Of a stretch of 64,000 bases of DNA, positions 1 through 64,000 are shown one piece after another. Location of the stretch: assembly GCF_011009555.1 (NCBI RefSeq), contig NZ_QXHD01000004.1, forward strand, positions 5,056,977 through 5,120,976. The letters run 5' to 3'. How positions within the stretch are numbered: the first letter of the stretch is position 1; the number at the start of each line of letters is the position of its first letter. The position numbers were made by a program, and so were the translations under genes. Below the pieces are notes generated by a model that saw nothing but the letters and a program-made list of their open reading frames with translations, was not told the origin of the DNA and did not search any database. The stretch is from Adonisia turfae CCMR0081 (lineage in GTDB: Bacteria > Cyanobacteriota > Cyanobacteriia > Phormidesmidales > Phormidesmidaceae).

Positions 1-521
1 GTGTGGGCACCGCCGCCATCCAACTTGCCCAATTGCTAGGAGCCCACGTTATTGCCACTGCCAGCTCTGAATCAAAAATCACCCATTTACAGGATTTAGG
101 CGTTGACCATGCCCTCAACCACCGCACGCAAAATGTCGTTACAGAGGTACAACGTATTACAGAAAATAAAGGTATACAGGTAGCTCTAGACGGCGGCGGA
201 CAGGTCACCTTGCCCCAATGCTTAACAGCTGTTGCCAATGAAGGTCGCATTATCTCCTATGGATATACAACAGGTGTGGAAGCAACGCTGCCGCTGGTCA
301 AACTCATCGGTCGTAATGTACAGCTATTTGGCATTGCCCTCTGGTATAACCAGCATTATCGAACCACCTTAACCACCCTGCGTGATTTGGTGGTTCCCGC
401 TATTGTTAACGGTCAAGTACAGCCTGCCATCACTGTAGTTCAGGGCCTGGAGTGTGTGCCACAAATATTATTACAAATGGAACAGAATCATCTTATGGGA
501 AAAGTTGTTATCGTTCCATAA
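1..521 (+). CDS. Zinc-binding/quinone-reductase-type dehydrogenase, C-terminal part
   Basis: The 5' end lies outside the window; 172 residues remain. The first visible residues, GTAAIQLAQLLGA, match the end of the Rossmann nucleotide-binding loop (GGxGTxAIQLA) of the medium-chain dehydrogenase superfamily, where members of the NADPH:quinone oxidoreductase (Qor) branch reduce quinones or enones with NADPH. The continuation (GVDHALNHRT, then DGGGQ, then GRIISYGY) follows the usual order of the cofactor domain, and the C-terminal LMGKVVIVP is the typical family ending. The catalytic domain is not visible, so substrate cannot be judged. It ends 35 bases before the next gene. Confidence 0.85.
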   Translation, partial: VGTAAIQLAQLLGAHVIATASSESKITHLQDLGVDHALNHRTQNVVTEVQRITENKGIQVALDGGGQVTLPQCLTAVANEGRIISYGYTTGVEATLPLVKLIGRNVQLFGIALWYNQHYRTTLTTLRDLVVPAIVNGQVQPAITVVQGLECVPQILLQMEQNHLMGKVVIVP

Positions 522-556
522 TTTTAGGCTGTTTAGTAAAATTAGGAGCTAGTCAA

Positions 557-1003
557 ATGTCTGCAATCAAAGAAGGAATGCCCGTTCTCACTCGCCATGA
601 AGGCCAATGGACCGGAACTTACACAGTGGTTGATAATGATGGCAAAATTCTCGATCAACACCAATGTCTGATTACCTGCGAGTTTCCAGACGACCAGCCC
701 CATCCTTATTTTCAAACCAATCGCTACACCTGGGCCGACGGCAAAGTAGAAGAATATCAGTTCCCTGGTATGTATCGAGATAACAAGCTCTGGTTTGACA
801 CCGAACGCATCGAAGGCAAAGCCTGGGACGCAGACGATTCCATTGTAATCCTTTGGTTTGCCTACAAAGGAATCCCAGATGCCTTTGTCTACGAAATGAT
901 CCACCTGAGTAAGTGCAACAACCATCGCGCCCGCACCTGGCACTGGTTTAAAAATGGAGAAATCTATCAACGAACACTAATCAAAGAAGCACGAATTCAG
1001 TAA
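557..1003 (+). CDS. DUF3598/calycin-like protein of unknown function
   Basis: 148 residues. The start at 557 was chosen because AGGAG lies at 543-547 and the protein then opens MSAIKEGMPVLTRHEGQW; an upstream in-frame start at 452 would overlap the preceding gene. The pattern of a short lead-in, EGQWTGTYTVVD, then many Trp/Tyr-rich beta segments (YTWADG, LWFDTERI, ARTWHWF) resembles DUF3598-type, lipocalin/calycin-fold proteins frequent in cyanobacteria, which may bind hydrophobic ligands. No catalytic motif is seen. It sits between a dehydrogenase and an alpha/beta-hydrolase on the same strand, so co-transcription is likely. The family assignment is tentative. Confidence 0.6.
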   Translation: MSAIKEGMPVLTRHEGQWTGTYTVVDNDGKILDQHQCLITCEFPDDQPHPYFQTNRYTWADGKVEEYQFPGMYRDNKLWFDTERIEGKAWDADDSIVILWFAYKGIPDAFVYEMIHLSKCNNHRARTWHWFKNGEIYQRTLIKEARIQ

Positions 1004-1044
1004 GAAAAGAAGATTTACACGTGTTTGATTCCTGGAGACACCCC

Positions 1045-1863
1045 ATGCAACCCATCAAACGAGCCTTTCTAGATACCGCCGATGGCCAAATTCACTATCG
1101 CATCGGCGGCGAAGGCGAACCACTTCTACTACTCCACATGAACCCCCGAAGCAGCGACGAATACCGAGAACTGATGCCAATTTTGGGGCAACACTATCAG
1201 GTAATTGCCATGGACGCCATGGGCTTTGGCGATTCCGATAAACCCCCCAGAATGTACACGATTTACGACTATGCCAAAACCGTAATGGCATTACTGGACG
1301 AATTAGACATTCAAGAAACCAACATTCTCGGCAACCATACCGGTGCCTTTATCGCCGGAGAAGTCACCGCCGCCCACCCTGAGCGGGTCAACAAACTGAT
1401 CTTAGGTAATGTCCCTGGCTTTGGAGAACAGGGCAAAGCCAGACTCATGGAACTATTTGAACAGGGCTTTAAGATCCAAGACGATGGCTCCCATCTCATG
1501 CAACGATGGCAGGCCCGTTCCCGTTATATCGGCACGTCTGAGCTCAACCATCGCTGGGTATTGGACGACCTCAAATGTTTTGGTCACCCCCTGTACGCTG
1601 TTTGGGCAGTTGCACAATATTGTCTAGAAGCTGAGGAAAGATTAAAACAGGTCAAATGCCCCACCCTGATCTTCTGGGGCTTAGACGATGTCAAAGAATT
1701 CGAAAGACTGGGTCTCTCCAAACCAGAAGACAGATTTTTTGTTAGCCAGGTAATCCCCCATGGTAAGGTGATCGACATTCCCGAGGGAACTATCTGCATG
1801 ATGAATCAGATGGCCGAAGAGATTGCGAATATGGTACTTGATTTTTTGAAAGGTGCAGTCTAA
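1045..1863 (+). CDS. Alpha/beta-hydrolase fold protein with altered catalytic triad
   Basis: 272 residues from ATG 1045, which has GGAG at 1034-1037; a GTG at 1021 is the alternative. The fold is recognisable: LLLLHMNPRSS (oxyanion-hole region), DAMGFGDSDKP, then the nucleophile elbow GNHTG at residues 96-100 and FWGLDD for the acid. The elbow carries His98 where Ser, Asp or Cys normally sits, and the usual GH near the C-terminus reads EGTICM (Thr249), so the classical Ser-His-Asp triad is not present. It is closest in overall look to haloalkane dehalogenase/epoxide hydrolase-type proteins. It may bind ligand without classical hydrolysis, or use another chemistry. It probably shares a transcript with the upstream calycin-like gene, 41 bases away. 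Confidence 0.8.
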   Translation: MQPIKRAFLDTADGQIHYRIGGEGEPLLLLHMNPRSSDEYRELMPILGQHYQVIAMDAMGFGDSDKPPRMYTIYDYAKTVMALLDELDIQETNILGNHTGAFIAGEVTAAHPERVNKLILGNVPGFGEQGKARLMELFEQGFKIQDDGSHLMQRWQARSRYIGTSELNHRWVLDDLKCFGHPLYAVWAVAQYCLEAEERLKQVKCPTLIFWGLDDVKEFERLGLSKPEDRFFVSQVIPHGKVIDIPEGTICMMNQMAEEIANMVLDFLKGAV

Positions 1864-1884
1864 TGAGGGGTGATAGAGTGATGG

Positions 1885-1914
1885 GGTGATGGAACACTCC
1901 CCTACTCCATCACC
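1885..1914. terminator. Inverted repeat between convergent genes
   Basis: A perfect 9-bp stem, GGTGATGGA (1885-1893) against TCCATCACC (1906-1914), with a 12-base loop. It lies in the 73-base gap between two convergent genes, where a bidirectional terminator is expected. No clear T tract follows on either strand, so the role is inferred from position. Confidence 0.4.
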
Positions 1915-1936
1915 AATCTTCCCTCACCGCCAACAA

Positions 1937-2365
1937 CTAACTCCCCAACACCGCCGTACACTTAATCTCAACAATCAGCCCTGGTGTAGATAGGGCCACA
2001 ATCCCCATACCAGTCCATGTAGGGAAGTTCTTTGTGAAATAACGATCTTTTACCTGAATAAACAACAACAAGTGAGGAATTTTTAAATCCTGTGGATTCT
2101 CTATCGGAGTATCAACAACATGATACGTAATCATCTCCACCACATCATCAAACGTGGCTCCTGCTGATGATAGAACCTTTTCCACATTCTTAAATGCCTG
2201 GTCAAATTGAGCTTCTGTGCCCTCCACCACCTGCATATTTTCATCTCTTCCCACTTGCCCTGAAATATATAAGGTATCTCCCACTTTTATCCCAGGACAA
2301 TAGCGATATTTTTCATACAAAATTTCCATTCCTTCAGGAATTATAATCTCGCGCTTAGTACCCAT
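1937..2365 (-). CDS. RidA/YjgF/YER057c family protein
   Basis: 142 residues. The order DTLYISGQVGRDENMQVV, QFDQAFKNVEKVLSSAGATFDDVVEMITYHV and the C-terminal GLIVEIKCTAV is diagnostic of the RidA (Rid) family, trimeric proteins that in the RidA branch deaminate reactive enamine/imine intermediates made by PLP enzymes. The Arg that RidA uses near the C-terminus (ARSCVEV in E. coli) is replaced: here the stretch reads PTWTGMGI. It therefore probably belongs to a Rid subfamily without imine deaminase activity. Convergent with the hydrolase gene. Confidence 0.85.
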   Translation of the reverse strand: MGTKREIIIPEGMEILYEKYRYCPGIKVGDTLYISGQVGRDENMQVVEGTEAQFDQAFKNVEKVLSSAGATFDDVVEMITYHVVDTPIENPQDLKIPHLLLFIQVKDRYFTKNFPTWTGMGIVALSTPGLIVEIKCTAVLGS

Positions 2366-2847
2366 AGCAAAATCCTCACAGCGGTCTCTAGTGGCTGAAT
2401 TGTAATGATTGAATTGATTATAAACGGTGCCCTGGGAAACAATTTAATCCGAGTATCATCCTATGCCTGAAGAAGAATTTGTTCTCCAAGGAAGCCTGAC
2501 TACCCAGGTTAGACAGATGACCCCAGGCTGTGTTTTTGGCAGCCAGCCTTTATACCCCATGCTCCCGCTTATACAGAAACAAGATACTTTGCCCTAGTAC
2601 ATGGCGGTAATCCCCACATTTCCTATCGTCCGTGGATACCGCCCTTTCATAGCCACTATCCTTGGGAATGGAATCAGAAAGAAAAGACTGCCTACCCAAC
2701 CAATTGACTGGCATCTTAGTACATTAAAAATCATGAAAATTAATGTGCTAGATGAGTTATGGGAGGTCATAGCCAATGAATCAAAGCTAGTATCTGAACA
2801 ATTTTGTTGCCCAGTTGGGCGTCAAGGTATGGGGAGCTAGGATTGCT
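2366..2847. other. Gene-free spacer
   Basis: 482 bases between the divergently transcribed RidA-like gene and the first response regulator. Short open frames on both strands (for example 2601-2840) overlap each other and show no recognisable protein. Promoters for both flanking genes should lie here, but no convincing -35/-10 pair or operator stands out. Confidence 0.4.
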
Positions 2848-3288
2848 ATGGATGATCGTAAACGCGAGCGACTGGTTTTAGTAATTGACGATCAGCCAGA
2901 GCATTTACAAATTATTGAACAGGTCCTCACCAATGGCACTGTTCCTTGTCACATCGTTTCTATCGCTGACAGCCATCGGGCCATCGATTTTCTGCGGCAT
3001 AAAGGAGATTATCCTCAGGTGCCGCGCCCTGATTTAATTTTACTGGACCCACAATTAGCAGATGGCAAAGGCCAGGCTGTTCTTTCAGAGGTGAAAACAG
3101 ACGTGTCTCTCCGTCGTATTCCTACGATTGTTCTCAGCCCTGTAGCTGATCAGACTAACGTCATCAGTAACTATCAACTGCAGTGTAATAGCTATGTGAT
3201 TAAACCTCAGGATTTAACAAGTTTGACCGATGTCATACAGGTGATTGAATCATTCTGGCTTAACATTGTAACGCTGCCACTGGAGTAA
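2848..3288 (+). CDS. Single-domain response regulator (Rcp1-like)
   Basis: 146 residues from ATG 2848; GGGGAG at 2831-2836 and AGGAT at 2839 are possible ribosome sites. The whole protein is one receiver domain: acidic pair in VIDDQPEH, phospho-acceptor Asp67 in LLDPQLADGKG, and the conserved Lys in YVIKPQDL. It has no output domain. Its layout closely follows the Rcp1-type regulators that take phosphate from cyanobacterial phytochromes (HLQIIEQVL, IESFW near the end), and it lies 281 bases upstream of a phytochrome gene. It differs from the downstream Rcp1 copy by Ser in place of the conserved Thr/Ser-Thr region (IVLSP). A partner in light signalling is inferred from context. Confidence 0.85.
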   Translation: MDDRKRERLVLVIDDQPEHLQIIEQVLTNGTVPCHIVSIADSHRAIDFLRHKGDYPQVPRPDLILLDPQLADGKGQAVLSEVKTDVSLRRIPTIVLSPVADQTNVISNYQLQCNSYVIKPQDLTSLTDVIQVIESFWLNIVTLPLE

Positions 3289-3356
3289 ACACTTCAGCCA
3301 AAATGAACTAAGCCAATTAAGCATCTATTTATGTGTAAAAAGTCATGATAATTGTT

Positions 3357-3381
3357 GCGACTGAGAGAGTAGTTTAGTCGC
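3357..3381 (+). promoter_or_regulatory. Short inverted repeat upstream of phytochrome gene
   Basis: GCGACT (3357-3362) and AGTCGC (3376-3381) form a 6-bp stem, extended outward by TTG/CAA with a mismatch. It lies between the response regulator and phytochrome genes and could end the first transcript or act in the phytochrome leader. Evidence is weak. Confidence 0.25.
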
Positions 3382-3569
3382 CTCAACACATGACTACGAC
3401 AGCATTTCAAGAACTCCCTATTTATTTAACAATTCAAACAAGGCACAGAGAGAGACCTGGGATATTCTGCAAGGTAGCTGTCAATAATTGATGGCGTTGC
3501 GCCTAGCGAACAGTGCCGTGCTGATCGTTCGTTTGGTGTTCACTTCACTGATCATCTACGGAGGACAGT

Positions 3570-5873
3570 ATGATACATACAAATCTAACTCAATCAAGTC
3601 CCAACCTGGCAGCCTTAAAACAGCCATCAATCACCAGTCTGACAAAGATTCAGCCCCATGGGGTTGTGTTGGTGCTAGACCCCAATGACCTGACCGTATT
3701 GCAGGCGAGTACCAACACAATTGATGAATTTGCCTTGGACGTCAGGGACGTCATCGGCAGGCCTTTAGATGAAATTCTCGATCCTTTCCAAGTTGATCAA
3801 TTTAAGGTAGGGCTGACAGAAGAGAAGTTAGATTTTATTAATCCGGTCAAGATATGGGTACGCAGAGAAGGGGATGATTATCAGGTATTTGATGCTGTCT
3901 TTCATCGCAGTAAAGATGGCTTTTTAGTGCTTGAACTTGAGCCTGCCCTTACCCAAGAAAATATTCCTTTTTTAAGCTTTTATCACCTGGCTAGGGCCTC
4001 AATTAATCAGCTGGAATCTACAGCGGAGCTATATGCGTTTTGCCAGGTCATTGTCCGAGAAGTGCGCAAGGTGACCGGGTTTGATCGGGTTATGCTCTAC
4101 CAGTTTGATGATGATGGTCACGGTGAGGTGGTAGCAGAAGAAAAATGTGAGGACATGGAGCCGTATTTGGGGCTGCATTATCCCGAATCGGACATCCCCA
4201 AAACAGCTCGCCAGATGTTTCTCTCCAACTGGATTCGGGTAATTCCCGACGCAGCGGCTACTGCGGTGGATCTCTATCCTGCTAAAAATCCGGTGACGCA
4301 ACAGCCTACGGATTTAACGCACTCGATCCTGCGTAGCGCCTATTCTTGTCACTTGGAATATCTCCATAATATGGGTGTAGGGGCTTCATTAACAATTTCG
4401 TTGATGAAGGATAACAAGCTATGGGGATTGATTGCCTGCCATCATCGAACCGCTAAATATGTTCCCTACGAACTCCGTAAAGCTTGTGAGTTTTTAGGAC
4501 GGGTGATCTTTTCCGAGATTGCCACCCGAGAGGAAGTTGCCGATCATGCCCACCGTATTCGGATCGCCAATGTCCAATCCAGCCTGATTGAGGCTATGTC
4601 CCAGGCGGATTATTTTGTTGAGGGCTTAACAGGCGATCAAGCCAGCCTGCTGGAGCTGGTTGGCGCTAGTGGGACAGCCGTTTACTTTGGTAATCGATGG
4701 ACTTTAGTGGGAGCCACCCCGTCAGAAAATGAGCTGAACTATTTAACCCAATGGTTAGGGAAACAGCTAGATGATGATATTTTCTACACCGATGCTTTAC
4801 CCCTAATCTATTCAGATGCCCAGCGTTTTAAGCATTTAGCCAGTGGGTTATTGGCTATTCCCATTTCTAAGCGCAGCTATGTGCTCTGGTTCCGTCCAGA
4901 GGTGATTCAAACGGTCAATTGGGGCGGTGACCCTAACAATGCCTATGCTGTAGAAGAATCTGAACAGGGTCTAAAGCTCTCGCCACGGCAGTCGTTTGCC
5001 CTGTGGAAAGAGACTGTGCGATGCAAGTCACTCCATTGGAAACCAATCGAAATTAAAGCAGCGTTAGAACTGCGCAAGGCTGTTGTCAATGTAGTTCTAC
5101 GCCAGGCCGAAGAACTTGCCCTATTGGCTCAAGATCTAGAGCGATCTAATGCGGAATTAAAAAAGTTTGCCTACATCGCCTCCCATGATCTACAGGAGCC
5201 TTTGAACCAGGTAGCCAATTTTGTGCAGCTATTGGAAATGCGCTATAGCGAAGAACTGGACCAGGACGCCAAGGAATTTATCAACTATGCGGTGGGGGGT
5301 GTGCACCAAATGCAAACCCTGATCGATGACGTATTGCTATACTCCAAGGTGGATATCCAAGGGATAGACTGTGCCCTAACAGAAGTTGATGTAGCTTTAG
5401 AGAAAGCTTTAAAGAATCTACAGGGACGAATTCATGAAACGGGGGCAGTTGTCACCTACGACACAATGCCGACGTTAGTGGCTGACGGCACCCAACTGAT
5501 GCAGCTATTCCAGAATCTGATTGGTAACGCCATTAAGTTTCGACGTTCTGAAGTGTCTCCCACAATTCATGTGGGTGTAGACCGTGAGGAAGATAGCTGG
5601 CTGTTCTCAGTACGGGATAATGGCATTGGTATCGATCCTGAATTTTTTGAACGTATTTTTGTCATTTTCCAACGGTTACATACCCGTGATGAGTATCCTG
5701 GCTCAGGTATGGGCTTAGCCATTTGCAAGAAGATTGCTGACTGTCACCGAGGTCGTATCTGGGTGGACTCTGCAGTAGGTCAAGGCGCGACATTCTATTT
5801 CACATTGCCAGTCGGAGGTCGAGATCGTACCAGTGGACGCAGGACGCAAAGTTATTTTCTTGATCGAGGATAA
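3570..5873 (+). CDS. cph1: Cph1-type phytochrome histidine kinase (PAS-GAF-PHY-HisKA-HATPase)
   Basis: 767 residues. The N-terminal PAS (residues about 25-120, IQPHGVVLVLDP), GAF (about 145-320) and PHY regions form the bilin-binding photosensor. Chromophore Cys260 lies in AYSCHLEYLHNMGV, matching Cys259 of Synechocystis Cph1, and the PxSDIP motif is present as PESDIP; there is no N-terminal Cys of the BphP type, so a phycocyanobilin-binding phytochrome is predicted. The kinase has His539 in ASHDLQEPL, N box QNLIGNAIKF, G1 DNGIGID and G2 GSGMGLAICKKI, all intact. It is a red/far-red light receptor that should phosphorylate the Rcp1 encoded directly after it (41-base overlap). An ATG at 3570 after GGAGG (3560-3564) fixes the start. 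Confidence 0.95.
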   Translation: MIHTNLTQSSPNLAALKQPSITSLTKIQPHGVVLVLDPNDLTVLQASTNTIDEFALDVRDVIGRPLDEILDPFQVDQFKVGLTEEKLDFINPVKIWVRREGDDYQVFDAVFHRSKDGFLVLELEPALTQENIPFLSFYHLARASINQLESTAELYAFCQVIVREVRKVTGFDRVMLYQFDDDGHGEVVAEEKCEDMEPYLGLHYPESDIPKTARQMFLSNWIRVIPDAAATAVDLYPAKNPVTQQPTDLTHSILRSAYSCHLEYLHNMGVGASLTISLMKDNKLWGLIACHHRTAKYVPYELRKACEFLGRVIFSEIATREEVADHAHRIRIANVQSSLIEAMSQADYFVEGLTGDQASLLELVGASGTAVYFGNRWTLVGATPSENELNYLTQWLGKQLDDDIFYTDALPLIYSDAQRFKHLASGLLAIPISKRSYVLWFRPEVIQTVNWGGDPNNAYAVEESEQGLKLSPRQSFALWKETVRCKSLHWKPIEIKAALELRKAVVNVVLRQAEELALLAQDLERSNAELKKFAYIASHDLQEPLNQVANFVQLLEMRYSEELDQDAKEFINYAVGGVHQMQTLIDDVLLYSKVDIQGIDCALTEVDVALEKALKNLQGRIHETGAVVTYDTMPTLVADGTQLMQLFQNLIGNAIKFRRSEVSPTIHVGVDREEDSWLFSVRDNGIGIDPEFFERIFVIFQRLHTRDEYPGSGMGLAICKKIADCHRGRIWVDSAVGQGATFYFTLPVGGRDRTSGRRTQSYFLDRG

Positions 5874-6267
5874 TCGGGGCGATATTCGCCTAATTCAAGA
5901 AGCCCTCAAACACGCGGGTACCGCCTGTGATATTGCTGTCGCTAGAGACGGTGTAGAAGCTATGGCCTACCTGCGTCGCGAGGGCGACTTTCAGCAAGTC
6001 AAGATGCCTGATTTAATCCTTCTTGATCTCAATTTACCTAAAAAAGATGGTCGAGAGGTCTTAGCCGAAATCAAAGCTGATCCCAAGCTTAAACATATTC
6101 CAGTGGTCGTATTAACGACATCGCGCAATGAAGATGACATTCTTAATAGCTATGACTTACATGTCAACTGCTACATTTCCAAATCTCGTAATTTAGCTCA
6201 GCTATTTACCATCATCCAAGGAATTGAAGAGTTTTGGCTGAAAACCGCTACGCTACCCAAACTTTGA
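5833..6267 (+). CDS. rcp1: Response regulator Rcp1 for phytochrome
   Basis: 144 residues with a GTG start at 5833 inside the end of the phytochrome gene, indicating translational coupling. It is a stand-alone receiver domain: FLIEDNRGDIRLIQEALKHAG, phospho-acceptor Asp65 in LLDLNLPKKDG, VVLTTSRNEDDI and the conserved Lys of CYISKSRNL. The sequence and position match Rcp1, the cognate regulator of Cph1. It lacks a DNA-binding output, so signalling presumably goes through protein contact, perhaps with the hybrid kinase encoded next, whose start overlaps by 34 bases. Confidence 0.93.
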   Translation: MDAGRKVIFLIEDNRGDIRLIQEALKHAGTACDIAVARDGVEAMAYLRREGDFQQVKMPDLILLDLNLPKKDGREVLAEIKADPKLKHIPVVVLTTSRNEDDILNSYDLHVNCYISKSRNLAQLFTIIQGIEEFWLKTATLPKL

Positions 6268-8294
6268 CCGATCCTAGACTAGGGACTAGCACCCGAGTGT
6301 TATTGATTGAAGATAGCGCTGCCGATGCTCGACTTCTACAAGAGTTTCTCAGGGAAACCTTATATGATGAGTTTCTCTTGACCCATGTGGAACGTCTTGG
6401 TAAGGCACTACAGCAGCTACAGGACAACACCTATGATGTTGTTTTGTTGGATTTGACGTTGCCCGATAGCGATGGTCTGAGCTCACTGAATGCCCTCCTC
6501 CACCAGGCACCCAGCGTTCCGATTGTGGTTTTAACCAATACCAACAATCCTGAGCTTGCGGTTGAAGCTGTGCGCCAAGGGGCGCAAGACTATTTGATTA
6601 AACGACAAATGCACCATGAGGTGTTGGTGCGATCGCTCCGCTATGCCATTGAGCGCAAGCAGCAGGCCGAGGCACTACGGGCAGCCAATGAAGCCTTAGA
6701 ACATCGGGTGCAGGCACGGACGCGGGAGTTAGAGCTGGCCAATCAGCGACTACGCCAGGAGGTCAACTATCGTCAAACGGTGCAGGAGCGGCTAGCCCTG
6801 GCCCAAAAGGCGGGTAAAACCGGCATTTTTGAATGGAATATTCGCTCTAACGAGGTTACCTGGAGTGCAGAATTAGAGGCACTTTATGGGGTATCTCGGG
6901 GTGACTTTGATGGGTCCTATGATAATTGGATCAAGGCAATTCACAGTGAAGACCGGTCTCGGGTCGAGCAAGATTTATGGCGCTCTGTCACCGTGGGCAA
7001 GGGTCTCAACAGTGAGTTTAGAATCTCCCACCCCAGCGGTATTCGATGGATTAGTGTCAGCAGTCGCATTTTCAACGGGGAGGATGGTAAACCCCTGAGA
7101 ATGTTAGGCATCCATTTGGATATTACTGAAAAGAAACAGCTGGAATCCCAATTTTTGCAGGCCCAGCGACTGGAAAGTCTAGGGGCATTAGCCAGTGGCA
7201 TTGCCCATGATCTTAACAATATTTTGACTCCTATTTTGGCCGCTGGGCAATTATTACCGATTACCCTGGAGACCATCGACGAACGGTCGCAGCAGCTGAT
7301 TGAAACCTTAAACTGTAGTGCTCAGCGGGGGATCAAACTCGTCCAGCAAATTCTCTCATTTGCCCAAGATGGCAAGAGTGTTAGCAGTGTCCTATCCATC
7401 GGCGATTTGTTAGCAGAGACAAATCAGATTGTAAAACAAACCTTGCCTCAGTCTATAAATGTTCATGTTGAGGTGCCTGCCGATCTATGGTTGGTCAAAG
7501 GTAATGAGACACAGCTGCACCAGGTATTCATGAATCTCTGTGTCAATGCCCGAGATGCCATGTCCGAGGGGGGCATCTTGCGGGTCTCTGCAAAAAACTT
7601 GGTGATTGATGAGCCCTATTTACAAATGCATGGTGATGCTACGCCGGGTCCACATGTGATGGTGACCGTGACAGATACGGGCACAGGGATTGCACCAGAA
7701 ATTCAAGAACATATTTTTGATCCGTTTTTTACGACCAAATCCACCGGTCAGGGTACGGGGCTGGGGTTAGCCGCTGTGCTCAATATTGTGAAAAGCCACA
7801 ATGGTTTTATCACCATGCAAACAGCGGTGGGGGAGGGCAGTCAGTTTCATGTTTATCTGCCCGCTGATCCCAATTCTGTTTCGGTACCAACACCACCGTT
7901 AGAGTTGTTGTGCGGTCACCAAGAGGTGATTCTGGTGGTGGATGATGATCCGGCAATTTGTAAGGTAATGCGGCTGTCGTTGGAGACCTATGGGTATCAG
8001 GTGCTGATTGCTAATGATGGATTGGGTGCGATCGCAATGCTAGCCGAACACCGCGCTTTAGTACGCTGCATTTTGATCGACCTGATGATGCCAGATATGG
8101 ATGGTCAAACTGCTATTCCGCTGTTGCAACGGCTTCAGCCTGAGGTGAAGGTGGTGGCCATGACTGGAGCGATTATCCCAACGCAGGCAGATTCGGTAGC
8201 GAACGAATTAAGGTTAGATGGCACCCTAAATAAACCGTTTACTACCCGAGATCTACTCATGCTGCTGCAAAAAGTCCTCGTCTCCCAGGGATGA
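6234..8294 (+). CDS. Hybrid sensor kinase, REC-PAS-HisKA-HATPase-REC
   Basis: 686 residues with TTG start 6234, overlapping rcp1; no other start lies before the receiver domain. Domain order: receiver 1 (about 20-140, Asp73 in LLDLTLPDSDG), a coiled linker, PAS (about 190-300, ending GIHLDITEKKQLE), HisKA with His325 in GIAHDLNNILTP, HATPase (NLCVNARDAM, DTGTGIAPE, GTGLGLAAV), then receiver 2 (about 560-685, Asp616 in LIDLMMPDMDG, Lys in NKPF). It has no membrane segment, so it acts in the cytoplasm. Tight coupling to phytochrome and Rcp1 suggests that its N-terminal receiver takes in the light signal as part of a multi-step phosphorelay. No DNA-binding output is encoded nearby. Confidence 0.92.
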   Translation: MAENRYATQTLTDPRLGTSTRVLLIEDSAADARLLQEFLRETLYDEFLLTHVERLGKALQQLQDNTYDVVLLDLTLPDSDGLSSLNALLHQAPSVPIVVLTNTNNPELAVEAVRQGAQDYLIKRQMHHEVLVRSLRYAIERKQQAEALRAANEALEHRVQARTRELELANQRLRQEVNYRQTVQERLALAQKAGKTGIFEWNIRSNEVTWSAELEALYGVSRGDFDGSYDNWIKAIHSEDRSRVEQDLWRSVTVGKGLNSEFRISHPSGIRWISVSSRIFNGEDGKPLRMLGIHLDITEKKQLESQFLQAQRLESLGALASGIAHDLNNILTPILAAGQLLPITLETIDERSQQLIETLNCSAQRGIKLVQQILSFAQDGKSVSSVLSIGDLLAETNQIVKQTLPQSINVHVEVPADLWLVKGNETQLHQVFMNLCVNARDAMSEGGILRVSAKNLVIDEPYLQMHGDATPGPHVMVTVTDTGTGIAPEIQEHIFDPFFTTKSTGQGTGLGLAAVLNIVKSHNGFITMQTAVGEGSQFHVYLPADPNSVSVPTPPLELLCGHQEVILVVDDDPAICKVMRLSLETYGYQVLIANDGLGAIAMLAEHRALVRCILIDLMMPDMDGQTAIPLLQRLQPEVKVVAMTGAIIPTQADSVANELRLDGTLNKPFTTRDLLMLLQKVLVSQG

Positions 8295-8421
8295 GTTCAT
8301 CCCAAGAACAACCACTAGTGGCTGCAAAATATGCAGGTAACATAGGGCATCAAGGCATACATTCAAAACGTCGAATGCAGCGTCAAAGCCGCCATCGACT
8401 GTAAACTCACCCCACCAAAAA

Positions 8422-9327
8422 CTAAAGAGCAGCATGCTCCTTTGACTGCCAATCATAGCTAGCAGCAAAATGGCAAAACTGTTGCACCAGCTCAGACTGC
8501 TGATGTGGCCGCCATTTTAGTCCAATGGTGCGCTCAAAGTCCAAATCTGAAACCGGTAGATACACCATACCCGGTATCCCCTGCCAGTAAGGCATAATAC
8601 ACAGCCCCAATCCTGCCTGAATCAACGAAAACACCCATTCCTCATGGCTCGCCCGATAAACAACCTTAGGACGAATATGAGCAGCATCCAACATCTGACA
8701 TTCCTGGGGAAAAAACTCACAATTAATCCGGTCAATAAACGGTTGCCCCTCCAGCTCCGCCAGACGCACTGACGTCCGCTGAGAAAACGGATGGCTGAGC
8801 GGCACCGCTAACCGCAACGGCTGCCGAAAGAGCACAGTAGACGTCTGAGAATCAGCATGAACCACCGGTTGAGATACCCCACGCAAACTCAACACCGTTA
8901 AAACAACATCCACATCCCCTCGCTCTAACCCATCCTGCAACGTCTCCAGCGTGCCATCGTGTAACTCAACCGTGATATGGGGGTAATGCTGCTGAAAGGA
9001 ACTGACTAAATTAGCCAAAACCGCAACGCGCATCGTACTCAAAACACCCAGACGCAGCGTAGTCTCATCATTAAATCCCTTCAGCTCATGCAAAGCCGCC
9101 TGGTACTGATCCATAATCACCTGGGCTTTCTCCATAAAAGATCGCCCTGCCGCCGTCAGCACCGTGCGCCTCCCCCCGCGCTCAAACAAAGATACCCCCA
9201 ACTCCTGCTCCAATTTCTTAATCCCGGTGGAGAGAGAGGGCTGGGACAGATAAAGCCGCTCAGCCGCCCGTGAAAATGTACCTGTTTCAGCAATTGCCAG
9301 GAAATAACGCACTTGATATAAATCCAT
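8422..9327 (-). CDS. LysR family transcriptional regulator
   Basis: 301 residues. The N-terminal 60 residues are a canonical LysR winged helix-turn-helix (MDLYQVRYFLAIAETGTFSRAAERLYLSQPSLS begins the domain; only its start and length are quoted in part: FSRAAERL, SQPSLSTGIKKLE, LFERGGRR). The rest is a periplasmic-binding-protein-like effector domain (LRLGVLSTM, LPFxQPLRLAVPLSHP-like segment). It is transcribed away from the peroxiredoxin-like gene with a 146-base shared control region, the classical layout for a LysR regulator of its neighbour; an oxidative-stress role is therefore plausible but inferred. Confidence 0.9.
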   Translation of the reverse strand: MDLYQVRYFLAIAETGTFSRAAERLYLSQPSLSTGIKKLEQELGVSLFERGGRRTVLTAAGRSFMEKAQVIMDQYQAALHELKGFNDETTLRLGVLSTMRVAVLANLVSSFQQHYPHITVELHDGTLETLQDGLERGDVDVVLTVLSLRGVSQPVVHADSQTSTVLFRQPLRLAVPLSHPFSQRTSVRLAELEGQPFIDRINCEFFPQECQMLDAAHIRPKVVYRASHEEWVFSLIQAGLGLCIMPYWQGIPGMVYLPVSDLDFERTIGLKWRPHQQSELVQQFCHFAASYDWQSKEHAAL

Positions 9328-9347
9328 CTATAGGTACCTTCTATAGG
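9328..9347. promoter_or_regulatory. Direct repeat, candidate LysR operator
   Basis: CTATAGG occurs at 9328-9334 and again at 9341-9347, 13 bases apart, directly upstream of the LysR start codon and in the space shared with the divergent peroxiredoxin-like gene. The spacing places the two copies a little more than one helical turn apart. Autoregulation by the LysR protein is an inference. Confidence 0.35.
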
Positions 9348-9473
9348 TTTTATACTCAGAATAGCCTTGTTGAATAGTTTAACCTGGGACACCATTAAGG
9401 AGACAAGGGCAAACGATAACTTCTCAAAGCCCTTATCCCTTAACAACGCGAACATTAAACTCAAACAACAATC

Positions 9474-10013
9474 ATGACAGCCACTGTAAATGGAACCTCT
9501 GCCAAACTGGTCATGGGGCATCCAGCTCCCGCTTTGGAAGTGAACACATTGAGCCATGGCCTTTGGAATCTGGCTGACCAGACGCCTGAAAACTACACGA
9601 TGATAGTTTTCTACCGAGGTCTGCATTGTCCTGTTTGCGTCCAATACATCAGCGAACTAGAACAAAAACTCAATGCCTTTAGTCAGCTCGGTGTCACCGT
9701 TATTGCCATTAGTGGCGATGATCAGGAGAAGGCGGCTCAATTGCAAGCAAAAACTAACTCACAACAGCTAACGCTGGGATATGGCCTAACCTATGACGAT
9801 ATGCGCCGTTGGGGGCTATACCTAAGCAAGGGACATTTTGATAATGAGCCCACTCTGTTTAGTGAACCCGCCCTTTTTCTGATCAAACCCAACGGTCATA
9901 TCTACCTAGCTAACTTGGGCACCCATCCCTTTTCCCGCATCAGCTTTGACTTCCTAATTCAGGGATTGGAATACGTCATTCCCAACAACTATCCCTTCCG
10001 TGGCACTGAATAG
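9474..10013 (+). CDS. Peroxiredoxin-like (AhpC/TSA family) protein
   Basis: 179 residues. A thioredoxin fold is seen: IVFYRGLHCPVCVQYISEL, VTVIAISGDDQEKA, a later cis-Pro-region ALFLIKPNG. The redox site is a CxxC pair, Cys52-Pro-Val-Cys55, rather than the PxxxTxxC of typical 2-Cys peroxiredoxins, placing it in the AhpC/TSA-like group with a thioredoxin-like active site. It probably reduces peroxides or protein disulfides in the cytoplasm; no signal peptide is present. Transcribed divergently from the LysR regulator. Confidence 0.85.
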   Translation: MTATVNGTSAKLVMGHPAPALEVNTLSHGLWNLADQTPENYTMIVFYRGLHCPVCVQYISELEQKLNAFSQLGVTVIAISGDDQEKAAQLQAKTNSQQLTLGYGLTYDDMRRWGLYLSKGHFDNEPTLFSEPALFLIKPNGHIYLANLGTHPFSRISFDFLIQGLEYVIPNNYPFRGTE

Positions 10014-10036
10014 CCATAGAAATCTTATTGATCGAT

Positions 10037-10048
10037 GATCAGCTGATC
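10037..10048. repeat. 12-bp perfect palindrome
   Basis: GATCAGCTGATC is a perfect palindrome 24 bases after the peroxiredoxin-like stop codon. It precedes a longer hairpin at 10082-10118. It could be a protein-binding site or part of a transcript-end structure. Confidence 0.35.
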
Positions 10049-10081
10049 GGACAATCCCCTTCTCTGAATTAATTCAACAGA

Positions 10082-10118
10082 AGACTGTGATCCTCTGTAT
10101 GTGAGAGGATCACAGTCT
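10082..10118 (+). promoter_or_regulatory. Perfect 15-bp hairpin upstream of MAPEG gene
   Basis: AGACTGTGATCCTCT (10082-10096) pairs without mismatch with 10104-10118, leaving a 7-base loop. It ends 22 bases before the MAPEG start and just before its ribosome site (CAGGAG, 10129-10134). No T tract follows, so it is either a terminator of unusual form for the peroxiredoxin gene or a control hairpin in the MAPEG leader. Confidence 0.6.
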
Positions 10119-10140
10119 GATAACTCATCAGGAGAAAATC

Positions 10141-10548
10141 ATGAACTCATCCTTGTTTTATCTCGCTGCCAGCGGCATGCTCTGCGTCCTCCTTTGGACC
10201 CCCTATATCCTCAATCGAGTCTTTGTATGGGGCATTCCAGCATTTGCCAGCAACTATCCCAGTAAAAAGTTCCCAGCCGAAGCCCCGGCAATTCCAGTAT
10301 GGGCAGAACGGGCCCAACGCACCCACCTCAACATGGTTGAGACCTTACCTGCCTTTGCCGCTGTCGTGCTTGCAGCTTATCTAACCGATGCTAACAACGA
10401 CATTGTTAACATTTGGGCCGCTGTCTTTTTCTGGGCCAGAATATTCCACGCTAGTGTTTACATTCTGGGTGTCCCTTACCTGAGAACCCCCACCTACCTA
10501 GTCTCTTGGGCTGCAGTACTGATTATTGGCGCTCAAGTTGTCTTCTAA
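10141..10548 (+). CDS. MAPEG family membrane protein
   Basis: 135 residues with four hydrophobic segments. The signature ERAQRTHLNMVETLPAFAA and the later ARIFHASVYILGVPYLRT are characteristic of MAPEG (membrane-associated proteins in eicosanoid and glutathione metabolism), a family that in bacteria includes microsomal-GST-like detoxification enzymes. The conserved Arg/His/Asn/Glu cluster of the first loop is intact. The start has a strong ribosome site (CAGGAGAAAATC before ATG). The neighbouring TetR gene may control it or may belong to the following unit. Confidence 0.88.
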   Translation: MNSSLFYLAASGMLCVLLWTPYILNRVFVWGIPAFASNYPSKKFPAEAPAIPVWAERAQRTHLNMVETLPAFAAVVLAAYLTDANNDIVNIWAAVFFWARIFHASVYILGVPYLRTPTYLVSWAAVLIIGAQVVF

Positions 10549-10683
10549 ATATCAATGGGCAAGTGGTTTGTCTATTATACATGTCACACTCAAACCCCTT
10601 GCCTCGTCTTCTTTATGCCCCCTACAAGGAGATGAATACCCAGTTGCCACCCACAAAGTTCCTGACAACCATGAGTCAGCCAC

Positions 10684-10713
10684 TTGACTTTTTAAAACGA
10701 CCGGTCATATAAT
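10684..10713 (+). promoter_or_regulatory. Sigma-70 promoter of tetR gene with embedded operator
   Basis: TTGACT (10684-10689) and a perfect TATAAT (10708-10713) are 18 bases apart, a near-consensus promoter. The near-palindrome ACGACCGGTCAT (10697-10708) fills the spacer and touches the -10 box, so a bound repressor would block polymerase. The expected transcription start, about 7 bases after the -10 box, coincides with the ATG at 10720, implying a leaderless mRNA. Confidence 0.75.
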
Positions 10714-10719
10714 AAGCCC

Positions 10720-11310
10720 ATGGCTAGACCAAAACGCAACGACAATACTCGAGAAAAGTTACTGGACCAAGGCATTAAGCTGTTTATGGATCAGGGCTAT
10801 CATGGCACTGGCATCAAGGAAGTTGTGGATTTAGTCAAGGTTCCCAAGGGGTCTTTCTACAACTACTTTGACAGCAAAGAACAGTTTGGGGCTGATGTCA
10901 TTCGGCACTATGCCAGGTGGGTTGTGACAAACATGGCCGCTTGGCTCAATGGTTCAGAGGACAACGCACTGATTGCCCTTGAACAGTTTTTTGAGCAAGA
11001 AATGCAGCGACATCAGGAGGTGAAAGCAGGCTGCATTATCGGTAATTTAGGAGCAGAGTTGGGGGCAAGCAGTGAGCGATGCCAACAGGCCATGATTGAG
11101 GGATTTGCCGCCATGAAAAACCAGTTTCTCCAAACCCTGAAGCGGGGCCAGACCCAAGGTTCAATTCGGCATGATATTTCTGCCGAAGACCTTGCAGATT
11201 TTTTGATCAATGCCTATGAAGGCGCTTTACTGCGCATGCAGGTCGAACAATCGGTAGAACCCATCCGGAAATTATGGCAGTTGCTCAACAGTTATTTGGT
11301 GGCTCCCTAA
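10720..11310 (+). CDS. TetR/AcrR family transcriptional repressor
   Basis: 196 residues. N-terminal TetR helix-turn-helix: REKLLDQGIKLFMDQGYHGTGIKEVV and then KVPKGSFYNYFDSKEQFG, the family's most conserved recognition region (quoted in two parts: GYHGTGIKEVVDLV, GSFYNYFDSKEQF). The C-terminal part is an all-alpha ligand domain. The protein should bind the palindrome in its own promoter and the matching site at 11432-11443 before the next gene. The effector is unknown. TetR proteins of this GSFYNYF type often sense electrophiles or drugs; the nearby MAPEG gene would fit, by inference. Confidence 0.92.
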   Translation: MARPKRNDNTREKLLDQGIKLFMDQGYHGTGIKEVVDLVKVPKGSFYNYFDSKEQFGADVIRHYARWVVTNMAAWLNGSEDNALIALEQFFEQEMQRHQEVKAGCIIGNLGAELGASSERCQQAMIEGFAAMKNQFLQTLKRGQTQGSIRHDISAEDLADFLINAYEGALLRMQVEQSVEPIRKLWQLLNSYLVAP

Positions 11311-11382
11311 ACCTCTCCACAATCCATGCAAGAACGCACCTGCGTGTGTCCAAATTTAGATAAATAGCGAATATCCTGCATT

Positions 11383-11402
11383 GGCCGCACAGCTGTGCGG
11401 CC
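11383..11402. repeat. 20-bp perfect palindrome (dispersed-repeat type)
   Basis: GGCCGCACAGCTGTGCGGCC is self-complementary over all 20 bases. Sequences of this general form, followed by CCTACA, are scattered between genes in many cyanobacterial genomes (recalled, not searched). It lies 72 bases after the tetR stop codon and may serve as its transcript end. Confidence 0.6.
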
Positions 11403-11431
11403 CTACATTGAGAAATTATCGTTATTTTAAG

Positions 11432-11443
11432 ACGACTGGTCGT
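11432..11443 (+). promoter_or_regulatory. TetR operator before the downstream gene
   Basis: ACGACTGGTCGT has perfect half-sites (ACGAC / GTCGT) around a 2-base centre and matches ACGACCGGTCAT in the tetR promoter at 10 of 12 positions. It sits 20 bases before the ATG at 11464 and is followed by TATTTTAAT, a possible -10 box. Shared repression by the TetR protein is inferred. Confidence 0.65.
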
Positions 11444-11463
11444 ATTTTAATCATGCAACAATC

Positions 11464-11877
11464 ATGAAAAACACACTGCAATGGAAAATTCCAGGTCAAG
11501 AATTTGAAGACGGCAGTCTGGTTACTGACTGGAAAAAGATCGAGGGGAACCCCTGGCATCTTCAAATAGAGAGTCAGTATGAGATGACATTTGATATTTA
11601 CGAACATGACGGTCAGTTCTGGAAGCTGTATCAGGCTCGTTGGGTGATAGAAGGGACCACTGGATACCTCTATCGCTATGGTGGCCAAGCCTGCCGCATG
11701 ACTCAGGTGCAGTACAGGCAAACGGTGCGATCGCCCCATTCTGGGTTATTAAAACAGGCTGGAGATCTAGAGTGGGTTCGAGTCTACGAAGTGGATAAGC
11801 GGATTCATCAGGTGATGCGGATTGGGAGGATAAATCCGAAAGATGACAACAGCGTTGTTGCTGAAAAATTGGCGTAA
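11464..11877 (+). CDS. Hypothetical protein, likely TetR target
   Basis: 137 residues, no recognised family. It is soluble, rich in aromatic and charged residues (LQWKIPGQEFED, QFWKLYQARWVIEG, GYLYRYGGQACRM), with no signal peptide or membrane segment; a beta-rich small-molecule-binding fold is possible. It is the only gene directly behind the second copy of the TetR operator, so its expression is probably induced together with the regulator. The start at 11464 is preceded by no strong ribosome site; an ATG at 11453 is out of frame. Confidence 0.65.
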   Translation: MKNTLQWKIPGQEFEDGSLVTDWKKIEGNPWHLQIESQYEMTFDIYEHDGQFWKLYQARWVIEGTTGYLYRYGGQACRMTQVQYRQTVRSPHSGLLKQAGDLEWVRVYEVDKRIHQVMRIGRINPKDDNSVVAEKLA

Positions 11878-12018
11878 TGAGGGGAGCAATTTAAGGTGTT
11901 AGCGGTTAACCCACCTCGTTTCCCGTCCCAGAAAGGGATTAGGTTTTGGCTTCATATTTAGGCCCAGGGCTTAGTTCAGCTCAAATGAGAAAATTTATTA
12001 ACCCAAAGGAGTTACATC

Positions 12019-12630
12019 ATGAGTTCTACAGTACCAAATTTTGATGCTTACATCTTCTCAAAACAACCTAACTACCATGAACCAACGGTACGTCAGGAAT
12101 TTGCCAAGGCCGTACCGAATCTGAGAACAATTGTGGTCTATTGTTATGATCCTAGGGTGATTGAAATTCCCATCGCTGTGGCAGAAGAATTTGACGAGGT
12201 GTATCCGGGCACTATTGTCACCGATGTCCAGGGAAATAAAGTTGCTTCGTCGGCCACTCTCTTTGAAGTTGTTGTGGCCGGGGGGCGAGCCGTGGATGCA
12301 CTGCGCTCAATTACGGTGGCACAACATTTATTTGGCATTGAGAATATTGTCATCGTCCATCATACCTATTGCGGGGCTACCTCATTTACGCCAGATGGGT
12401 TGATCGAGGCCTATAAACGTGAACATCATCAGGACATTGCGGCTCTTTATGAACGGGCCAGCATCTCCATTGGTGACTTTGCCACATCCCTGAAGTATGA
12501 CACTCGCTTAGTCAGGGAATCGAAAGGTACACCCAAACATGTCAACATCTACGGCTATGTCTACAACACTGACACCCATGGGCTGACAAAGCTTGTAGAA
12601 GACAAAGGATTGGTCACAGCCAACCCCTAA
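12019..12630 (+). CDS. Beta-class carbonic anhydrase
   Basis: 203 residues. Zinc ligands of the beta class are in place: Cys42 with the Asp44-Arg46 dyad in VVYCYDPRV, and His115 and Cys118 in HHTYCGA. The enzyme interconverts CO2 and bicarbonate. A long C-terminal segment (VNIYGYVYNTDTHGLTKLV) matches the final strand of the fold. No carboxysome gene lies nearby, so a housekeeping or pH role is as likely as carbon concentration. A clear ribosome site (AAAGGAG) precedes the ATG. No signal peptide, so it is cytoplasmic. Confidence 0.85.
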   Translation: MSSTVPNFDAYIFSKQPNYHEPTVRQEFAKAVPNLRTIVVYCYDPRVIEIPIAVAEEFDEVYPGTIVTDVQGNKVASSATLFEVVVAGGRAVDALRSITVAQHLFGIENIVIVHHTYCGATSFTPDGLIEAYKREHHQDIAALYERASISIGDFATSLKYDTRLVRESKGTPKHVNIYGYVYNTDTHGLTKLVEDKGLVTANP

Positions 12631-12634
12631 AGCT

Positions 12635-12721
12635 ATGAAACAGACAGATCGAGAAGTTGTTGTTATTACTGCGATCTCACTCACCCTCGCTGTCATCATT
12701 CAACTCTTTTCCATAGTCTAA
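12635..12721 (+). CDS. Possible 28-residue single-span membrane peptide
   Basis: Five bases after the carbonic anhydrase stop codon begins an ATG frame coding for 28 residues: a charged start (MKQTDREV) followed by an unbroken hydrophobic stretch (VVITAISLTLAVIIQLFS). This is the shape of a small single-span membrane peptide. Support is only position and hydropathy; the ribosome site is poor, so translation would rely on coupling to the upstream gene. Confidence 0.3.
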   Translation: MKQTDREVVVITAISLTLAVIIQLFSIV

Positions 12722-12768
12722 ATTTCACCCCACTATACCAATTAGTCATCCTGATTAAGGAGACAGTC

Positions 12769-13062
12769 ATGAAGTCCTCCTCATTTTTAAATCGGTTGGC
12801 GGATTCTGCTAAAAGCAGATCCCATCAGAAGACTCCGACAACCTCAACTAAACACAGAATTCAAGCAGCCTTGATGGCAATGGCTCAGACCTTGGCGCAG
12901 CTTTTACACGATCACGTGAGCACTGAACCCGTGGTTTCAGAACACCAGGATAGAAACGGTGAGCGCTATTACCGAATCTACGATCCGCTGGATGAGAAAA
13001 TGTACTACTTCAGCTCAGAAAACGAGGTTCGTATCTGGTTAGATCAACGACATTATCGATAA
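12769..13062 (+). CDS. Hypothetical small protein
   Basis: 97 residues behind a strong ribosome site (AAGGAGACAGTC before the ATG). The N-terminal third is basic and Ser/Thr-rich (likely disordered); then a helix (AALMAMAQTLAQLLHDHV) and a conserved-looking end (GERYYRIYDPLDEKMYYFSSENEVRIWL). No family recognised. The last part, with alternating aromatic and charged residues, looks like a short beta-beta-alpha unit. It lies between the carbonic anhydrase and the phzF operon. Confidence 0.7.
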   Translation: MKSSSFLNRLADSAKSRSHQKTPTTSTKHRIQAALMAMAQTLAQLLHDHVSTEPVVSEHQDRNGERYYRIYDPLDEKMYYFSSENEVRIWLDQRHYR

Positions 13063-13131
13063 AATTGTCCAGGAATCTCGCTTTCTTGGCTCCTCTGCTC
13101 AACAAACAATCCTTACCTACTGGAGTGCTCT

Positions 13132-14052
13132 ATGCGTTACCGTTTTTACACCGTTGATGTTTTTACCAAACATATTTTTGGCGGTAATCCCCTGGCTGTT
13201 TTTCCAGAAGCAGACGGGTTAAAACCAGAGCAAATGCAGCGGATTGCCAGTGAGTTTAATTTATCTGAGACTGCATTTGTTCTGCCGCCAGAGACCACAG
13301 AGGGAACCTATCGCCTGAGGATTTTCACCCCAGGCACTGAGTTACCCTTTGCCGGACATCCCACCATTGGTACGGCTTATGTGCTGGCAGCCATCGGCAA
13401 GGTGCCTTTAAGTGAAGATAGGACAACGATTATTTTCGAAGAAGGCGTTGGCGATATTCCAGTTGTTATTCATAGCACCAATGATCAACCCACCTTTGCA
13501 CAGTTCTCAGCGGCTCAACTGCCAGAGTTTGGCCCAGAGCCTCCACCTCTGGCTAAGCTAGCTTCTATGCTGTCTCTCCAACCGTCAGATTTACACGCAG
13601 ATAACTGGACACCTCAGGCGTTATCCTGCGGGGTACCATTTTTGTTTATTCCGATTTGCGATCGCACCACCCTAGCCAAAGCGCAACTCAATCTCACCAC
13701 ATGGGAAGCAACATTAGCCTCCTATTGGGCTCCCCACATTTATCTGTTCACCCCTGATCCAGAATTAGAAGGCTCCGATTTTCGAGCCAGGATGTTTGCA
13801 CCCGCCATGGGTATCCAAGAAGATCCGGCCACTGGAGCCGCTGCCACAGCTTTTGCAGGCTATCTGGGCCAAACTGCAAAAGCTGGAAAATTACGCTGGG
13901 TGATTGAACAGGGATTTGACATGGGACGGCCCAGCTTTCTAGACATTGAGGCAGATAAAGACGGTAACAAAATATCTGCCATTCGCGTTGGTGGAAATTC
14001 AGTTCAAGTCAGCCAGGGAGAGATAACCATTCCATCAGGAGATAACCCATGA
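13132..14052 (+). CDS. PhzF family isomerase-like protein
   Basis: 306 residues. The opening (DVFTKHIFGGNPLAVF) and the region NLSETAFVLPPE, with the catalytic acid Glu46, identify the PhzF family, whose type member isomerises 2,3-dihydro-3-hydroxyanthranilate in phenazine synthesis; most bacterial members have unknown substrates. GTELPFAGHPTIGTAYVL and DPATGAAATAFAGYL are the matching motifs in the two halves of the diaminopimelate-epimerase-like fold. No other phenazine gene is present. GGAG sits 7 bases before the ATG. It overlaps the next gene by 4 bases (ATGA), so the two are translationally coupled. Confidence 0.9.
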   Translation: MRYRFYTVDVFTKHIFGGNPLAVFPEADGLKPEQMQRIASEFNLSETAFVLPPETTEGTYRLRIFTPGTELPFAGHPTIGTAYVLAAIGKVPLSEDRTTIIFEEGVGDIPVVIHSTNDQPTFAQFSAAQLPEFGPEPPPLAKLASMLSLQPSDLHADNWTPQALSCGVPFLFIPICDRTTLAKAQLNLTTWEATLASYWAPHIYLFTPDPELEGSDFRARMFAPAMGIQEDPATGAAATAFAGYLGQTAKAGKLRWVIEQGFDMGRPSFLDIEADKDGNKISAIRVGGNSVQVSQGEITIPSGDNP

Positions 14053-14786
14053 CTCAGCCAATTTGTTTAATCACAGGGGTGGGAGAGGGGACAGGAGCCG
14101 CAATTGCCCGCCGATTTGCTAAAAGTGGCTATCGGTTGGCCATGCTTGCCCGCAACCGCGAGCGACTCCGGAAACTTGAGCAGGAAATCCCTCAGGCTCA
14201 CGCCTATGGTTGTGATGTGAGTAATTTAGATGAATTACTCACCACCGTAAAACATATCCAAGCAGAGATGGGACACCCTTCTGTGCTAATTCACAATGCC
14301 GTTAGCGCTACGTTTGGAACGTTTCTAAACGCTGATCCGGAGACATTAGAACATAATTTTCGAGTCAATACGACCTCTCTGCTTTACCTGGTGCGTCAGC
14401 TGGCACCGCCGATGGTGCAAACAGGTAGTGGCACCATTATTGTGACTGGCAACACAGCCGCCCATAGAGGAATTCCCACCTATGCTCTCTTTGCCCCCAC
14501 AAAAGCGGCACAGCGGATTTTAGCGCAGTCCCTGGCCCGCGAGTTGGGACCCAAAGGCATTCATGTAGCCTATCTGACCATTGATGCTGCGATCGCAACC
14601 CCCTGGTCAAAAGACCTACCTGTTCAAGGCCTCAACACTCACCCTTTGAACCAACAAATAACAATTTCTAAAGAGTTCTTCTGCCAACCAGTTGATATTG
14701 CCGAAGAAACATTTCACATCGCCCATCAACCCCGATCAGCCTGGTCCTTTGATGTAGAAATTCGTCCTTCCACTGAAAAGTGGTGA
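14049..14786 (+). CDS. SDR family oxidoreductase, atypical active site
   Basis: 245 residues. The cofactor loop LITGVGEGTGAAIA and later HNAV mark a short-chain dehydrogenase. The usual catalytic YxxxK is replaced by FAPTK (in TYALFAPTKAAQRIL), and the expected Ser region reads VTGNTAAHRG. This Phe-for-Tyr pattern occurs in a recognised SDR subgroup (recalled as FASAK-type proteins), so the enzyme may be inactive or use other residues. Coupled to phzF by a 4-base overlap and followed 36 bases later by a lactate/malate-dehydrogenase-like gene. Confidence 0.88.
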   Translation: MTQPICLITGVGEGTGAAIARRFAKSGYRLAMLARNRERLRKLEQEIPQAHAYGCDVSNLDELLTTVKHIQAEMGHPSVLIHNAVSATFGTFLNADPETLEHNFRVNTTSLLYLVRQLAPPMVQTGSGTIIVTGNTAAHRGIPTYALFAPTKAAQRILAQSLARELGPKGIHVAYLTIDAAIATPWSKDLPVQGLNTHPLNQQITISKEFFCQPVDIAEETFHIAHQPRSAWSFDVEIRPSTEKW

Positions 14787-14822
14787 GTAGAATTAAGTAG
14801 TGTATGCAGGAAACTACAGGCC

Positions 14823-15746
14823 ATGAAAATTTCTGTCATTGGCATCGGTAAAGTCGGTTCAACCATTAGCTTTGTTTTAGCAAAAGGCGGTTTAGCATCC
14901 GAATTAGTGCTATATAACCGCACCAGAGAAATTGCCCATGCTGAAGCCATCGATATTCAGCAAGCTGTAGCTCTCACCCCCTATCGACTTGTGGTCCGAG
15001 ATGGTGAATTAGAAGACACTGCTAATTCAGACATCATTGTCATTGCAGTCAGTGCCCCGATGCCTAAAAACATGAGAAACCGCAATGAGCTATGCTTGCA
15101 AAACACTCAAATCATGCAAACGTTGATCCCGCCTCTGGCGCGCTATAGCCCGAACGCTATTTTTGTGAATGTCAGCAATCCCGTTGACGCATTAACTTAC
15201 CAAATCTTACAGATTGCTCGACAACAGTCTGAGGAAATCAACTGGCAACGGGTAATTGGCACTGGCACACTTATTGATTCAGCCCGATTTCGTGATCTGT
15301 TATCCACTCAACTAGGCATCCACCCTGCCGATATCAACGCCTATATTTTAGGAGAACACGGAGACAGCCAATTTGCCGCTCTCAGTTCGGCTACAAGCGG
15401 TGGTGCATTAATTGATGCCAATCCTTTACGCCAACAGATGGTGGAAAAGGCGAAACAATCAGCATGGACTATTTTCAAAGCTAAGGGGTATACCAATTAC
15501 ACGGTATCTTTAGCCATGGAGATGATTGTACGCAGTATCGTAGAGGATTCGCGATATACCCTACCAGTGACGGTATTAATCGATGGGTACTGTGATGTAT
15601 TTAACTGTTGCCTCAGTGTGCCTTGTGTTGTTGGCCGCCAGGGTGTTCATTATCGTTTGGAAACTCGACTGAATGAGGCGGAGGTATCGGCTTTCCAGAA
15701 TTGTGCGCGAGTGGTTCAACAACAAATCCAGTGTGTGAACTTATAA
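14823..15746 (+). CDS. Lactate/malate dehydrogenase family protein
   Basis: 307 residues. N-terminal NAD loop IGIGKVGSTISF, middle FVNVSNPVDALTY, catalytic His179 in LGEHGDSQF and the substrate Arg in SARFR are conserved. In the mobile loop (APMPKNMRNRNEL) the specificity position, Gln in lactate and Arg in malate dehydrogenases, aligns with Pro81, while the catalytic Arg of the loop is kept. It thus probably acts on another 2-hydroxy/2-oxo acid. It is the last gene of the phzF-SDR unit, suggesting a small-molecule pathway involving an enol/keto isomerisation and two redox steps. Confidence 0.88.
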   Translation: MKISVIGIGKVGSTISFVLAKGGLASELVLYNRTREIAHAEAIDIQQAVALTPYRLVVRDGELEDTANSDIIVIAVSAPMPKNMRNRNELCLQNTQIMQTLIPPLARYSPNAIFVNVSNPVDALTYQILQIARQQSEEINWQRVIGTGTLIDSARFRDLLSTQLGIHPADINAYILGEHGDSQFAALSSATSGGALIDANPLRQQMVEKAKQSAWTIFKAKGYTNYTVSLAMEMIVRSIVEDSRYTLPVTVLIDGYCDVFNCCLSVPCVVGRQGVHYRLETRLNEAEVSAFQNCARVVQQQIQCVNL

Positions 15747-15997
15747 ACTGGTAAAGACATCTCTTAAAGATTTCACGTTCAGGTCAGTTAATGGAAACCA
15801 CGATATTCTGGAGAGGATATAGAGCCAGAGATTCAATCCAATATCCTATTCGCTTTGATCAAAGGTGGCCATCTTAGACAACCTGCAAAGAGTTTTATCT
15901 ATTCTTACTATCTATATATGGGCGCAATCAGCTAGCTCCAACTTTAGAACGTGGCCTATATAATGGCTTCAATGCCCCCATATTGATCTGGTCAGCC

Positions 15998-16735
15998 ATG
16001 CATAATCACCACAGCAAGATGTTCTTGTATGACAGAGCTGATTATTCAACCAGCAGCCCTGTTGTGGATAATGTGCTGCTCAACCAGTCGATTAAGACTC
16101 TGGTGGCGATGATTGAACAAGAACTGCGTCCTCAGGTTAGCCTCAAAAGTATTAGGCCCCATGACCCCATTGAGGTCAAGCATATTCCGGCTCCGTGGCA
16201 GTTGTTAGGTACGGGCAACTATGCGGCGGTATTTACCCATCCCGACTATGCCGATTTAGCCGTCAAGATCTATGCCCCAGATCGTCCTGGTTTTGAAGAT
16301 GAAGCCGAAGTTTATCGCAGAATAGGCATTCATCCCGCTTTCTCTCAATGTTTCTACGCCCGAGATAATTTTTTAGTCCTTAAGTGCCTAGAGGGCGTCA
16401 CCTTATATAACTGTCTACACCAGGGTCGACGCATTCCTAAACAGGTGATTTTAGATATTGATCAAGCTTTAGACTATGCTCGCAGTCGAGGACTACGCCC
16501 CCACGATGTCCATGGTAAAAATGTCATGATACAACAAGGCCGGGGCCTTGTTGTTGATATTTCAGACTTTCTGCGAGCAGGTTCTGGTTTAGCCTGGGAC
16601 GATCTAAAGACATTTTACTATTGGGTTTATAGACCTTTTCTCTCGCCTCTAAGGGTTCGTATCCCTCTCGCCTTACTGGACATCAGTCGGGGGGTTTATC
16701 GATTTCTACGCGTTTTGCTAAAGCGCAAAGCTTAG
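15998..16735 (+). CDS. Small protein-kinase-like protein
   Basis: About 245 residues from ATG 15998; a TTG at 15983 or ATG at 16019 are alternatives, none with a strong ribosome site. Kinase-like elements are visible in order: glycine loop LLGTGNYAAVF, Lys in LAVKIYAP, hinge LVLKCLEGVTLY, catalytic loop RPHDVHGKNVM (HxD...N pattern) and VVDISDFLRAG in place of the DFG region. It resembles the short serine/threonine kinase-like proteins of Bacillus (YrzF type) and lipopolysaccharide kinases. The C-terminus is hydrophobic and basic. Substrate unknown; it is isolated and convergent with the fmdB gene. Confidence 0.7.
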   Translation: MHNHHSKMFLYDRADYSTSSPVVDNVLLNQSIKTLVAMIEQELRPQVSLKSIRPHDPIEVKHIPAPWQLLGTGNYAAVFTHPDYADLAVKIYAPDRPGFEDEAEVYRRIGIHPAFSQCFYARDNFLVLKCLEGVTLYNCLHQGRRIPKQVILDIDQALDYARSRGLRPHDVHGKNVMIQQGRGLVVDISDFLRAGSGLAWDDLKTFYYWVYRPFLSPLRVRIPLALLDISRGVYRFLRVLLKRKA

Positions 16736-16802
16736 GGGCCGTTTATTAATCGGCCTACACCACAGCTATGAATTTATACCTTTTGTCTTGGTCTTAGTTA
16801 AC

Positions 16803-17084
16803 TTAAAGGCATTGAGATGCATGGCCAATCATCCAAGGACGCCCCCCTTTGGAGCTTTGATTAGTGGGCGACGGTGGTACATCTTGGCGCTTAACAAACC
16901 GAGGTTCAGCGGAGTGACTCACTCGACTTAAACTGCCTGTATTGAGACTGATGTTAGGTGCTGTAAAAACTCGGGTGGCAATCACACCACAGCCAGGGCA
17001 GGGCAGGGGTATTTTCACCTCAGCCATCTTTCGCCACACATCAAAGGGGCCACAGTCGGCACACTTATAATCGTAAAGTGGCAT
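16803..17084 (-). CDS. fmdB: FmdB family zinc ribbon protein
   Basis: 93 residues. The start MPLYDYKCADCG with a second pair in LPCPGCG (Cys8, Cys11, Cys29, Cys32) is the FmdB zinc ribbon, first described as a regulator of formamidase genes in Methylophilus. The rest is low-complexity and probably disordered. It follows the formamidase gene by 15 bases, confirming the pairing seen in other bacteria. Confidence 0.9.
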   Translation of the reverse strand: MPLYDYKCADCGPFDVWRKMAEVKIPLPCPGCGVIATRVFTAPNISLNTGSLSRVSHSAEPRFVKRQDVPPSPTNQSSKGGRPWMIGHASQCL

Positions 17085-17099
17085 ATATTTTTCTCCTTG

Positions 17100-18305
17100 C
17101 TAAACTGGCAAAATAGGTTGGTCAAAGATTTCCGTCGGAATCGCTAACGTACAACAGGCATTAGGAATATCAACAATGCCACTGACTCGACCTTCTACAG
17201 GGGCGCAACTTAACAATAAATAGGCCTGCTCACCTGTAAAACCAAACTTTTTCAGATATTCAATCGCATTCAAACAAGCACGGCGATAGGCAATATGCAC
17301 ATCCATGTAATATTGTTTACCTGAATACTCATCGACAGAAATACCTTCAAACACCAGGTATTCTGAATAGTGAGGTTCGACTGGACCTGGCTTAAAAATG
17401 GGGTTAACCATGCCATACTTGTCCATGCCACCCTTGATAATATCCACATGTAGGTCGATAAACCCAGACATCTCAATGGCTCCACAGAAAGAAATCTCTC
17501 CATCCCCTTGGGAAAAGTGAATATCTCCCATGGAGAGTTTGGCACCCTCCACATATACCGGGAAGTATATGCGGGTGCCTCTAGAGAGATTCTTAATATC
17601 GCAGTTTCCCCCATGTTCTCGGGGTGGAACCGTACGAGCTGCTTCTGCAGCAATTCGATCAAACTCTGCGGCTGATACAGTGCCTAAAATGGCATTGTTT
17701 GGATTCGGCAAGGCTGCCAACACTGGCTGATCGCCCGATAGCCCAGTACCGTAGGTACGTAAATCGGGGGCAGTATTAACCAATTCTGCCTCTCGCTTAT
17801 TCCATGTAGCCAACAACTCATGGGATGGCGCACAACCAATCAAACCTGGGTGGGTAATCCCGGCAAATTTTACCCCTGGAATATGGCGAGATGTGGTGTA
17901 AATCCCCTGGAAGTCCCAAATCGCTTTAGCAGCTTCAGGATAATGGTCCGTTAGAAAACCACCGCCATTGTTCTTGGCAAAAATGCCAGTAAATCCCCAC
18001 TCATCTCCTTGCAGTGCCCCAATGTCGACCAAATCTACCACCAGGATATCCCCTGGCTCTGCGCCATTGACCCAAATAGGACCACTGAGCACATGTACGA
18101 CTGTTAAATCAACATCTCGAATATCGTCAGGGCTATCATTATCTTTGATTTGCCCATCTGTCCAGTCTTTACACTCAATCCGAAACACATCCCCAGGATT
18201 GACAGAAACAACGGCTGGAATGTCTGGATGCCAGCGATTATGGCCCGGCAATTCTTGTTCTGACATGGATTTTGTCAGATCCACCTTAAACAATGTTTGA
18301 GGCAT
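17100..18305 (-). CDS. fmdA: Formamidase (acetamidase/formamidase family)
   Basis: 401 residues, the usual length. The opening TLFKVDLTKSMSEQ, then HNRWHPDIPAVVSV, PGDVFRIECKDWTDGQI and GPIWVNGAEPGDILVVD are hallmark segments of FmdA, the zinc-dependent enzyme releasing ammonia from formamide and short aliphatic amides. HEHGGNCDIKNL-like (REHGGNCDIKNL) and HFSQGDGEISFCGAIE carry expected metal- and substrate-site residues. It gives the cell a nitrogen source; no amide transporter lies beside it. First gene of an fmdA-fmdB operon whose promoter lies in the long spacer upstream. Confidence 0.93.
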   Translation of the reverse strand: MPQTLFKVDLTKSMSEQELPGHNRWHPDIPAVVSVNPGDVFRIECKDWTDGQIKDNDSPDDIRDVDLTVVHVLSGPIWVNGAEPGDILVVDLVDIGALQGDEWGFTGIFAKNNGGGFLTDHYPEAAKAIWDFQGIYTTSRHIPGVKFAGITHPGLIGCAPSHELLATWNKREAELVNTAPDLRTYGTGLSGDQPVLAALPNPNNAILGTVSAAEFDRIAAEAARTVPPREHGGNCDIKNLSRGTRIYFPVYVEGAKLSMGDIHFSQGDGEISFCGAIEMSGFIDLHVDIIKGGMDKYGMVNPIFKPGPVEPHYSEYLVFEGISVDEYSGKQYYMDVHIAYRRACLNAIEYLKKFGFTGEQAYLLLSCAPVEGRVSGIVDIPNACCTLAIPTEIFDQPILPV

Positions 18306-19144
18306 ATTGTTGACTTCCCTGATAAACGAGGTAGACGTAAATTTTGGATCAGTTAGTTAGCGGACTCATGGATCCACTCAACATTTAGTATTGGGTATTC
18401 GATATTTCGTTCTGGCGTAATTACGTACTCTGACACTAGCTTTTATCACTTTACTCAGTATGTAACAATCGCTACTCTAGACAAGATTTTTCTGTTACGT
18501 TTCTGATGTAAAAATTGAGCTGCTTTAAGAAGCATATGGCAACTACCAACGGATCTGTAGCGGTTGATCTGTTGTTAAAATTGAGCCGGCCATCGCTCAA
18601 CGTTAGAAATTATAAGGGCTTTAGATTACTGAGCCCATTGTTTATTGAAGACCGTGATGTTTTATACGGCTAGTTGTTCAAGCCTTGATGAGCCTCACTA
18701 TCCGGAGTTCTATGCTGTGATCTGAGACACAACCCAAGAAAAATTGATGGTTATATTAAAACAGAGTTGGGACTGCTCCTCACATGTGTCTGTATTAACC
18801 ATGCTGGCATAGAGTGGCTCCAAACGGCTAACATGCTTTATTGCAAACTCTCTATGTCTAACCCAATATCTGGTCGATAGAACACTCTATCAACTAACCC
18901 CCTATCTCTAAACCGAAGTCCTCCATAAGTCTTATTGATTATGGGGGACTTCTTATTTGTAATGACGCAGGTACAAGTGATTATCCTCAGACTCTTTTAG
19001 TGCTGTTACCTGGGAATAAATTTGGCAGATTGTCATCAATCAAGGTGAATAAAACCTTCATCGTCTATATCTCCAAATTCAGTAGAATTACTCTCGATAT
19101 CTTCTTATTTCATAGTCTGGGCAACTTTTTTTTCAGCCAGTCAG
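18306..19144. other. 839-base spacer without recognised protein gene
   Basis: This region separates the fmdA start from the end of the exporter adaptor gene. No open frame of convincing length or composition was found. It contains a strong hairpin at 18915-18952 followed by T-rich sequence on the plus strand, so a short plus-strand non-coding transcript could end there. The same hairpin could end the leftward exporter operon. Confidence 0.4.
18915..18958 (+). terminator. Terminator-like hairpin
   Basis: A 14-bp stem (18915-18928 with 18939-18952, one G-T pair) with a 10-base loop, followed on the plus strand by TTATTTGT. No plus-strand gene precedes it, which hints at a non-coding RNA; on the minus strand it lies 190 bases behind the exporter adaptor gene, without a T tract. 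Confidence 0.55.
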
Positions 19145-20554
19145 CTATCTCTCCTTAACCTGACGTCCAGCTTCAAGTTCCTCACTGGGATGTAGCACCA
19201 CCTGTTCTCCATCCCTTAATCCCTCCGTCACCTCAGCCGCCATAGTGCTGCGGTGGTCAATGTTAATCTCACGGGGCTGGGCCTGATTATCTTCCACAAC
19301 AAACACACACCAGCTCTCACCGCAGCGATAAAGTGCGCTAACTGGCACTTGTAAGATATTTTTGTCTGCCCATGTGACAATCTGGGCTTCAATGCGATAC
19401 CGATCCCCCAAAGGATTGGCTGTAGGTTCAGTCAACGTGCCAATAACATTGACCCGTTGTTCTTCTACGCCCAGGGCAGACACTTCGGTAAAGGCCGCAG
19501 GTTCAATATAGCTGACGGTAGCTGCCAGTGGCTTGGGGCCACCCCATTGATCAACAATAATCTGATCGCCAGGTTCAATCTGCACTGCGTCTGTAGACAG
19601 CACATCAATCTCCAACTCCAAATCACCTGGGTTTCCTAACTCTAGTAAGGGGTCTCCGGCTTGAACAAAACGAGCACTCTCATCGGGTACCCGTAGCACC
19701 GAGCCACTAATGGGGGCCGAGATTGTTGTGCGTTGTGCCTCATCCACCAGGTTGGCTAGCTCTGCCTCCACCCCAGCTATTTGGGCGCGGTAGGCATCTT
19801 CTAAATAATCAGGGTCGCGTTGTTCTTCTCGCAGCAACGCTAGGGCTTCCTGGGCAGCTGTCACATTTGCGATCGCACTGCCCAACCGTTTCTCATCGGC
19901 TGCCAGTTCCTGTGTCAGACGATCTTCTTCTAGTTCAGCCGTCTCTCTGGCCTGACGAGAGATGGCACCCCGTGTTTCTAAATCTTGGGCCCGGTTGCGA
20001 TCGCGACGTGCCTGCTCCAGCTCCACCCGAGTCTCTTCCACCTCTGCGGCGGCAGCCTGTTGTGTTGCCTGGGCCGCCTGTAGTCGAGCAGACGCCTGGG
20101 CCAAAGCTTCTGCCTTAGGTCGCTGGGTATCCACCCCCACCAGCTCAGCCTGCAACTCCTGCAATCGTGCTTGGGCCGTCTGTACTTTACTATCTAGGGG
20201 CAATGGATCAAGCTGTGCAACAACAGCATTGGCCTCCACCAGATCCCCTGCTTCTAGATCGATTCGCCGTAAGCGTCCATCCACAGGTGCTGAGACCACA
20301 TATCGATCTTTAACCCGCGTTTCTCCCTCAGCATCAATAGTCACCTGCAACGGACCAGTTGTCACGGTTCCTATATCCACGGGAATGGGGGTAGGTCGAA
20401 AGGCGAGACCCACCAGAACAGTAATACCTACACCAGCTAGACCATAGGGCAACCAGCGAGGCAAACGAAGTTGCCGTCGGGTCGCAGGAGTCGACGGATC
20501 CTTGGGCTTCCGTCGAAACAAGTTTTTGACCGTTTGTTTCTGGGCCTGAGTCAT
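19145..20554 (-). CDS. HlyD/MacA-type periplasmic adaptor of ABC exporter
   Basis: 469 residues. A single N-terminal membrane anchor (WLPYGLAGVGITVLVGLAF) follows a basic cytoplasmic tail. Then come half a biotinyl-lipoyl domain (VSAPVDGRLRRIDLEAGDLV), a long alpha-helical coiled hairpin (about residues 125-270, Ala/Gln/Glu-rich), the second lipoyl half (ISAPISGSVLRVP) and beta-barrel/membrane-proximal domains. This is the membrane-fusion component that links an inner-membrane ABC pump to an outer-membrane channel. It is the last gene of the ATPase-permease-adaptor unit, 217 bases after the permease. Confidence 0.92.
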   Translation of the reverse strand: MTQAQKQTVKNLFRRKPKDPSTPATRRQLRLPRWLPYGLAGVGITVLVGLAFRPTPIPVDIGTVTTGPLQVTIDAEGETRVKDRYVVSAPVDGRLRRIDLEAGDLVEANAVVAQLDPLPLDSKVQTAQARLQELQAELVGVDTQRPKAEALAQASARLQAAQATQQAAAAEVEETRVELEQARRDRNRAQDLETRGAISRQARETAELEEDRLTQELAADEKRLGSAIANVTAAQEALALLREEQRDPDYLEDAYRAQIAGVEAELANLVDEAQRTTISAPISGSVLRVPDESARFVQAGDPLLELGNPGDLELEIDVLSTDAVQIEPGDQIIVDQWGGPKPLAATVSYIEPAAFTEVSALGVEEQRVNVIGTLTEPTANPLGDRYRIEAQIVTWADKNILQVPVSALYRCGESWCVFVVEDNQAQPREINIDHRSTMAAEVTEGLRDGEQVVLHPSEELEAGRQVKER

Positions 20555-20771
20555 AGTGAGATCTCCTTAGGCAGAGGAACTTGATGAGTGGTTTTGAGGA
20601 GTGTTAGTGGACAACCGACCCCGTTGCCATCCCAGGAGGGAAGCAAGTTTTAGCTTTTATATAAGAGTACTGCATTGATTTTTGCTCCAAGAATTAGTGG
20701 TTAATAATAAACCTTTCCCCCCGGTATCCTCTGCTGCCCCTATCTCCTGTGCGCTCTTTTCATAACTTCTA

Positions 20772-23135
20772 TTACTCTCTTGTTTTTAAAACAGCAATCA
20801 AATCCAGTCGATTCAGCTGCCGTCGAATCAGTAAGCCAGAAGCCAACGCTGCCGCCATAATCACGACAAAAGCAAAGGCATAGGTGGCTGGAGTAATCAC
20901 CAAAGGAAAGCGAAACAGCTCCCAGTCATAAATCTCAGTCATCAGTGCCGCCATACCAAAGCCCAGAGCAAACCCGATGGGAATTGATAGCGTTAATAGC
21001 ACCGCCTGTTCTCCTAATAAGATGAACGCAATTTCACCTTTGGTAAATCCAATGATCCGCAGGGTGGCCAGTTCCCGTTCTCGTTCTGATAAAGCAATGC
21101 GGGCGGCATTGTACACCACCCCAAAGGCAATGACCGACGCGAACCCTACCAATACCATGGTAAATCCTGCCATGCTCCTGGTGAGAATGTCGTTGAACTG
21201 ATCAATGGTGGTTTGACGCATGGCGACGCTGGCCACGGCAGGAGTTTGTTTAAGCTCGGCATAAAGCTGCTGTTGTTCGTGTTCATCCACCTGTAAATAG
21301 GCACCGGAAAGGGTAAATCCTTCTCGCATTAAGCGATTGAGGGCATGGATATCCATGTAGGCGGAAATGCCCACCAGCTCGTCAAAGATGCCGGTGACTG
21401 GCACGGTGCGCGTGGGACGCTCTCCTTCTAACACCTCCACTGTGATTTGGTCTCCCAGGTGGGCCTGTAAAATGTCCGCCAGCTTTGTGGATAAAACAAC
21501 TCCCTCAGGCGGTAATGTTACTGGCCGCTGCTCGCGGTCCAGCAGGCGACGGAGTTCGCTACCGGGCTCCACACCATTGATGCCGCTGAGTTTTTGATAG
21601 TGACCAAAGCGCAGCCGAGCGGGCACCGTGCGAAAGGGTTCGGCCCGTAATACCCCTGGCAAGCTGTAAAGGTCAAACTGGGCGCGGCTCGATAGGGGAT
21701 TGTTAAAGACCAGGGTAATGTCTTCTCGCTGAATGGTGCGAAACTGGATATCCACAAGGGCATCCATGGCGTCGGTGAAAAAACGGCCCAGTACCAGGAT
21801 TGCGATCGCAACCGCAATGCCCACCACCGACAACAATCCCTGCACCGGACGTCGCTCCAAATTCCGGAGAATAATGCGGCTAGGTGCAGAAAACCACCGC
21901 TGTAGGCCCAGTTTCTCCACTAATGTAGGCCGATACGTGGCCGGAGGTTCAGGCCGCATGGCTTCAGCTGGTGGAAGCGACACCGCGCGCTGCACCGCCA
22001 GAAACGCCCCTAATATTGCTGCACCACCACTGACCAATAGCGCCGTCACCAGTACCGATGGTCGCACCTCATATTGCAGCACCGGAAAGTGATAAAAATC
22101 CGCATACAAGCGGGTCATACCTTGCCCCATCCACCAACCCAGACCGCTGCCTAGAACGACACCTAGCAACACCACGATCAGTACGAGTTTTAGATAGTGC
22201 AGCCCCACCGCAAAGTTGTCATAGCCAAACGCTTTCATCACTGCAATTTGGTCTCGCTGGGTGCTCACTAACCGACTGAGCAACAGATTTAACAAAAAAG
22301 CGGCAATTCCTAGAAAAATGCTAGGTATAAAGACAGCATGGGCCGACAGCTGACGAATCTCATCGGAAATAAAGGTATGGGAAATTTGATCTTCTCGACC
22401 AAAGGCCCCTAATCCACCATAGGTTTCCAACTGCTGGTCTAGCTGAAAGATCACCTCGGCTTCACTGGCACCTGGCATCAGCCTTAAGCTGACATCGTTA
22501 AAGGCCCCATCCATGTCAAACGCTGTTGCCAGGGCCTCCTGCTGCATCCAGAGAATGCCAAAGCGTTGGTTATCAGGAACAATTTCCGTGCCCCGAATCT
22601 CATAGATATACTCCGGCGATAGGGCAACACCAACGATCCGTAGGGTTTGCCAGCGCCCATTGAGAATTGCCCCAACCGTGTCGTTGAGTTCCAGGTGATT
22701 GGCCTCAGCAAAGACTTCACTGGCCAGCACCTCATCCCCTCGTTCTGGATAGCGCCCTTTGCGAATAAACAGATCGTTGAGCATTGGGGTGGGGTGCTCA
22801 GGAATCGAGATTAATCGTCCGGTAGCCGGTTCCGCCAGGCCCTCCACGGACAGGGTGACATCCTGGACCACGCGCGTTTGCACAACCCCCACCCCCGGAA
22901 TTTGCTCAAACCGGGCGGTCAGGCTTTTGGGGGCACGCTTTAGCTGGACAAATACATCGGCAAACCGGTACTGGTCGTAGTAGGTATCCTGGGTGAGCTG
23001 TAGTGACCCGTGGGTGCTCATCATGGTGATCAGATTGGCCATGCCACAGGTGACAATCAGGACAATTGCCAGCACCTGCCCTTGCATACGCAGGAGATCT
23101 CGAAATAGTTTACGGTCTAAGGCTTTCAGTGCCAT
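20772..23135 (-). CDS. ABC transporter permease with two FtsX domains
   Basis: 787 residues: an N-terminal membrane helix, a large periplasmic (MacB_PCD-like) domain, three helices of a first FtsX domain (about 275-400), a second helix and periplasmic domain, then a second FtsX domain with three helices at the C-terminus. The paired FtsX arrangement (also described as duplicated LolC/YbjT-type permease) means one polypeptide can form the whole permease with a dimeric ATPase. LSERERELATLRIIGFTKGE is the typical FtsX coupling segment. Located 6 bases after the ATPase gene. Likely exports a lipid, glycolipid or peptide; substrate not inferable. Confidence 0.92.
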   Translation of the reverse strand: MALKALDRKLFRDLLRMQGQVLAIVLIVTCGMANLITMMSTHGSLQLTQDTYYDQYRFADVFVQLKRAPKSLTARFEQIPGVGVVQTRVVQDVTLSVEGLAEPATGRLISIPEHPTPMLNDLFIRKGRYPERGDEVLASEVFAEANHLELNDTVGAILNGRWQTLRIVGVALSPEYIYEIRGTEIVPDNQRFGILWMQQEALATAFDMDGAFNDVSLRLMPGASEAEVIFQLDQQLETYGGLGAFGREDQISHTFISDEIRQLSAHAVFIPSIFLGIAAFLLNLLLSRLVSTQRDQIAVMKAFGYDNFAVGLHYLKLVLIVVLLGVVLGSGLGWWMGQGMTRLYADFYHFPVLQYEVRPSVLVTALLVSGGAAILGAFLAVQRAVSLPPAEAMRPEPPATYRPTLVEKLGLQRWFSAPSRIILRNLERRPVQGLLSVVGIAVAIAILVLGRFFTDAMDALVDIQFRTIQREDITLVFNNPLSSRAQFDLYSLPGVLRAEPFRTVPARLRFGHYQKLSGINGVEPGSELRRLLDREQRPVTLPPEGVVLSTKLADILQAHLGDQITVEVLEGERPTRTVPVTGIFDELVGISAYMDIHALNRLMREGFTLSGAYLQVDEHEQQQLYAELKQTPAVASVAMRQTTIDQFNDILTRSMAGFTMVLVGFASVIAFGVVYNAARIALSERERELATLRIIGFTKGEIAFILLGEQAVLLTLSIPIGFALGFGMAALMTEIYDWELFRFPLVITPATYAFAFVVIMAAALASGLLIRRQLNRLDLIAVLKTRE

Positions 23136-23141
23136 ATCCCC

Positions 23142-23885
23142 TCACCACTCCAACTCCGCCGGAGACGCTTTCTGTTCATTTCGTTTAATATCGGCAATGT
23201 TGCCACTGCGCATGTGGACGATGCGATCTGCCATGGCGGCAATGCCCGCATTGTGGGTGATTACAGCCGTTGTGGTGCCAAATTCTTGGTTGACTCGTTC
23301 CAGGGTCTCTAATACTCGCTTGCCAGTCTTGAAATCTAAGGCTCCGGTGGGTTCATCGCAGAGGAGAACTTCGGGACGTTTGGCAATGGCACGGGCGATC
23401 GCAACCCGCTGTTGTTCTCCCCCCGACAGCTGCGCCGGAAAGTGATCCAACCGATCGGCTAAACCGACTAGCTCTAGGGCATCTTCCGGTTTCATGGGAT
23501 GGCGAGCAATATCTGTCACCAGGGCCACATTCTCCCTGGCTGTCAGGCTGGGAATCAGGTTATAAAACTGAAACACAAACCCCACCGACTGGCGGCGAAA
23601 TCGAGTCAGAGACTGTTCATTAGCTTTATTCATGGCCTGGTTGCGAAAATAAACCTGGCCACCGGAGGGGACATCTAAACCGCCCAAAATATTTAACAGT
23701 GTCGACTTGCCGCTACCTGATGGTCCCAGTAGTACGACAAACTCTCCCTCGTAAAGGTCTAAATCCACTGACTCCAGTGCATGCACCTTGACCTCGCCCA
23801 TTACATAGACCTTACTGACCTGCTCCATATGAAAGACGGCAGGAGGCATCATGGATGCTGGATTTGACGTTGAATTTGCCACCAT
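23142..23885 (-). CDS. ABC transporter ATP-binding protein (MacB/LolD type)
   Basis: 247 residues. Walker [11 protein letters not shown] loop [14 protein letters not shown], signature [14 protein letters not shown], Walker [13 protein letters not shown] and the switch His in VITHN are all intact. The sequence class is that of LolD/MacB/DevA ATPases, which drive mechanotransmission pumps rather than substrate translocation through the membrane. First gene of the leftward operon with an FtsX-type permease and a HlyD-type adaptor. Confidence 0.95.
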
Positions 23886-24162
23886 ACTGGCTATTAGTAA
23901 ACAAGGAATTATTTCTATCGGCAGTTACTCAAATTAAATAAACGTAAAAATGCGTCACTGTTACTCTTGTGGTGATCTTAGACAAAAAACTTGAGGAATT
24001 TGTGAGGGGTGTAACAACACGTTAATGAGATCGCACCGGACATGATTGCCGTCAGCTCGATGCTTAGTTGCGATCGCACACCCTAGGGCAGCCTCAATCC
24101 TCACAATATCCTCAGAATGCTTGATTAACCTATCCATGGCTTAATTACAGTTAAAAACCACC

Positions 24163-24414
24163 ATGAATATTGAACAGGAAACTAGAGCCGCTAACACTCA
24201 AAAGCGTCAGCATGCAGAGCAGTTAGACGAAAAGATGTTAAATCGAGCAGTAGAAAGTTTGGATACTGAGGATTCAGTGGCTGCTGAAGAACGTGAACAT
24301 GTTACACAACAACGCCAGACAACCGAGCATTTAAAGGAAACAATGCTGAGTCGTGCAGAAGAGACCCTAGAAAAGTCAGATAGTGATGCAGGGAGATTTG
24401 AGTTAGGTGGGTAA
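24163..24414 (+). CDS. Small acidic protein with two internal repeats
   Basis: 83 residues, highly charged and Glu/Gln-rich, no hydrophobic core. Two similar units are visible: QKRQHAEQLDEKMLNRAVESL (first 20 residues quoted here as QKRQHAEQLDEKMLNRAVES) followed by DTEDS, and QQRQTTEHLKETMLSRAEET followed by LEKSDS. Each unit looks like one amphipathic helix plus acidic tail, so the protein may be a helical hairpin or disordered adaptor. No family recognised. It is divergent from the exporter operon and lies 200 bases before ftsH on the same strand. Confidence 0.65.
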   Translation: MNIEQETRAANTQKRQHAEQLDEKMLNRAVESLDTEDSVAAEEREHVTQQRQTTEHLKETMLSRAEETLEKSDSDAGRFELGG

Positions 24415-24462
24415 TTAGGGCTCAGGAGATAGTAATTCAGTAATGGGCGATAACTGCACGAG

Positions 24463-24478
24463 GAGACAGGCCTGTCTC
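24463..24478. repeat. 16-bp perfect palindrome before ftsH
   Basis: GAGACAGGCCTGTCTC is fully self-complementary. It lies between the small acidic-protein gene and ftsH. It may end the first transcript or bind a dimeric regulator of ftsH. Confidence 0.4.
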
Positions 24479-24614
24479 GCCACGGGGATCATACTCATAA
24501 GTTCCTCAAATCAGCTGTTTACACTCAAAGTATGTGGCATTAGGCCCTGAACGATATGGCTGCAAATGCTTCGGGATCAAGCCTGTAAACATCATCACTT
24601 ATCCGTGCAATGCT

Positions 24615-26576
24615 ATGCAAAACCGTACCCCTCCTCGTTCATCTCCACCCAAAGACAATCCAACCGGTTGGAGGCCTGCGCTAATTAATCTCAGCTGGCT
24701 TATGGTCTGGCTGCTAATTATGGTATTTACGATGACTCGTATGCCAGAACGCCCTGAGGCAGTTCCCTACAGTGAATTCCTCACCCAGGTTGAAAGCGGT
24801 CAGGTCGCCACCGTAAAAATCAGCGAACATGAAATTGAATATACGCTCATACCCGTTGATACATCTCTCAACGATGAAGCGGCTACTCAACCAGAGGTGG
24901 CAACGACAACGCCCTTACCCGCCGACCCAGATTTATCTCGCATCCTACGACAACATGACGTTGAGATTACGGCCTTACCAACCAATGGTCGCTGGGTAGG
25001 GGGTCTCTGGAGCCTATTATTTCCACTATTGATAGTGTGGATACTATGGGGAAGCTTTGCCAATAGAATGCAAGCAGGCCCCGCAGCCCTCAGTGTTGGT
25101 AAAAGCAAAGCACGCATATATTCCCAAAGTGGGAATAGCGTTACCTTTGACGATGTGGCTGGCGTAGACGAGGCTAAGGCCGAACTCCAAGAAATTGTTG
25201 ATTTTCTAAAGGATTCAAAAAAATATACTCGCCTGGGGGCCAAAATTCCCAAGGGAGTTTTATTAGTAGGCCCGCCAGGAACCGGTAAAACGTTGCTGGC
25301 ACGAGCCATTGCTGGAGAAGCCGGAGTGCCCTTTTTCAGTATTTCAGCATCAGAATTTATTGAAATGTTCGTGGGTGTCGGGGCCTCACGGGTAAGAGAT
25401 TTGTTTGAGCAGGCTAAACAACAAGCCCCTTGTATTGTATTTATCGACGAACTAGATGCTTTAGGTAAATCGCGGACTGCCAATGGCCCTTTCGCTAGCA
25501 ATGATGAACGGGAACAAACATTAAATCAGCTTTTGGCGGAGATGGATGGCTTTGAACCCAATGCGGGTGTGATTCTGCTGGCAGCCACTAACCGCCCTGA
25601 GGTGTTAGATCCAGCGCTGTTAAGGGCAGGTCGATTTGATCGTCGTATTGTCGTGGATCGCCCTGATCGCCAGGGACGAAAAGCCATTCTAGATGTTCAT
25701 GCTAAGACGGTGCAGCTGTCAGATGATGTTGTGTTATCTAAGCTAGCAGCCCGTACCCCCGGTTTTGCTGGGGCGGATTTAGCCAACTTAATCAATGAAG
25801 CAGCCTTATTAGCTGCTCGCAAAAACCGTGAAGCTGTAACAATGGCTGATTTTAATGAAGCCATTGAGCGAATGTTAACCGGGCTTGAGAAAAAGTCACG
25901 GATCCTTAGCGAGCTAGAGAAGCAAACAGTGGCCTACCATGAAGCTGGACACGCGATCATCGGTGCCCTAATGCCCGGCACTGGGAGCATTGAGAAGATT
26001 TCAATTGTACCTAGAGGTGTGGCTGCTCTGGGGTATACACTCCAGCTACCAGAGGACGATCGGTTCTTAATGATGGAAGATGAGATTCGAGGCCAATTGA
26101 TGATGCTATTGGGGGGACGTGCCGCCGAAGAATTGATTTTCAACAAGGTTTCCACTGGGGCCAGTGATGATATCCAAAAGGCAACAGACTTAGCCGAACG
26201 CTGTATCACGCTTTATGGCATGAGCAAAACCCTAGGTCCCATGGCTGTAGAACGTAACCAAGCACAATTTTTAGACGGATTTGGACAGCCTCGTCGCCCC
26301 ATTAGTCCTCATCTGGCGGAGACTATTGATGGTGAAATCAAAGAGCTAATTGATCATGCTTATCAAATGGCCACTGCGCTCTTAGCGAGGAACCAAGCAG
26401 TCTTAGAACGAATTGCCCAAAAACTGCTGACGGCGGAGAGCCTTGAAGGTGACACTCTGAAAACATTATTGGCTGATATTCAACCATTGACCGATGTGCA
26501 CGCTTGGCTAAATCCAGGCCATCAGGGGTTGCAGCCATATCTACAAAAAGAACGACACTATGAAACGACCTATTAG
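24615..26576 (+). CDS. ftsH: ATP-dependent zinc metalloprotease FtsH
   Basis: 653 residues from ATG 24615; an in-frame GTG at 24534 would add 27 residues unlike the family. Two membrane helices ([18 protein letters not shown] and [18 protein letters not shown]) flank a short lumenal/periplasmic loop. The AAA module has Walker A GPPGTGKT, pore loop [13 protein letters not shown], Walker [12 protein letters not shown] and the second region of homology [21 protein letters not shown]. The protease has HEAGH at residues 442-446. It degrades membrane and regulatory proteins; the [11 protein letters not shown] variant recalls the FtsH4 branch of cyanobacteria. Confidence 0.95.
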
Positions 26577-26609
26577 CTCGGAGTCACACCCTAGTTTTTC
26601 TCAACGCAG

Positions 26610-27215
26610 TTATTCATATGAATAGCCTTGATACCCCGTAACCAGGCGACTGCCATCCTTGAAGACATGGACTTCTATTTGATCACTGGCCCATGTAATG
26701 CGATTGGCTAGGTCCGGATTAAAGATCCGTACTTGTTGATTGCGAGATGAGACCGGTGAAGTGGGTTCATTGATGGCTAGGGATTCAACATATGGACCAT
26801 CAATGAGAATATCCAACTGTTTTAACAGTGCCTGGGAACCTTCAGGGGCATCAGTTTTCTGTAATTCGTCTAATGTAAACCCGCTAAACGACATGACGTT
26901 TAACCCATGTTTTTTAACCTGTCGGGCTACTTCTGCCAGGGCGGTTGCTTGCCAAAAGGGTTCACCCCCTGAGAACGTCACCCCTTCGTTTTCAGGATCA
27001 TTCAGGATACGGCTGACCAGTTCATCAATGGATACTATCTGGTTAGGTTCAAAAGACCAGGAGGCCGGATTAAAACATCCTGGACATTCTCGTAAGCAGC
27101 CCTGGACCCATACCACGGCCCGACGACCTGGACCGTTGACTTCAGAGCGATTTACATACCCCATAATATTGAGGTGATTGGGCGGTATAGTTGTATCTTT
27201 CTCGGCTAGTGGCAT
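26610..27215 (-). CDS. Radical SAM activase-like protein (NrdG type)
   Basis: 201 residues. Cys40-x3-Cys44-x2-Cys47 (GCLRECPGCFNP) binds the 4Fe-4S cluster and VTFSGGEPFWQ is the SAM-binding GGE motif. The short length matches glycyl-radical-enzyme activases such as NrdG, but no glycyl-radical enzyme gene is in the window. It follows the heme oxygenase gene on the same strand, though a terminator between them indicates its own promoter. In cyanobacteria such 4Fe-4S single-cluster proteins are predicted to work under low oxygen; that is inference. Confidence 0.85.
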   Translation of the reverse strand: MPLAEKDTTIPPNHLNIMGYVNRSEVNGPGRRAVVWVQGCLRECPGCFNPASWSFEPNQIVSIDELVSRILNDPENEGVTFSGGEPFWQATALAEVARQVKKHGLNVMSFSGFTLDELQKTDAPEGSQALLKQLDILIDGPYVESLAINEPTSPVSSRNQQVRIFNPDLANRITWASDQIEVHVFKDGSRLVTGYQGYSYE

Positions 27216-27258
27216 CGTATTTCTCCTAGTTACTGGATATGGTCAATCGAGCAGTTAT

Positions 27259-27282
27259 GAAAAAATCCCCCTTGCGGGGGAT
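27259..27282 (-). terminator. Rho-independent terminator of heme oxygenase gene
   Basis: On the minus strand, ATCCCCC pairs with GGGGGAT around a 4-base loop (27265-27282) and is followed by six T residues (TTTTTT). This textbook structure lies about 45 bases beyond the heme oxygenase stop codon and before the radical SAM gene. Confidence 0.85.
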
Positions 27283-27327
27283 ATGGAGGTTCATAGAAGA
27301 GGAGGTAGCCGATGAACAAGTCAATGA

Positions 27328-28104
27328 TTAGACAGTTACTGAAGACACGAGTTCAGTAGATACTGTCGGTGACCGATGATGGTATTCTGTACGGCCAAGT
27401 GTATCCTGGCGAGTAATCAAGTCAAAGACATGTTCGCCAATGGCTGCTTTCACCAGAGGCTCTAGCTCATTAACAATATTACAATCCAGTCGAAATGCTA
27501 CATTTGCTTCGTCAACAATTTTTCGTACTAGACTCATCTCAATGGGCAATGAGTTTAAAGCATCTCTGTATTGCCCCTTAAAAGCCCGTCGAGCTTCCAC
27601 AGTAGAGATATCGTCAAAGATATCGTCAAATTCATAAAAGGCTGTTCCATAGCCTTCCGGTAGTTGTAGCGCAGAACGGATAATGGCCTTTAGAGCTTGC
27701 CCACCGGAGAGATCACCCATATAGCGCACATAGGCATGGGCAACCAATAAGGATGGATTCTGGTTAGCCACCTGATGAATGCGTTCTATGTAATGGAGAC
27801 CGGCTGAGGATGCCATAATCCCACCACGCCAATTTTTGCCATAGTAAAAAGCAAGGTCTTTTTCTAATTGTGGCACTCGCTCTAAGGAAGGGAAATACAG
27901 GGTACCCACGACAGAATGATGGGCATGCCGTCGCATTTCCTCTTCTAGAGCACTGTAAATAAAGTATAGGTTAGCGATTAGATGACGGAAGGGGTCCCTT
28001 TCAACAACACCTTTGAGAAAGCATTTCATAAATGCTGTGTTTTCTGCCAGTGCATGAGACTTCTGTGTCCCTTCCCGCAACTGCATAGCTAAGTTGTGGT
28101 TCAT
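27328..28104 (-). CDS. ho1: Biliverdin-producing heme oxygenase
   Basis: 258 residues. The heme-binding His17 lies in LREGTQKSHALAEN, and the distal helix carries YVRYMGDLSGGQAL; both are hallmarks of HO-1-type enzymes. It opens heme to biliverdin IX-alpha, CO and iron with electrons from ferredoxin, feeding phycocyanobilin synthesis for phycobilisomes and for the phytochrome encoded at 3.6 kb. The C-terminal 20 residues are extra compared with the catalytic core. Whether it is the constitutive HO1 or the low-oxygen HO2 cannot be decided; the neighbouring radical SAM gene hints at the latter. Confidence 0.95.
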   Translation of the reverse strand: MNHNLAMQLREGTQKSHALAENTAFMKCFLKGVVERDPFRHLIANLYFIYSALEEEMRRHAHHSVVGTLYFPSLERVPQLEKDLAFYYGKNWRGGIMASSAGLHYIERIHQVANQNPSLLVAHAYVRYMGDLSGGQALKAIIRSALQLPEGYGTAFYEFDDIFDDISTVEARRAFKGQYRDALNSLPIEMSLVRKIVDEANVAFRLDCNIVNELEPLVKAAIGEHVFDLITRQDTLGRTEYHHRSPTVSTELVSSVTV

Positions 28105-28825
28105 GGTATACCCTCAATGATTGCTGCATCGAGCTGGCTGTGGAGCCTAAAAGAAGAAAAAAGGCAAGAAATAATGCTGATTGGAGCATAGGCACGAATT
28201 AGGAGCCCTCCTTGTGACGTGCATACCTCTAAGTAGTTGGAGATACTCATTGATATTTCTTGCCAGAAAACTTGTCAGATAACTTAGAAAATATCAAGAT
28301 GTTGAGGCCCAGCCCACCCAGTCTTGGGATTTGAGAAGGAGGCCCGATAGCTCTGCTTCTGGCGTCTCAGGTGTGGGCCCATAACCATATTGCCAATGTG
28401 TGAAGGGGAGAAGCGACATCTGCATTTGCCTGCGGTAGATTGGCTTAAAAACTCATGGCTAAAAACATTAGGCTTAGCTTTAATTACTATATAGCGATTA
28501 AACGATTACTGGATCCCTATTTTCAAAACTTTACGCTTTATGGTAAGTCTTAAATTCTAGAAAAACGGCATGGAATCTTTAGTATTGCTTCGTTTTGCTG
28601 AGTTGCAGCTCTAACCTATGGATGAGTCTGCCGTATATCCCTTTGGGCTGACCGGCTGATGGCTTACAAAATATGATGCCTGTGGCGGCATGGATGCACT
28701 ATATAATGGTATTTATACCTAGAAAGTTATTAATAGATGTTTGCGGGAGAGCGGCGGCGGCTGTCCTTGCTCTCTCCCATAGCCTCAGTGTCTATGGGAG
28801 AGAGCGTACGTTAAAAAGTCCTTGG
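28105..28825. other. 721-base spacer upstream of heme oxygenase
   Basis: Lies between two leftward genes. It should hold the heme oxygenase promoter and the end of the pentapeptide-gene transcript. No convincing protein gene: a minus-strand frame (28001-28195) with a hydrophobic start overlaps the heme oxygenase coding region. No known RNA family was recognised. Confidence 0.4.
28769..28805 (-). terminator. Perfect 14-bp hairpin after pentapeptide gene
   Basis: GCTCTCTCCCATAG (28769-28782) pairs perfectly with CTATGGGAGAGAGC (28792-28805), 9-base loop. It lies 20 bases past the stop codon of the leftward pentapeptide-repeat gene. No T tract follows, so it may act as an RNA-stabilising 3' end rather than a classical terminator. 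Confidence 0.6.
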
Positions 28826-29539
28826 TTAGCCATGGGGCTGACCATCGGGCATGATGGCATGGTAGAGATTTGCCTGATGCAGTATTGCACCCGTTAGGTC
28901 AGCCCCTTTTAGATTGGCCTCTTTCAAGTTCACGCCTGTCAAATCAGCATAGCTAAGATCAGCCCCTTGCAGGTTGGCCTCACTGAGATCGGAGGGAAAT
29001 CCTCCAGGGCGATAGTCTTTGCCTAATTTAGCGCGACACAGCTTCGCTTGGGCTAAATTGGCCCCCCGTAAAATGGCACCGCTTAAAAATGCATAGCTTA
29101 AATCAGCCCCACTCAAATTAGACTGTCCTAGATCCGTTCTCTGGTCAGAATTAGAGCGCAAATCGGCATCCAACAGACAAGCATTAGCAAGATTTGCATC
29201 GCTGAGATTAGCTCCACAAAGGCTGGCTTTGATAAGATTTGCCTTTTCTAAGTTGGCCTGCGTTAATAGGGCACTGCTTAAGTCACTTTCTCGTAGCTGT
29301 GCCTGCTTTAAATTAGCACTGCGAAGATCGCTACCCCAAAGAATCGATTCGCTTAAGTTACAATTTTCAAAATTTACACGACAGAAGTGCGTTCGACCTA
29401 AGCGAGACTGCCGTAAATCAGATTGACTAAAGTTTGCATCACTTAAATCAAGCTGAAGTAGCTCTAACTCTAAGAGTGTTAACCCAGAAAAATCACGCTC
29501 GCCAGCCTCATAGGCCTTTAGCAGTTCTTTATTATTCAT
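28826..29539 (-). CDS. Pentapeptide-repeat protein
   Basis: 237 residues made almost wholly of A(D/N)LxX pentapeptides from about residue 20 to the end (for example LSDANFSQSDLRQSRLGRTH, LKQAQLRESDLSSALLTQAN). These form a right-handed quadrilateral beta helix. A short break occurs around residues 125-135 and again at KDYRPGGFPSD. Such proteins are abundant in cyanobacteria; most have no assigned role, and some mimic DNA (Qnr/MfpA type). No signal peptide, so cytoplasmic. Confidence 0.95.
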   Translation of the reverse strand: MNNKELLKAYEAGERDFSGLTLLELELLQLDLSDANFSQSDLRQSRLGRTHFCRVNFENCNLSESILWGSDLRSANLKQAQLRESDLSSALLTQANLEKANLIKASLCGANLSDANLANACLLDADLRSNSDQRTDLGQSNLSGADLSYAFLSGAILRGANLAQAKLCRAKLGKDYRPGGFPSDLSEANLQGADLSYADLTGVNLKEANLKGADLTGAILHQANLYHAIMPDGQPHG

Positions 29540-29626
29540 TAAACCTGTAAGGGGACTCTGATAGATTTATATCTATTCTATGCCTTTAAATGAAGATTAG
29601 ATTGTTTTTGGGGTATCAATTCAGAT

Positions 29627-30703
29627 TTATCGATATTTTCGATGGATGGGGCCAAGAATTTGATTAAGTCGCCGCAGTTCATCGGATGAGCCCATGACAA
29701 TTACCAAATCTCCAGAACAAAGTAAAGTATCACCATTGGGGCCAACAATGAGTGAGCTATCCGCACGACGAATTGCCAGGATCAAAGCTCCAGATTTTAC
29801 TCTTAACTGGGCCTCTTCTAGGGTTCTGCCAATTTGAGGACAGTGTTTTGGAGAAATCAGAAACTCTTCTATATAAACAGTGCGATCTGCTCCGGTGAGA
29901 ATACCATCTAAAAAGTCAACCACCTGGGGACGAATAGCCGCAGCCGCCATTCGTTTGCCTCCTGTAATATAAGGAGAAACCACCACATCTGCGCCACCGC
30001 GCTGGAGTTTTTGGACAGCTTCTTCAGTACTGGCCCTAGCAATGGTGCGAATGCCGGGGGCCAGAGTTTTGGCTGAGAGGACGGCATATAGATTCTCGGC
30101 ATCGGATGGGAGCGCGGCCACCAAACCATGGGCTCGGTCGATACCCACATGAAAGAGAACCTGGTCTAGGGTAGCATCCCCTTGAAAGGTGATGAATCCC
30201 ATCTGCTGAGCGGCTTGTACAGATGCTTCATGGGAATCAACCACAATGAAGGGGATAGCCTCGAACGCAAATTCTGTTGCGACTTGCCGACCTGTGCGGC
30301 CAAACCCACAGATAATATAATGACCTGCCAAAGATTTCATAAGTTTACGCCGTTGTCTCAAACGAATACCGGCTTGTAGGTGACCTTGAATTAGAGCCTC
30401 TGTAAAACAATTTAAGATATAGGCGATGACAACAACGCCCATTAAAATTAAGATAATAGTAAATAGTCTACCTCTGGCCCCTAACGGTTGAATTTCTGCA
30501 AACCCTACCGTTGCCAGGGTAATGACAGACATATAGGTCGCATCTAGCCAGGTCCAGCCCTCAATCACCCGGTACCAAAGCACGCCTGATAAGACAACAC
30601 AGCCTAGTGCGATCGCACCTCCCAATAAATGTCGCCGTGTCCGTTGATAGGTTTCTTCAATAAATGCATCCGACAGGGATGAGCGGGGTAAACGCGCTGG
30701 CAT
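29627..30703 (-). CDS. Two-helix K+ channel with RCK (TrkA-N/C) domains
   Basis: 358 residues. Two membrane helices (about 27-45 and 80-100) enclose the pore loop TLATVGFAEI; the filter is T65-V66-G67-F68-A69, differing from the usual TVGYG at the last two positions. An RCK N domain follows (HYIICGFGRTGRQVA nucleotide loop, IPFIVVDSHE) and an RCK C (TrkA-C) domain closes the protein (ALILAIRRADSSLIVGPNGD). It belongs to the ligand-gated potassium channel group (MthK/Kch-like). The altered filter makes ion selectivity uncertain. It is a single gene on the minus strand. Confidence 0.9.
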   Translation of the reverse strand: MPARLPRSSLSDAFIEETYQRTRRHLLGGAIALGCVVLSGVLWYRVIEGWTWLDATYMSVITLATVGFAEIQPLGARGRLFTIILILMGVVVIAYILNCFTEALIQGHLQAGIRLRQRRKLMKSLAGHYIICGFGRTGRQVATEFAFEAIPFIVVDSHEASVQAAQQMGFITFQGDATLDQVLFHVGIDRAHGLVAALPSDAENLYAVLSAKTLAPGIRTIARASTEEAVQKLQRGGADVVVSPYITGGKRMAAAAIRPQVVDFLDGILTGADRTVYIEEFLISPKHCPQIGRTLEEAQLRVKSGALILAIRRADSSLIVGPNGDTLLCSGDLVIVMGSSDELRRLNQILGPIHRKYR

Positions 30704-31399
30704 AAAGCTTTTTTTACTTAATTTAACCAGCCTAAACTAAGAGCTGCAACCCATAAGGTCCTAACAATCCACGCACATTTCTATCATCACGATGCATTTT
30801 TTCTATCAAATTTGGGACGACCTTAGCTTGATGAAGATTCTCTCATAAATCAAGAGAGAATCTAGTCTATTAACTTGTTGTCTTGAAAAGATGCTCAACA
30901 ATCAAAAAAAGTTGTTCCACCCCACTATCCCGCACTAAACATTTTTCAGATCTTTGACAATTTAGGCCCCCAGATTTTGCGAGAGTACCAGGTCAATTCT
31001 GTTGAAACATTCAAACTCATTGGCAGTTTGACCATCGTACTGCTGCTCAAGAGTAAAGAACACTTCGGGAGCAACTGAATACAGTCTGGTTGTGTAAGTG
31101 AGTGGTGAGTAGGAATAATCTAGTACGTTGGGTCATACATGGGGCGGTGGAACGATCCTACCCATAGGCGTCATTAGTTACACGCTGCGCTTAACTAATC
31201 ACCCAATTCCCCCATCACCCAATTCCCCCATCACTCATCCACAACCCAAAGCTGGGGCTCTATTTTTGTGCAATCCCCATTACGGCAACTCCTTAACCCA
31301 TTGCCCTGTTGATGGTTTTGAACTAAACCACTGATGTTCACGCTCAACATATAAAATATGCTAGCGAGATACACAAATATCACTTTTCCAGGAGAATAA
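30704..31399. other. 696-base spacer between divergent genes
   Basis: Separates the K+ channel gene and thrC, which are divergent. It holds a 10-bp hairpin (30835-30844 with 30854-30863, AGATTCTCTC / GAGAGAATCT) and a tandem 16-bp repeat near 31200. A short open frame at 31128-31334 is built over the repeat and is not credible as a gene. Confidence 0.45.
31200..31231. repeat. Tandem 16-bp repeat, two copies
   Basis: CACCCAATTCCCCCAT occurs twice in direct tandem (31200-31215 and 31216-31231) and is followed by a third partial copy (CACTCATCC). C-rich tandem repeats of this form are common in cyanobacterial spacers. Confidence 0.8.
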
Positions 31400-32797
31400 A
31401 TGAAATACCACTCCACCCGTGGTCAAGCCCCCGTTCTTGATTTCGCCGATGTAGTCCTCACCGGTCTAGCCAGAGACGGTGGTCTATATGTGCCAGAGAG
31501 CTATCCACAGTTCTCCGTAGAGCAATGGCGACAACTACGCGGCAAGCCCTACCAAGTGGTGGCGTACGAAGTAATGAAGCCCTTTGTCGGCGATGCCATC
31601 CAGCCAGATGCACTCAAAACGCTGATTGATGAAGCCTATGCAGGCTTCCACCACAAAGCAATTGCCCCCATCAAGCAACTAGACACCAACCATTTTCTAC
31701 TGGAACTATTCCACGGCCCAACGCTAGCATTCAAAGACTACGCACTACAGTTTCTCGGTAAGCTATTCGACCACCTGTTACAAGAACGAGGCGAACGCGT
31801 TACCATCCTTGGTGCAACCTCTGGAGACACTGGCTCCGCTGCCATTGAAGCCTGCCGCGACAAAGATACCATTGACATCTTTATTCTCCATCCCCACAAT
31901 CGCACCTCCGAGATTCAGCGTAAGCAAATGACGACGGTGCTCTCGACAAACGTCCATAACATTGCACTAAACGCACCATTTGATGATTGCCAGACAATTG
32001 TCAAGGAGCTATTTAACGATTTAGACTTTCGCGACAAATATAAACTGTCAGCAGTAAACTCCATCAATTGGGCGCGCATCATGGCGCAGGTCGTCTACTA
32101 CGTGTATGCCGCACTGAATCTAGGTGCCCCTGAGCGCACCCTATCCTTTGCCGTACCCACCGGTAACTTTGGCAATGTATTCGCTGCCTATGTCGCAAAG
32201 CGTATGGGATTGCCCATTAGTAAACTAGCCATAGGGACCAACAAAAACGATATTCTGGCCCGCTTCTTCGATTCTGGCAAAATGAGCACCGATGCCGTTT
32301 CCCCATCCATCGCACCCAGTATGGATATCCAAATATCCAGCAATTTTGAGCGGCTACTGTTTCATACCTATGGAAATGACGCAGACCATGTCATGAAAAC
32401 CATGGCTGAGTTTAAGAAAACCGGCATTTTTAGCGTATCGCCCGATGTGCTGACAGAATTGCGCAAAACCTTTGCCGGTAGACGATTTGATGATGACAGT
32501 ATCGCTCAAATCATTCAGAAAATCTACCACGCCACGGGTGAGCTGATTGATCCCCACACGGCCATTGCCTGCGCCCCCGACTTATTGCAGGAGTTACCCA
32601 ATGATGCCGTCCATGTTTCCCTCGCCTGCGCCCACCCAGCTAAATTCCCCGATGCCATTAAGGGGGCCGTAGATGTTTTCCCCCATCTGCCCGACTTCCT
32701 CAGTGATTTGTTTGAGCGAGAAGAGCAATTTACGGTGCTAGACAATGACCGGGCAACCGTCAAAGCGTTTGTAGAAGAAACGTTGGGAGCAAGATAA
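31400..32797 (+). CDS. thrC: Threonine synthase, long (proteobacterial/fungal-type) form
   Basis: 465 residues. It converts O-phosphohomoserine to threonine with PLP. MKYHSTRGQAP at the start, the PLP Lys112 in GPTLAFKDYALQF, TSGDTGSAAIEA and VPTGNFGNVFAAYVAKRMGLP are clear. The length and opening place it in the long clade of E. coli, alpha-proteobacteria and fungi, while cyanobacteria generally carry a shorter plant/Bacillus-like ThrC (from memory). It may be a second or transferred copy. It is a single gene behind a ribosome site (CCAGGAG). Confidence 0.93.
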   Translation: MKYHSTRGQAPVLDFADVVLTGLARDGGLYVPESYPQFSVEQWRQLRGKPYQVVAYEVMKPFVGDAIQPDALKTLIDEAYAGFHHKAIAPIKQLDTNHFLLELFHGPTLAFKDYALQFLGKLFDHLLQERGERVTILGATSGDTGSAAIEACRDKDTIDIFILHPHNRTSEIQRKQMTTVLSTNVHNIALNAPFDDCQTIVKELFNDLDFRDKYKLSAVNSINWARIMAQVVYYVYAALNLGAPERTLSFAVPTGNFGNVFAAYVAKRMGLPISKLAIGTNKNDILARFFDSGKMSTDAVSPSIAPSMDIQISSNFERLLFHTYGNDADHVMKTMAEFKKTGIFSVSPDVLTELRKTFAGRRFDDDSIAQIIQKIYHATGELIDPHTAIACAPDLLQELPNDAVHVSLACAHPAKFPDAIKGAVDVFPHLPDFLSDLFEREEQFTVLDNDRATVKAFVEETLGAR

Positions 32798-33257
32798 GGG
32801 GTAACAGTTTAAATCGGGACGTTTTCCAAAAAGAGGAATCAGGGGTTAGAATCTAGCCCCTTACTGACTTCTGATACGCAATCAGGATTGATAGCCTTCG
32901 GTATCGAAGGGCATCCACAAGGGAATGCTCCTACAGGATTGTCCATTTTTAATCGGATTTTGGGTGCGACCTGACAGGTCAGCGTTGGCGCGATCGCACC
33001 CAAAATCCCAGCAGGCAAATTCCGCTGTACAGGCCTACTCAAAGCCGGGCTCGCACCCCGACATCGAGCCGCTAGGATCATCCCATTGCCATGCGGCAAA
33101 CCAAATACAACCTCTGGAGCCGAGACCCCGAAACCCGATGGCGGCCCGTCGCTGTAAGCTAGGCACCAACTTGCTCACCTATCCCCCCCTGGAGCATGGC
33201 TTTAACCGATAGTTACGCTATCGTTGAGCCTTAGCCGAAGCTTACTTAATAAGCTCT
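32798..33257. other. 460-base spacer without recognised gene
   Basis: Contains a HIP1 site, several short inverted repeats (for instance CGATAG/CTATCG at 33207-33222) and overlapping frames on both strands (32839-33099 and 32925-33212) that resemble no family. A 23-residue frame at 33091-33162 (containing NLWSRDPETRWRPV) looks like a coding remnant. It could be a decayed gene or a non-coding RNA locus. Confidence 0.35.
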
Positions 33258-33620
33258 ATGGAATACAACGAACAAGAGCACCTTTTAGGATATGTCTCAC
33301 AGCATTGTACATCCGTAATGACAACAGCTGAATTGGCGGCACTGTCACACTTCCGCCTTAGGAAAAAAGCCCAACTCTATGGTGGAAAAATAGCCACTAC
33401 TCTAGAACAAAAAAGTCAAGTAACTGCACCCAACGCTTTAGCATTGATTGAGCTGGGCGAGCAAGCTTTTTCAGAATTATTGCGCGATCGCATTGTCAGA
33501 GAATATCCTACCTTGTTAAATCGATGCCCCAATTGCGCAAAAGTACCCCGTACCCCCACAGCCAAGCAATGCCCATGGTGTTTTCATAGTTGGCGTCACC
33601 TAGAGCCCTACGGAGGTTAA
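33258..33620 (+). CDS. Hypothetical zinc-ribbon protein
   Basis: 120 residues. The C-terminal third contains two Cys pairs (RCPNCAKV and KQCPWCFHSW) 15 residues apart, a four-Cys zinc ribbon. The N-terminal part is helical (LAALSHFRLRKKAQLYGG, ALALIELGEQAFSELLRDRI). No signal peptide or membrane segment. Family not recognised; nucleic-acid or protein binding is possible. The stop codon lies 4 bases before the next gene, so the two are very probably co-transcribed. Confidence 0.75.
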   Translation: MEYNEQEHLLGYVSQHCTSVMTTAELAALSHFRLRKKAQLYGGKIATTLEQKSQVTAPNALALIELGEQAFSELLRDRIVREYPTLLNRCPNCAKVPRTPTAKQCPWCFHSWRHLEPYGG

Positions 33621-33624
33621 GTTG

Positions 33625-34182
33625 ATGCAGATTCCGTCCAATAGCGTCCTCATTATTATTGATGTGCAAAAGGCTATTGATCATTCCAGTTGGGGACGAC
33701 GCAATAATCAACAAGCTGAGGCAAATATTGCAAAACTGCTAAGTGCCTGGCGGGCTACTCAGCGTCCAATTGTTCATGTTCGTCATCTTTCAACTGATCC
33801 TAACTCCACCTACCGTCCAGGACAGCAAGGGTGCGATTTTAAAGATATTGTGATTCCTAACCGTGGTGAAAAGATTGTTAGCAAACACGTAAATTGTGCC
33901 TTTATTGGTACCGATTTAGAACAGTGGCTAAGACAAAATAACTATCAGACCCTAATAGTCACAGGGGTCATCACAAACAATTCCGTTGAGGCAACTGTTA
34001 GAGTTGCAGGTAACCTTAATTTTGATACCTATGTTGTTTCAGATGCCACAGCGACGTTTGACAAGCTCGATTTAGAGCAAAATCTGCACCCAGCTGAGCG
34101 AGTACACGCCCTTGCCTTAGCCAATATGCATCAAGAGTACGCAACAGTAGTCGACACCCCCACCATACTAGATAGCATATAG
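33625..34182 (+). CDS. Isochorismatase-like (cysteine hydrolase family) protein, Cys replaced by Ser
   Basis: 185 residues from ATG 33625 with CGGAGG at 33611-33616. The fold is that of the isochorismatase/nicotinamidase superfamily: Asp in LIIIDVQKAID, Lys in GEKIVSKHVNCAF, and the cis-peptide region TLIVTGVITNNSVEATVR. The residue that is the nucleophilic Cys in nicotinamidase and in most members is Ser120 here, so thiol catalysis is impossible. It might act as a different hydrolase or have lost activity. Coupled to the upstream zinc-ribbon gene. Confidence 0.88.
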   Translation: MQIPSNSVLIIIDVQKAIDHSSWGRRNNQQAEANIAKLLSAWRATQRPIVHVRHLSTDPNSTYRPGQQGCDFKDIVIPNRGEKIVSKHVNCAFIGTDLEQWLRQNNYQTLIVTGVITNNSVEATVRVAGNLNFDTYVVSDATATFDKLDLEQNLHPAERVHALALANMHQEYATVVDTPTILDSI

Positions 34183-34267
34183 TGCTTGTTGTTTGAAATC
34201 TTCCATACAATCAATCGCTAAAAGTTTCGTTATAATCAAATAAATGTTATTAGCAATAGCTAGTGAG

Positions 34268-34302
34268 TATTATCGAAAATTAAAATCGATAATATCAGGA
34301 GG
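34268..34302 (+). promoter_or_regulatory. Inverted repeat and ribosome site of DUF2267 gene
   Basis: TATTATCGA (34268-34276) and TCGATAATA (34286-34294) form a perfect 9-bp inverted repeat with a 9-base A/T spacer, immediately followed by a full AGGAGG ribosome site (34297-34302). It may be an operator or a leader hairpin controlling translation. Confidence 0.45.
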
Positions 34303-34307
34303 ATGTC

Positions 34308-34739
34308 ATGGCGGGAGCAGCTATCAATGAATCTCAGAAGGGCTTTTTAGAGCAGATAATGCAAAAGGCTAATTTCCCCGACATCTATGATGCTCGTGAC
34401 ACCACTGTTGTTGTGTTTCGAACCATGCGTGACATGATGACGACTGAAGCATCTGATCGTATTGAGGCGGCCTTTAGCAATCAAGAGATTGCTAAGCTCT
34501 GGCGAGACGACAATCCGATTGTGAGATTGATTAGTCGATTGCGCCCCCCACTTAAAATTGACTCCGAAATCTTTATGCGTCGCATTACCCAAGAAGGCAG
34601 TGTGCCCAAAGATGTTACTCCGCAGGGTGTGACTATCGCTGTTTTTTCAACCGTAAGAAATGAACTGCCCGCAGACATTGTGCAAGAAATTTCCGGTTAC
34701 CTCCCAGACGGAGTTAAGGTTTTGTGGGAACAGCTGTAG
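34308..34739 (+). CDS. DUF2267 domain protein
   Basis: 143 residues. Pattern of a short helix, DARDTTVVVFRTMRDMMTTEASDRIEAAF, then a second half (VTPQGVTIAVFSTVRNELPADIVQEISGYLPDGVKVLW) gives the duplicated helical unit of DUF2267, in which each half resembles the other (TTVVVFRTMRDMM versus VTIAVFSTVRNEL). These proteins are widespread in bacteria, often near stress genes, with no proven function. The very strong ribosome site suggests high expression. Confidence 0.82.
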   Translation: MAGAAINESQKGFLEQIMQKANFPDIYDARDTTVVVFRTMRDMMTTEASDRIEAAFSNQEIAKLWRDDNPIVRLISRLRPPLKIDSEIFMRRITQEGSVPKDVTPQGVTIAVFSTVRNELPADIVQEISGYLPDGVKVLWEQL

Positions 34740-34757
34740 GCCCCTAAAATCGGGCCT
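34738..34757 (+). terminator. Short hairpin at the end of DUF2267 gene
   Basis: AGGCCC (34738-34743) and GGGCCT (34752-34757) with an 8-base loop, starting inside the stop codon. No T tract follows; weak candidate. Confidence 0.35.
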
Positions 34758-34851
34758 CGCCGCCTGCCCTTTGTCTTGCACTAGTTCTCTCCTTTTACAA
34801 AAGAACAAAACCATGGTTTAACATCTCTGTAGATTTTATCAGAGCAACCCT

Positions 34852-35652
34852 TTAGCCAGATACTTTTGATGTAGAAACACCTTCTGAATCTGCATGGGAA
34901 CTGATAATTTGATTGCATATATCAATACACTCATTGCAAATGTAAGCAGGTATTGCATCTAATGCTGACCCCGCAATCAGTAAATTAACTTCAGTCTGAC
35001 TCTTGCCACAAAAGGAGCAGCAAAATTTTGTGGGTATCTGAGCAGCATGATTAGTAGACATTATTTTATTCTCCAGATTTAAAACAGATTGGGGCTGTAG
35101 CAGTGATAATTTTTCTTTGAGTTGATGACGTGATTTATGCAACCGTCCTTTGACAGCACCCACTGAAATATTTAAGTGCTCCGCCACTTCTTTTAAGCTG
35201 AGTTGCTCTTCATAGAACAGCAGCGTGGCTAATCGATTTTTTTCAGATAGTTGATCAACTGCACTCAGAACACTAATACGCAACTCCTCTTGTTCGACAA
35301 TTTTCTGAGGAGAGGCTGAACTACCAATCAATGGCTCATACATTAGCTTTTGAACCATGGTTTCAAGGGAAAAACAGATAACTTTATGGCGTTTGAGGTG
35401 ATTGCGGCAGATGTTTAACACAATGCCGTAAAGCCAGCTCTTAAAACGGGTTGGCTCCCGCAGCTTCTCTAGAGACAGATAGGCCTGTAACATGGCCTCT
35501 TGCACTAACTCTTGAGCTAAATCATCATTGCCCACTAAACGTTTTGCCAGACGTTGGGCCATCGGTTGGTAACGCAATACCAACTGACCGAATGCGGCCT
35601 TATTTCCCTGCCGTACTAGAAAAATTAATTCCTGATCGTTTTCCTCAGGCAT
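34852..35652 (-). CDS. ECF-type sigma factor fused to a ClpX-type zinc-binding domain
   Basis: 266 residues. The first 180 form an ECF sigma factor: region 2 ([58 protein letters not shown]) and region 4 ([40 protein letters not shown]). Residues about 208-250 are a C4 zinc finger strikingly like the N-terminal domain of Clp[18 protein letters not shown] then [14 protein letters not shown]. In ClpX that domain dimerises and recruits substrates and adaptors. No anti-sigma gene is adjacent; the fused domain may control the sigma factor by zinc, redox state or contact with ClpP-linked proteins. The junction is in frame with no sign of sequence error. Confidence 0.9.
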
Positions 35653-35797
35653 GTCTGTTCTATAACACTAACTGGCTAATAAATAGTGGCAGGGTAGTCC
35701 AAAAAGGTTACTTCGCCATGGCCAGTGAGTTGCCAAATCGAATGAAATATTTAGTTAGGAGGATAAGGCAGTTAGTGGTAAGTTTTTATGGATTTTG

Positions 35798-36316
35798 ATG
35801 TGTTTGAATCAAAGCTCTAGTCAGCACGTCGAGAGTAGCAGCCCATTTGTTGATAGCCCAATGACTGTTCTGAATCAGCCTAATCCCAAAAGTCATGGAC
35901 TAAAGCTAGGATGCTTGGGGTGTGCTGGCATGCTTGCAATTATCATCGGCCTCGGCAGTCTATGGCTCTTGGCTCCTAACTGGGTCGAAAACCATAACCC
36001 GTTCATGCAGCAACATATGATCGATGTGGCCTGGGAATGGGGAAATTTTGCGCCTATCCCACCCGAGGCGACGGATTTGCAGATTATGACGTCGGGTAGC
36101 TCATTTTCTAGAACCTTTAGGGGCTCATTTTCCGCTGAGCGTTCGATTCTAGAAAAGTGGATTCAAGACTCGCCAGGATTGAATTTAGACGAAGGGACCC
36201 GATTGGAGTCGGGCAAATTTCGCTATACCATTAGCCCCAACGGTGGAGCTGGCTTTGGCTCAGTCGATCTTGATCCCCAAGGCAATATGATTTATTTCAC
36301 GGTCTCATGGAGTTAA
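35798..36316 (+). CDS. Hypothetical single-span membrane protein
   Basis: About 172 residues from ATG 35798 (ATG 35861 is an alternative; neither has a good ribosome site). A short N-terminal tail precedes GCLGCAGMLAIIIGLGSLWLLAP, one membrane helix with two Cys at its start; the rest would be extracytoplasmic and ends with a beta-rich domain (GSFSAERSILEKWIQDSP, FRYTISPNGGAGFGSV). No family recognised. Divergent from the ECF sigma gene, so it could be a target or partner, but this is only positional. Confidence 0.65.
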   Translation: MCLNQSSSQHVESSSPFVDSPMTVLNQPNPKSHGLKLGCLGCAGMLAIIIGLGSLWLLAPNWVENHNPFMQQHMIDVAWEWGNFAPIPPEATDLQIMTSGSSFSRTFRGSFSAERSILEKWIQDSPGLNLDEGTRLESGKFRYTISPNGGAGFGSVDLDPQGNMIYFTVSWS

Positions 36317-36442
36317 TCGAGGGCTCTAGCATCCAGTGATGGAGATGGTGCGCTTTTGTAACAGTCGTCAACCCAGTCTGGGCGATAGGCGATGGCCTGG
36401 CCAAGTACCCAGGAGCTGATCCACTTTGCCAAGGTTATCCCA

Positions 36443-36949
36443 ATGATTACTCTACGTCCTGCCACATCTGACGATTTAGCTGTACTGCGTCACTGGGACG
36501 AACAGCCCCATGTAATCGCCTCCGATCCTGATGATGACTGGCAGTGGGAGATAGAACTCAGCCGCTCACCGACCTGGCGTGAGCAGTTGATTGCTGAACT
36601 AGATGGGCGACCCATTGGCTGTATTCAGATTATTGATCCAGCCCTGGAAGAGAGTCACTATTGGGGCGATGTGCCTGCCAATTTGAGGGCTATCGACCTT
36701 TGGATTGGTGCGGCTTCTGACCTGGGCAAAGGCTATGGAACGCAGATGATGCGTCTGGCACTGACCCGCTGTTTTACCGACTCAGCTGTGGTGGCTGTGC
36801 TGATTGATCCATTGGTTAGCAATACCCGAGCCCACCGTTTTTATGAACGGCTAGGCTTTCAGCAAATTGAGCGTCGTCAGTTTGGAGGCAGTGACTGTTT
36901 TGTTTATCGCCTCAATCGAGAGGGTTGGGACAGTTTGAATCGGGATTAG
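36443..36949 (+). CDS. GNAT acetyltransferase, AAC(6')-like
   Basis: 168 residues from ATG 36443, with AAGG at 36431-36434. The GNAT core is clear: LRPATSDDLAVLRHW at the start, IAELDGRPIGCIQIID, acetyl-CoA loop DLGKGYGTQMMRL and NTRAHRFYERLGFQ. The central part (RAIDLWIGAASDLGKGYGT) closely follows aminoglycoside 6'-N-acetyltransferases of the AAC(6')-Ib group and related siderophore acetyltransferases. An amine-bearing small molecule is a likely acceptor; resistance is not implied by sequence alone. Confidence 0.85.
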   Translation: MITLRPATSDDLAVLRHWDEQPHVIASDPDDDWQWEIELSRSPTWREQLIAELDGRPIGCIQIIDPALEESHYWGDVPANLRAIDLWIGAASDLGKGYGTQMMRLALTRCFTDSAVVAVLIDPLVSNTRAHRFYERLGFQQIERRQFGGSDCFVYRLNREGWDSLNRD

Positions 36950-37009
36950 TGTTCGAGTTATGTTAGCCTCACTAACGCTGCCATCAGAAAGGATAGATAA
37001 GCAAGAATT

Positions 37010-37558
37010 ATGCAATTGGTAATAGCTATCGTATCGGGGCTAATTACATTGTTGGCATCGTCCTTAATCGCGGTTTATCAATCCCGTACTGAATTCCGCA
37101 AGCTGACGAAACAATTAGAACAGACCTACACAACGTCACTCTTTGACAAACGCTTAGAGGTCTATCCTGTTCTGTTTAAGGCCCTGAATCAGCTCAACCA
37201 TAAAATTGAATATAGTTCGCCCGACAAACAACAGCTCATCGAATTTCAACGCCAATATGATGAGTGGATTTCTGCCCATGCCATTTTGCTAACACCCACG
37301 ACAGCTAAGGTGATTTGGGGATATCACAACTATCTTATTGAGCTACTAGAAGAAAATTACGAAGGTTCCATCCCTCTGGAACAATGGATCGAAATACGAA
37401 ATATTCAGATTGTTATTGGTAAATTTTTACGGGCAGAAATTGGCGTGTTTGATACCACAGCAGCCGGCATTCCTGAACTGGAGAGACCCCATGTTAAAGC
37501 CATTATCGATCAGCTACAGCGGAGTTCTCAAAAGATTCGTAATCGCTTTGGCTATTGA
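37010..37558 (+). CDS. Hypothetical membrane-anchored protein
   Basis: 182 residues. An N-terminal hydrophobic helix (LVIAIVSGLITLLASSLIAVY) anchors a cytoplasmic helical domain rich in charged residues (TEFRKLTKQLEQTYTTSLFD, KRLEVYPVLFKALNQL). No signal-peptide cleavage site. Resembles uncharacterised cyanobacterial proteins with a membrane anchor and helical bundle; no family name can be given. Confidence 0.7.
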   Translation: MQLVIAIVSGLITLLASSLIAVYQSRTEFRKLTKQLEQTYTTSLFDKRLEVYPVLFKALNQLNHKIEYSSPDKQQLIEFQRQYDEWISAHAILLTPTTAKVIWGYHNYLIELLEENYEGSIPLEQWIEIRNIQIVIGKFLRAEIGVFDTTAAGIPELERPHVKAIIDQLQRSSQKIRNRFGY

Positions 37559-37662
37559 GCCATTGGTGAGCACAGTGTACCTGGGGGATATATCAGAATT
37601 CAAACTGATTTGAATCAGATCTAAGATGCTTGTATCACAGTTCTGTTTCACTCGAACCCACC

Positions 37663-38848
37663 ATGATGAAATCCTGGCTCCGCCCCCCTCGCCTCTGGGT
37701 AGGTGAGACCGCAGACGAACAGCACCGCGACGAACAGCACCGCCATGCTACTTGGCTAGAGCTATTTTACGATCTGGTGTTTGTGGTAGCCATTTCTCAG
37801 CTGGCACACAAACTCAGTGTAGATGTTTCAGTCTATGGATTTCTAAGTTTTGCAGCCCTGTTTGTGCCCCTATGGTGGGTCTGGATTGGCACAACTTTCT
37901 ATGCCAACCGGTTTGATAATGACGATGTGGTCCGGCGTATTTTAATGGGGCTGCAAATGCTGGCGGTGGCGGCCCTGGCCGTCAATGTGCACCATGGCCT
38001 GGATGACAGTTCCAGTAGCTTTGCCCTGGCCTATGTTGCGTCTAGACTGATGTTGGTGCTGGAATACCTCTGGGCTGGCTGGCATATTCCGCAAGCGCGA
38101 GGTTTAACGAATCGCTACGCTGTGGGGTTTAGTGTAGGCGCACTGCTATGGCTAATTTCGGCCTTTGTACCGCTGTCGCTTCGCTTCGTTCTATGGACAG
38201 TTGGCCTGGCGGTGGATTTTATCACACCCATGTTAGCGAGGACCATGGTGCAACAGCTGCCGCCACATCCGGAGCACCTGCCTGAGCGTTTTGGTTTGTT
38301 TACCATCATTGTGTTGGGCGAGGCTATTATTGCGGTGGTCAACGGCGTGTCTGAGATGCATTGGGAGTTTGCCAGTACGCTATGTGCGATCGCAGGTTTC
38401 ACCATCGCCTTTTCTCTCTGGTGGCTATACTTTGAAAATGTGTCCGGCTCTGCCCTAGAAACTGCCCGCACCTCTGGCCGCGTCCAGATTTTACAGCTGT
38501 GGCTTTATATCCATTTACCCCTGGTGATTGGATTAGCAGCAACCGGGATCGGTGTGGAAATCGGCTGGCCATGCTGGAGTTTTAGCCACTCCAGAACGAT
38601 GGCTGTTGTGTGGTTCAGTAGCACTTTGTTATGGCTCATTGGCCGTACTACATCGCATGGGGGTGATTTTCATGTGTAAGGCCCGAACCCGCCATCGATT
38701 AGTGGGTATGGCCGCTATGCTAGGTGTAGGACTAGTGGGGACTGAGCTCTCCGCCATGGGGGTAATGAGTTTTGTTGCCCTGATGGGAATTGTGCAAGTG
38801 GGGCTTGATCTCTATCAGGGTAAACCTGCGTCCTTAAAGGCAGCGTAG
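37663..38848 (+). pseudogene. ltrA: Low-temperature requirement protein A (LtrA) gene with a frameshift
   Basis: The first frame (ATG 37663) encodes an LtrA protein: HATWLELFYDLVFVVAISQL is the family signature, followed by about eight membrane segments. After GLAATGIGVE the frame runs into unrelated residues, while the +1 frame continues the family sequence (GHAGVLATPERWLLCGSVAL) to the stop at 38846-38848. Removing one A from the AAA at 38558-38560 restores a single product of about 394 residues, the normal length. This is a true frameshift or a sequencing error; no other damage is seen. LtrA proteins are multi-span membrane proteins of uncertain role. Confidence 0.85.
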
Positions 38849-38872
38849 GATGTTGGGGCACACAGAATGCAG

Positions 38873-38893
38873 GGATGCCTCGCCGTGCATCCC
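38873..38893. terminator. Short hairpin between ltrA and SDR genes
   Basis: GGGATGC and GCATCCC flank a 7-base loop in the 77-base gap. It may end the ltrA transcript; no T tract is seen. Confidence 0.3.
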
Positions 38894-38925
38894 GACGGGG
38901 TATTTGTTATTAGGGCATACATGTC

Positions 38926-39678
38926 GTGAACACAGACAAGGTTATGGTCATTACTGGAGGCAGCCGTGGCATTGGGGCGGCAACGGCGTCTTTAGCCGCA
39001 GAACGTGGCTATGCGGTGTGTGTAAACTATCGTCGGAACCATCAGGCGGCAAATGCGGTTGTTGAGAAGATTCGACAACAAGGGGGTAAGGGAGTTGCGA
39101 TCGCAGCTGACATCGCAATAGAAGCCGAGGTGATCGCCCTCTTCAATGCAGTAGATCATCAGCTAGGTACAATCACAGCCCTGGTCAACAATGCAGGAAT
39201 TTTAGAACAACAAACCCGCGTAGAGAATCTAGATGCCGCCCGCCTCAATCGAGTTTTGGCAACCAATGTCACCGGGGCATTTCTATGTGCCCGAGAAGCC
39301 ATCAAACGCATGTCTACCAAGCGCGGTGGCCCAGGAGGGGCCATTGTCAATATCTCTTCAGTCGCCGCCCGTCTAGGGGCGGCAGGTGAATATGTAGATT
39401 ACGCTGCATCTAAAGGGGCGATAGATGCTATGACCCTAGGGTTGGCTAAAGAAGTAGCCGCAGAAGGGATTCGAGTCAATGCCGTGCGTCCAGGATTTAT
39501 TTATACGGACATTCATGGCGATGGTGGCGAGCCAGGACGTGTGGATCGAGTGAAAGAATTTTTACCCATGAAACGGGGTGGGAAAGCGGTGGAAGTGGCC
39601 CAGGCTATCCTGTGGCTGTTATCAAACGAAGCATCCTATACAACCGGTACGTTTATTGAAGTTGCTGGGGGAAGATAG
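38926..39678 (+). CDS. SDR family oxidoreductase (glucose-1-dehydrogenase-like)
   Basis: 250 residues with GTG start 38926; ATG 38944 is a less likely alternative. Cofactor loop TGGSRGIGAATA, NNAGIL, catalytic Ser in VNISSVAARLG, and YAASK are all intact, followed by RVNAVRPGFIYTDI. NRRN-type residues after the second strand (VNYRRNHQAA) favour NADP. This is a classical, active SDR of the FabG/glucose-1-dehydrogenase type; the substrate is unknown. Codon use and HIP1 (GCGATCGC near 39098) match the genome. Confidence 0.92.
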   Translation: MNTDKVMVITGGSRGIGAATASLAAERGYAVCVNYRRNHQAANAVVEKIRQQGGKGVAIAADIAIEAEVIALFNAVDHQLGTITALVNNAGILEQQTRVENLDAARLNRVLATNVTGAFLCAREAIKRMSTKRGGPGGAIVNISSVAARLGAAGEYVDYAASKGAIDAMTLGLAKEVAAEGIRVNAVRPGFIYTDIHGDGGEPGRVDRVKEFLPMKRGGKAVEVAQAILWLLSNEASYTTGTFIEVAGGR

Positions 39679-39696
39679 CTCTGCCCCCTTGTAAAC

Positions 39697-39954
39697 CTAA
39701 TTTTGCTTGCTAGCAGCGGCTAAAAAGTAGCGCTTGCCATTCTGTTCCAGCACAATACCATTGTTGTCAGAATCAAGAACGTTGTGGTCAGTTAATGCTG
39801 AAAAAGGGATAAAATCGCCTTGCTCTGTCAAAATGCCCATGATTTTGCCGGAGGACGTTTTCTCTTTCTTTGGAGTTTCTGAATTAGCACCGGCTCCCTT
39901 GGCCATCAGAAGCAGTAATGCAAACGGTAGAAAAACAAGAACTGCAGGTGACAT
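39697..39954 (-). CDS. Small secreted or membrane-anchored hypothetical protein
   Basis: 85 residues. N-terminal hydrophobic helix (AVLVFLPFALLLLMAKGAGA) typical of a signal peptide or anchor, then a Lys-rich linker and a small domain (GKIMGILTEQGDFIPFSALT, GIVLEQNGKRYFLAAAS). Family not recognised. Convergent with the SDR gene. Confidence 0.6.
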   Translation of the reverse strand: MSPAVLVFLPFALLLLMAKGAGANSETPKKEKTSSGKIMGILTEQGDFIPFSALTDHNVLDSDNNGIVLEQNGKRYFLAAASKQN

Positions 39955-40200
39955 TGGCTTTTCCTCGTAAGGGTGGCAGAAAAATAACCGACGTTTATTG
40001 AAGTCTCTGTATGCTTCAATGTCCTCACTTTAAATTCCTACAAATATTTTTGAAATGATCAAATGCACCAACTTTCTGACTAAAAAGCGCGATGTAGCTT
40101 TGTAGTTTTCTGCAAAGCAATGCCGAAATTTAATACCATTGCTGGAGCCCTTTAGAATGGGTTAGCATGCTTTAGCTTTTTTCCGTTCCCTTTGTTTCTT

Positions 40201-40668
40201 ATGCCTGCCCCATCTCCCAATGCTGATTTTCTACACACATGGCGATATGCGCTGGCACCTTACAACTTAGGCTATAAGGTCAAACTGGTCTCACAGCTAA
40301 TGTATCGGGATTTTCTAGAGCGCTTAGACCCCCATGGATTGACCCCGTTTCACTATCTCGTCCTATGCTGCCTTTGGGAGGAGGATGGACTCTCAACGTC
40401 CGGCATTGCCAGCAAGCTGAAGCAATTGGGAGCCACACTTACGGGCGTTGTTGACCGCATGGAAGATCGCAATCTGGTCTATCGAGAACGCGCTGCTAAC
40501 GATCGCCGGATTATTCGTATTTGGCTGACTGACGAAGGCAAAAAGTTAATGACCATTCTCCCACCCCTTGGCGCTGAAACCCTGAACAAAGCAACCCAGG
40601 GCATGTCCAAAACAGAACAGGACACCGCCTTGAGATTACTCGATCAAATCACCCAAAATTTACTCTAA
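40201..40668 (+). CDS. MarR family transcriptional regulator
   Basis: 155 residues from ATG 40201 (TTG 40192 alternative). The winged helix is clear: LTPFHYLVLCCLWEEDGLST, SGIASKLKQLGATLTGVVDR, MEDRNLVYRERAANDRRIIR (the DxRxxxI wing motif NDRRIIRIWLT). MarR proteins usually repress neighbouring genes and release on binding phenolics or oxidants. The next gene, for a four-helix membrane protein, is a probable target. Confidence 0.92.
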   Translation: MPAPSPNADFLHTWRYALAPYNLGYKVKLVSQLMYRDFLERLDPHGLTPFHYLVLCCLWEEDGLSTSGIASKLKQLGATLTGVVDRMEDRNLVYRERAANDRRIIRIWLTDEGKKLMTILPPLGAETLNKATQGMSKTEQDTALRLLDQITQNLL

Positions 40669-40814
40669 TCATTTATCACTCAAACCTATTGAGATCTCCA
40701 AGGTTGCTTTTTTGAAAATTACTTAATATATTGACTATTAATACATTGATCTTTTTAAAGATCGAGCGAACGCTAGTTATTTCAAAGTTTGATCGCCGCC
40801 GTTGGAGAGAACGT

Positions 40815-41327
40815 ATGTCAAAGCTTAGTCCTAATCAAAAGAAGTGGTTACTGTCAGGCCATATCGGCTTCGCTGCCCTATGGACCGGCACTGTTTTAAG
40901 TATGTTTCTGCTGTCGCTGCAGAATACATCCAGCGTGAATGCAGATGCTATGTATAGCCTTAATGCTGCCATCAATCTATTGGATGATTGGATTGTGATT
41001 CCTGCAGCAATGGGTTCAGTGGTTACAGCTACAGCACTTTGTTGGGGAACGAACTACGGATTTACTAAATTTTATTGGGTGCTGGCAAAATGGTTGCTGA
41101 CAACAGGTTTAATCCTGTTTGGAACATTTTGGCTATTTCCCTGGGGACAAGCTTCTGAAGCAATTTCCAGGCAAGAAGGATTACAAGCTTTCTCAAATGC
41201 CACCTATACATTTGACGCCATGGGAGTGCTATTGGGAACCGCAACACAAGTATTATTCCTGCTCATTATTATTGGCATCTCAGTTTTGAAACCGTGGGGT
41301 AGACGCCCTGCTGGAGAAAAAGATTAA
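40815..41327 (+). CDS. Four-helix membrane protein of unknown function
   Basis: 170 residues from ATG 40815 with GGAGAG at 40804-40809. Four hydrophobic spans: WLLSGHIGFAALWTGTVLSM, WIVIPAAMGSVVTATALCWG, WVLAKWLLTTGLILFGTFWL, GVLLGTATQVLFLLIIIGIS. Similar in topology to DUF2269-type small membrane proteins, but this assignment is tentative. Follows a MarR regulator on the same strand. Confidence 0.7.
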   Translation: MSKLSPNQKKWLLSGHIGFAALWTGTVLSMFLLSLQNTSSVNADAMYSLNAAINLLDDWIVIPAAMGSVVTATALCWGTNYGFTKFYWVLAKWLLTTGLILFGTFWLFPWGQASEAISRQEGLQAFSNATYTFDAMGVLLGTATQVLFLLIIIGISVLKPWGRRPAGEKD

Positions 41328-41363
41328 CTGTTTCTGCTTTAAAAGAAAACTCAAACCACCCAA

Positions 41364-42047
41364 TCAAGACGCTAACTGTGCCACCATCTCAGCTCGAGAT
41401 GAAACCTTTAACTTTCGAAACATCCGCTTTAATGCCTGTTTCACTGAGTTCTCCGTAATCCACAGTTCAGTACCAATTTCTTTATTAGTCATCCCTCGGG
41501 CAACCAGCTCTGCGATTTGAGCTTCCCGTGGGGTGAGGCAGTTGTTGTGAAACACAATAGGTGCGGGCTTAGCCTGTAAAACAGCCAATCGTGTAGACAC
41601 ATGTAAACACAGAGCACTTAAATCCGCTAGATTTTCAGTCGTAAACTTGGGGTCCTGGCGATGGCGAGTCACAGCGATGCCGCCCACCAGCTGCCCCTGG
41701 CTGACAATGGGGCCAACCATAACATGACCATGATCGGCGCGAGGGCAAATCGTTTGCCATACACCAGGGGGCAAAATCACTTCATCATGAACCGCTGCAT
41801 GATTTTGCATCAAGTAGCGCAGCACAGGATTATGATCCAAGGATAAAGCCTTTTTTAGCAATGGTGGCGTACGGTCATCAAGGGTTGGCAATTGGTCTAG
41901 AAAATACAGGTTCCATCGCTTAGCTGCAAAATACTGCCCAACCTCTGCCATAAACACCTGGCTCAGCTCAGCTTCCGTCTGTGCCTGGACAATTGTCTGA
42001 AACAAGCTTTGTAGAGGAGCTTTGATGAGGGGTTCCATGGCACTCAC
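41364..42047 (-). CDS. LuxR-type regulator with GAF-like sensor domain
   Basis: 227 residues. The N-terminal part resembles a GAF domain (ELSQVFMAEVGQYFAAKRWN, GPIVSQGQLVGGIAVTRH, LSALCLHVSTRL). The C-terminal 60 residues are a LuxR helix-turn-helix (LTPREAQIAELVARGMTNKE, IGTELWITENSVKQALKRMF). It lacks an Asp-receiver domain, so it responds to a ligand or redox signal through GAF. Divergent from a small membrane-protein gene across a 90-base control region. Confidence 0.88.
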   Translation of the reverse strand: MSAMEPLIKAPLQSLFQTIVQAQTEAELSQVFMAEVGQYFAAKRWNLYFLDQLPTLDDRTPPLLKKALSLDHNPVLRYLMQNHAAVHDEVILPPGVWQTICPRADHGHVMVGPIVSQGQLVGGIAVTRHRQDPKFTTENLADLSALCLHVSTRLAVLQAKPAPIVFHNNCLTPREAQIAELVARGMTNKEIGTELWITENSVKQALKRMFRKLKVSSRAEMVAQLAS

Positions 42048-42137
42048 TTTTTGCCGCTAGACAAAAGTGTACCCGATCGAGGTCTAGGCGTCAGAAAATA
42101 GCCGCCTTAGGGTAGGAGGGTAGCAAGCAAAAGAATT

Positions 42138-42596
42138 ATGCCTTCATCCTCTTTATCTAAGACGATAGATGCGCTGCCAATGGCTGTTGACACAACTCCG
42201 AATCCAAGATTTAGTGTTGTTGGGTTTTATGTCGTAACTGTTGTGTTTAACCTCCTTTTTGGGGTGCAACTGTTGACAGCGGGTGTAGCCTATTTTGAGA
42301 ATCCTAGCTGGTGGCAAGCCCATGTATGGCTGGTGAGGGGATACAGTGGTTTATCTCTGGTGCTAGTCATGTGGGCCTATGGGGCTGCTTTTTCGCGGCG
42401 TATTCGTATCCTGACAGTGAGTATGCCTATTTTATTAGGAGTTCAGTTTTTGACAATTCATTGGCATCCACCATTTTTGCCAGTGTCATTAGCCATTGTG
42501 CATCCCTTAGTTGGGTTCTTTTTGGTTTCTGTTTCCTCTACGCTGGTGCATCGGGCATGGCGAATTGTCTCACCGAGAAAAGTAGCTGAAATTTAG
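42138..42596 (+). CDS. Small multi-span membrane protein
   Basis: 152 residues with four hydrophobic spans (VVGFYVVTVVFNLLFGVQLL, GYSGLSLVLVMWAYGAAF, ILTVSMPILLGVQFLTI, VSLAIVHPLVGFFLVSVSST). The early FGVQLLTAGVAYF and the HPLVGFF recall DUF6220 proteins; the match is by eye. Divergent from the LuxR-type regulator, which may control it. Confidence 0.65.
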   Translation: MPSSSLSKTIDALPMAVDTTPNPRFSVVGFYVVTVVFNLLFGVQLLTAGVAYFENPSWWQAHVWLVRGYSGLSLVLVMWAYGAAFSRRIRILTVSMPILLGVQFLTIHWHPPFLPVSLAIVHPLVGFFLVSVSSTLVHRAWRIVSPRKVAEI

Positions 42597-42636
42597 GCTA
42601 GATAGAAAATTGTCAGATAGTTTCTAGGAGAAAACC

Positions 42637-43470
42637 ATGACTGATTACGCCTGTCCTGATACTCTTGTCGATACCCAATGGCTAGCCGATCACCTGGATG
42701 ATCCCAACGTGCGCATTGTTGAACTTGCCATGGGCCCAGATCTGCTGGAAAACGCCCATATTCCAGGAGCTGTATTTTGGAGTATTTTTCCTGATTTAAG
42801 CCAGCCAGACATGAGTATCCAGCTGGATCAAGAAACCATTGAAAACGTACTCTCACGCTCTGGCATTAGCCCTGAGACAACAGTTGTTGCCTATGGCAGT
42901 GACATCGCCATAGGTGGCGTTGTTTTCTGGTTACTGACCCTATTCGGCCATGAAAATGTCAAGGTTTTAAACGGTGGTCATCAGAAATGGACAGCAGAAT
43001 CTCGCCCAGTTACGACTGAGTTCTCTACGTTTGCACCTACTCGGTATCAGGCTAAACCCCTGAATTCTAAATTGCGTGTTTTACAAGCCGAAGTAGAAAC
43101 CTCTTTAAAGGAGCCCGATCAAGTCTTGTTGGATGTGCGCACACCTGAAGAGTATCGCGGTGAGATCTTTATAATGAAGCCTCCGGAGGGGCAGGAACGG
43201 GCAGGGCATATTCCTGGGGCTGTGCATGTGGAACATACCGATACGGTTAATGATGACGGCACATTTAAATCATTTAATGATCTCAAGCATCTCTATAGCC
43301 AACGGGGCATTACACCGGATAAAGAGGTTTTTCCCTACTGTGCCATTGGTGGGCGTTCGGCGTTTATCTGGTTTGTGTTGACATACTTGTTGGGGTATCC
43401 AAATGTACGTAATTACGATGGCTCATGGAATCAGTGGAGCCGCTTGCCGGGTATGCCAACAGAGCCATAG
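42637..43470 (+). CDS. Sulfurtransferase (two-domain rhodanese)
   Basis: 277 residues, the standard length of thiosulfate or 3-mercaptopyruvate sulfurtransferases. The first rhodanese domain (LADHLDDPNVRIVELAMGPD) is inactive; the second has VLLDVRTPEEYRGE and the catalytic loop with Cys235 in FPYCAIGGRSA. In the usual CRxGxR(S/T) loop the Arg after Cys is Ala, as in some thiosulfate-type variants. It transfers sulfane sulfur to cyanide or thiols. A good ribosome site (TAGGAG) precedes the ATG. Confidence 0.92.
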   Translation: MTDYACPDTLVDTQWLADHLDDPNVRIVELAMGPDLLENAHIPGAVFWSIFPDLSQPDMSIQLDQETIENVLSRSGISPETTVVAYGSDIAIGGVVFWLLTLFGHENVKVLNGGHQKWTAESRPVTTEFSTFAPTRYQAKPLNSKLRVLQAEVETSLKEPDQVLLDVRTPEEYRGEIFIMKPPEGQERAGHIPGAVHVEHTDTVNDDGTFKSFNDLKHLYSQRGITPDKEVFPYCAIGGRSAFIWFVLTYLLGYPNVRNYDGSWNQWSRLPGMPTEP

Positions 43471-43535
43471 ACCCTTATGTAGACCTCTATATATCTATAC
43501 TTGAGTTTGGAGATCCGATCAACGATGATCTTGCT

Positions 43536-43564
43536 GCCCACCGATTCGGCTGGATTCGGTGGGC
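43536..43564 (+). terminator. Hairpin after rhodanese gene
   Basis: GCCCACCGA (43536-43544) and TCGGTGGGC (43556-43564) form a perfect 9-bp stem with an 11-base loop, extended by CTT/AAG with a bulge. It lies 66 bases past the stop codon. No T tract follows. Confidence 0.5.
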
Positions 43565-43741
43565 AAGAGGGATGGTTCTGCACAATGGCCATGGGCTACG
43601 GTAAGGTGGCAGTATTCAGCTACCAGGCAGTTAGCCTCTAACCATGGAAGCTGGAGCTGGAGCTGAGCTGTTGCTGGTTGACTGAGCTTGATAATCGGCA
43701 ATTTAGCCTAAATCCCAGAGATTGATGGAGATTTTTAAGCG

Positions 43742-44278
43742 ATGGCCAACTACGTCTATATTGCAACCAGCCTCGACGGATTTATCGCGACACCCGACGG
43801 TGGTGTTGATTGGCTTGACGACATCCCCAATCCTGATCAGAGTGACTTTGGCTACGGTGAGTTTATCAAGCGTGTCGATGCCATTTTAATGGGACGAAAC
43901 AGTTTTGAGAAGGTTCTCTCATTTGGTACTTGGCCCTATGAAAAGCTGGTTTTTGTTTTGAGTAATCGCTTAAAGCATGTTCCTGATAACTTAGTAGACA
44001 GTGTGGAAATTGTCAGTGGCAACGATCTCAAAACACTGGTTGGACAGTTGGATAAACGTGGGTACCACAATTTGTATATTGATGGCGGTCGCACCATCCA
44101 AAGTTTCCTGGCGGAGGACATGATTGATGAAATGATTATCACCAGAGTCCCTGTCTTACTAGGCGATGGCATTCCACTATTTGACAAACTTATAAATAAA
44201 CTGCAATTTAGGCATAACAAGACTGAGCTATTTAACAATATGCTGGTGAAGAGTGCTTACAGTCGCATTAGAGCATGA
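43742..44278 (+). CDS. Dihydrofolate reductase family protein (RibD C-terminal type)
   Basis: 178 residues. The fold elements ATSLDGFIATPDGGVDWLDD, DAILMGRNSFEKVLSFG, LVFVLSNR, YIDGGRTIQSFL and IITRVPVLLGDGIPLF mark the RibD_C/DHFR-like reductase family, which uses NADPH to reduce small heterocycles or xenobiotics. It is not a folate-pathway DHFR by pattern. Single gene, convergent features absent. Confidence 0.9.
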   Translation: MANYVYIATSLDGFIATPDGGVDWLDDIPNPDQSDFGYGEFIKRVDAILMGRNSFEKVLSFGTWPYEKLVFVLSNRLKHVPDNLVDSVEIVSGNDLKTLVGQLDKRGYHNLYIDGGRTIQSFLAEDMIDEMIITRVPVLLGDGIPLFDKLINKLQFRHNKTELFNNMLVKSAYSRIRA

Positions 44279-44662
44279 TTTTTGTAGTAAGGAGCAAGCC
44301 ATAAATAACATCCAAACGTAACTGTTGAAGAGACGTTCCAGGGAACGTCTGTACATTCAAAATTTGGAAGTTAATTGATTTTGCTTTCCAAGCATATATT
44401 CGTTTTGTAAACTTGCCATCTTTTCGGGTTGAGACGAGTATTTAGGAGCGTTTCCACAAATATCTCTATTTCTGTCGAGATCGATATTTTACAACCTTTA
44501 AATTTAGAAAAAGATCCGTATAACAAACACATACACAAATTAGGTGTTGTTAGCTTGAGTGCAAATCAACAGTTTATAGCTATGGTTTTCAACCATAAAA
44601 CGCTTGTCAATAGATAACTCCTTTACTTGTCAATAGATCATTCCCTTACTAAATACCTTATT
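44279..44662. other. 384-base spacer
   Basis: Between the DHFR-like and TPR-protein genes. It contains the palindromic element at 44331-44350 and A/T-rich sequence. A short frame at 44429-44617 has no recognisable content. Confidence 0.4.
44331..44350. repeat. Short palindromic repeat (dispersed-repeat type)
   Basis: AGACGTTC and GAACGTCT form an 8-bp stem around CAGG (the 20-base core AGACGTTCCAGGGAACGTCT). Elements of the form GAGACGTTCC..GGAACGTCTC are scattered in many cyanobacterial genomes (recalled). It may end the DHFR-like transcript. Confidence 0.6.
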
Positions 44663-46282
44663 ATGTCAACTCTTTTTTTGAAATCGCTCTTGAGTAGTGG
44701 CATTGCTTCCATTGCTTTGCTTTCGTCTGGCCACTCTGCCCTGGCACAATCGACCGATTTTAGCCAGGCTAAACAGCTGGCAGATATTGCATTTGGCTAT
44801 GCGATCGCAAACCAACCCAACAAAGCTATTCCACTGCTGGAGCAAGCCGCTACATACGCAGGAGGAGACTGCTTTGAAAGCAACGCATGGTTAAAAATCG
44901 GAGTGGGTTATCGAGCCGTAAACCAGTCCAGTAAAGCCGAAACATTTCTAACTCGGGCAGTGGAGACTGCTATCGATCACACCGAAGGAAAATGCGCCTC
45001 TAGTGGTACATCGCCCAGTGAATCACTGCTTAATCGGGCGGTTGAATATGCTGAAGCGGGCCATTTAGATCTGGCTGTGCACCTGGTTCAACAGGTGCAG
45101 GCTTGGTCACACCCCCTGGCGATGGCAGAGATTGCGGCAGAGTATGAGCGAGCCGGTCAACCGCGACAAGCGCAACAAATGATTGCCCAGGCTGTTGCTG
45201 AGATGAAGAAGTATGAAAATGAAGACTTGGTGGATGTCGTCACTGCTAACCAACTATTTTTGGCAGCAACAGGTCTGTTGATCCTTGAAGAGCAGAAAGA
45301 TCTGGCAAAATTTGTCATAGAGAAAAGTGAAATACTCTCTTTCCTCGAAGATGAGGGTACCGATGTTCTTGAAGATAACTTTGAAACCTACCAGGTGCTA
45401 GATTTCGTAAGACTGTTAATCGAAATTGACAAGACGCAACAAGCACTCGCTGTTTTAGACGCAACGAGACCGACTATTCAGCCTTCGCCAAGGTTTCCTT
45501 TAGATGAGGCCCATAGCTGGATCGATTTAGCACAGTTATATAGCAGGCTGGGCAGTGATCAGGCCGAGAGTACCTGGGAAAAAGCCAGAGCAATTGTAGA
45601 GCAAATGCCTAATGCCTCTACTAAGTCATCGGCGCAGCGTGCGCTGGTACAAGCATACTCAGAGTCAGAAGACTTTGAGCGAGCCCTGGCTTTGGCAGAG
45701 ACCATAGAGAATGTTAGTGCACGACAACGGGCCTATGGGGCAATTGCGGTGGCCTATGCTAAAGCTGGATTGGTGGAGGATGCCAATAGCCTTGTGGAGT
45801 CCATAGGGACGCCTGACTTTGCTAAACGAGAGGTGATCCGTACCTATTTGGAAACTGAACAGTATGCTGAGGCTGAACGCCTGGCCAAGCAATCTGACAT
45901 ATTAGATTTCCTGCCCCAGGTTGGCAGCGCCTATTGTAGGATGGAACTACCGGAGCGTGTGGTGCCTTTGTTTGAGTACTTGAGCGAAACAAACTCTCAC
46001 CCTGTAACTTGGCTCCGTCAGTGTACGGCCACTGCATTTGCAAGACAAGGACAGTTTGATCAGGCCATGGAAGTGGCGCAGACCGTGACCGGACCGGAGA
46101 CTAAGGCTGCTGTGCTGGTTGCGATCGCAGCCCAACATACCAACCCATCCAACCATTCAGCCTGGGGCCGGTTTGTACAACGGTTGCCCTATCCCCTGCG
46201 CGCCTGGTTAAGCCCTGCTGAAACCCAGGAAGCCGTTGACATACTTGACCAAGCCCTGGCTCTAATTCAAACAGATTCCTAG
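44663..46282 (+). CDS. Exported TPR-like repeat protein
   Basis: 539 residues from ATG 44663. A signal peptide (STLFLKSLLSSGIASIALLS ending ALAQS) is followed by helical repeats throughout: for example QAKQLADIAFGYAIANQPNK, AIPLLEQAATYAG, AETFLTRAVETAI, ALAETIENVSARQRAYGAIA, VAYAKAGLVEDANSL. These have the spacing of tetratricopeptide repeats. It should be a periplasmic scaffold. No partner is encoded adjacent. An upstream TTG at 44627 is an alternative start but would destroy the signal peptide. Confidence 0.85.
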   Translation: MSTLFLKSLLSSGIASIALLSSGHSALAQSTDFSQAKQLADIAFGYAIANQPNKAIPLLEQAATYAGGDCFESNAWLKIGVGYRAVNQSSKAETFLTRAVETAIDHTEGKCASSGTSPSESLLNRAVEYAEAGHLDLAVHLVQQVQAWSHPLAMAEIAAEYERAGQPRQAQQMIAQAVAEMKKYENEDLVDVVTANQLFLAATGLLILEEQKDLAKFVIEKSEILSFLEDEGTDVLEDNFETYQVLDFVRLLIEIDKTQQALAVLDATRPTIQPSPRFPLDEAHSWIDLAQLYSRLGSDQAESTWEKARAIVEQMPNASTKSSAQRALVQAYSESEDFERALALAETIENVSARQRAYGAIAVAYAKAGLVEDANSLVESIGTPDFAKREVIRTYLETEQYAEAERLAKQSDILDFLPQVGSAYCRMELPERVVPLFEYLSETNSHPVTWLRQCTATAFARQGQFDQAMEVAQTVTGPETKAAVLVAIAAQHTNPSNHSAWGRFVQRLPYPLRAWLSPAETQEAVDILDQALALIQTDS

Positions 46283-46528
46283 CTCGTAGCCAGTATGCCG
46301 ACGATGACAGGTCTTTGACCGTGACAACCTTTGTCGCGTCGCTGTTCTAGCTGTACCGTAACAGTTCTTGCCCAGGTCCCCTCTAATATTATTGTCAGTC
46401 TGAAATGTTTTGAGATGTTTTGTGATTAACTGCAGTCAGGTCGTAAAGAATCCACCGACGACTTTCATGGGATTATCTTGCCTGAGCTAGAATTTCATGA
46501 CGATTTATCACTGTAAAGAGGGTTTTTC

Positions 46529-47812
46529 ATGAGTGCAGAACACGGATTGGGGACAAAGTGTCTACATGCAGGTCAAGAGCCTGATCCCACCACCATGGCT
46601 CGCGCTGTGCCCGTCTATCGCACTACCGCCTATGCCTTTCGGGATACTGAACACGCAGCTAACTTGTTTGCCCTGAAAGAACTGGGCAATATCTATACGC
46701 GGTTGATGAATCCTACCCAGGATGTTTTAGAAAAGCGGGTTGCTGCCATTGAAGGTGGAGCTGCAGCCCTGGCCGTGGCGTCTGGAACCAGCGCTATTTT
46801 TTATAGCATTATTAACATTTGCCAGGCTGGGGATGAAATTGTTTCCGCTAATACGCTGTATGGCGGGACCTACACCATGTTCAAGGACATCCTGCCCCAG
46901 TTTGGCATCAAGGTGAACTTTGTCGATCCCCGCAATCCAGAGAATTTCCGGTCCGCGATTACGGATAAGACCCAGCTGGTGTTCTGTGAAACGGTCAGTA
47001 ACCCAGGGTTAGAAGTATCGGATTTAGATGCGATCGCTGCGATCGCCCATGAAAATGGCCTGCCCCTTGTTGTTGACAGTACCTTTACAACACCCTATTT
47101 AATTCGCCCCATAGAACATGGTGCCGATATTGTGATCCATTCCCTAACCAAGTGGTTAGGAGGCCACGGCACAGGCATCGGCGGCATCATGGTAGACTCC
47201 GGCAAATTTGACTGGACCTCCGGCAAGTTTCCCCTCATGAGTGAGCCAGACCCCAGCTACCACGGTTTGCGATATGCCCATGACCTGGGCCCCTTGACCC
47301 CGATCGCCTATACCCTGCGTATGCGGCTTGTGCCCCTACGTAACCTAGGAGCCTGCATTTCCCCAGATAATTCCTGGATATTCCTCCAAGGTATAGAAAC
47401 CCTGCATTTACGCATGCAGCGCCATTGTGAAAATGCCATGGCCGTGGCCGAGTTTCTGCAACAGCATCCCTCTGTAGAGTGGGTGCGTTACCCTGGCCTA
47501 GAAACCGATAAAGCCCACTCCACTGCCAAACGGTATCTGAAAAATGGATTTGGAGCCATGGTTGTCTTTGGCATAAAAGGGGGAGCTGACGCAGGCAAGA
47601 AGTTCATTGAGCAGCTGACGTTATTCTCTCACCTGGCAAATGTAGGGGATGCGAAAAGTCTGGCCATTCACCCATCCACAACAACCCACTCGCAGCTGTC
47701 AGAGTCTGACCTGCAAAGTGCCGGCATCGCTCCCGAACTGATCCGTCTAGCCATTGGCATTGAAGACATCGATGACATTATTGATGACCTCAAACAAGCC
47801 CTAGCCGCATAG
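46529..47812 (+). CDS. metY: O-acetylhomoserine sulfhydrylase
   Basis: 427 residues. A PLP enzyme of the Cys/Met metabolism family: TKCLHAGQEPDPTTMARAVP, YTRLMNPTQDVLEKRVAALE-like segment, VDSTFTTPYL and the PLP Lys208 in IHSLTKWLGGHG. Length and the insert typical of MetY (SEPDPSYHGLRYAHDLG) distinguish it from cystathionine synthases. It forms homocysteine directly from O-acetylhomoserine and sulfide. It works with MetX encoded 520 bases downstream. Start has GAGGG before ATG. Confidence 0.95.
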   Translation: MSAEHGLGTKCLHAGQEPDPTTMARAVPVYRTTAYAFRDTEHAANLFALKELGNIYTRLMNPTQDVLEKRVAAIEGGAAALAVASGTSAIFYSIINICQAGDEIVSANTLYGGTYTMFKDILPQFGIKVNFVDPRNPENFRSAITDKTQLVFCETVSNPGLEVSDLDAIAAIAHENGLPLVVDSTFTTPYLIRPIEHGADIVIHSLTKWLGGHGTGIGGIMVDSGKFDWTSGKFPLMSEPDPSYHGLRYAHDLGPLTPIAYTLRMRLVPLRNLGACISPDNSWIFLQGIETLHLRMQRHCENAMAVAEFLQQHPSVEWVRYPGLETDKAHSTAKRYLKNGFGAMVVFGIKGGADAGKKFIEQLTLFSHLANVGDAKSLAIHPSTTTHSQLSESDLQSAGIAPELIRLAIGIEDIDDIIDDLKQALAA

Positions 47813-48332
47813 AGTACATGCGCCTTGATTACGAAGGTGCCATCGGACTATCCTCTCCTTCATAAGGGGAGGTGTACACACAAGTGCTCGTCAATAGCCT
47901 TTAGATTGCCTCACCCCCTCTAACTCCCCCTAAAGCCCTCCAGGCATGGGCTAAAGCCTAAGGTAAGGGGGAGGACTGGAGCTTCCCCCCTTGGTAAGGG
48001 GGGATTGAGGGGGGTAGTGCAGGAGATTGAGGTTCAACATGAGATGTGTATACACCGTAGCCCCTTACCAAGGGGGAATTAAGGGGGGTAATGCAGGAGT
48101 CTGAACTCTCTGCCGAGATATGTGTACACCGTGGCTCTTGAAGGGGGGATTAAAGGGATTAAAGGTAGGGCTGATTCATTTTTCCGTTTGCAGGAAAGCA
48201 TGTAAATAAAGTAGTTTTATAAGAATGTCTTGTTTCTTCTGCGCAATCTAAACATTAGTCCCATGGCTTAACACATCAACTCTTCAAGCCTCCACCATCC
48301 CCTTTCAACTCTTCTCTCCCATCGCTTACCTA
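47813..48332. repeat. G/C-rich dispersed-repeat block between metY and metX
   Basis: 520 bases without a gene. Two copies of a unit of about 74 bases follow each other (starts near 47997 and 48071), each reading AAGGGGG, ATTGAGG or ATTAAGG, GGGGTA, TGCAGGAG, then GTGTACACCGT or GTGTATACACC; a third partial copy begins near 48141. Inverted matches (CCCCTTACCAAGGGGG) occur inside. Blocks of this type are typical of cyanobacterial spacers. Promoter of metX must lie here or the genes are co-transcribed. Confidence 0.75.
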
Positions 48333-49454
48333 ATGAGTATTGGCTCAGTCCAGACCAAGTTTTTCCACCTAGACGAACCTTTTCCTTTAGATTCAGGAGA
48401 ATCTTTTGACGCCATCACCCTGGCCTATGAAACCTATGGCACCCTCAACAGCGATGCCAGTAATGCCATCCTGGTTCTACATGCCCTAACCGGTAGTCAG
48501 CATGCAGCTGGTATCAACAAAACATTACCAGGGGCGGAGTCCCTGTGGACAGATGACTGTGTTGTTGGCTGGTGGGACACCTTTATTGGCCCAGGTAAGG
48601 CCCTGGATACAAATCGTTATTTTGTTATCTGTGCTAACTATTTGGGGGGGTGCTATGGGTCAACAGGGCCACGCTCTCTTAATCCACGCACGGGTAAGCC
48701 CTACGGCAGCCAGTTTCCCCAGGTGAGTGCCTGGGATGTGATCCGCAGTCAGCTACAGTTGCTGGATTTTCTGGGTATTGACTGTTTGCATGCTGTGATT
48801 GGTGGGTCAATGGGCGGTATGCTTTCGATTTTGTTAGCCACCCGCTGCCCCCACCGGGTCAAGAATGTTTTGCCCATCGCAACCGGGTTAGAAACCACTG
48901 TGCTCCATCGGGTCCATAATTTTGAGCAGATTCTATCAATTCGTAATGATCCCAAATTTCAAGGCGGCGACTACTACGATACAGAGCCACCCAAAGAAGG
49001 GTTGTTATTAGCTCGGATTATTTCCCATAAAACCTTTGTGTCACTGGCCATAATGGAAAAACGGGCACGGCAAGAAATTACCATAGACCAGCCCATCGGG
49101 CAGTTTTACGAACTATCTAACCCGATTGAGTCCTATATGTTCCATCAGGGCAAAAAATTTGCAGAGCGATTTGATGCCAATAGCTATCTGCGCATTATGG
49201 ATATGTGGCAGCGGTTTAGCCTCAATGCACAACAGCCAGCCTTATTTGAAAAATGTGCCCACCAGCAGTATCTGATTTTTAGCGTCGATTCTGATGTGTG
49301 TTTTTACCCAGAAGAACAAAAGGTCATTGTCAGGGCATTGAAAGCAGCTCAGATGAATGTAAAACACATTACAGTGCATTCTGATAAAGGCCATGATTCC
49401 TTTTTGCTAGAGCCAGATCTCTATGCACCGTATATCCGGTTTGTTTTGGATTGA
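48333..49454 (+). CDS. metX: Homoserine O-acetyltransferase
   Basis: 373 residues. Alpha/beta-hydrolase fold enzyme that makes O-acetylhomoserine from homoserine and acetyl-CoA. The family opening (LAYETYGTLNSDASNAILVL, HALTGSQHAAG), GPGKALDT, YGSTGPRSLNP, nucleophile Ser159 in VIGGSMGGM and the C-terminal His in SDKGHDSFLLEP are intact. Together with metY it gives a complete acetyl route of direct sulfhydrylation to homocysteine. Confidence 0.95.
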   Translation: MSIGSVQTKFFHLDEPFPLDSGESFDAITLAYETYGTLNSDASNAILVLHALTGSQHAAGINKTLPGAESLWTDDCVVGWWDTFIGPGKALDTNRYFVICANYLGGCYGSTGPRSLNPRTGKPYGSQFPQVSAWDVIRSQLQLLDFLGIDCLHAVIGGSMGGMLSILLATRCPHRVKNVLPIATGLETTVLHRVHNFEQILSIRNDPKFQGGDYYDTEPPKEGLLLARIISHKTFVSLAIMEKRARQEITIDQPIGQFYELSNPIESYMFHQGKKFAERFDANSYLRIMDMWQRFSLNAQQPALFEKCAHQQYLIFSVDSDVCFYPEEQKVIVRALKAAQMNVKHITVHSDKGHDSFLLEPDLYAPYIRFVLD

Positions 49455-49496
49455 GACCATGCCACATTTTTAGGGCAATAGGCTGCGAGAACCTGA

Positions 49497-52400
49497 TCAG
49501 CTCCGTGGTCTGTACTTATAAAAATGCGTTTTCTCTAATTTGCCATAGTTGGGATCAGATGGATTATTAAAGTAATCCCAAACCCATCGTTGCACTTCAA
49601 ATGCAGTAATCCTATTTTCTCCCTGGGCTTTCTGATTATGAACATCGCCAAATGCCTGGAGTAGGCTGTCGCACTTTTTAACCTTGGCAGTAACCTCCTG
49701 ATGACAGTCTCTAAAGGTTAAACGATAGCGAGTATTCATGGGTGCATAGATAAATTTATGAGTCGGCTCATGCACCTTTTCCCCAGAATCATAATGGGCA
49801 ATCAGCTTATTGTAGCCAACCATACCTGAGTCGTCATAGCCAGAGAACATTTGGAGAGATGTTAGTGGGTAATACTCCCGATGCTTCACCCAGATAAATG
49901 ACATGGTAACAATCAGCACCGAAACTAAAATCGGATAGAAAAATATCCGCTTGGGACGTAAGGTCTCTCCTTTAGGGGAGTTACTCTGGGCAAACTTAAA
50001 CCAGCCACGCCTATTCAACCAACGACGGATCGCCGTGTAATCATAAAAGATTAGCTGCACCAGAATTAAATCAAAGAAGACAATATTTTGCAGAAAGATA
50101 ATGCCCACATGCATGGCAGCCATGGCAGCTGGCATGATCCAGCGGGCCCAGCGGGAGAAGAGAACTAAACCATAGGCCAGCTCACCATATATCCCCACAA
50201 AGCCCAAAAAGCCAAACACAATGTCAGGGGCATGAACCAAATGTAGGGAAATAGTCCAGTCAGTTTGCAGTGGCTCTAACGTGGTAGAGAGTAGTTTGGC
50301 CTTGAGATTCTGGGGGGCCCACCAGTAGAATCCAGAGAAGTAAATCTTACTCAGCCCAGCCTGAATATACGAAACCCCCAAAATTAGCCAACAAGCATAG
50401 CGTGCCCAAGCATAAATGGGCGCGGGTTCATCGGCGACGGGCACGGGCTCACCGCGCCGCTGTTTTAACCAGCGATCAACCGATAGCGCATCATTACACG
50501 GTGCAAAGGAGAGGACGGCCAGCAGGTAAACGGGGAGCAGCCCAGTGTGGTAAAACCAGGTGTACTGTCGTAAAATACCGCCCAAAACCAGATAGAAAAG
50601 GGCTCCCAATGGCAGTACCCAGCGAGTCTTCAAGCCAATGGTACCTAAGATCAGTACCAGGGCCGTTATCCACTCAAAAAGCTGGAGGCTGGGCTGATGG
50701 CGAGAGAACGCCTCAAATCCAGGAATATTGTAGAAATAATCCATCACCCCCATGGAATGACGAATCTCAATTGGCAGGAGGGCGCTGCTAGGCAGATCCT
50801 CCATCCACAGGGTCATGAGTACTAGCGTGCCGCAGCTAACAATGCGAATTGCGGCCAAGGATTCGGCAGTGGTTTCGGGAACAAAACGTCGGACAAACCA
50901 GGGACTGGTGACCAGCCAGGAAACGGCGGCAAATCCCAGGCAGATAAAGAAGCCATTTTCTGCCGACTGTTGCGGTGCAAACAGCCGTTCAAAGGCAACC
51001 CAGCCAACTGCACCCACCACACCTGCTAGACAAATGATTAAGCGAATGTTACGTGTGGAGATGCGCTCAAACGAAATCCGCTTGAACAGGGCAATGCCGC
51101 TGGCTGCCAAGATTGCCAGTACCCCAAAACCGGTTAGCTTACGTTTGTTCAGACGCAGATACATGCCCACGGTTTCCGGCGTACTGGGGGCCGCAATTTG
51201 AGCGATCTTGAGCCGAGGCACAGACAATACATCCCAGTTCTCACCGCCGTCAGTGGATCGATAGATGGCGGTGTCAACGGCCCCAAAACCAAAGATGGTG
51301 TTATCTTCTGCATAGTTTGGAGAAAACTGAAGCGCCCGACCCGCACAGGGAACATGGGTATATCGTGAGAACGCCAGATTGGGATCGCCGATGGCCTTAA
51401 ATGAATTGCCGCCATCTTCACTTTTGAAGAGACCCCGTCCGCGAACGCTAGCGATCACAGTTTTATCGTTGACGTAATTGGGGGAGATATCCACCGCTTC
51501 GATAAAGGGATTGGCTCCATAGCCTTTACCGTCTAGATGTTCCCAAGTTTTGCCTCCGTCTTCAGTGCGATATAGGCCCTTGCCTGAGGCCACAAATAGG
51601 GTCTGATCGCTAGCAACGTTAGGAGAAACAGCTATCTGTGCAAACGGTAGCTCTTCTAAATCAGTATTCTCTGTTAACAGCGACCACTTCTGACCGGCAT
51701 TCTCACTTTTATAAACACCGCGAATTCCCGTGTTAAAAAGGGTCTGATCATTGGCAAAGTCAGGTGAGATCACCAGGGATGGGGAATCATTGCCCAGTTG
51801 CTTGTCTAGCTGGCCGACACGTTCATAGGTTTTACCGGCATCTTGAGACCGAAAAACAAGTCCCTTCTGGTTGGTACTAAAGACCGTTTGATCCGCCTTA
51901 AAGTTGGGGGAAACGCCCAAACTGACACCTCGGACTTCCTGACTTAATGGATGCACAGACCAGTTCTGACCACCGTTGGCTGACCGTAGAATTTTAGTGT
52001 AGAGAATCGATGAAAAGAGGGTTTGATCGTCGGCGTAGTTACTAGAAAGGGCAATGTCAAAAAAGCGGCGGGGATCTTGCTCACTAGTGGCTGCATCCAA
52101 GGGCTTAAAGCTATTGGTAAATAGAGGCAGGTGTAGTCCCTCGTTAATGCTTTGCCAGGTGTTACCGGCATCATTACTGATGTAAAGTTCACCCACGTAG
52201 GTTGCGATCGCAACCGTCTGATCCTCAGCAAATGTGGGTGATACCGCCATACTGACTACAGTGCCCAAGGACAGCACCTCTAGCTGCTCCCAATGCTGGC
52301 CATTATCTTGACTGCGAAATAGTCCATCAAACCCGCCCAAAAACAACGTGCTGTCTTTGGCATAGCCAGGGGAAACAGCCAACTCCTCAAAATGAGGCAC

Positions 52401-53324
52401 CTCCATGTCGTCGGCTTGCTGATCCCGAGTCAATCCCTGGGCCAGGGTAATCCACACCTTCTCTGTAGGATCCCACTGCCACGTACCCGCTTCCCATGTG
52501 GATAGCCATAGGTTGCCGTCAGGAGTAAACGCCAGATCCTGAGTGCGCAGATCCAAGAGGCCATCACTTACAGGAGAAAAAGACTTGGCATTATCAGTGG
52601 ATTGATAAACACCGTCTGACTCAGTACCAACGTAAATGACTGATGGGCTAGCGGCAATTGCTTCAACAATACCGGTGTCTGGTATTTGAGTGAGCGTTGT
52701 CCAGGTAACGCCATTGTCTTCCGAGCGCCAAATCTGCCCCTGATCATCCCCAAGCAGCAGGAATTGATTCTCTGGATCAAACGCCAATTCAGTGGCTGCA
52801 ACATTGGCCAATACCATCGACCACTGCTCTCCACCATTGTCTGTGCGGTAGAGACGACCATCATGACTTTGAGTAAAAGCTAGCTGGGCATTCACAGGAG
52901 ACGCCTCAACCCACTGTAAATCCAGATCATCTAGACCTGCATTAAAGGGTTTCCACGTATTACCACCATCCTTGGAACCATAGATGCCATCTCCAGCTGT
53001 TGTCAGGTAGAGAGTTGACTGGTCGCCAGGGGCAATGGCCAGGGCCACTAAAGCCTCATGATTATCCAGACCATTATTCAAACGAAACCAGGTCTCACCC
53101 TGATCTTTGGACCGCAGTAGATTTTTACGAACCAGCGCATAGACCGTACTGTCTTGCTCATAGTTGGGCGAAACAACGACCTGTGGAACAACATCATGGG
53201 GCCGATGGGCATACGCTGGTGGCACCCCCATGTTCCACGCCACCAGAATTATCAGGAGGCAGAATATCCAAGAAAACAGAGCTTTTGAAAGCGTAGAGGA
53301 CCAGCGAGTAATCATCTCTTTCAT
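49497..53324 (-). CDS. BNR/Asp-box beta-propeller fused to HTTM (gamma-carboxylase-like) membrane domain
   Basis: 1275 residues from ATG 53324, which has GAGG 8 bases upstream; the open frame extends 19 codons further. A signal peptide (LFSWIFCLLIILVAWNMGV) is followed by about 700 residues with roughly 13 BNR/Asp-box repeats (SKDQGETW, SKDGGNTW, TDNGGEQW, SEDNGVTW, SQDNGQHW, SNDAGNTW, TEDGGKTW, STDGGENW). From about residue 720 come 10 or more hydrophobic segments forming an HTTM domain (RIVSCGTLVLMTLWMEDLPS, YIQAGLSKIYFSGFYWWAPQ), related to vitamin-K-dependent gamma-glutamyl carboxylase; Lys993 in AGLSKI corresponds to the K of the enzyme's AGxxK motif. Topology: propeller outside, carboxylase-like part in the membrane. 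Confidence 0.85.
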   Translation of the reverse strand: MKEMITRWSSTLSKALFSWIFCLLIILVAWNMGVPPAYAHRPHDVVPQVVVSPNYEQDSTVYALVRKNLLRSKDQGETWFRLNNGLDNHEALVALAIAPGDQSTLYLTTAGDGIYGSKDGGNTWKPFNAGLDDLDLQWVEASPVNAQLAFTQSHDGRLYRTDNGGEQWSMVLANVAATELAFDPENQFLLLGDDQGQIWRSEDNGVTWTTLTQIPDTGIVEAIAASPSVIYVGTESDGVYQSTDNAKSFSPVSDGLLDLRTQDLAFTPDGNLWLSTWEAGTWQWDPTEKVWITLAQGLTRDQQADDMEVPHFEELAVSPGYAKDSTLFLGGFDGLFRSQDNGQHWEQLEVLSLGTVVSMAVSPTFAEDQTVAIATYVGELYISNDAGNTWQSINEGLHLPLFTNSFKPLDAATSEQDPRRFFDIALSSNYADDQTLFSSILYTKILRSANGGQNWSVHPLSQEVRGVSLGVSPNFKADQTVFSTNQKGLVFRSQDAGKTYERVGQLDKQLGNDSPSLVISPDFANDQTLFNTGIRGVYKSENAGQKWSLLTENTDLEELPFAQIAVSPNVASDQTLFVASGKGLYRTEDGGKTWEHLDGKGYGANPFIEAVDISPNYVNDKTVIASVRGRGLFKSEDGGNSFKAIGDPNLAFSRYTHVPCAGRALQFSPNYAEDNTIFGFGAVDTAIYRSTDGGENWDVLSVPRLKIAQIAAPSTPETVGMYLRLNKRKLTGFGVLAILAASGIALFKRISFERISTRNIRLIICLAGVVGAVGWVAFERLFAPQQSAENGFFICLGFAAVSWLVTSPWFVRRFVPETTAESLAAIRIVSCGTLVLMTLWMEDLPSSALLPIEIRHSMGVMDYFYNIPGFEAFSRHQPSLQLFEWITALVLILGTIGLKTRWVLPLGALFYLVLGGILRQYTWFYHTGLLPVYLLAVLSFAPCNDALSVDRWLKQRRGEPVPVADEPAPIYAWARYACWLILGVSYIQAGLSKIYFSGFYWWAPQNLKAKLLSTTLEPLQTDWTISLHLVHAPDIVFGFLGFVGIYGELAYGLVLFSRWARWIMPAAMAAMHVGIIFLQNIVFFDLILVQLIFYDYTAIRRWLNRRGWFKFAQSNSPKGETLRPKRIFFYPILVSVLIVTMSFIWVKHREYYPLTSLQMFSGYDDSGMVGYNKLIAHYDSGEKVHEPTHKFIYAPMNTRYRLTFRDCHQEVTAKVKKCDSLLQAFGDVHNQKAQGENRITAFEVQRWVWDYFNNPSDPNYGKLEKTHFYKYRPRS

Positions 53325-54291
53325 TACAAACCTCGTTATCGAGAACCCCATCACATTCAAGTCAGAATCTATATCAAGCAACTACGAGAAACCTCAAACG
53401 GTTAAATAACTGTCAAGACCCAAAAGTATGACCTTCTAACCAGGAGGTCGATACTAGCTATAAAACTTTATCTAACAGCTTTACTCAACTCTGTAGAGGC
53501 TCAGCACCATAGATTCACCGCTAAACGACCAGTCAGGACTTCTACGTCAGATATCTGTGGACTATCTGCGAGTAATATCCAGAACAGAGTAAACTTTATA
53601 AAGATGTAAAAGTACTCATAAAGTACTTACGATGAAGGATACTGCCTACTGAGATGATGGAAACTAATGAGTGGGTGTATTCACGTAAAATTCATATTAC
53701 ACACAAGATCTACGTAAATTCTCTACCCCCACCTCACAAGTTGAATAAGATTTAAACATTTGTAACGATGTAGTACAACAGGAATATCAGTAAACAGGGT
53801 GAAGCAGGAAAGGGTCATCATGATGGAACATGTCACAATCTAGTCAAAGTGACTAACAATCTGACATAACCTTGTTCTCGGTATATTTCAACTCCAGTGT
53901 TAATTGCAGCAAGATAATGGTGAGGTATTGCCACGCAGATTGATAGTGGGAGACTTCATTGAGACAAGATTAATCGAATGCATTTTCCAGTTTGTTGATC
54001 CTCCGAGCGCACTTGACATGCTAAAAATTGATCGGTTGTGAGGCAAAGGCTACCCGCGCTGCGGATGATGGGCAACGTTAGCTACGAAGGGACTTGTGGT
54101 GCACATGCATAGTGCAGGAAATCACACCTAGGGTTTCAGTATTTTTGCTTGGTTGTAGAGATGGTTTATCAGGAACTCACAATTGCTGATGGTTGTTATT
54201 CAGTCAAAGTACGAATTCCGATTATGATTCTAACCTATATTGTAGGTATAACCCAGAAAATATCTAAATATTAGGCATATAACAACCTGTC
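53325..54291. other. 967-base gene-free spacer
   Basis: Divergent promoter region of the propeller-HTTM gene and the PAS-GGDEF-EAL gene. A/T-rich. A short stretch at 54041-54094 (GGCAAAGGCTACCCGCGCTG and following) resembles cyanobacterial intergenic repeats. No credible frame or known RNA was identified. Confidence 0.4.
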
Positions 54292-56961
54292 ATGAGATGT
54301 AAGATTCAATCGTTTCTAGCCCTTGGCTTTGAGGAAGTTTCTGTTTCAGAAAAAAAAACACGAGAACTCCGAGAAGACATTGGATTTTACAGCACCATTA
54401 TCCATACTCTACCTGATCTCATATGGTTGAAAGATTCTGATGGCAGGTATCTAGCCTGCAATCATCGTTTCGAAGATTTTTTCGGAGCCTCTGAACAAGA
54501 GATACTTGATAAAACCGATTACGATTTTGTGAATACTAAGTTGGCAGACTTATTGCGAGAGTACGACAAAGAAGTATTGCTGACAGGCTCCTCATCCATA
54601 AACGAAGAATGGATGACCTTTGCCAATGATGGACACCGCGAGCTTCTGGAAATAAGAAGGCTTCCCATGTATGACAACAATGGGGACCTGATCGGCGTAC
54701 TAGGTATTGGACGCAATATTACTGCCCGTAGAGAATCAGAGGAAAAACTTCAGAAAAGTGAGGAGCGGTTTGCCCTGGCTATGCGCGGAGCCAACGATGG
54801 GCTTTGGGATTGGAACTTAGAAACAAATGAAGTCTATTATTCACCACGCTGGAAAAGCATGCTGGGTTATCAAAATGATGAACTGACCAATGATTTAAAT
54901 GCTTGGCAAAACCTGGTTCATCCAGATGATAAAGACAGGGTTTTGACAATGGTTCAAGATTACTTAGTCGGTAAAGTTGATTCATTTGATGTTGAAATGC
55001 GTATGCAGCATAAAGCAGGGCATGAAATTTTTGTGCTATCCCGTGCATTTCTGGTACATCGTAGTTCTGATGGAAAAGCAGTTCGCCTGGTGGGCACCCA
55101 CGTTGATATAACAACCCGAAAGAAAACAGAAGTATTTGATGACAAAAATGCCGAAATTCTGGAGATGATCGCCACCGGAAAACCCGCATCAGAGATCTAT
55201 CCAGAAATCGCATTAATGTATGAAGCACGTCATCCTGGATTACGCTGCTCAATGCTTGAATTACAAGATGGTCGACTCATGCATGGAGGAGCCCCAAGTC
55301 TGCCAAAGGAATACTGCGACGCAGTTCACGGTCTAAAAAACGGTCCTAATGTAGGCTCGTGTGGCACATCGACCTATACCGGCAAGCGTGTTCTTGTTGA
55401 GAATATTGAAACAGATCCAAAATGGGCTGAAATCAAACATGTGGCTCTTCCCCATGGCATGCGTTGCTGTTGGTCTGAACCGATTAAAAATTCCTCAGGC
55501 ATGGTATTAGGAGCATTTGGCATGTATTATGACTATCCCGCGCTGCCCAATGAAGAGGAGTCAAACGATCTTAAGTCTGCAGCAAGGCTAGCTGGGATTG
55601 TTATGGAGCGGGACCAAGCTCAGAAGCGTATACGAGAATTAGCGTATACTGATGAACTCACAGGGCTTGCCAGTCGTGCTAGCTTCTATCAAAATCTTGA
55701 AGCATCGATCCAACGTTCTGATAGAAATATCTCTCGTCTGGGTCTTCTATATATCGACTTAGATAATTTTAAGAGTGTGAATGACAGTTTAGGGCATGAT
55801 GCTGGCGACCTACTGCTGCAGGAAATTGCCAAACGACTGCAAGCGGTCATCCGTGAAATTGATTTTGTTGCACGCCTTGGTGGTGATGAATTCTGTATTC
55901 TTGTGCATGATGTAGATGATGATTATGCTGCTGCCCATATGGCTCAACGTTGCCTTGAAGTGATCTCAAAGCCAGTCGAGCTATCGGCTAGGAAATTCAC
56001 TCCGGCTTGCAGTATTGGAATTGCTCACTACCCTAATGATGGAAAAGACCTCTCAACCTTAATAAAAGCAGCTGATACTTCACTTTATGCTGCAAAGGAA
56101 CGTGGAAAAAATCAGTATGCGTTCTATAAGTCTAAGCTGACTCAAAAAGCAGAGTATCAGTTTCGCGTGGAACAAAATTTAAGGGAGGCAGTCGAAAAAC
56201 AGCAGTTGTCACTGGTTTATCAACCTCAGATTCAGATACTCACTGGCAACATTATTGGTGTTGAAGCATTATCACGCTGGAATCATCCACAATTAGGTCA
56301 GATTTCGCCCATCGAATTTATTGCCACAGCCGAAAGAATAGGCATGATTAAGCCCCTGACCGAATGGGTTTTGACAACAGCTTGCAATCAAGCAGTTGCC
56401 TGGAAGAAGGCAGGTTTGCCAGCCATTCGCATGGCAGTTAATATTTCTCCCATCCATTTTCTTGATAAGGATTTTGTGTCATTAATTAAGCGTGTTATTG
56501 ATGAGACAGGAATGGTACCATCGGAACTAGAACTGGAGGTTACTGAGAGTGTTGTGCAGACGGATCAGCAGAATCTCTCAATTTTTCGAGAGTTGAAAGA
56601 TCTAGGTGTACTACTGGCAATCGATGATTTTGGGACGGGGTATTCATCCTTTGCCTCTCTCAAACACCTGACGGTTGATTGTCTGAAAATTGATAAATAT
56701 TTCATTAATGATATGCTGATCAATAATAAATCAAGGGTCTTGATTGGCTCTATGATAGAAATGTGCCGCAACCTAGAACATAAGATTATTGTCGAAGGTG
56801 TGGAGACTGCGGAGCAATATTATACACTTCAAAAATTTGGTTGTGAGACTGCACAAGGTTATCTGTTTAGCAAACCCGTCAGTTCCGCTGAAATATCAAA
56901 ACTTCTGAATCGTAATATTCTTAATGGAAGTAGTATGTGGCCTGATGCCATCACCCCTTGA
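54292..56961 (+). CDS. PAS-PAS-GAF-GGDEF-EAL protein (c-di-GMP turnover)
   Basis: 889 residues, no membrane segment. PAS 1 (about 35-150), PAS 2 (about 155-280), GAF (about 285-445), GGDEF (about 455-615) and EAL (about 630-885). The cyclase has an intact ARLGGDEF and an inhibitory site REID five residues before it. The phosphodiesterase shows GVEALSRW, AVNIS, LELEVTES, AIDDFGTGYSS, LKIDKYF, VEGVET and AQGYLFSKP, so both activities look functional. It should make and break c-di-GMP in response to signals sensed by PAS/GAF domains. ATG 54292 is the only start close to the first PAS. Isolated gene. Confidence 0.93.
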   Translation: MRCKIQSFLALGFEEVSVSEKKTRELREDIGFYSTIIHTLPDLIWLKDSDGRYLACNHRFEDFFGASEQEILDKTDYDFVNTKLADLLREYDKEVLLTGSSSINEEWMTFANDGHRELLEIRRLPMYDNNGDLIGVLGIGRNITARRESEEKLQKSEERFALAMRGANDGLWDWNLETNEVYYSPRWKSMLGYQNDELTNDLNAWQNLVHPDDKDRVLTMVQDYLVGKVDSFDVEMRMQHKAGHEIFVLSRAFLVHRSSDGKAVRLVGTHVDITTRKKTEVFDDKNAEILEMIATGKPASEIYPEIALMYEARHPGLRCSMLELQDGRLMHGGAPSLPKEYCDAVHGLKNGPNVGSCGTSTYTGKRVLVENIETDPKWAEIKHVALPHGMRCCWSEPIKNSSGMVLGAFGMYYDYPALPNEEESNDLKSAARLAGIVMERDQAQKRIRELAYTDELTGLASRASFYQNLEASIQRSDRNISRLGLLYIDLDNFKSVNDSLGHDAGDLLLQEIAKRLQAVIREIDFVARLGGDEFCILVHDVDDDYAAAHMAQRCLEVISKPVELSARKFTPACSIGIAHYPNDGKDLSTLIKAADTSLYAAKERGKNQYAFYKSKLTQKAEYQFRVEQNLREAVEKQQLSLVYQPQIQILTGNIIGVEALSRWNHPQLGQISPIEFIATAERIGMIKPLTEWVLTTACNQAVAWKKAGLPAIRMAVNISPIHFLDKDFVSLIKRVIDETGMVPSELELEVTESVVQTDQQNLSIFRELKDLGVLLAIDDFGTGYSSFASLKHLTVDCLKIDKYFINDMLINNKSRVLIGSMIEMCRNLEHKIIVEGVETAEQYYTLQKFGCETAQGYLFSKPVSSAEISKLLNRNILNGSSMWPDAITP

Positions 56962-57100
56962 CGACTTAGCAATGACTGCAAAGAAATAATTGGCAATGCT
57001 CCCGACTGTAATGGTCTAACTCCTTTTCCAGAGTTCTATAGAAAATATAGTGTTGCTGATCTTCGGAAGGATTTAATTTGGAAAATACCAGTGTAGGACA

Positions 57101-57128
57101 ATCTTGTTAGATCGATCTTGTTAGATCG
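57101..57128. repeat. Tandem 14-bp repeat
   Basis: ATCTTGTTAGATCG occurs twice in direct tandem at 57101-57114 and 57115-57128. Confidence 0.9.
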
Positions 57129-57473
57129 ATTCATCCCCTAAATCAACAACGGCAACAATACAAAGACACCTTGATAGTCCATGGCAAGACGTTCTAAGCA
57201 GGTCATGGATAATAACTCAATGCATAAACTTTTTGTATTATGCATACTACACAATGTATCTGAAATGGATTTGTGTATTTTTGTAATTGCCTTTCTTTTC
57301 TAATACTCCAATGCTGTGGGTCGACGACAAGGGCTTCCCGGAATTTGAAAGGTATGAATCATGACTGAATAAAGCATTGCACTTTGCGGCGATTGCTTAC
57401 CTGAAGCATCTACCTTTCAATGGCATGCTAAGTTTCAAAGTAGCACGGTTGTGAGTACGGTCTTGTATGGTTA

Positions 57474-57499
57474 TTCGGCTTTCTTTAAAGAAGGCCGAA
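57474..57499. promoter_or_regulatory. 26-bp near-perfect palindrome
   Basis: Symmetric around 57486/57487 with only one non-Watson-Crick pair (T57480/G57493); outer arms TTCGGC and GCCGAA, centre TTCTTTAAAGAA. It lies 48 bases before the ATG of the Excalibur gene. Candidate dimeric-regulator site. Confidence 0.5.
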
Positions 57500-57510
57500 C
57501 AATTTCAACG

Positions 57511-57528
57511 TGTACTATATATAGTACA
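57511..57528. promoter_or_regulatory. 18-bp perfect palindrome
   Basis: TGTACTATATATAGTACA is self-complementary throughout, 18 bases before the Excalibur gene start. The centre (TATATA) could also act as a -10 region, so binding here would block transcription. Confidence 0.55.
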
Positions 57529-57546
57529 TTTACGTACACAGGCCCC

Positions 57547-57810
57547 ATGAGATTCATCCTTTCCGCATTAATCGCCTCGCAGTTGCTTCCGGGGATTGCG
57601 ATCGCGCAGAACCAGCCCCAACTCCAGCCGGATCAACAGCAACCAGAATGCGATCCGCACTACTCCGGTGCCTGCATCCCGGTTTACGAGACGAGGGCGG
57701 ATGACGTTGATTGCGGGGAGATCGAAGACAGAAACTTTACCGTGGTGACCATCGGCGAGGACCCGCATCGATTGGACGGCGATAAGGATGGGGTGGCGTG
57801 TGAGGGGTAG
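57547..57810 (+). CDS. Small secreted protein with Excalibur-like calcium-binding motif
   Basis: 87 residues from ATG 57547; an upstream in-frame start at 57451 would run through the palindromes and is rejected. A signal peptide (RFILSALIASQLLPGIAIAQ) is followed by a Gln/Pro linker and a Cys-containing domain: CDPHYSGACIPVY, DDVDCGEI and DPHRLDGDKDGVACEG. The last segment matches the Excalibur motif (DxDxDGxxCE), a small extracellular calcium-binding unit found in many secreted nucleases. Four Cys probably form two disulfides. G+C is higher than in the flanking DNA, a hint of distinct origin. Directly downstream of two palindromes. Confidence 0.75.
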   Translation: MRFILSALIASQLLPGIAIAQNQPQLQPDQQQPECDPHYSGACIPVYETRADDVDCGEIEDRNFTVVTIGEDPHRLDGDKDGVACEG

Positions 57811-57949
57811 AAGGTTAGATGCGAAAACGAGGATGAAGGGCCGCATTAGCCATGCAATGTAGGCGCAAATCCTGAGCAATAGTACCCTCTTGGGTACTAC
57901 ACAACCCAATCAGGTCTGGGAAAATGGTTCCACTGCAGGGTAATGAATC

Positions 57950-59479
57950 ATGGGGCCTCTATCAAAATACTGGGTAATTTTGAGAATCGATCCTGGTGGT
58001 GAAGGACGTGGATATAAGGAACAGGTGCTGCCTCTAGCGTCTGAGTTCTTCCAAGCGGAGCTTGCTGACCTGTTCGAATCGGCGGTGCCAGCTGACCGAT
58101 CCGTGCGAACGAGTGCGTCAGTTCAGGTGCTGGCTGATGCGCCAGTGCAGGTGAGAGCGCAACCCCTGGTTCAAAAACATCGCACTATTCAGACGTTACT
58201 CCATCGCCAATTTACAACCCAGTCCTCTGCCGTATCCCTACAGAATCGAGCCAAAGCTGGCCTGTGCCTGCGGGGATATGTCTCCTATGCCATTGTGGCG
58301 GAGTGCAAAATTCTAGCCAGCAAGTTTGCTGCCACAGGACAACTCTCCCATAAGGATCTGCTGCCCTACGTTCTCGATGATGATGGGGAGATCCAAATTG
58401 TGCTAGACCAAGACCCGAAACATCAACTGGTGCTCAACGGTAGCGGTAAGCCCCAGCCCTCTGCTTATCAGAGATTTTCAGTCGAAGCCCTGCGCAAGTT
58501 TAATCCCAATGGTCAACGGGTCGCTAGCTTAGACAACTGGATTCACCTGCAAGTTCGTCAAAATCAAGACCTGAAGACTGTGTTGTCAGAGCGAGGATTT
58601 TACAAATTAACTGACTGGGCATTACTCAATCGAGCCCGCCAACCCCAGTTAGAGAGTTTTTCCCCACACCAACGCCACATTATCAATGCTTTTCATGCTG
58701 TCTACCGTCGCGATCGACGCCAGCAACGACACAATCATAAATCTTGCCCAGCCCCAACCCCGACCCAACTCAACGAAATGCAACAACAGTTGCAAGCCCA
58801 GGGAATCACCATTAACCTATCGAAGCTGATTACAGAACTTAGGCAGATTGCCCAGACCCTGCGTCAGTATGCCATCTGGAGTAAAAACGGTGCACCTCAA
58901 TCAGAATCGTTAGAGGCCGCCGATCCGTATTCTGGTCTGCAAAGAGAGTTTCGTGATCCTCATTCAACAAACGATCTTGACCATATCGCTCAGCAAGAAC
59001 TGAGGGAATTCTGTGCTCAGCAACTGATCGAATGTTTGGACTGGGCCATCAATCAAGGCATTCGTGAGCATATTCAAAGTTTGCATCAGCGGCCAAGGTA
59101 CACCATATTTGCATCCAAGGTGACTGCCATCTTAAAGCTGGTTTACTGTCAGGGACAATCTCAAAGTAAAGTTGCAGATCTATTAGGCATGAAAAATCAA
59201 TCACAAGTAAGCCGTGTTCTCAATCCCACCACACTGCTCAATCGCGTGCGTTATTGGACTGTGGATCATTTCTTTAAAGTACTTTCGACAAAGGTCAGTA
59301 GTCTAAATCTGGCAGCCCTATCGACAGATCCAGACTACTTGCAGAATTTAATGCAGCACATCGAAGCCTTTGTCGATGCAGAAGCGTTCCAAGTAGCGAT
59401 TGCAGAAATCAAAACGGCCAAAAACCGTTCAATGAATAGTCTGTACGCTCAACGGTTGCGTCACTACCTAGAAAACTAG
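57950..59479 (+). CDS. Sigma-like/HTH protein of the DUF1822-CHAT cluster
   Basis: 509 residues, no signal peptide or membrane segment. The C-terminal part (about residues 400-440, GQSQSKVADLLGMKNQSQVS, RVLNPTTLLNRVRYW) looks like a sigma-70 region 4-type helix-turn-helix; the rest is mainly helical. Genes of this layout stand next to DUF1822 genes in cyanobacteria and are sometimes annotated as sigma-like (recalled). Whether it binds DNA as a sigma factor or as a regulator is unknown. ATG 57950 has CAGGG 9 bases upstream. It ends 15 bases before the DUF1822 gene, so the two form an operon. Confidence 0.7.
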   Translation: MGPLSKYWVILRIDPGGEGRGYKEQVLPLASEFFQAELADLFESAVPADRSVRTSASVQVLADAPVQVRAQPLVQKHRTIQTLLHRQFTTQSSAVSLQNRAKAGLCLRGYVSYAIVAECKILASKFAATGQLSHKDLLPYVLDDDGEIQIVLDQDPKHQLVLNGSGKPQPSAYQRFSVEALRKFNPNGQRVASLDNWIHLQVRQNQDLKTVLSERGFYKLTDWALLNRARQPQLESFSPHQRHIINAFHAVYRRDRRQQRHNHKSCPAPTPTQLNEMQQQLQAQGITINLSKLITELRQIAQTLRQYAIWSKNGAPQSESLEAADPYSGLQREFRDPHSTNDLDHIAQQELREFCAQQLIECLDWAINQGIREHIQSLHQRPRYTIFASKVTAILKLVYCQGQSQSKVADLLGMKNQSQVSRVLNPTTLLNRVRYWTVDHFFKVLSTKVSSLNLAALSTDPDYLQNLMQHIEAFVDAEAFQVAIAEIKTAKNRSMNSLYAQRLRHYLEN

Positions 59480-59494
59480 CAAGGAGTTCAGAAG

Positions 59495-60829
59495 ATGCCG
59501 TGTTCTTCGATTGATTTTAATGACTTGAGGCTGGTAGCACCGGAAGTCATTGACCTGGAGCCAGATTATTTTAATCGGGCCGTTCATGTGAGCGACCAGG
59601 TCCTTGGAGAAAGCTGTCAGTGGCAAACCTATTTGAATGCTCTAGGACTCCAAGGATTTATCCAATGGATTGCTGAGCAAGAGTCAAGTATTGTTGTCAA
59701 TCAGGAAAACTGTTCTCTTTTACAACCCGAGTATGCTGGTGCGATCGCAGCTGTTTGTAATCTGAGGATCGGTGGCTTCAAACTGTGCTTACTTGCCGCT
59801 GAGAATTTATTGAACGAGACGATCTCAATACCTGCAGCAGCGATCGATTTGCCTGAATTCTCAGCCCATTTCTATGTCCTCACTGAGGTTCAAGAAGAGC
59901 AAAAACAAGTTGTTGTGCGAGGCTATGGTCGTTATGATCAACTTGTGAGCTACCGACACCTTATTAATTTATCGGCTGACAAGCGCTGGAATTATGCCTT
60001 TCCCTTATTTCTGTTTGATACAGAACCCAATCACCTGTTGTTTAATGTACGCCTTCTAGATCCTACGGCGATGGCATTGTCAGGTGTGCTCCCCAAGCCC
60101 CCCTTACCCACCATCACCCAGATCGATCTCAACACTATTCTGTCCCAACCCCATTCATCTCAACAATGCCTCTGGCAACTCCTCCCCTGGGCAAAAGGCG
60201 CTTCACTTCTACAAAGACCTGAGTTGCTAAGAATGCTCCACCAATGGCAACAATCTCCAGAACAACCAACATCCCAACGTATCCACATCACCGAAATCTT
60301 TACCCTTTTGACCCAGCAGACGATTAACACGGCCCAATGGCTGAGTGCAGAGTTTGACGAATTATCCCAGAGCCTGGGTTGGTTCTCTAACCAAGTGTTA
60401 GCAGCAGCACCTGAGTTTCGCTCAGCCGATAGATTTAAGGTGGCCATAGATGAACTCAGATATCAAGGTATGGAGATGCCGTCTGAGTTGCGGCCTATGT
60501 TCCAAACGGTTGAATGTGACGGTGATCTCTTGCAGCTGTGTGCAGCGACTTGGGCATCAGTCACCCCCGATCCAAGTCCACACTGGACCTTATTATTAAT
60601 TTTGCGAAACCAAATGGGGGATTTTTTGCCCGATGGCCTCAAGCTCCGCGTTGCCGATCTGACAGGGACCCTGGGTGAAGAAGAAGATGCCCTAGATACT
60701 GAGTTTGTCTACGTTCGGGTGAATGCTACCCAAAACACAAAACTTGTGGCAACGATTGTTTCACCGACCGGGCAAATATTGCCAGCAGAGTCCTATAGTT
60801 TTGATACCACTGCCATTGCCATAGAATAA
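59495..60829 (+). CDS. DUF1822 family protein
   Basis: 444 residues. The body contains the DUF1822 pattern (GFKLCLLAAENLLNETISIP, PEFSAHFYVLTEVQEEQKQV, VVRGYGRYDQL) seen in cyanobacterial proteins of unknown function. Ends with VRVNATQNTKLVATIVSPTG, a beta-rich segment. No signal peptide, membrane segment or catalytic motif. Sandwiched between the sigma-like protein and the CHAT-CHASE2 protein, with which it probably works. Ribosome site AAGGAG before the ATG. Confidence 0.82.
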   Translation: MPCSSIDFNDLRLVAPEVIDLEPDYFNRAVHVSDQVLGESCQWQTYLNALGLQGFIQWIAEQESSIVVNQENCSLLQPEYAGAIAAVCNLRIGGFKLCLLAAENLLNETISIPAAAIDLPEFSAHFYVLTEVQEEQKQVVVRGYGRYDQLVSYRHLINLSADKRWNYAFPLFLFDTEPNHLLFNVRLLDPTAMALSGVLPKPPLPTITQIDLNTILSQPHSSQQCLWQLLPWAKGASLLQRPELLRMLHQWQQSPEQPTSQRIHITEIFTLLTQQTINTAQWLSAEFDELSQSLGWFSNQVLAAAPEFRSADRFKVAIDELRYQGMEMPSELRPMFQTVECDGDLLQLCAATWASVTPDPSPHWTLLLILRNQMGDFLPDGLKLRVADLTGTLGEEEDALDTEFVYVRVNATQNTKLVATIVSPTGQILPAESYSFDTTAIAIE

Positions 60830-60974
60830 TAAGTAAAAACGATAAGTGACTTATTTTAAGAAGCTTACTGTTTTGCGACTCTTTCCTGGATTGACCCTTG
60901 ATAGAGCATGCTGGCAGATTGATAACGTCTATGTTTATTCCTGGTTTATTCCTGAATTTCTCACCTAAAGTGAA

Positions 60975-63401
60975 ATGCGTACAGCGTTTGAATTAAAGAT
61001 CTGGCATCGGCAAGATAAACAATCTTGTACTTTTCTATTGCTGTGGGATAATCGCAAAAAACACCTCAACGCTAGTCTGCCCTCCTCTAAAGATATCGAA
61101 AAATGTTATCAGCGATGGCGACGCTGGTACTACAGATTTTATCAGTTAACGTCCCCACCCCACCCCAGCAATAGTGGTCGCATTAATCCAGGTTCAGGTG
61201 ATCTAGCCCATGACCTGATGGCAGCAGAAAAAGAATTAGTTCAAGCGCTTCAACGCTGGTTAGGCGCGGTGGAATTACGCGCTATTCAGCAGCAGATTCG
61301 AGATGAGGTAATACGACTGACGCCCGCCCATCCAAAATCCGAAAAAGCAGTCTTGGAACAGTCGGGCGTGGATATTTTCCTGGCCTGTGAATCTGATGAG
61401 ATGGCTAGGCTGCCTTGGGAGGCATGGGCATGGGCATTGGGTTCTGAGATTATTCGCCCTGGCTCACTGCGCATCATCCGTACAGTCATGGATGAGCCTG
61501 GCGGCAGTTGGGTGAAACCATCACGATTGGGTAAGCCTCGTATCCTCACTGTTTTAGGCGATGATCCTGGGTTGCCATTGCAGGAGGACTGGAAGGCAGT
61601 GCGATCGCTTGCACCCATTGCCACTATCGAACGATTTCTCTGGCAACCCAAGGATAGTGCTACCAAAATTAAAGAAAACTTTGCCGCTAAAATCTGTGAG
61701 AACCGCGGCTGGGATATCTTATTCTTTGCTGGTCACAGTCATGAAACCACTGTGACTGGGGGACGTATAGCCATTGCTCCCAATATTTCTTTATCCATTA
61801 GTGAAATTGAAGAATACTTGACTCAAGCAAGGGAAAATGGGCTACAGCTAGCGATTTTTAACTCTTGTAGCGGTCTGAGCATTGCTGATTCCTTGGTTGC
61901 ATTGGGACTGCAAGTCGTCGTGATGCGCGAACCCATCCGTAACGATGTAGCCCAAAGTTTCCTCAAACCTCTCTGTCAAGAGTTAGCAGCCCACAGTGAT
62001 ATTCATAGGGCGCTGCTAACCGCTAGTCATCATCTTCAATCAGCTGAAAAATTTGCCTATCCTTCTACTTATCTGATTCCATCATTATTTGGTGTTTCTG
62101 GAGTAGAGGCCTATCGCATTGAGCCGTTTGGTTGGAAACGTCAACTTCAGCAATGGTTACCCACAAAGCAAGAAGCTCTCCTAATTGCAACCGCCATATT
62201 TCTGAGTTCCGTATCTTCTATTCAGTCAGACCTTCTGGATAGACGGCTGTGGATGCAGTCGATGTACCGAGAGCGCACCAGTCAAACTGAAAAGAATGAC
62301 GCTCCGCCTATACTCCTGATTGCCATTGATCAAGAATCTATTAATAGGGCTGATAAAGAAATAGACGGTTTTCAACTTCATCCAATGGATCGTGAATACC
62401 TTGCTCAATTAATTCAGCAGTTATCAGGCTCATCTATCCAAGTAATTGGTATCGATTATCTTCTAGATACACAGGAACCCAGAGAAGACAAATTGGTGGA
62501 TAGTATCCATCAAGCAATAGTGCACCATAATACTTGGTTTGTATTTGCAACTAGAGAACGAGATTCCCTGCGGCCACGTGACAGTATCGCAGACCCTCGG
62601 TGGAGCTTACATGGTGATGCCTATGCTCGATACTGGCAAGTTAAGCTGCCTGATGATGAAACCTGCGCTCAAACATGCCCTTTTGCCTATACGTTGGCAC
62701 TCGTCGATACGTTAAGTGAAAACTCTCAACTTAATCCTCCCCAACCTAATTTAGAGAATAAAGCTGATTTGCAGCAACAAATACATGATTTTCTTGATAC
62801 AGCCAAGAACGATGAACCTAGTGACATCAGTGCTTTTTTAAAAATAGTTCGTTCACCCTTCAATTTACCGCTGATTATTGACTACTCCATTTCACCAGAT
62901 CAGATTTACCAGTTGATTCCGGCTTGGAAGTTTTTGACCTATTCAGAAAACCCAAAAACGTTCAACCCAAAAATTGCAATTATCGCGTCTGGTGGATATG
63001 TGGATGCTAGCGATAACCATCCTCCATTACCGGCTCTGACCTACTGGTGTAACTCAAAATATCGAGAAGCAGATATCCAGAGTGATTGCCCTAAATCATT
63101 TACTGGTGGCGAACTTCATGCCTACACAACTCACCATTTATTGTCATCCTATCAAGTAGCTCGTATCCCAGACTTATGGATGATTCTTATGGCATCACTA
63201 CTAGGAAAATGGGCAACCCTAACGTTAACTCAACAGCAAGCCCATCAACGTCAAAAATGGCTATTTGCATTATCAATCACGACAGGGCTTTATGGATTTT
63301 GGGGATTACAGGCTTATATCTGGGCTAATGTTTTGATTCCTCTATTATTTCCATCAAGTGTATTTTGGATTTATGTCGTTGGGATTACTCAGAAAAAGTA
63401 A
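60975..63401 (+). CDS. CHAT protease domain-CHASE2 sensor membrane protein
   Basis: 808 residues. N-terminal cytoplasmic region with a CHAT (caspase-like) domain at about 150-390: His254 in LFFAGHSHE and Cys298 in AIFNSCSGLS form the catalytic dyad. A first membrane helix (about 399-417, ALLIATAIFLSSV) is followed by a CHASE2 extracellular sensor (about 435-725; AIDQESINRADKE, VIGIDYLLD, ASGGYVD) and three C-terminal membrane helices (about 732-805). This is a membrane sensor with a protease output facing the cytoplasm. The 145-base gap after DUF1822 may hold its own promoter, but all three genes run in the same direction. No kinase or cyclase output is present. Confidence 0.9.
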   Translation: MRTAFELKIWHRQDKQSCTFLLLWDNRKKHLNASLPSSKDIEKCYQRWRRWYYRFYQLTSPPHPSNSGRINPGSGDLAHDLMAAEKELVQALQRWLGAVELRAIQQQIRDEVIRLTPAHPKSEKAVLEQSGVDIFLACESDEMARLPWEAWAWALGSEIIRPGSLRIIRTVMDEPGGSWVKPSRLGKPRILTVLGDDPGLPLQEDWKAVRSLAPIATIERFLWQPKDSATKIKENFAAKICENRGWDILFFAGHSHETTVTGGRIAIAPNISLSISEIEEYLTQARENGLQLAIFNSCSGLSIADSLVALGLQVVVMREPIRNDVAQSFLKPLCQELAAHSDIHRALLTASHHLQSAEKFAYPSTYLIPSLFGVSGVEAYRIEPFGWKRQLQQWLPTKQEALLIATAIFLSSVSSIQSDLLDRRLWMQSMYRERTSQTEKNDAPPILLIAIDQESINRADKEIDGFQLHPMDREYLAQLIQQLSGSSIQVIGIDYLLDTQEPREDKLVDSIHQAIVHHNTWFVFATRERDSLRPRDSIADPRWSLHGDAYARYWQVKLPDDETCAQTCPFAYTLALVDTLSENSQLNPPQPNLENKADLQQQIHDFLDTAKNDEPSDISAFLKIVRSPFNLPLIIDYSISPDQIYQLIPAWKFLTYSENPKTFNPKIAIIASGGYVDASDNHPPLPALTYWCNSKYREADIQSDCPKSFTGGELHAYTTHHLLSSYQVARIPDLWMILMASLLGKWATLTLTQQQAHQRQKWLFALSITTGLYGFWGLQAYIWANVLIPLLFPSSVFWIYVVGITQKK

Positions 63402-63561
63402 CCTAAGTCCCCTTAACAATATGCTACTTTTTACTACTTTCTAGGGGGCAAACTGCATAAGCATTATCTGCCCACACTTATATGATTGTAGTAGTATTCC
63501 GGCTATTCCTTATTCTCAATCATCAATCTATTCTGTGAGTTCCTTGGGAGGGAATTAGAAA

Positions 63562-64000
63562 ATGTCTCAGTCCTTAATGAATCAAAGATCTCAAGATGAT
63601 GATCATGATGGTGAAAAGCCATGGGTCACTCGAAACACAAAACCCAATGACTCTGTTGATGGCTCAGAGGGGAAGCGAAGATCCCATGACAATGATCGTG
63701 ATGGGGAGAAGCCATGGGTCCCTCGAAACAGAAAGTCCAATGACCCTGTTGATGGATCAAAGGATAAGCAAAGGATGTTTAAACTACCAATCTTTAAAGA
63801 CGACGAAGATGTATGGGTTACTCGATTAGTTGCTGAACAGTTTGTGGATGACTTAGGCAAAGGTAATTACACGAGAGCCTGGAAAAACTTAGTGTCCTCT
63901 AAAGAAAGTGAGTTCTCTTCAGACATACTTAAGGAACAATGGGAAGAGCACACTAAAAACAAAGGTCGGTTCAAACAGAGAATTGGGTCAAAACTCGTGG
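63562..64000 (+). CDS. DUF3887/NTF2-like protein with tandem repeat, truncated at the window end
   Basis: The frame opens at ATG 63562 and is still open at 64000 (146 codons). The N-terminal part holds two copies of a 31-residue charged unit (period 93 bases) each with DGEKPWV, RN and the pattern VDGS; in between are Asp/Lys-rich segments. Then follows VTRLVAEQFVDDLGKGNYTR, AWKNLVSSKESEFSSDILKE and QWEEHTKNKGRFKQRIGS, the pattern of DUF3887/NTF2-like domains. No signal peptide is evident. It follows the CHAT-CHASE2 gene by 160 bases and may belong to the same cluster. Confidence 0.7.
   Translation, partial: MSQSLMNQRSQDDDHDGEKPWVTRNTKPNDSVDGSEGKRRSHDNDRDGEKPWVPRNRKSNDPVDGSKDKQRMFKLPIFKDDEDVWVTRLVAEQFVDDLGKGNYTRAWKNLVSSKESEFSSDILKEQWEEHTKNKGRFKQRIGSKLV

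Follow-up and report, generated by a model that had tools for sequence, protein, structure and literature searches.

A membrane CHAT-CHASE2 protein encoded with a DUF1822 protein and a divergent sigma-70-type factor in Adonisia turfae: a candidate path from proteolysis to transcription

Large cyanobacterial genomes encode many CHAT and caspase-like proteins. In RseA/DegS-type systems, an envelope signal, a protease, an anti-sigma factor and a sigma factor form a chain whose anti-sigma factor is itself a membrane-spanning protein. Kaur, Iyer, Burroughs and Aravind (eLife 2021; PMC8195603) reported EACC2-caspase proteins whose tails vary and can include CHASE2, with genes for an ECF sigma factor and a DUF1822 protein next to them, and proposed sensing, proteolysis and transcription for these systems. 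In type III-E CRISPR loci, the CHAT protease Csx29 cuts the sigma inhibitor Csx30, and the work describing this also names RseA/DegS regulated proteolysis of anti-sigma factors (PMC10028731). Finally, one of seven surveyed species, a Nostoc, carries a CHASE2-DUF928 gene cluster with WD40 genes (PMC5587647).

We analysed a 64,000-nucleotide stretch of the Adonisia turfae CCMR0081 genome (the window), in which four genes lie in a row on the same strand (Table 1). All four open reading frames reported by a first-pass annotation were recovered, and extension to the right, a check proposed with it, completed the fourth beyond the window edge.

Table 1. Features of the locus, in window coordinates
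Feature	Position	Strand	Details
Divergent sigma-70-type factor (class 7)	57950..59479	+	509 aa; HTH (region 4-like) at about aa 379-426
DUF1822 protein	59495..60829	+	444 aa; Pfam PF08852; proposed sigma partner/inhibitor
Membrane CHAT-CHASE2 protein	60975..63401	+	808 aa; Pfam CHAT and CHASE2, alignment, hydropathy
CHAT match (aa 218-361)	61626..62057	+	His254 codon 61734-61736, Cys298 codon 61866-61868
CHASE2 match (aa 403-743)	62181..63203	+	predicted to lie outside the membrane, flanked by the first and later membrane segments
Promoter-like motif TGCATAAG-N12-ACACTTA	63454..63480	+	108 bp 5' of the fourth gene; predicted sigma target
DUF3887-like protein	63562..64000 (continues to stop at 64140)	+	192 aa; predicted sigma target, not a conserved system component

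The first three genes are not a new combination, as their core layout was published in 2021 as a prediction: like the EACC2-caspase systems, the locus joins a caspase-like domain with a His-Cys dyad to a CHASE2 tail and membrane segments, next to sigma factor and DUF1822 genes (PMC8195603). It differs in that the published account, in its passages on these systems, names no DUF928 partner, promoter motif or target genes, all three of which are described below; in that DUF1822 is there called a TPR protein, whereas in our structural model a short helical part sits between two beta-rich ones; and in that the paper names an ECF sigma factor, whereas the sigma factor of the window is so divergent that Pfam misses its membership. 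With the Csx29-Csx30-CASP-sigma system the locus shares a CHAT protease, a third protein and an ECF-type sigma factor, and the relief of sigma inhibition by proteolysis described there is only proposed here; Csx29, however, is a cytoplasmic TPR-CHAT protein serving RNA-guided Cas7-11, whereas the CHAT domain of the window is fused to a CHASE2 membrane sensor and had no TPR match in Pfam (PMC10028731). We propose that the operon may resemble the CRISPR-associated system in its working without being one. The order of events that we propose is also that of RseA/DegS signalling, whose proteases belong to families other than CHAT. The Nostoc cluster likewise has CHASE2 sensor and DUF928 genes close together, as in relatives of the present locus, but involves WD40 proteins, and its description draws no protease or sigma link where the cluster is presented (PMC5587647).

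By sequence profile, the product of the first gene is a divergent sigma-70-type factor, an assignment that comes from its family and not from a single-sequence Pfam match. The protein alone had no Pfam match at E 0.05 and weak NCBIfam sigma factor matches (best E 0.011, at aa 379-426), whereas the profile of its family, class 7, aligned with clear sigma-70 relatives (class 5) at an hhalign E of 9.2e-20 over 361 columns, which bears out the first-pass reading of a sigma-like HTH protein. The alignment spans both region 2 and region 4, and in class 5 (n=32) both regions match PDB sigma factors, with a region 4 match in 29 members and a region 2 match in 12; of 25 class 7 proteins searched by themselves, 6 had a weak r4_2 match. 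The structural model has helices over aa 381-430 at a pLDDT near 90 and two long stretches of low confidence (aa 44-70 and 313-340, pLDDT under 50), and a whole-chain fold search with it (pTM 0.47) returned nothing usable. As a sigma factor, the class 7 protein would bind core RNA polymerase and initiate transcription.

The second protein matches DUF1822 (E 1.3e-37); its structural model is compact, with a mean pLDDT of 90, and had no match at E 0.001 or better among the PDB fold matches listed. No Csx30 chain appeared among the DUF1822 profile matches in PDB sequences at E 10, nor among the 50 fold matches listed of 754 at E 10, so that kinship to Csx30 was not detectable; the same sequence search and listed fold matches yielded no kinship to a known anti-sigma fold. 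Short sequence matches to MHC proteins (best E 7.3e-5) were judged to be chance.

The third protein matches CHAT (E 4.7e-8) and CHASE2 (E 1.7e-15), and both residues of the predicted dyad are present, His254 in a GHS and Cys298 in an NSC context. They are invariant among 14 aligned closest-type proteins, a set that includes the window protein and a 98%-identical ortholog, and of the 67 family members aligned, 62 have both, the other five being two partial proteins that lack the region and three large proteins of different make. The complete dyad claimed at first pass is thus present, and we infer that the protein is probably active as a protease. The CHASE2 sensor claimed with it also stood, but its four membrane helices did so only in part: hydropathy gave three clear segments (about 403-421, 734-752 and 786-804) and a weak fourth. 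The N-terminal region ahead of CHAT is conserved, with W48, Y52 and W95 invariant, and may correspond to EACC2; matches of this N-terminus to alpha-hemoglobin stabilising protein (best E 0.016) were judged to be chance. The genome as a whole has 59 CHAT matches.

Reading 101 regions around DUF1822 matches (matches on several short contigs or in fragments, and genome G030, were omitted), we found that in 93 of 98 loci a sigma-class gene lies directly 5' of DUF1822 and in the same orientation, and that in 56 of 98 a protease lies within two genes after DUF1822. In the remaining 42, the sigma/DUF1822 pair may act alone or with a distant protease. Seen from the protease, 62 of 80 loci have a DUF1822 gene no more than two genes upstream, and in 53 of the 80 a sigma-class gene precedes it. 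Evolutionary distances of the sigma factor and DUF1822 correlated at 0.94, 0.87 and 0.84 in classes 7, 5 and 3, compared with means of 0.29, 0.53 and 0.28 after shuffling within genomes, and the observed values were reached by 2, 0 and 0 of 2000 shuffles, respectively; the two proteins are inherited together. For the protease and DUF1822, the observed pairing was reached by 1 of 2000 within-genome shuffles in class 3, 261 in class 7 and 503 in class 5, a comparison informative for class 3 only because few genomes of the other two classes have more than one protease-bearing copy. The constant core of the system is the sigma/DUF1822 pair, which the protease follows in part of the loci, a point new to this study. 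Although one apparent sigma-DUF1822 gene fusion (L150) could be taken as proof of contact, we set it aside because it has a split sigma part and lies on a contig with 2.8-fold coverage. By the profiles used, the long DUF1822 reading frames L109 and L123 were not sigma fusions either.

These counts strongly support the earlier claim that membrane CHAT-CHASE2, DUF1822 and sigma-like proteins form a conserved neighbourhood, and the co-occurrence proposed for all four genes holds for these three and fails for the DUF3887-like gene. Its DUF3887 match was under the cut-off in the window part (E 0.021) and stood at 31.9 bits against a cut-off of 31.8 in the full protein, and by phmmer at E 1e-3 such a gene was found in only 2 of the 101 regions, that of the window and that of its near-identical ortholog, and in none of the 80 named loci. 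We therefore reject it as a conserved component. Across these 80 loci the fourth place is usually occupied by a DUF928-type gene, a newly described partner whose product is probably exported.

Upstream of class 7 sigma genes we found a bipartite promoter-like motif, TGMATAAG-N12-AGMVMTA, which takes the form TGCATARS-N12-ACAYYTA in the subclass of the window, where the second half departs from the common form. It was clear in 30 of 52 class 7 upstream regions and missing in 22. The 250 bp upstream of the window's own sigma gene hold no such motif (the near-identical L057 scored -4.1). Within the 64-kb window, the only match of the motif model above 11 is the site at 63454 (19.5; the next scored 10.6), between the protease gene and the fourth gene. 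The subclass pattern has two exact matches genome-wide, this one and another just right of the window, ahead of a LuxR-like regulator gene. A one-mismatch scan of the genome (17 against 10 in the control) was too near background. Exact sites of the motif numbered 60 in 39 genomes, against 3 for a backwards control, and 35 of the 60 lie 40-110 bp ahead of a reading frame of at least 150 aa (158 of 1200 random positions). For other sigma classes, the motif search stayed near shuffled level in class 5 and was only suggestive in class 3.

In relatives, the sites precede the sigma operon itself as well as TPR-CHAT, caspase-domain and surface or secretion genes. The 48 non-sigma genes behind sites, among which those of the near-identical genome pair G000/G004 are not independent, include 20 with TPR, 9 with CHAT and 5 with caspase domains; a two-partner secretion transporter, a surface protein of RTX/cadherin-like type and a protein resembling type IV pilins are predicted targets too. 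A rough figure for CHAT enrichment was discarded because it depended on a guess that the gene total is 8000. Together, the sigma profile match and a promoter-like motif with coherent downstream genes support transcription as the output, as first proposed, and from the shared motif we suggest that sigma factors of this kind induce additional caspase-family proteases. The presence of caspase-domain genes among the predicted targets makes a cell-suicide role possible.

Combining these results, we tentatively favour, at somewhat less than an even chance, a model of signalling within one operon. The CHASE2 part would sense something beyond the cytoplasmic membrane, perhaps joined in most relatives by the neighbouring DUF928-type protein, and the signal would activate the cytoplasmic CHAT protease. 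The protease would act on DUF1822, which by adjacency and shared inheritance appears to be a dedicated sigma partner, most likely an inhibitor; DUF1822 would then let go of the sigma factor, and the freed factor would read the motif promoters, activating genes close by and, in relatives, additional proteases of the caspase family. If true, envelope signalling has its own CRISPR-free version of the protease-inhibitor-sigma arrangement known from type III-E CRISPR, and the motif with its short list of candidate targets makes a domain-based guess directly testable. A wider version, in which filamentous cyanobacteria relay a caspase cascade through transcription, the receptor cutting the DUF1822 inhibitor, the sigma factor inducing TPR-CHAT and caspase proteases together with secretion and surface genes, and the DUF928-type protein forming part of the outside sensor, is rather doubtful.

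Gene order and shared inheritance fit equally well with a different role for DUF1822, which might stabilise or co-activate the sigma factor; the CHAT protease would then cut either itself or the sigma factor, and the response would be ended or reshaped by this proteolysis. The poorly modelled stretches of the class 7 sigma factor could be cut, whereas DUF1822 is modelled as compact, and Kaur et al. proposed auto-activation or self-cleavage of the constant caspase part (PMC8195603); we nonetheless consider this unlikely, since the sole characterised CHAT-sigma precedent, as described in PMC10028731, cuts the inhibitor and not the sigma factor. It is improbable that the operon serves defence or cell death, with phage or damage signals activating CHAT and transcription arming more caspase-family killers: caspase-domain and TPR-CHAT genes do lie behind the motif, and Kaur et al. 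framed EACC2 systems as counter-invader and apoptosis-like (PMC8195603), but neither the three operon proteins nor the fourth protein had a PADLOC match, the sensor is predicted to face outwards, and the secretion transporter, surface protein and pilin-like targets fit envelope or surface regulation. As for the motif, its occurrence tracks the class 7 family across related genomes, a relation new to this study, and we propose that the class 7 factor recognises it. Since association is not recognition, the motif could instead belong to another regulator, with the sigma-like protein reading something else and shared cluster ancestry linking the two; in the wider set, 18 of the 114 genomes that lack class 7 did carry the motif, at 20 sites in all (control 9, p 0.03), and the link was weaker among genomes new to the analysis (15 of 31 with class 7 against 18 of 99 without). 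We hold this quite unlikely, as among the first 39 genomes the motif occurred in 14 of the 21 that have class 7 and in none of the 18 that lack it, so that all 14 motif-bearing genomes have class 7, and as the LuxR-like gene, in 7 of 101 regions, is too rare to explain the motif. Moreover, in this genome the window variant is confined to the window locus, while the common variant precedes two other class 7 sigma genes.

The four same-strand genes that the first-pass annotation described stand in a row on the plus strand (57950 through 64140), and extending the window rightwards completes the fourth gene, followed by a LuxR-like regulator. The Adonisia turfae genome (8.66 Mb) holds 59 CHAT and 10 DUF1822 matches. 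Relatives of the LuxR-like gene were present in 7/101 of the regions read around related loci, and the small Excalibur ORF upstream of the operon also occurs upstream at the near-identical locus L057.

Features of the window operon, its surroundings and candidate targets (window positions unless a region, L, or a contig of the same genome, C11, is named)
Feature	Position	Strand	Details
Small ORF	57451-57810		just upstream of operon; Excalibur calcium-binding motif, E 3.8e-5
Sigma-like protein	57950-59479	+	509 aa
DUF1822 protein	59495-60829	+	
CHAT-CHASE2 protein	60975-63401	+	
Promoter-like motif site	63454		108 bp before fourth gene; model score 19.5
DUF3887-like protein	63562-64140	+	192 aa; past window edge
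Second motif site	just outside window		84 bp before LuxR-like gene; score 18.7
LuxR-like regulator	L001:9375-10058 = 64398-65081		199 aa; after DUF3887-like gene, just right of window; GerE E 2.7e-8
Long DUF1822 ORF	L109:7474-9426		650 aa
Long DUF1822 ORF	L123:7107-9029		640 aa
Caspase-domain + DUF4384 gene	L272:3828-6166 = C11:4801827 onwards		caspase domain E 3e-20; 59 bp behind general-pattern site
ShlB/FhaC-type two-partner secretion gene	L271:5447-7397 = C11:5681446 onwards		E 1.6e-38; 241 bp behind general-pattern site

By itself, the sigma-like protein gave no Pfam match at E 0.05 and weak NCBIfam matches. Genes at the equivalent place in other loci form three groups: class 7 (25 loci), to which the window type belongs, class 5 (32) and class 3 (36). 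Sigma70_r4 was matched in 29/32 class 5 members and r2 in 12/32, the class 5 profile hits sigma factors of known structure in both of these regions, and the class 7 and class 5 profiles match each other across 361 columns (E 9.2e-20), with single class 7 members showing a weak region-4 match in 6/25 cases. Because class 7 aligns with class 5, itself sigma-matching, the window protein is, on profile evidence, a divergent sigma-70 relative. In the structure model its HTH region is helical (pLDDT near 90), but the full-length model is loose (pTM 0.47), and a PDB search with it returned no usable match. Class 3 matches ECF sigma factors in 18/36 members at E 0.05 (best 6.6e-7), and its links to the other classes are weak (hhalign probability 11% to class 5, 6% to class 7).

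DUF1822 was present in the genome itself and in 30 more of the 39 related genomes searched, and a DUF1822 gene from the main cluster occurs in 98 of the 101 regions. In 93/98 loci the gene immediately before it, on the same strand, is of a sigma class; the remaining five, in which no sigma class was called, comprise one contig end, two fragments, one truncated sigma-like ORF and one other. One of the next two genes is the protease in 56/98 loci (29/36 of class 3, 12/32 of class 5, 14/25 of class 7 and 1/5 others). Sigma and DUF1822 distances correlated at 0.94 (class 7, 25 loci), 0.87 (class 5, 31) and 0.84 (class 3, 36), compared with means of 0.29, 0.53 and 0.28, respectively, when partners were shuffled within genomes; the observed values were reached in 2/2000, 0/2000 and 0/2000 shuffles. 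Sigma and DUF1822 are inherited as a unit, even without an adjoining protease. The long DUF1822 ORFs of L109 and L123 have an extra N-terminal part that belongs to none of the three sigma classes.

Seen from the protease, we examined the best 80 of 566 matches in named genomes, a sample favouring close relatives and composed of cyanobacteria. Of these best 80, 62 have DUF1822 no more than two genes upstream and in 53 a sigma class precedes it, and a DUF928-type gene comes next after the protease in 61 of the 78 loci having a further gene (53 in one group, 8 in another). Co-occurrence of the proposed four-gene cluster thus held for its first three places, the fourth being mostly taken by the DUF928-type gene. 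On the DUF1822 side, this gene follows the protease in 34/55 loci of the three classes, 6 of which end at the protease (7/14 in class 7, 7/12 in class 5, 20/29 in class 3). The commoner group of the named set matches DUF928 in 21/33 members and by profile (E 3.7e-11). A hydrophobic N-terminus in 33/33 and 25/28 members of the two groups suggests that these proteins are exported; the window DUF3887-like protein has none. DUF1822 was not found upstream in 16 of the best 80 loci; in four such loci checked by Pfam (L154, L158, L167, L171) a TPR-CHAT gene is upstream, and in L175 one sits between DUF1822 and the protease, such that in all five two CHAT proteins adjoin directly.

The complete His254/Cys298 dyad noted previously is conserved in 14/14 aligned proteins, with both residues in 62/67 family members. 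Of the four membrane helices claimed, three are clear by hydropathy and the fourth is weak, a pattern that fits a predicted topology in which the protease portion lies in the cytoplasm and CHASE2, coming after it, faces outwards. In the published CHAT precedent (PMC10028731), the protein that Csx29 cleaves is Csx30, which inhibits an ECF-type sigma factor, and a link from CHAT protease to sigma factor would here be modelled on that precedent. Excerpts of Kaur et al. 2021 (PMC8195603) describe EACC2-caspase proteins with CHASE2 among their tails, encoded beside DUF1822 as well as an ECF sigma factor; the proposal there is activation as autopeptidases together with a transcriptional step. Our cluster is a member of this predicted kind as those excerpts present it, with a putative EACC2 domain in its protease. 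The result is a wiring diagram in which the biochemical steps are all inferred.

In 52 non-redundant regions upstream of class 7 sigma genes, motif search returned TGCATAAG-N12-AGAAATATA (log-likelihood 260 vs 102-109 in four shuffled sets), clear in 30/52 regions, with a gap separating the scores (11.8 vs -1.2). Taking its halves as TGCATA and AAATAT, the motif can be read as having 16 bp spacing, as in a bacterial promoter. The 22/52 regions lacking it include that of L057, which represents the window's sigma type. Site 63454 is the one strong model match in the window (next score 10.6), and both window-locus sites were absent from the training regions. The pattern TGCATARS-N12-ACAYYTA, written from these two sites and L108, occurs exactly in the genome at two places, both at the window locus (backwards control 0); since it was built from both sites, the news is the absence of further ones. 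In L108, a relative belonging to the same subclass, two such sites lie behind the protease gene, one 99 bp before a LuxR-like gene, and L133 has one weaker-pattern match behind its protease gene (score 18.3). Among the openly available papers listed in a literature search that also covered the exact strings TGCATAAG and TGAATAAG, no title or abstract opening reports target genes or a promoter motif for such sigma factors.

A strict general pattern, TGMATAAG-N12-AGMVMTA, gave 60 sites in the 39 related genomes vs 3 in the backwards control. Class 7 is found in 21/39 (E 1e-10), and the motif in 14/21 genomes with class 7 and 0/18 without (Fisher 7.9e-6); 35/60 sites are followed at 40-110 bp by an ORF of 150 aa or longer, vs 158/1200 random positions. 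A wider set comprised 156 genomes of the same taxonomic class, some common to the first set (up to 10 candidates per genome scored, E 1e-30). There, 42/156 have class 7, with the motif in 24/42 of them (65 sites, control 7) vs 18/114 others (20 sites, control 9; Fisher 9.2e-7). Among previously unseen genomes it occurred in 15/31 with class 7 (29 sites, 10 from one genome; control 7) vs 18/99 without (20 sites, control 9; p 0.0017), and genomes without class 7 showed a small site excess (20 vs 9, p 0.03). On these figures, the strict pattern is best suited to the window's own family.

Removing 6 short-ORF-only sites, 11 sigma genes and 1 repeat from the 66 sites of both patterns left 48 candidate target genes, a few being near-identical orthologs from the near-identical genomes G000 and G004. 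They include genes with TPR (20), CHAT (9), caspase (Peptidase_C14; 5) and PPC (5) domains, CHAT probably being undercounted because several loci stop inside the gene. Other candidates, each seen singly, encode a LuxR regulator, a pilin-like protein of type IV, a protease resembling trypsin and a surface protein of RTX/cadherin-like type. The genome itself has four general-pattern sites, two of which precede other class 7 sigma genes. The caspase-domain protein of L272 starts with twin arginines and then a hydrophobic stretch, which by eye looks like a Tat export signal; the ShlB/FhaC-type gene lies near another, divergent CHAT gene (C11:5680329-5680721). In 27 regions upstream of class 3 sigma genes, a weaker motif, ttTGCAtAAa (log-likelihood 43 vs 23-24 shuffled), is similar to the class 7 motif in its first half, and class 3 sigma factors may use related promoters.
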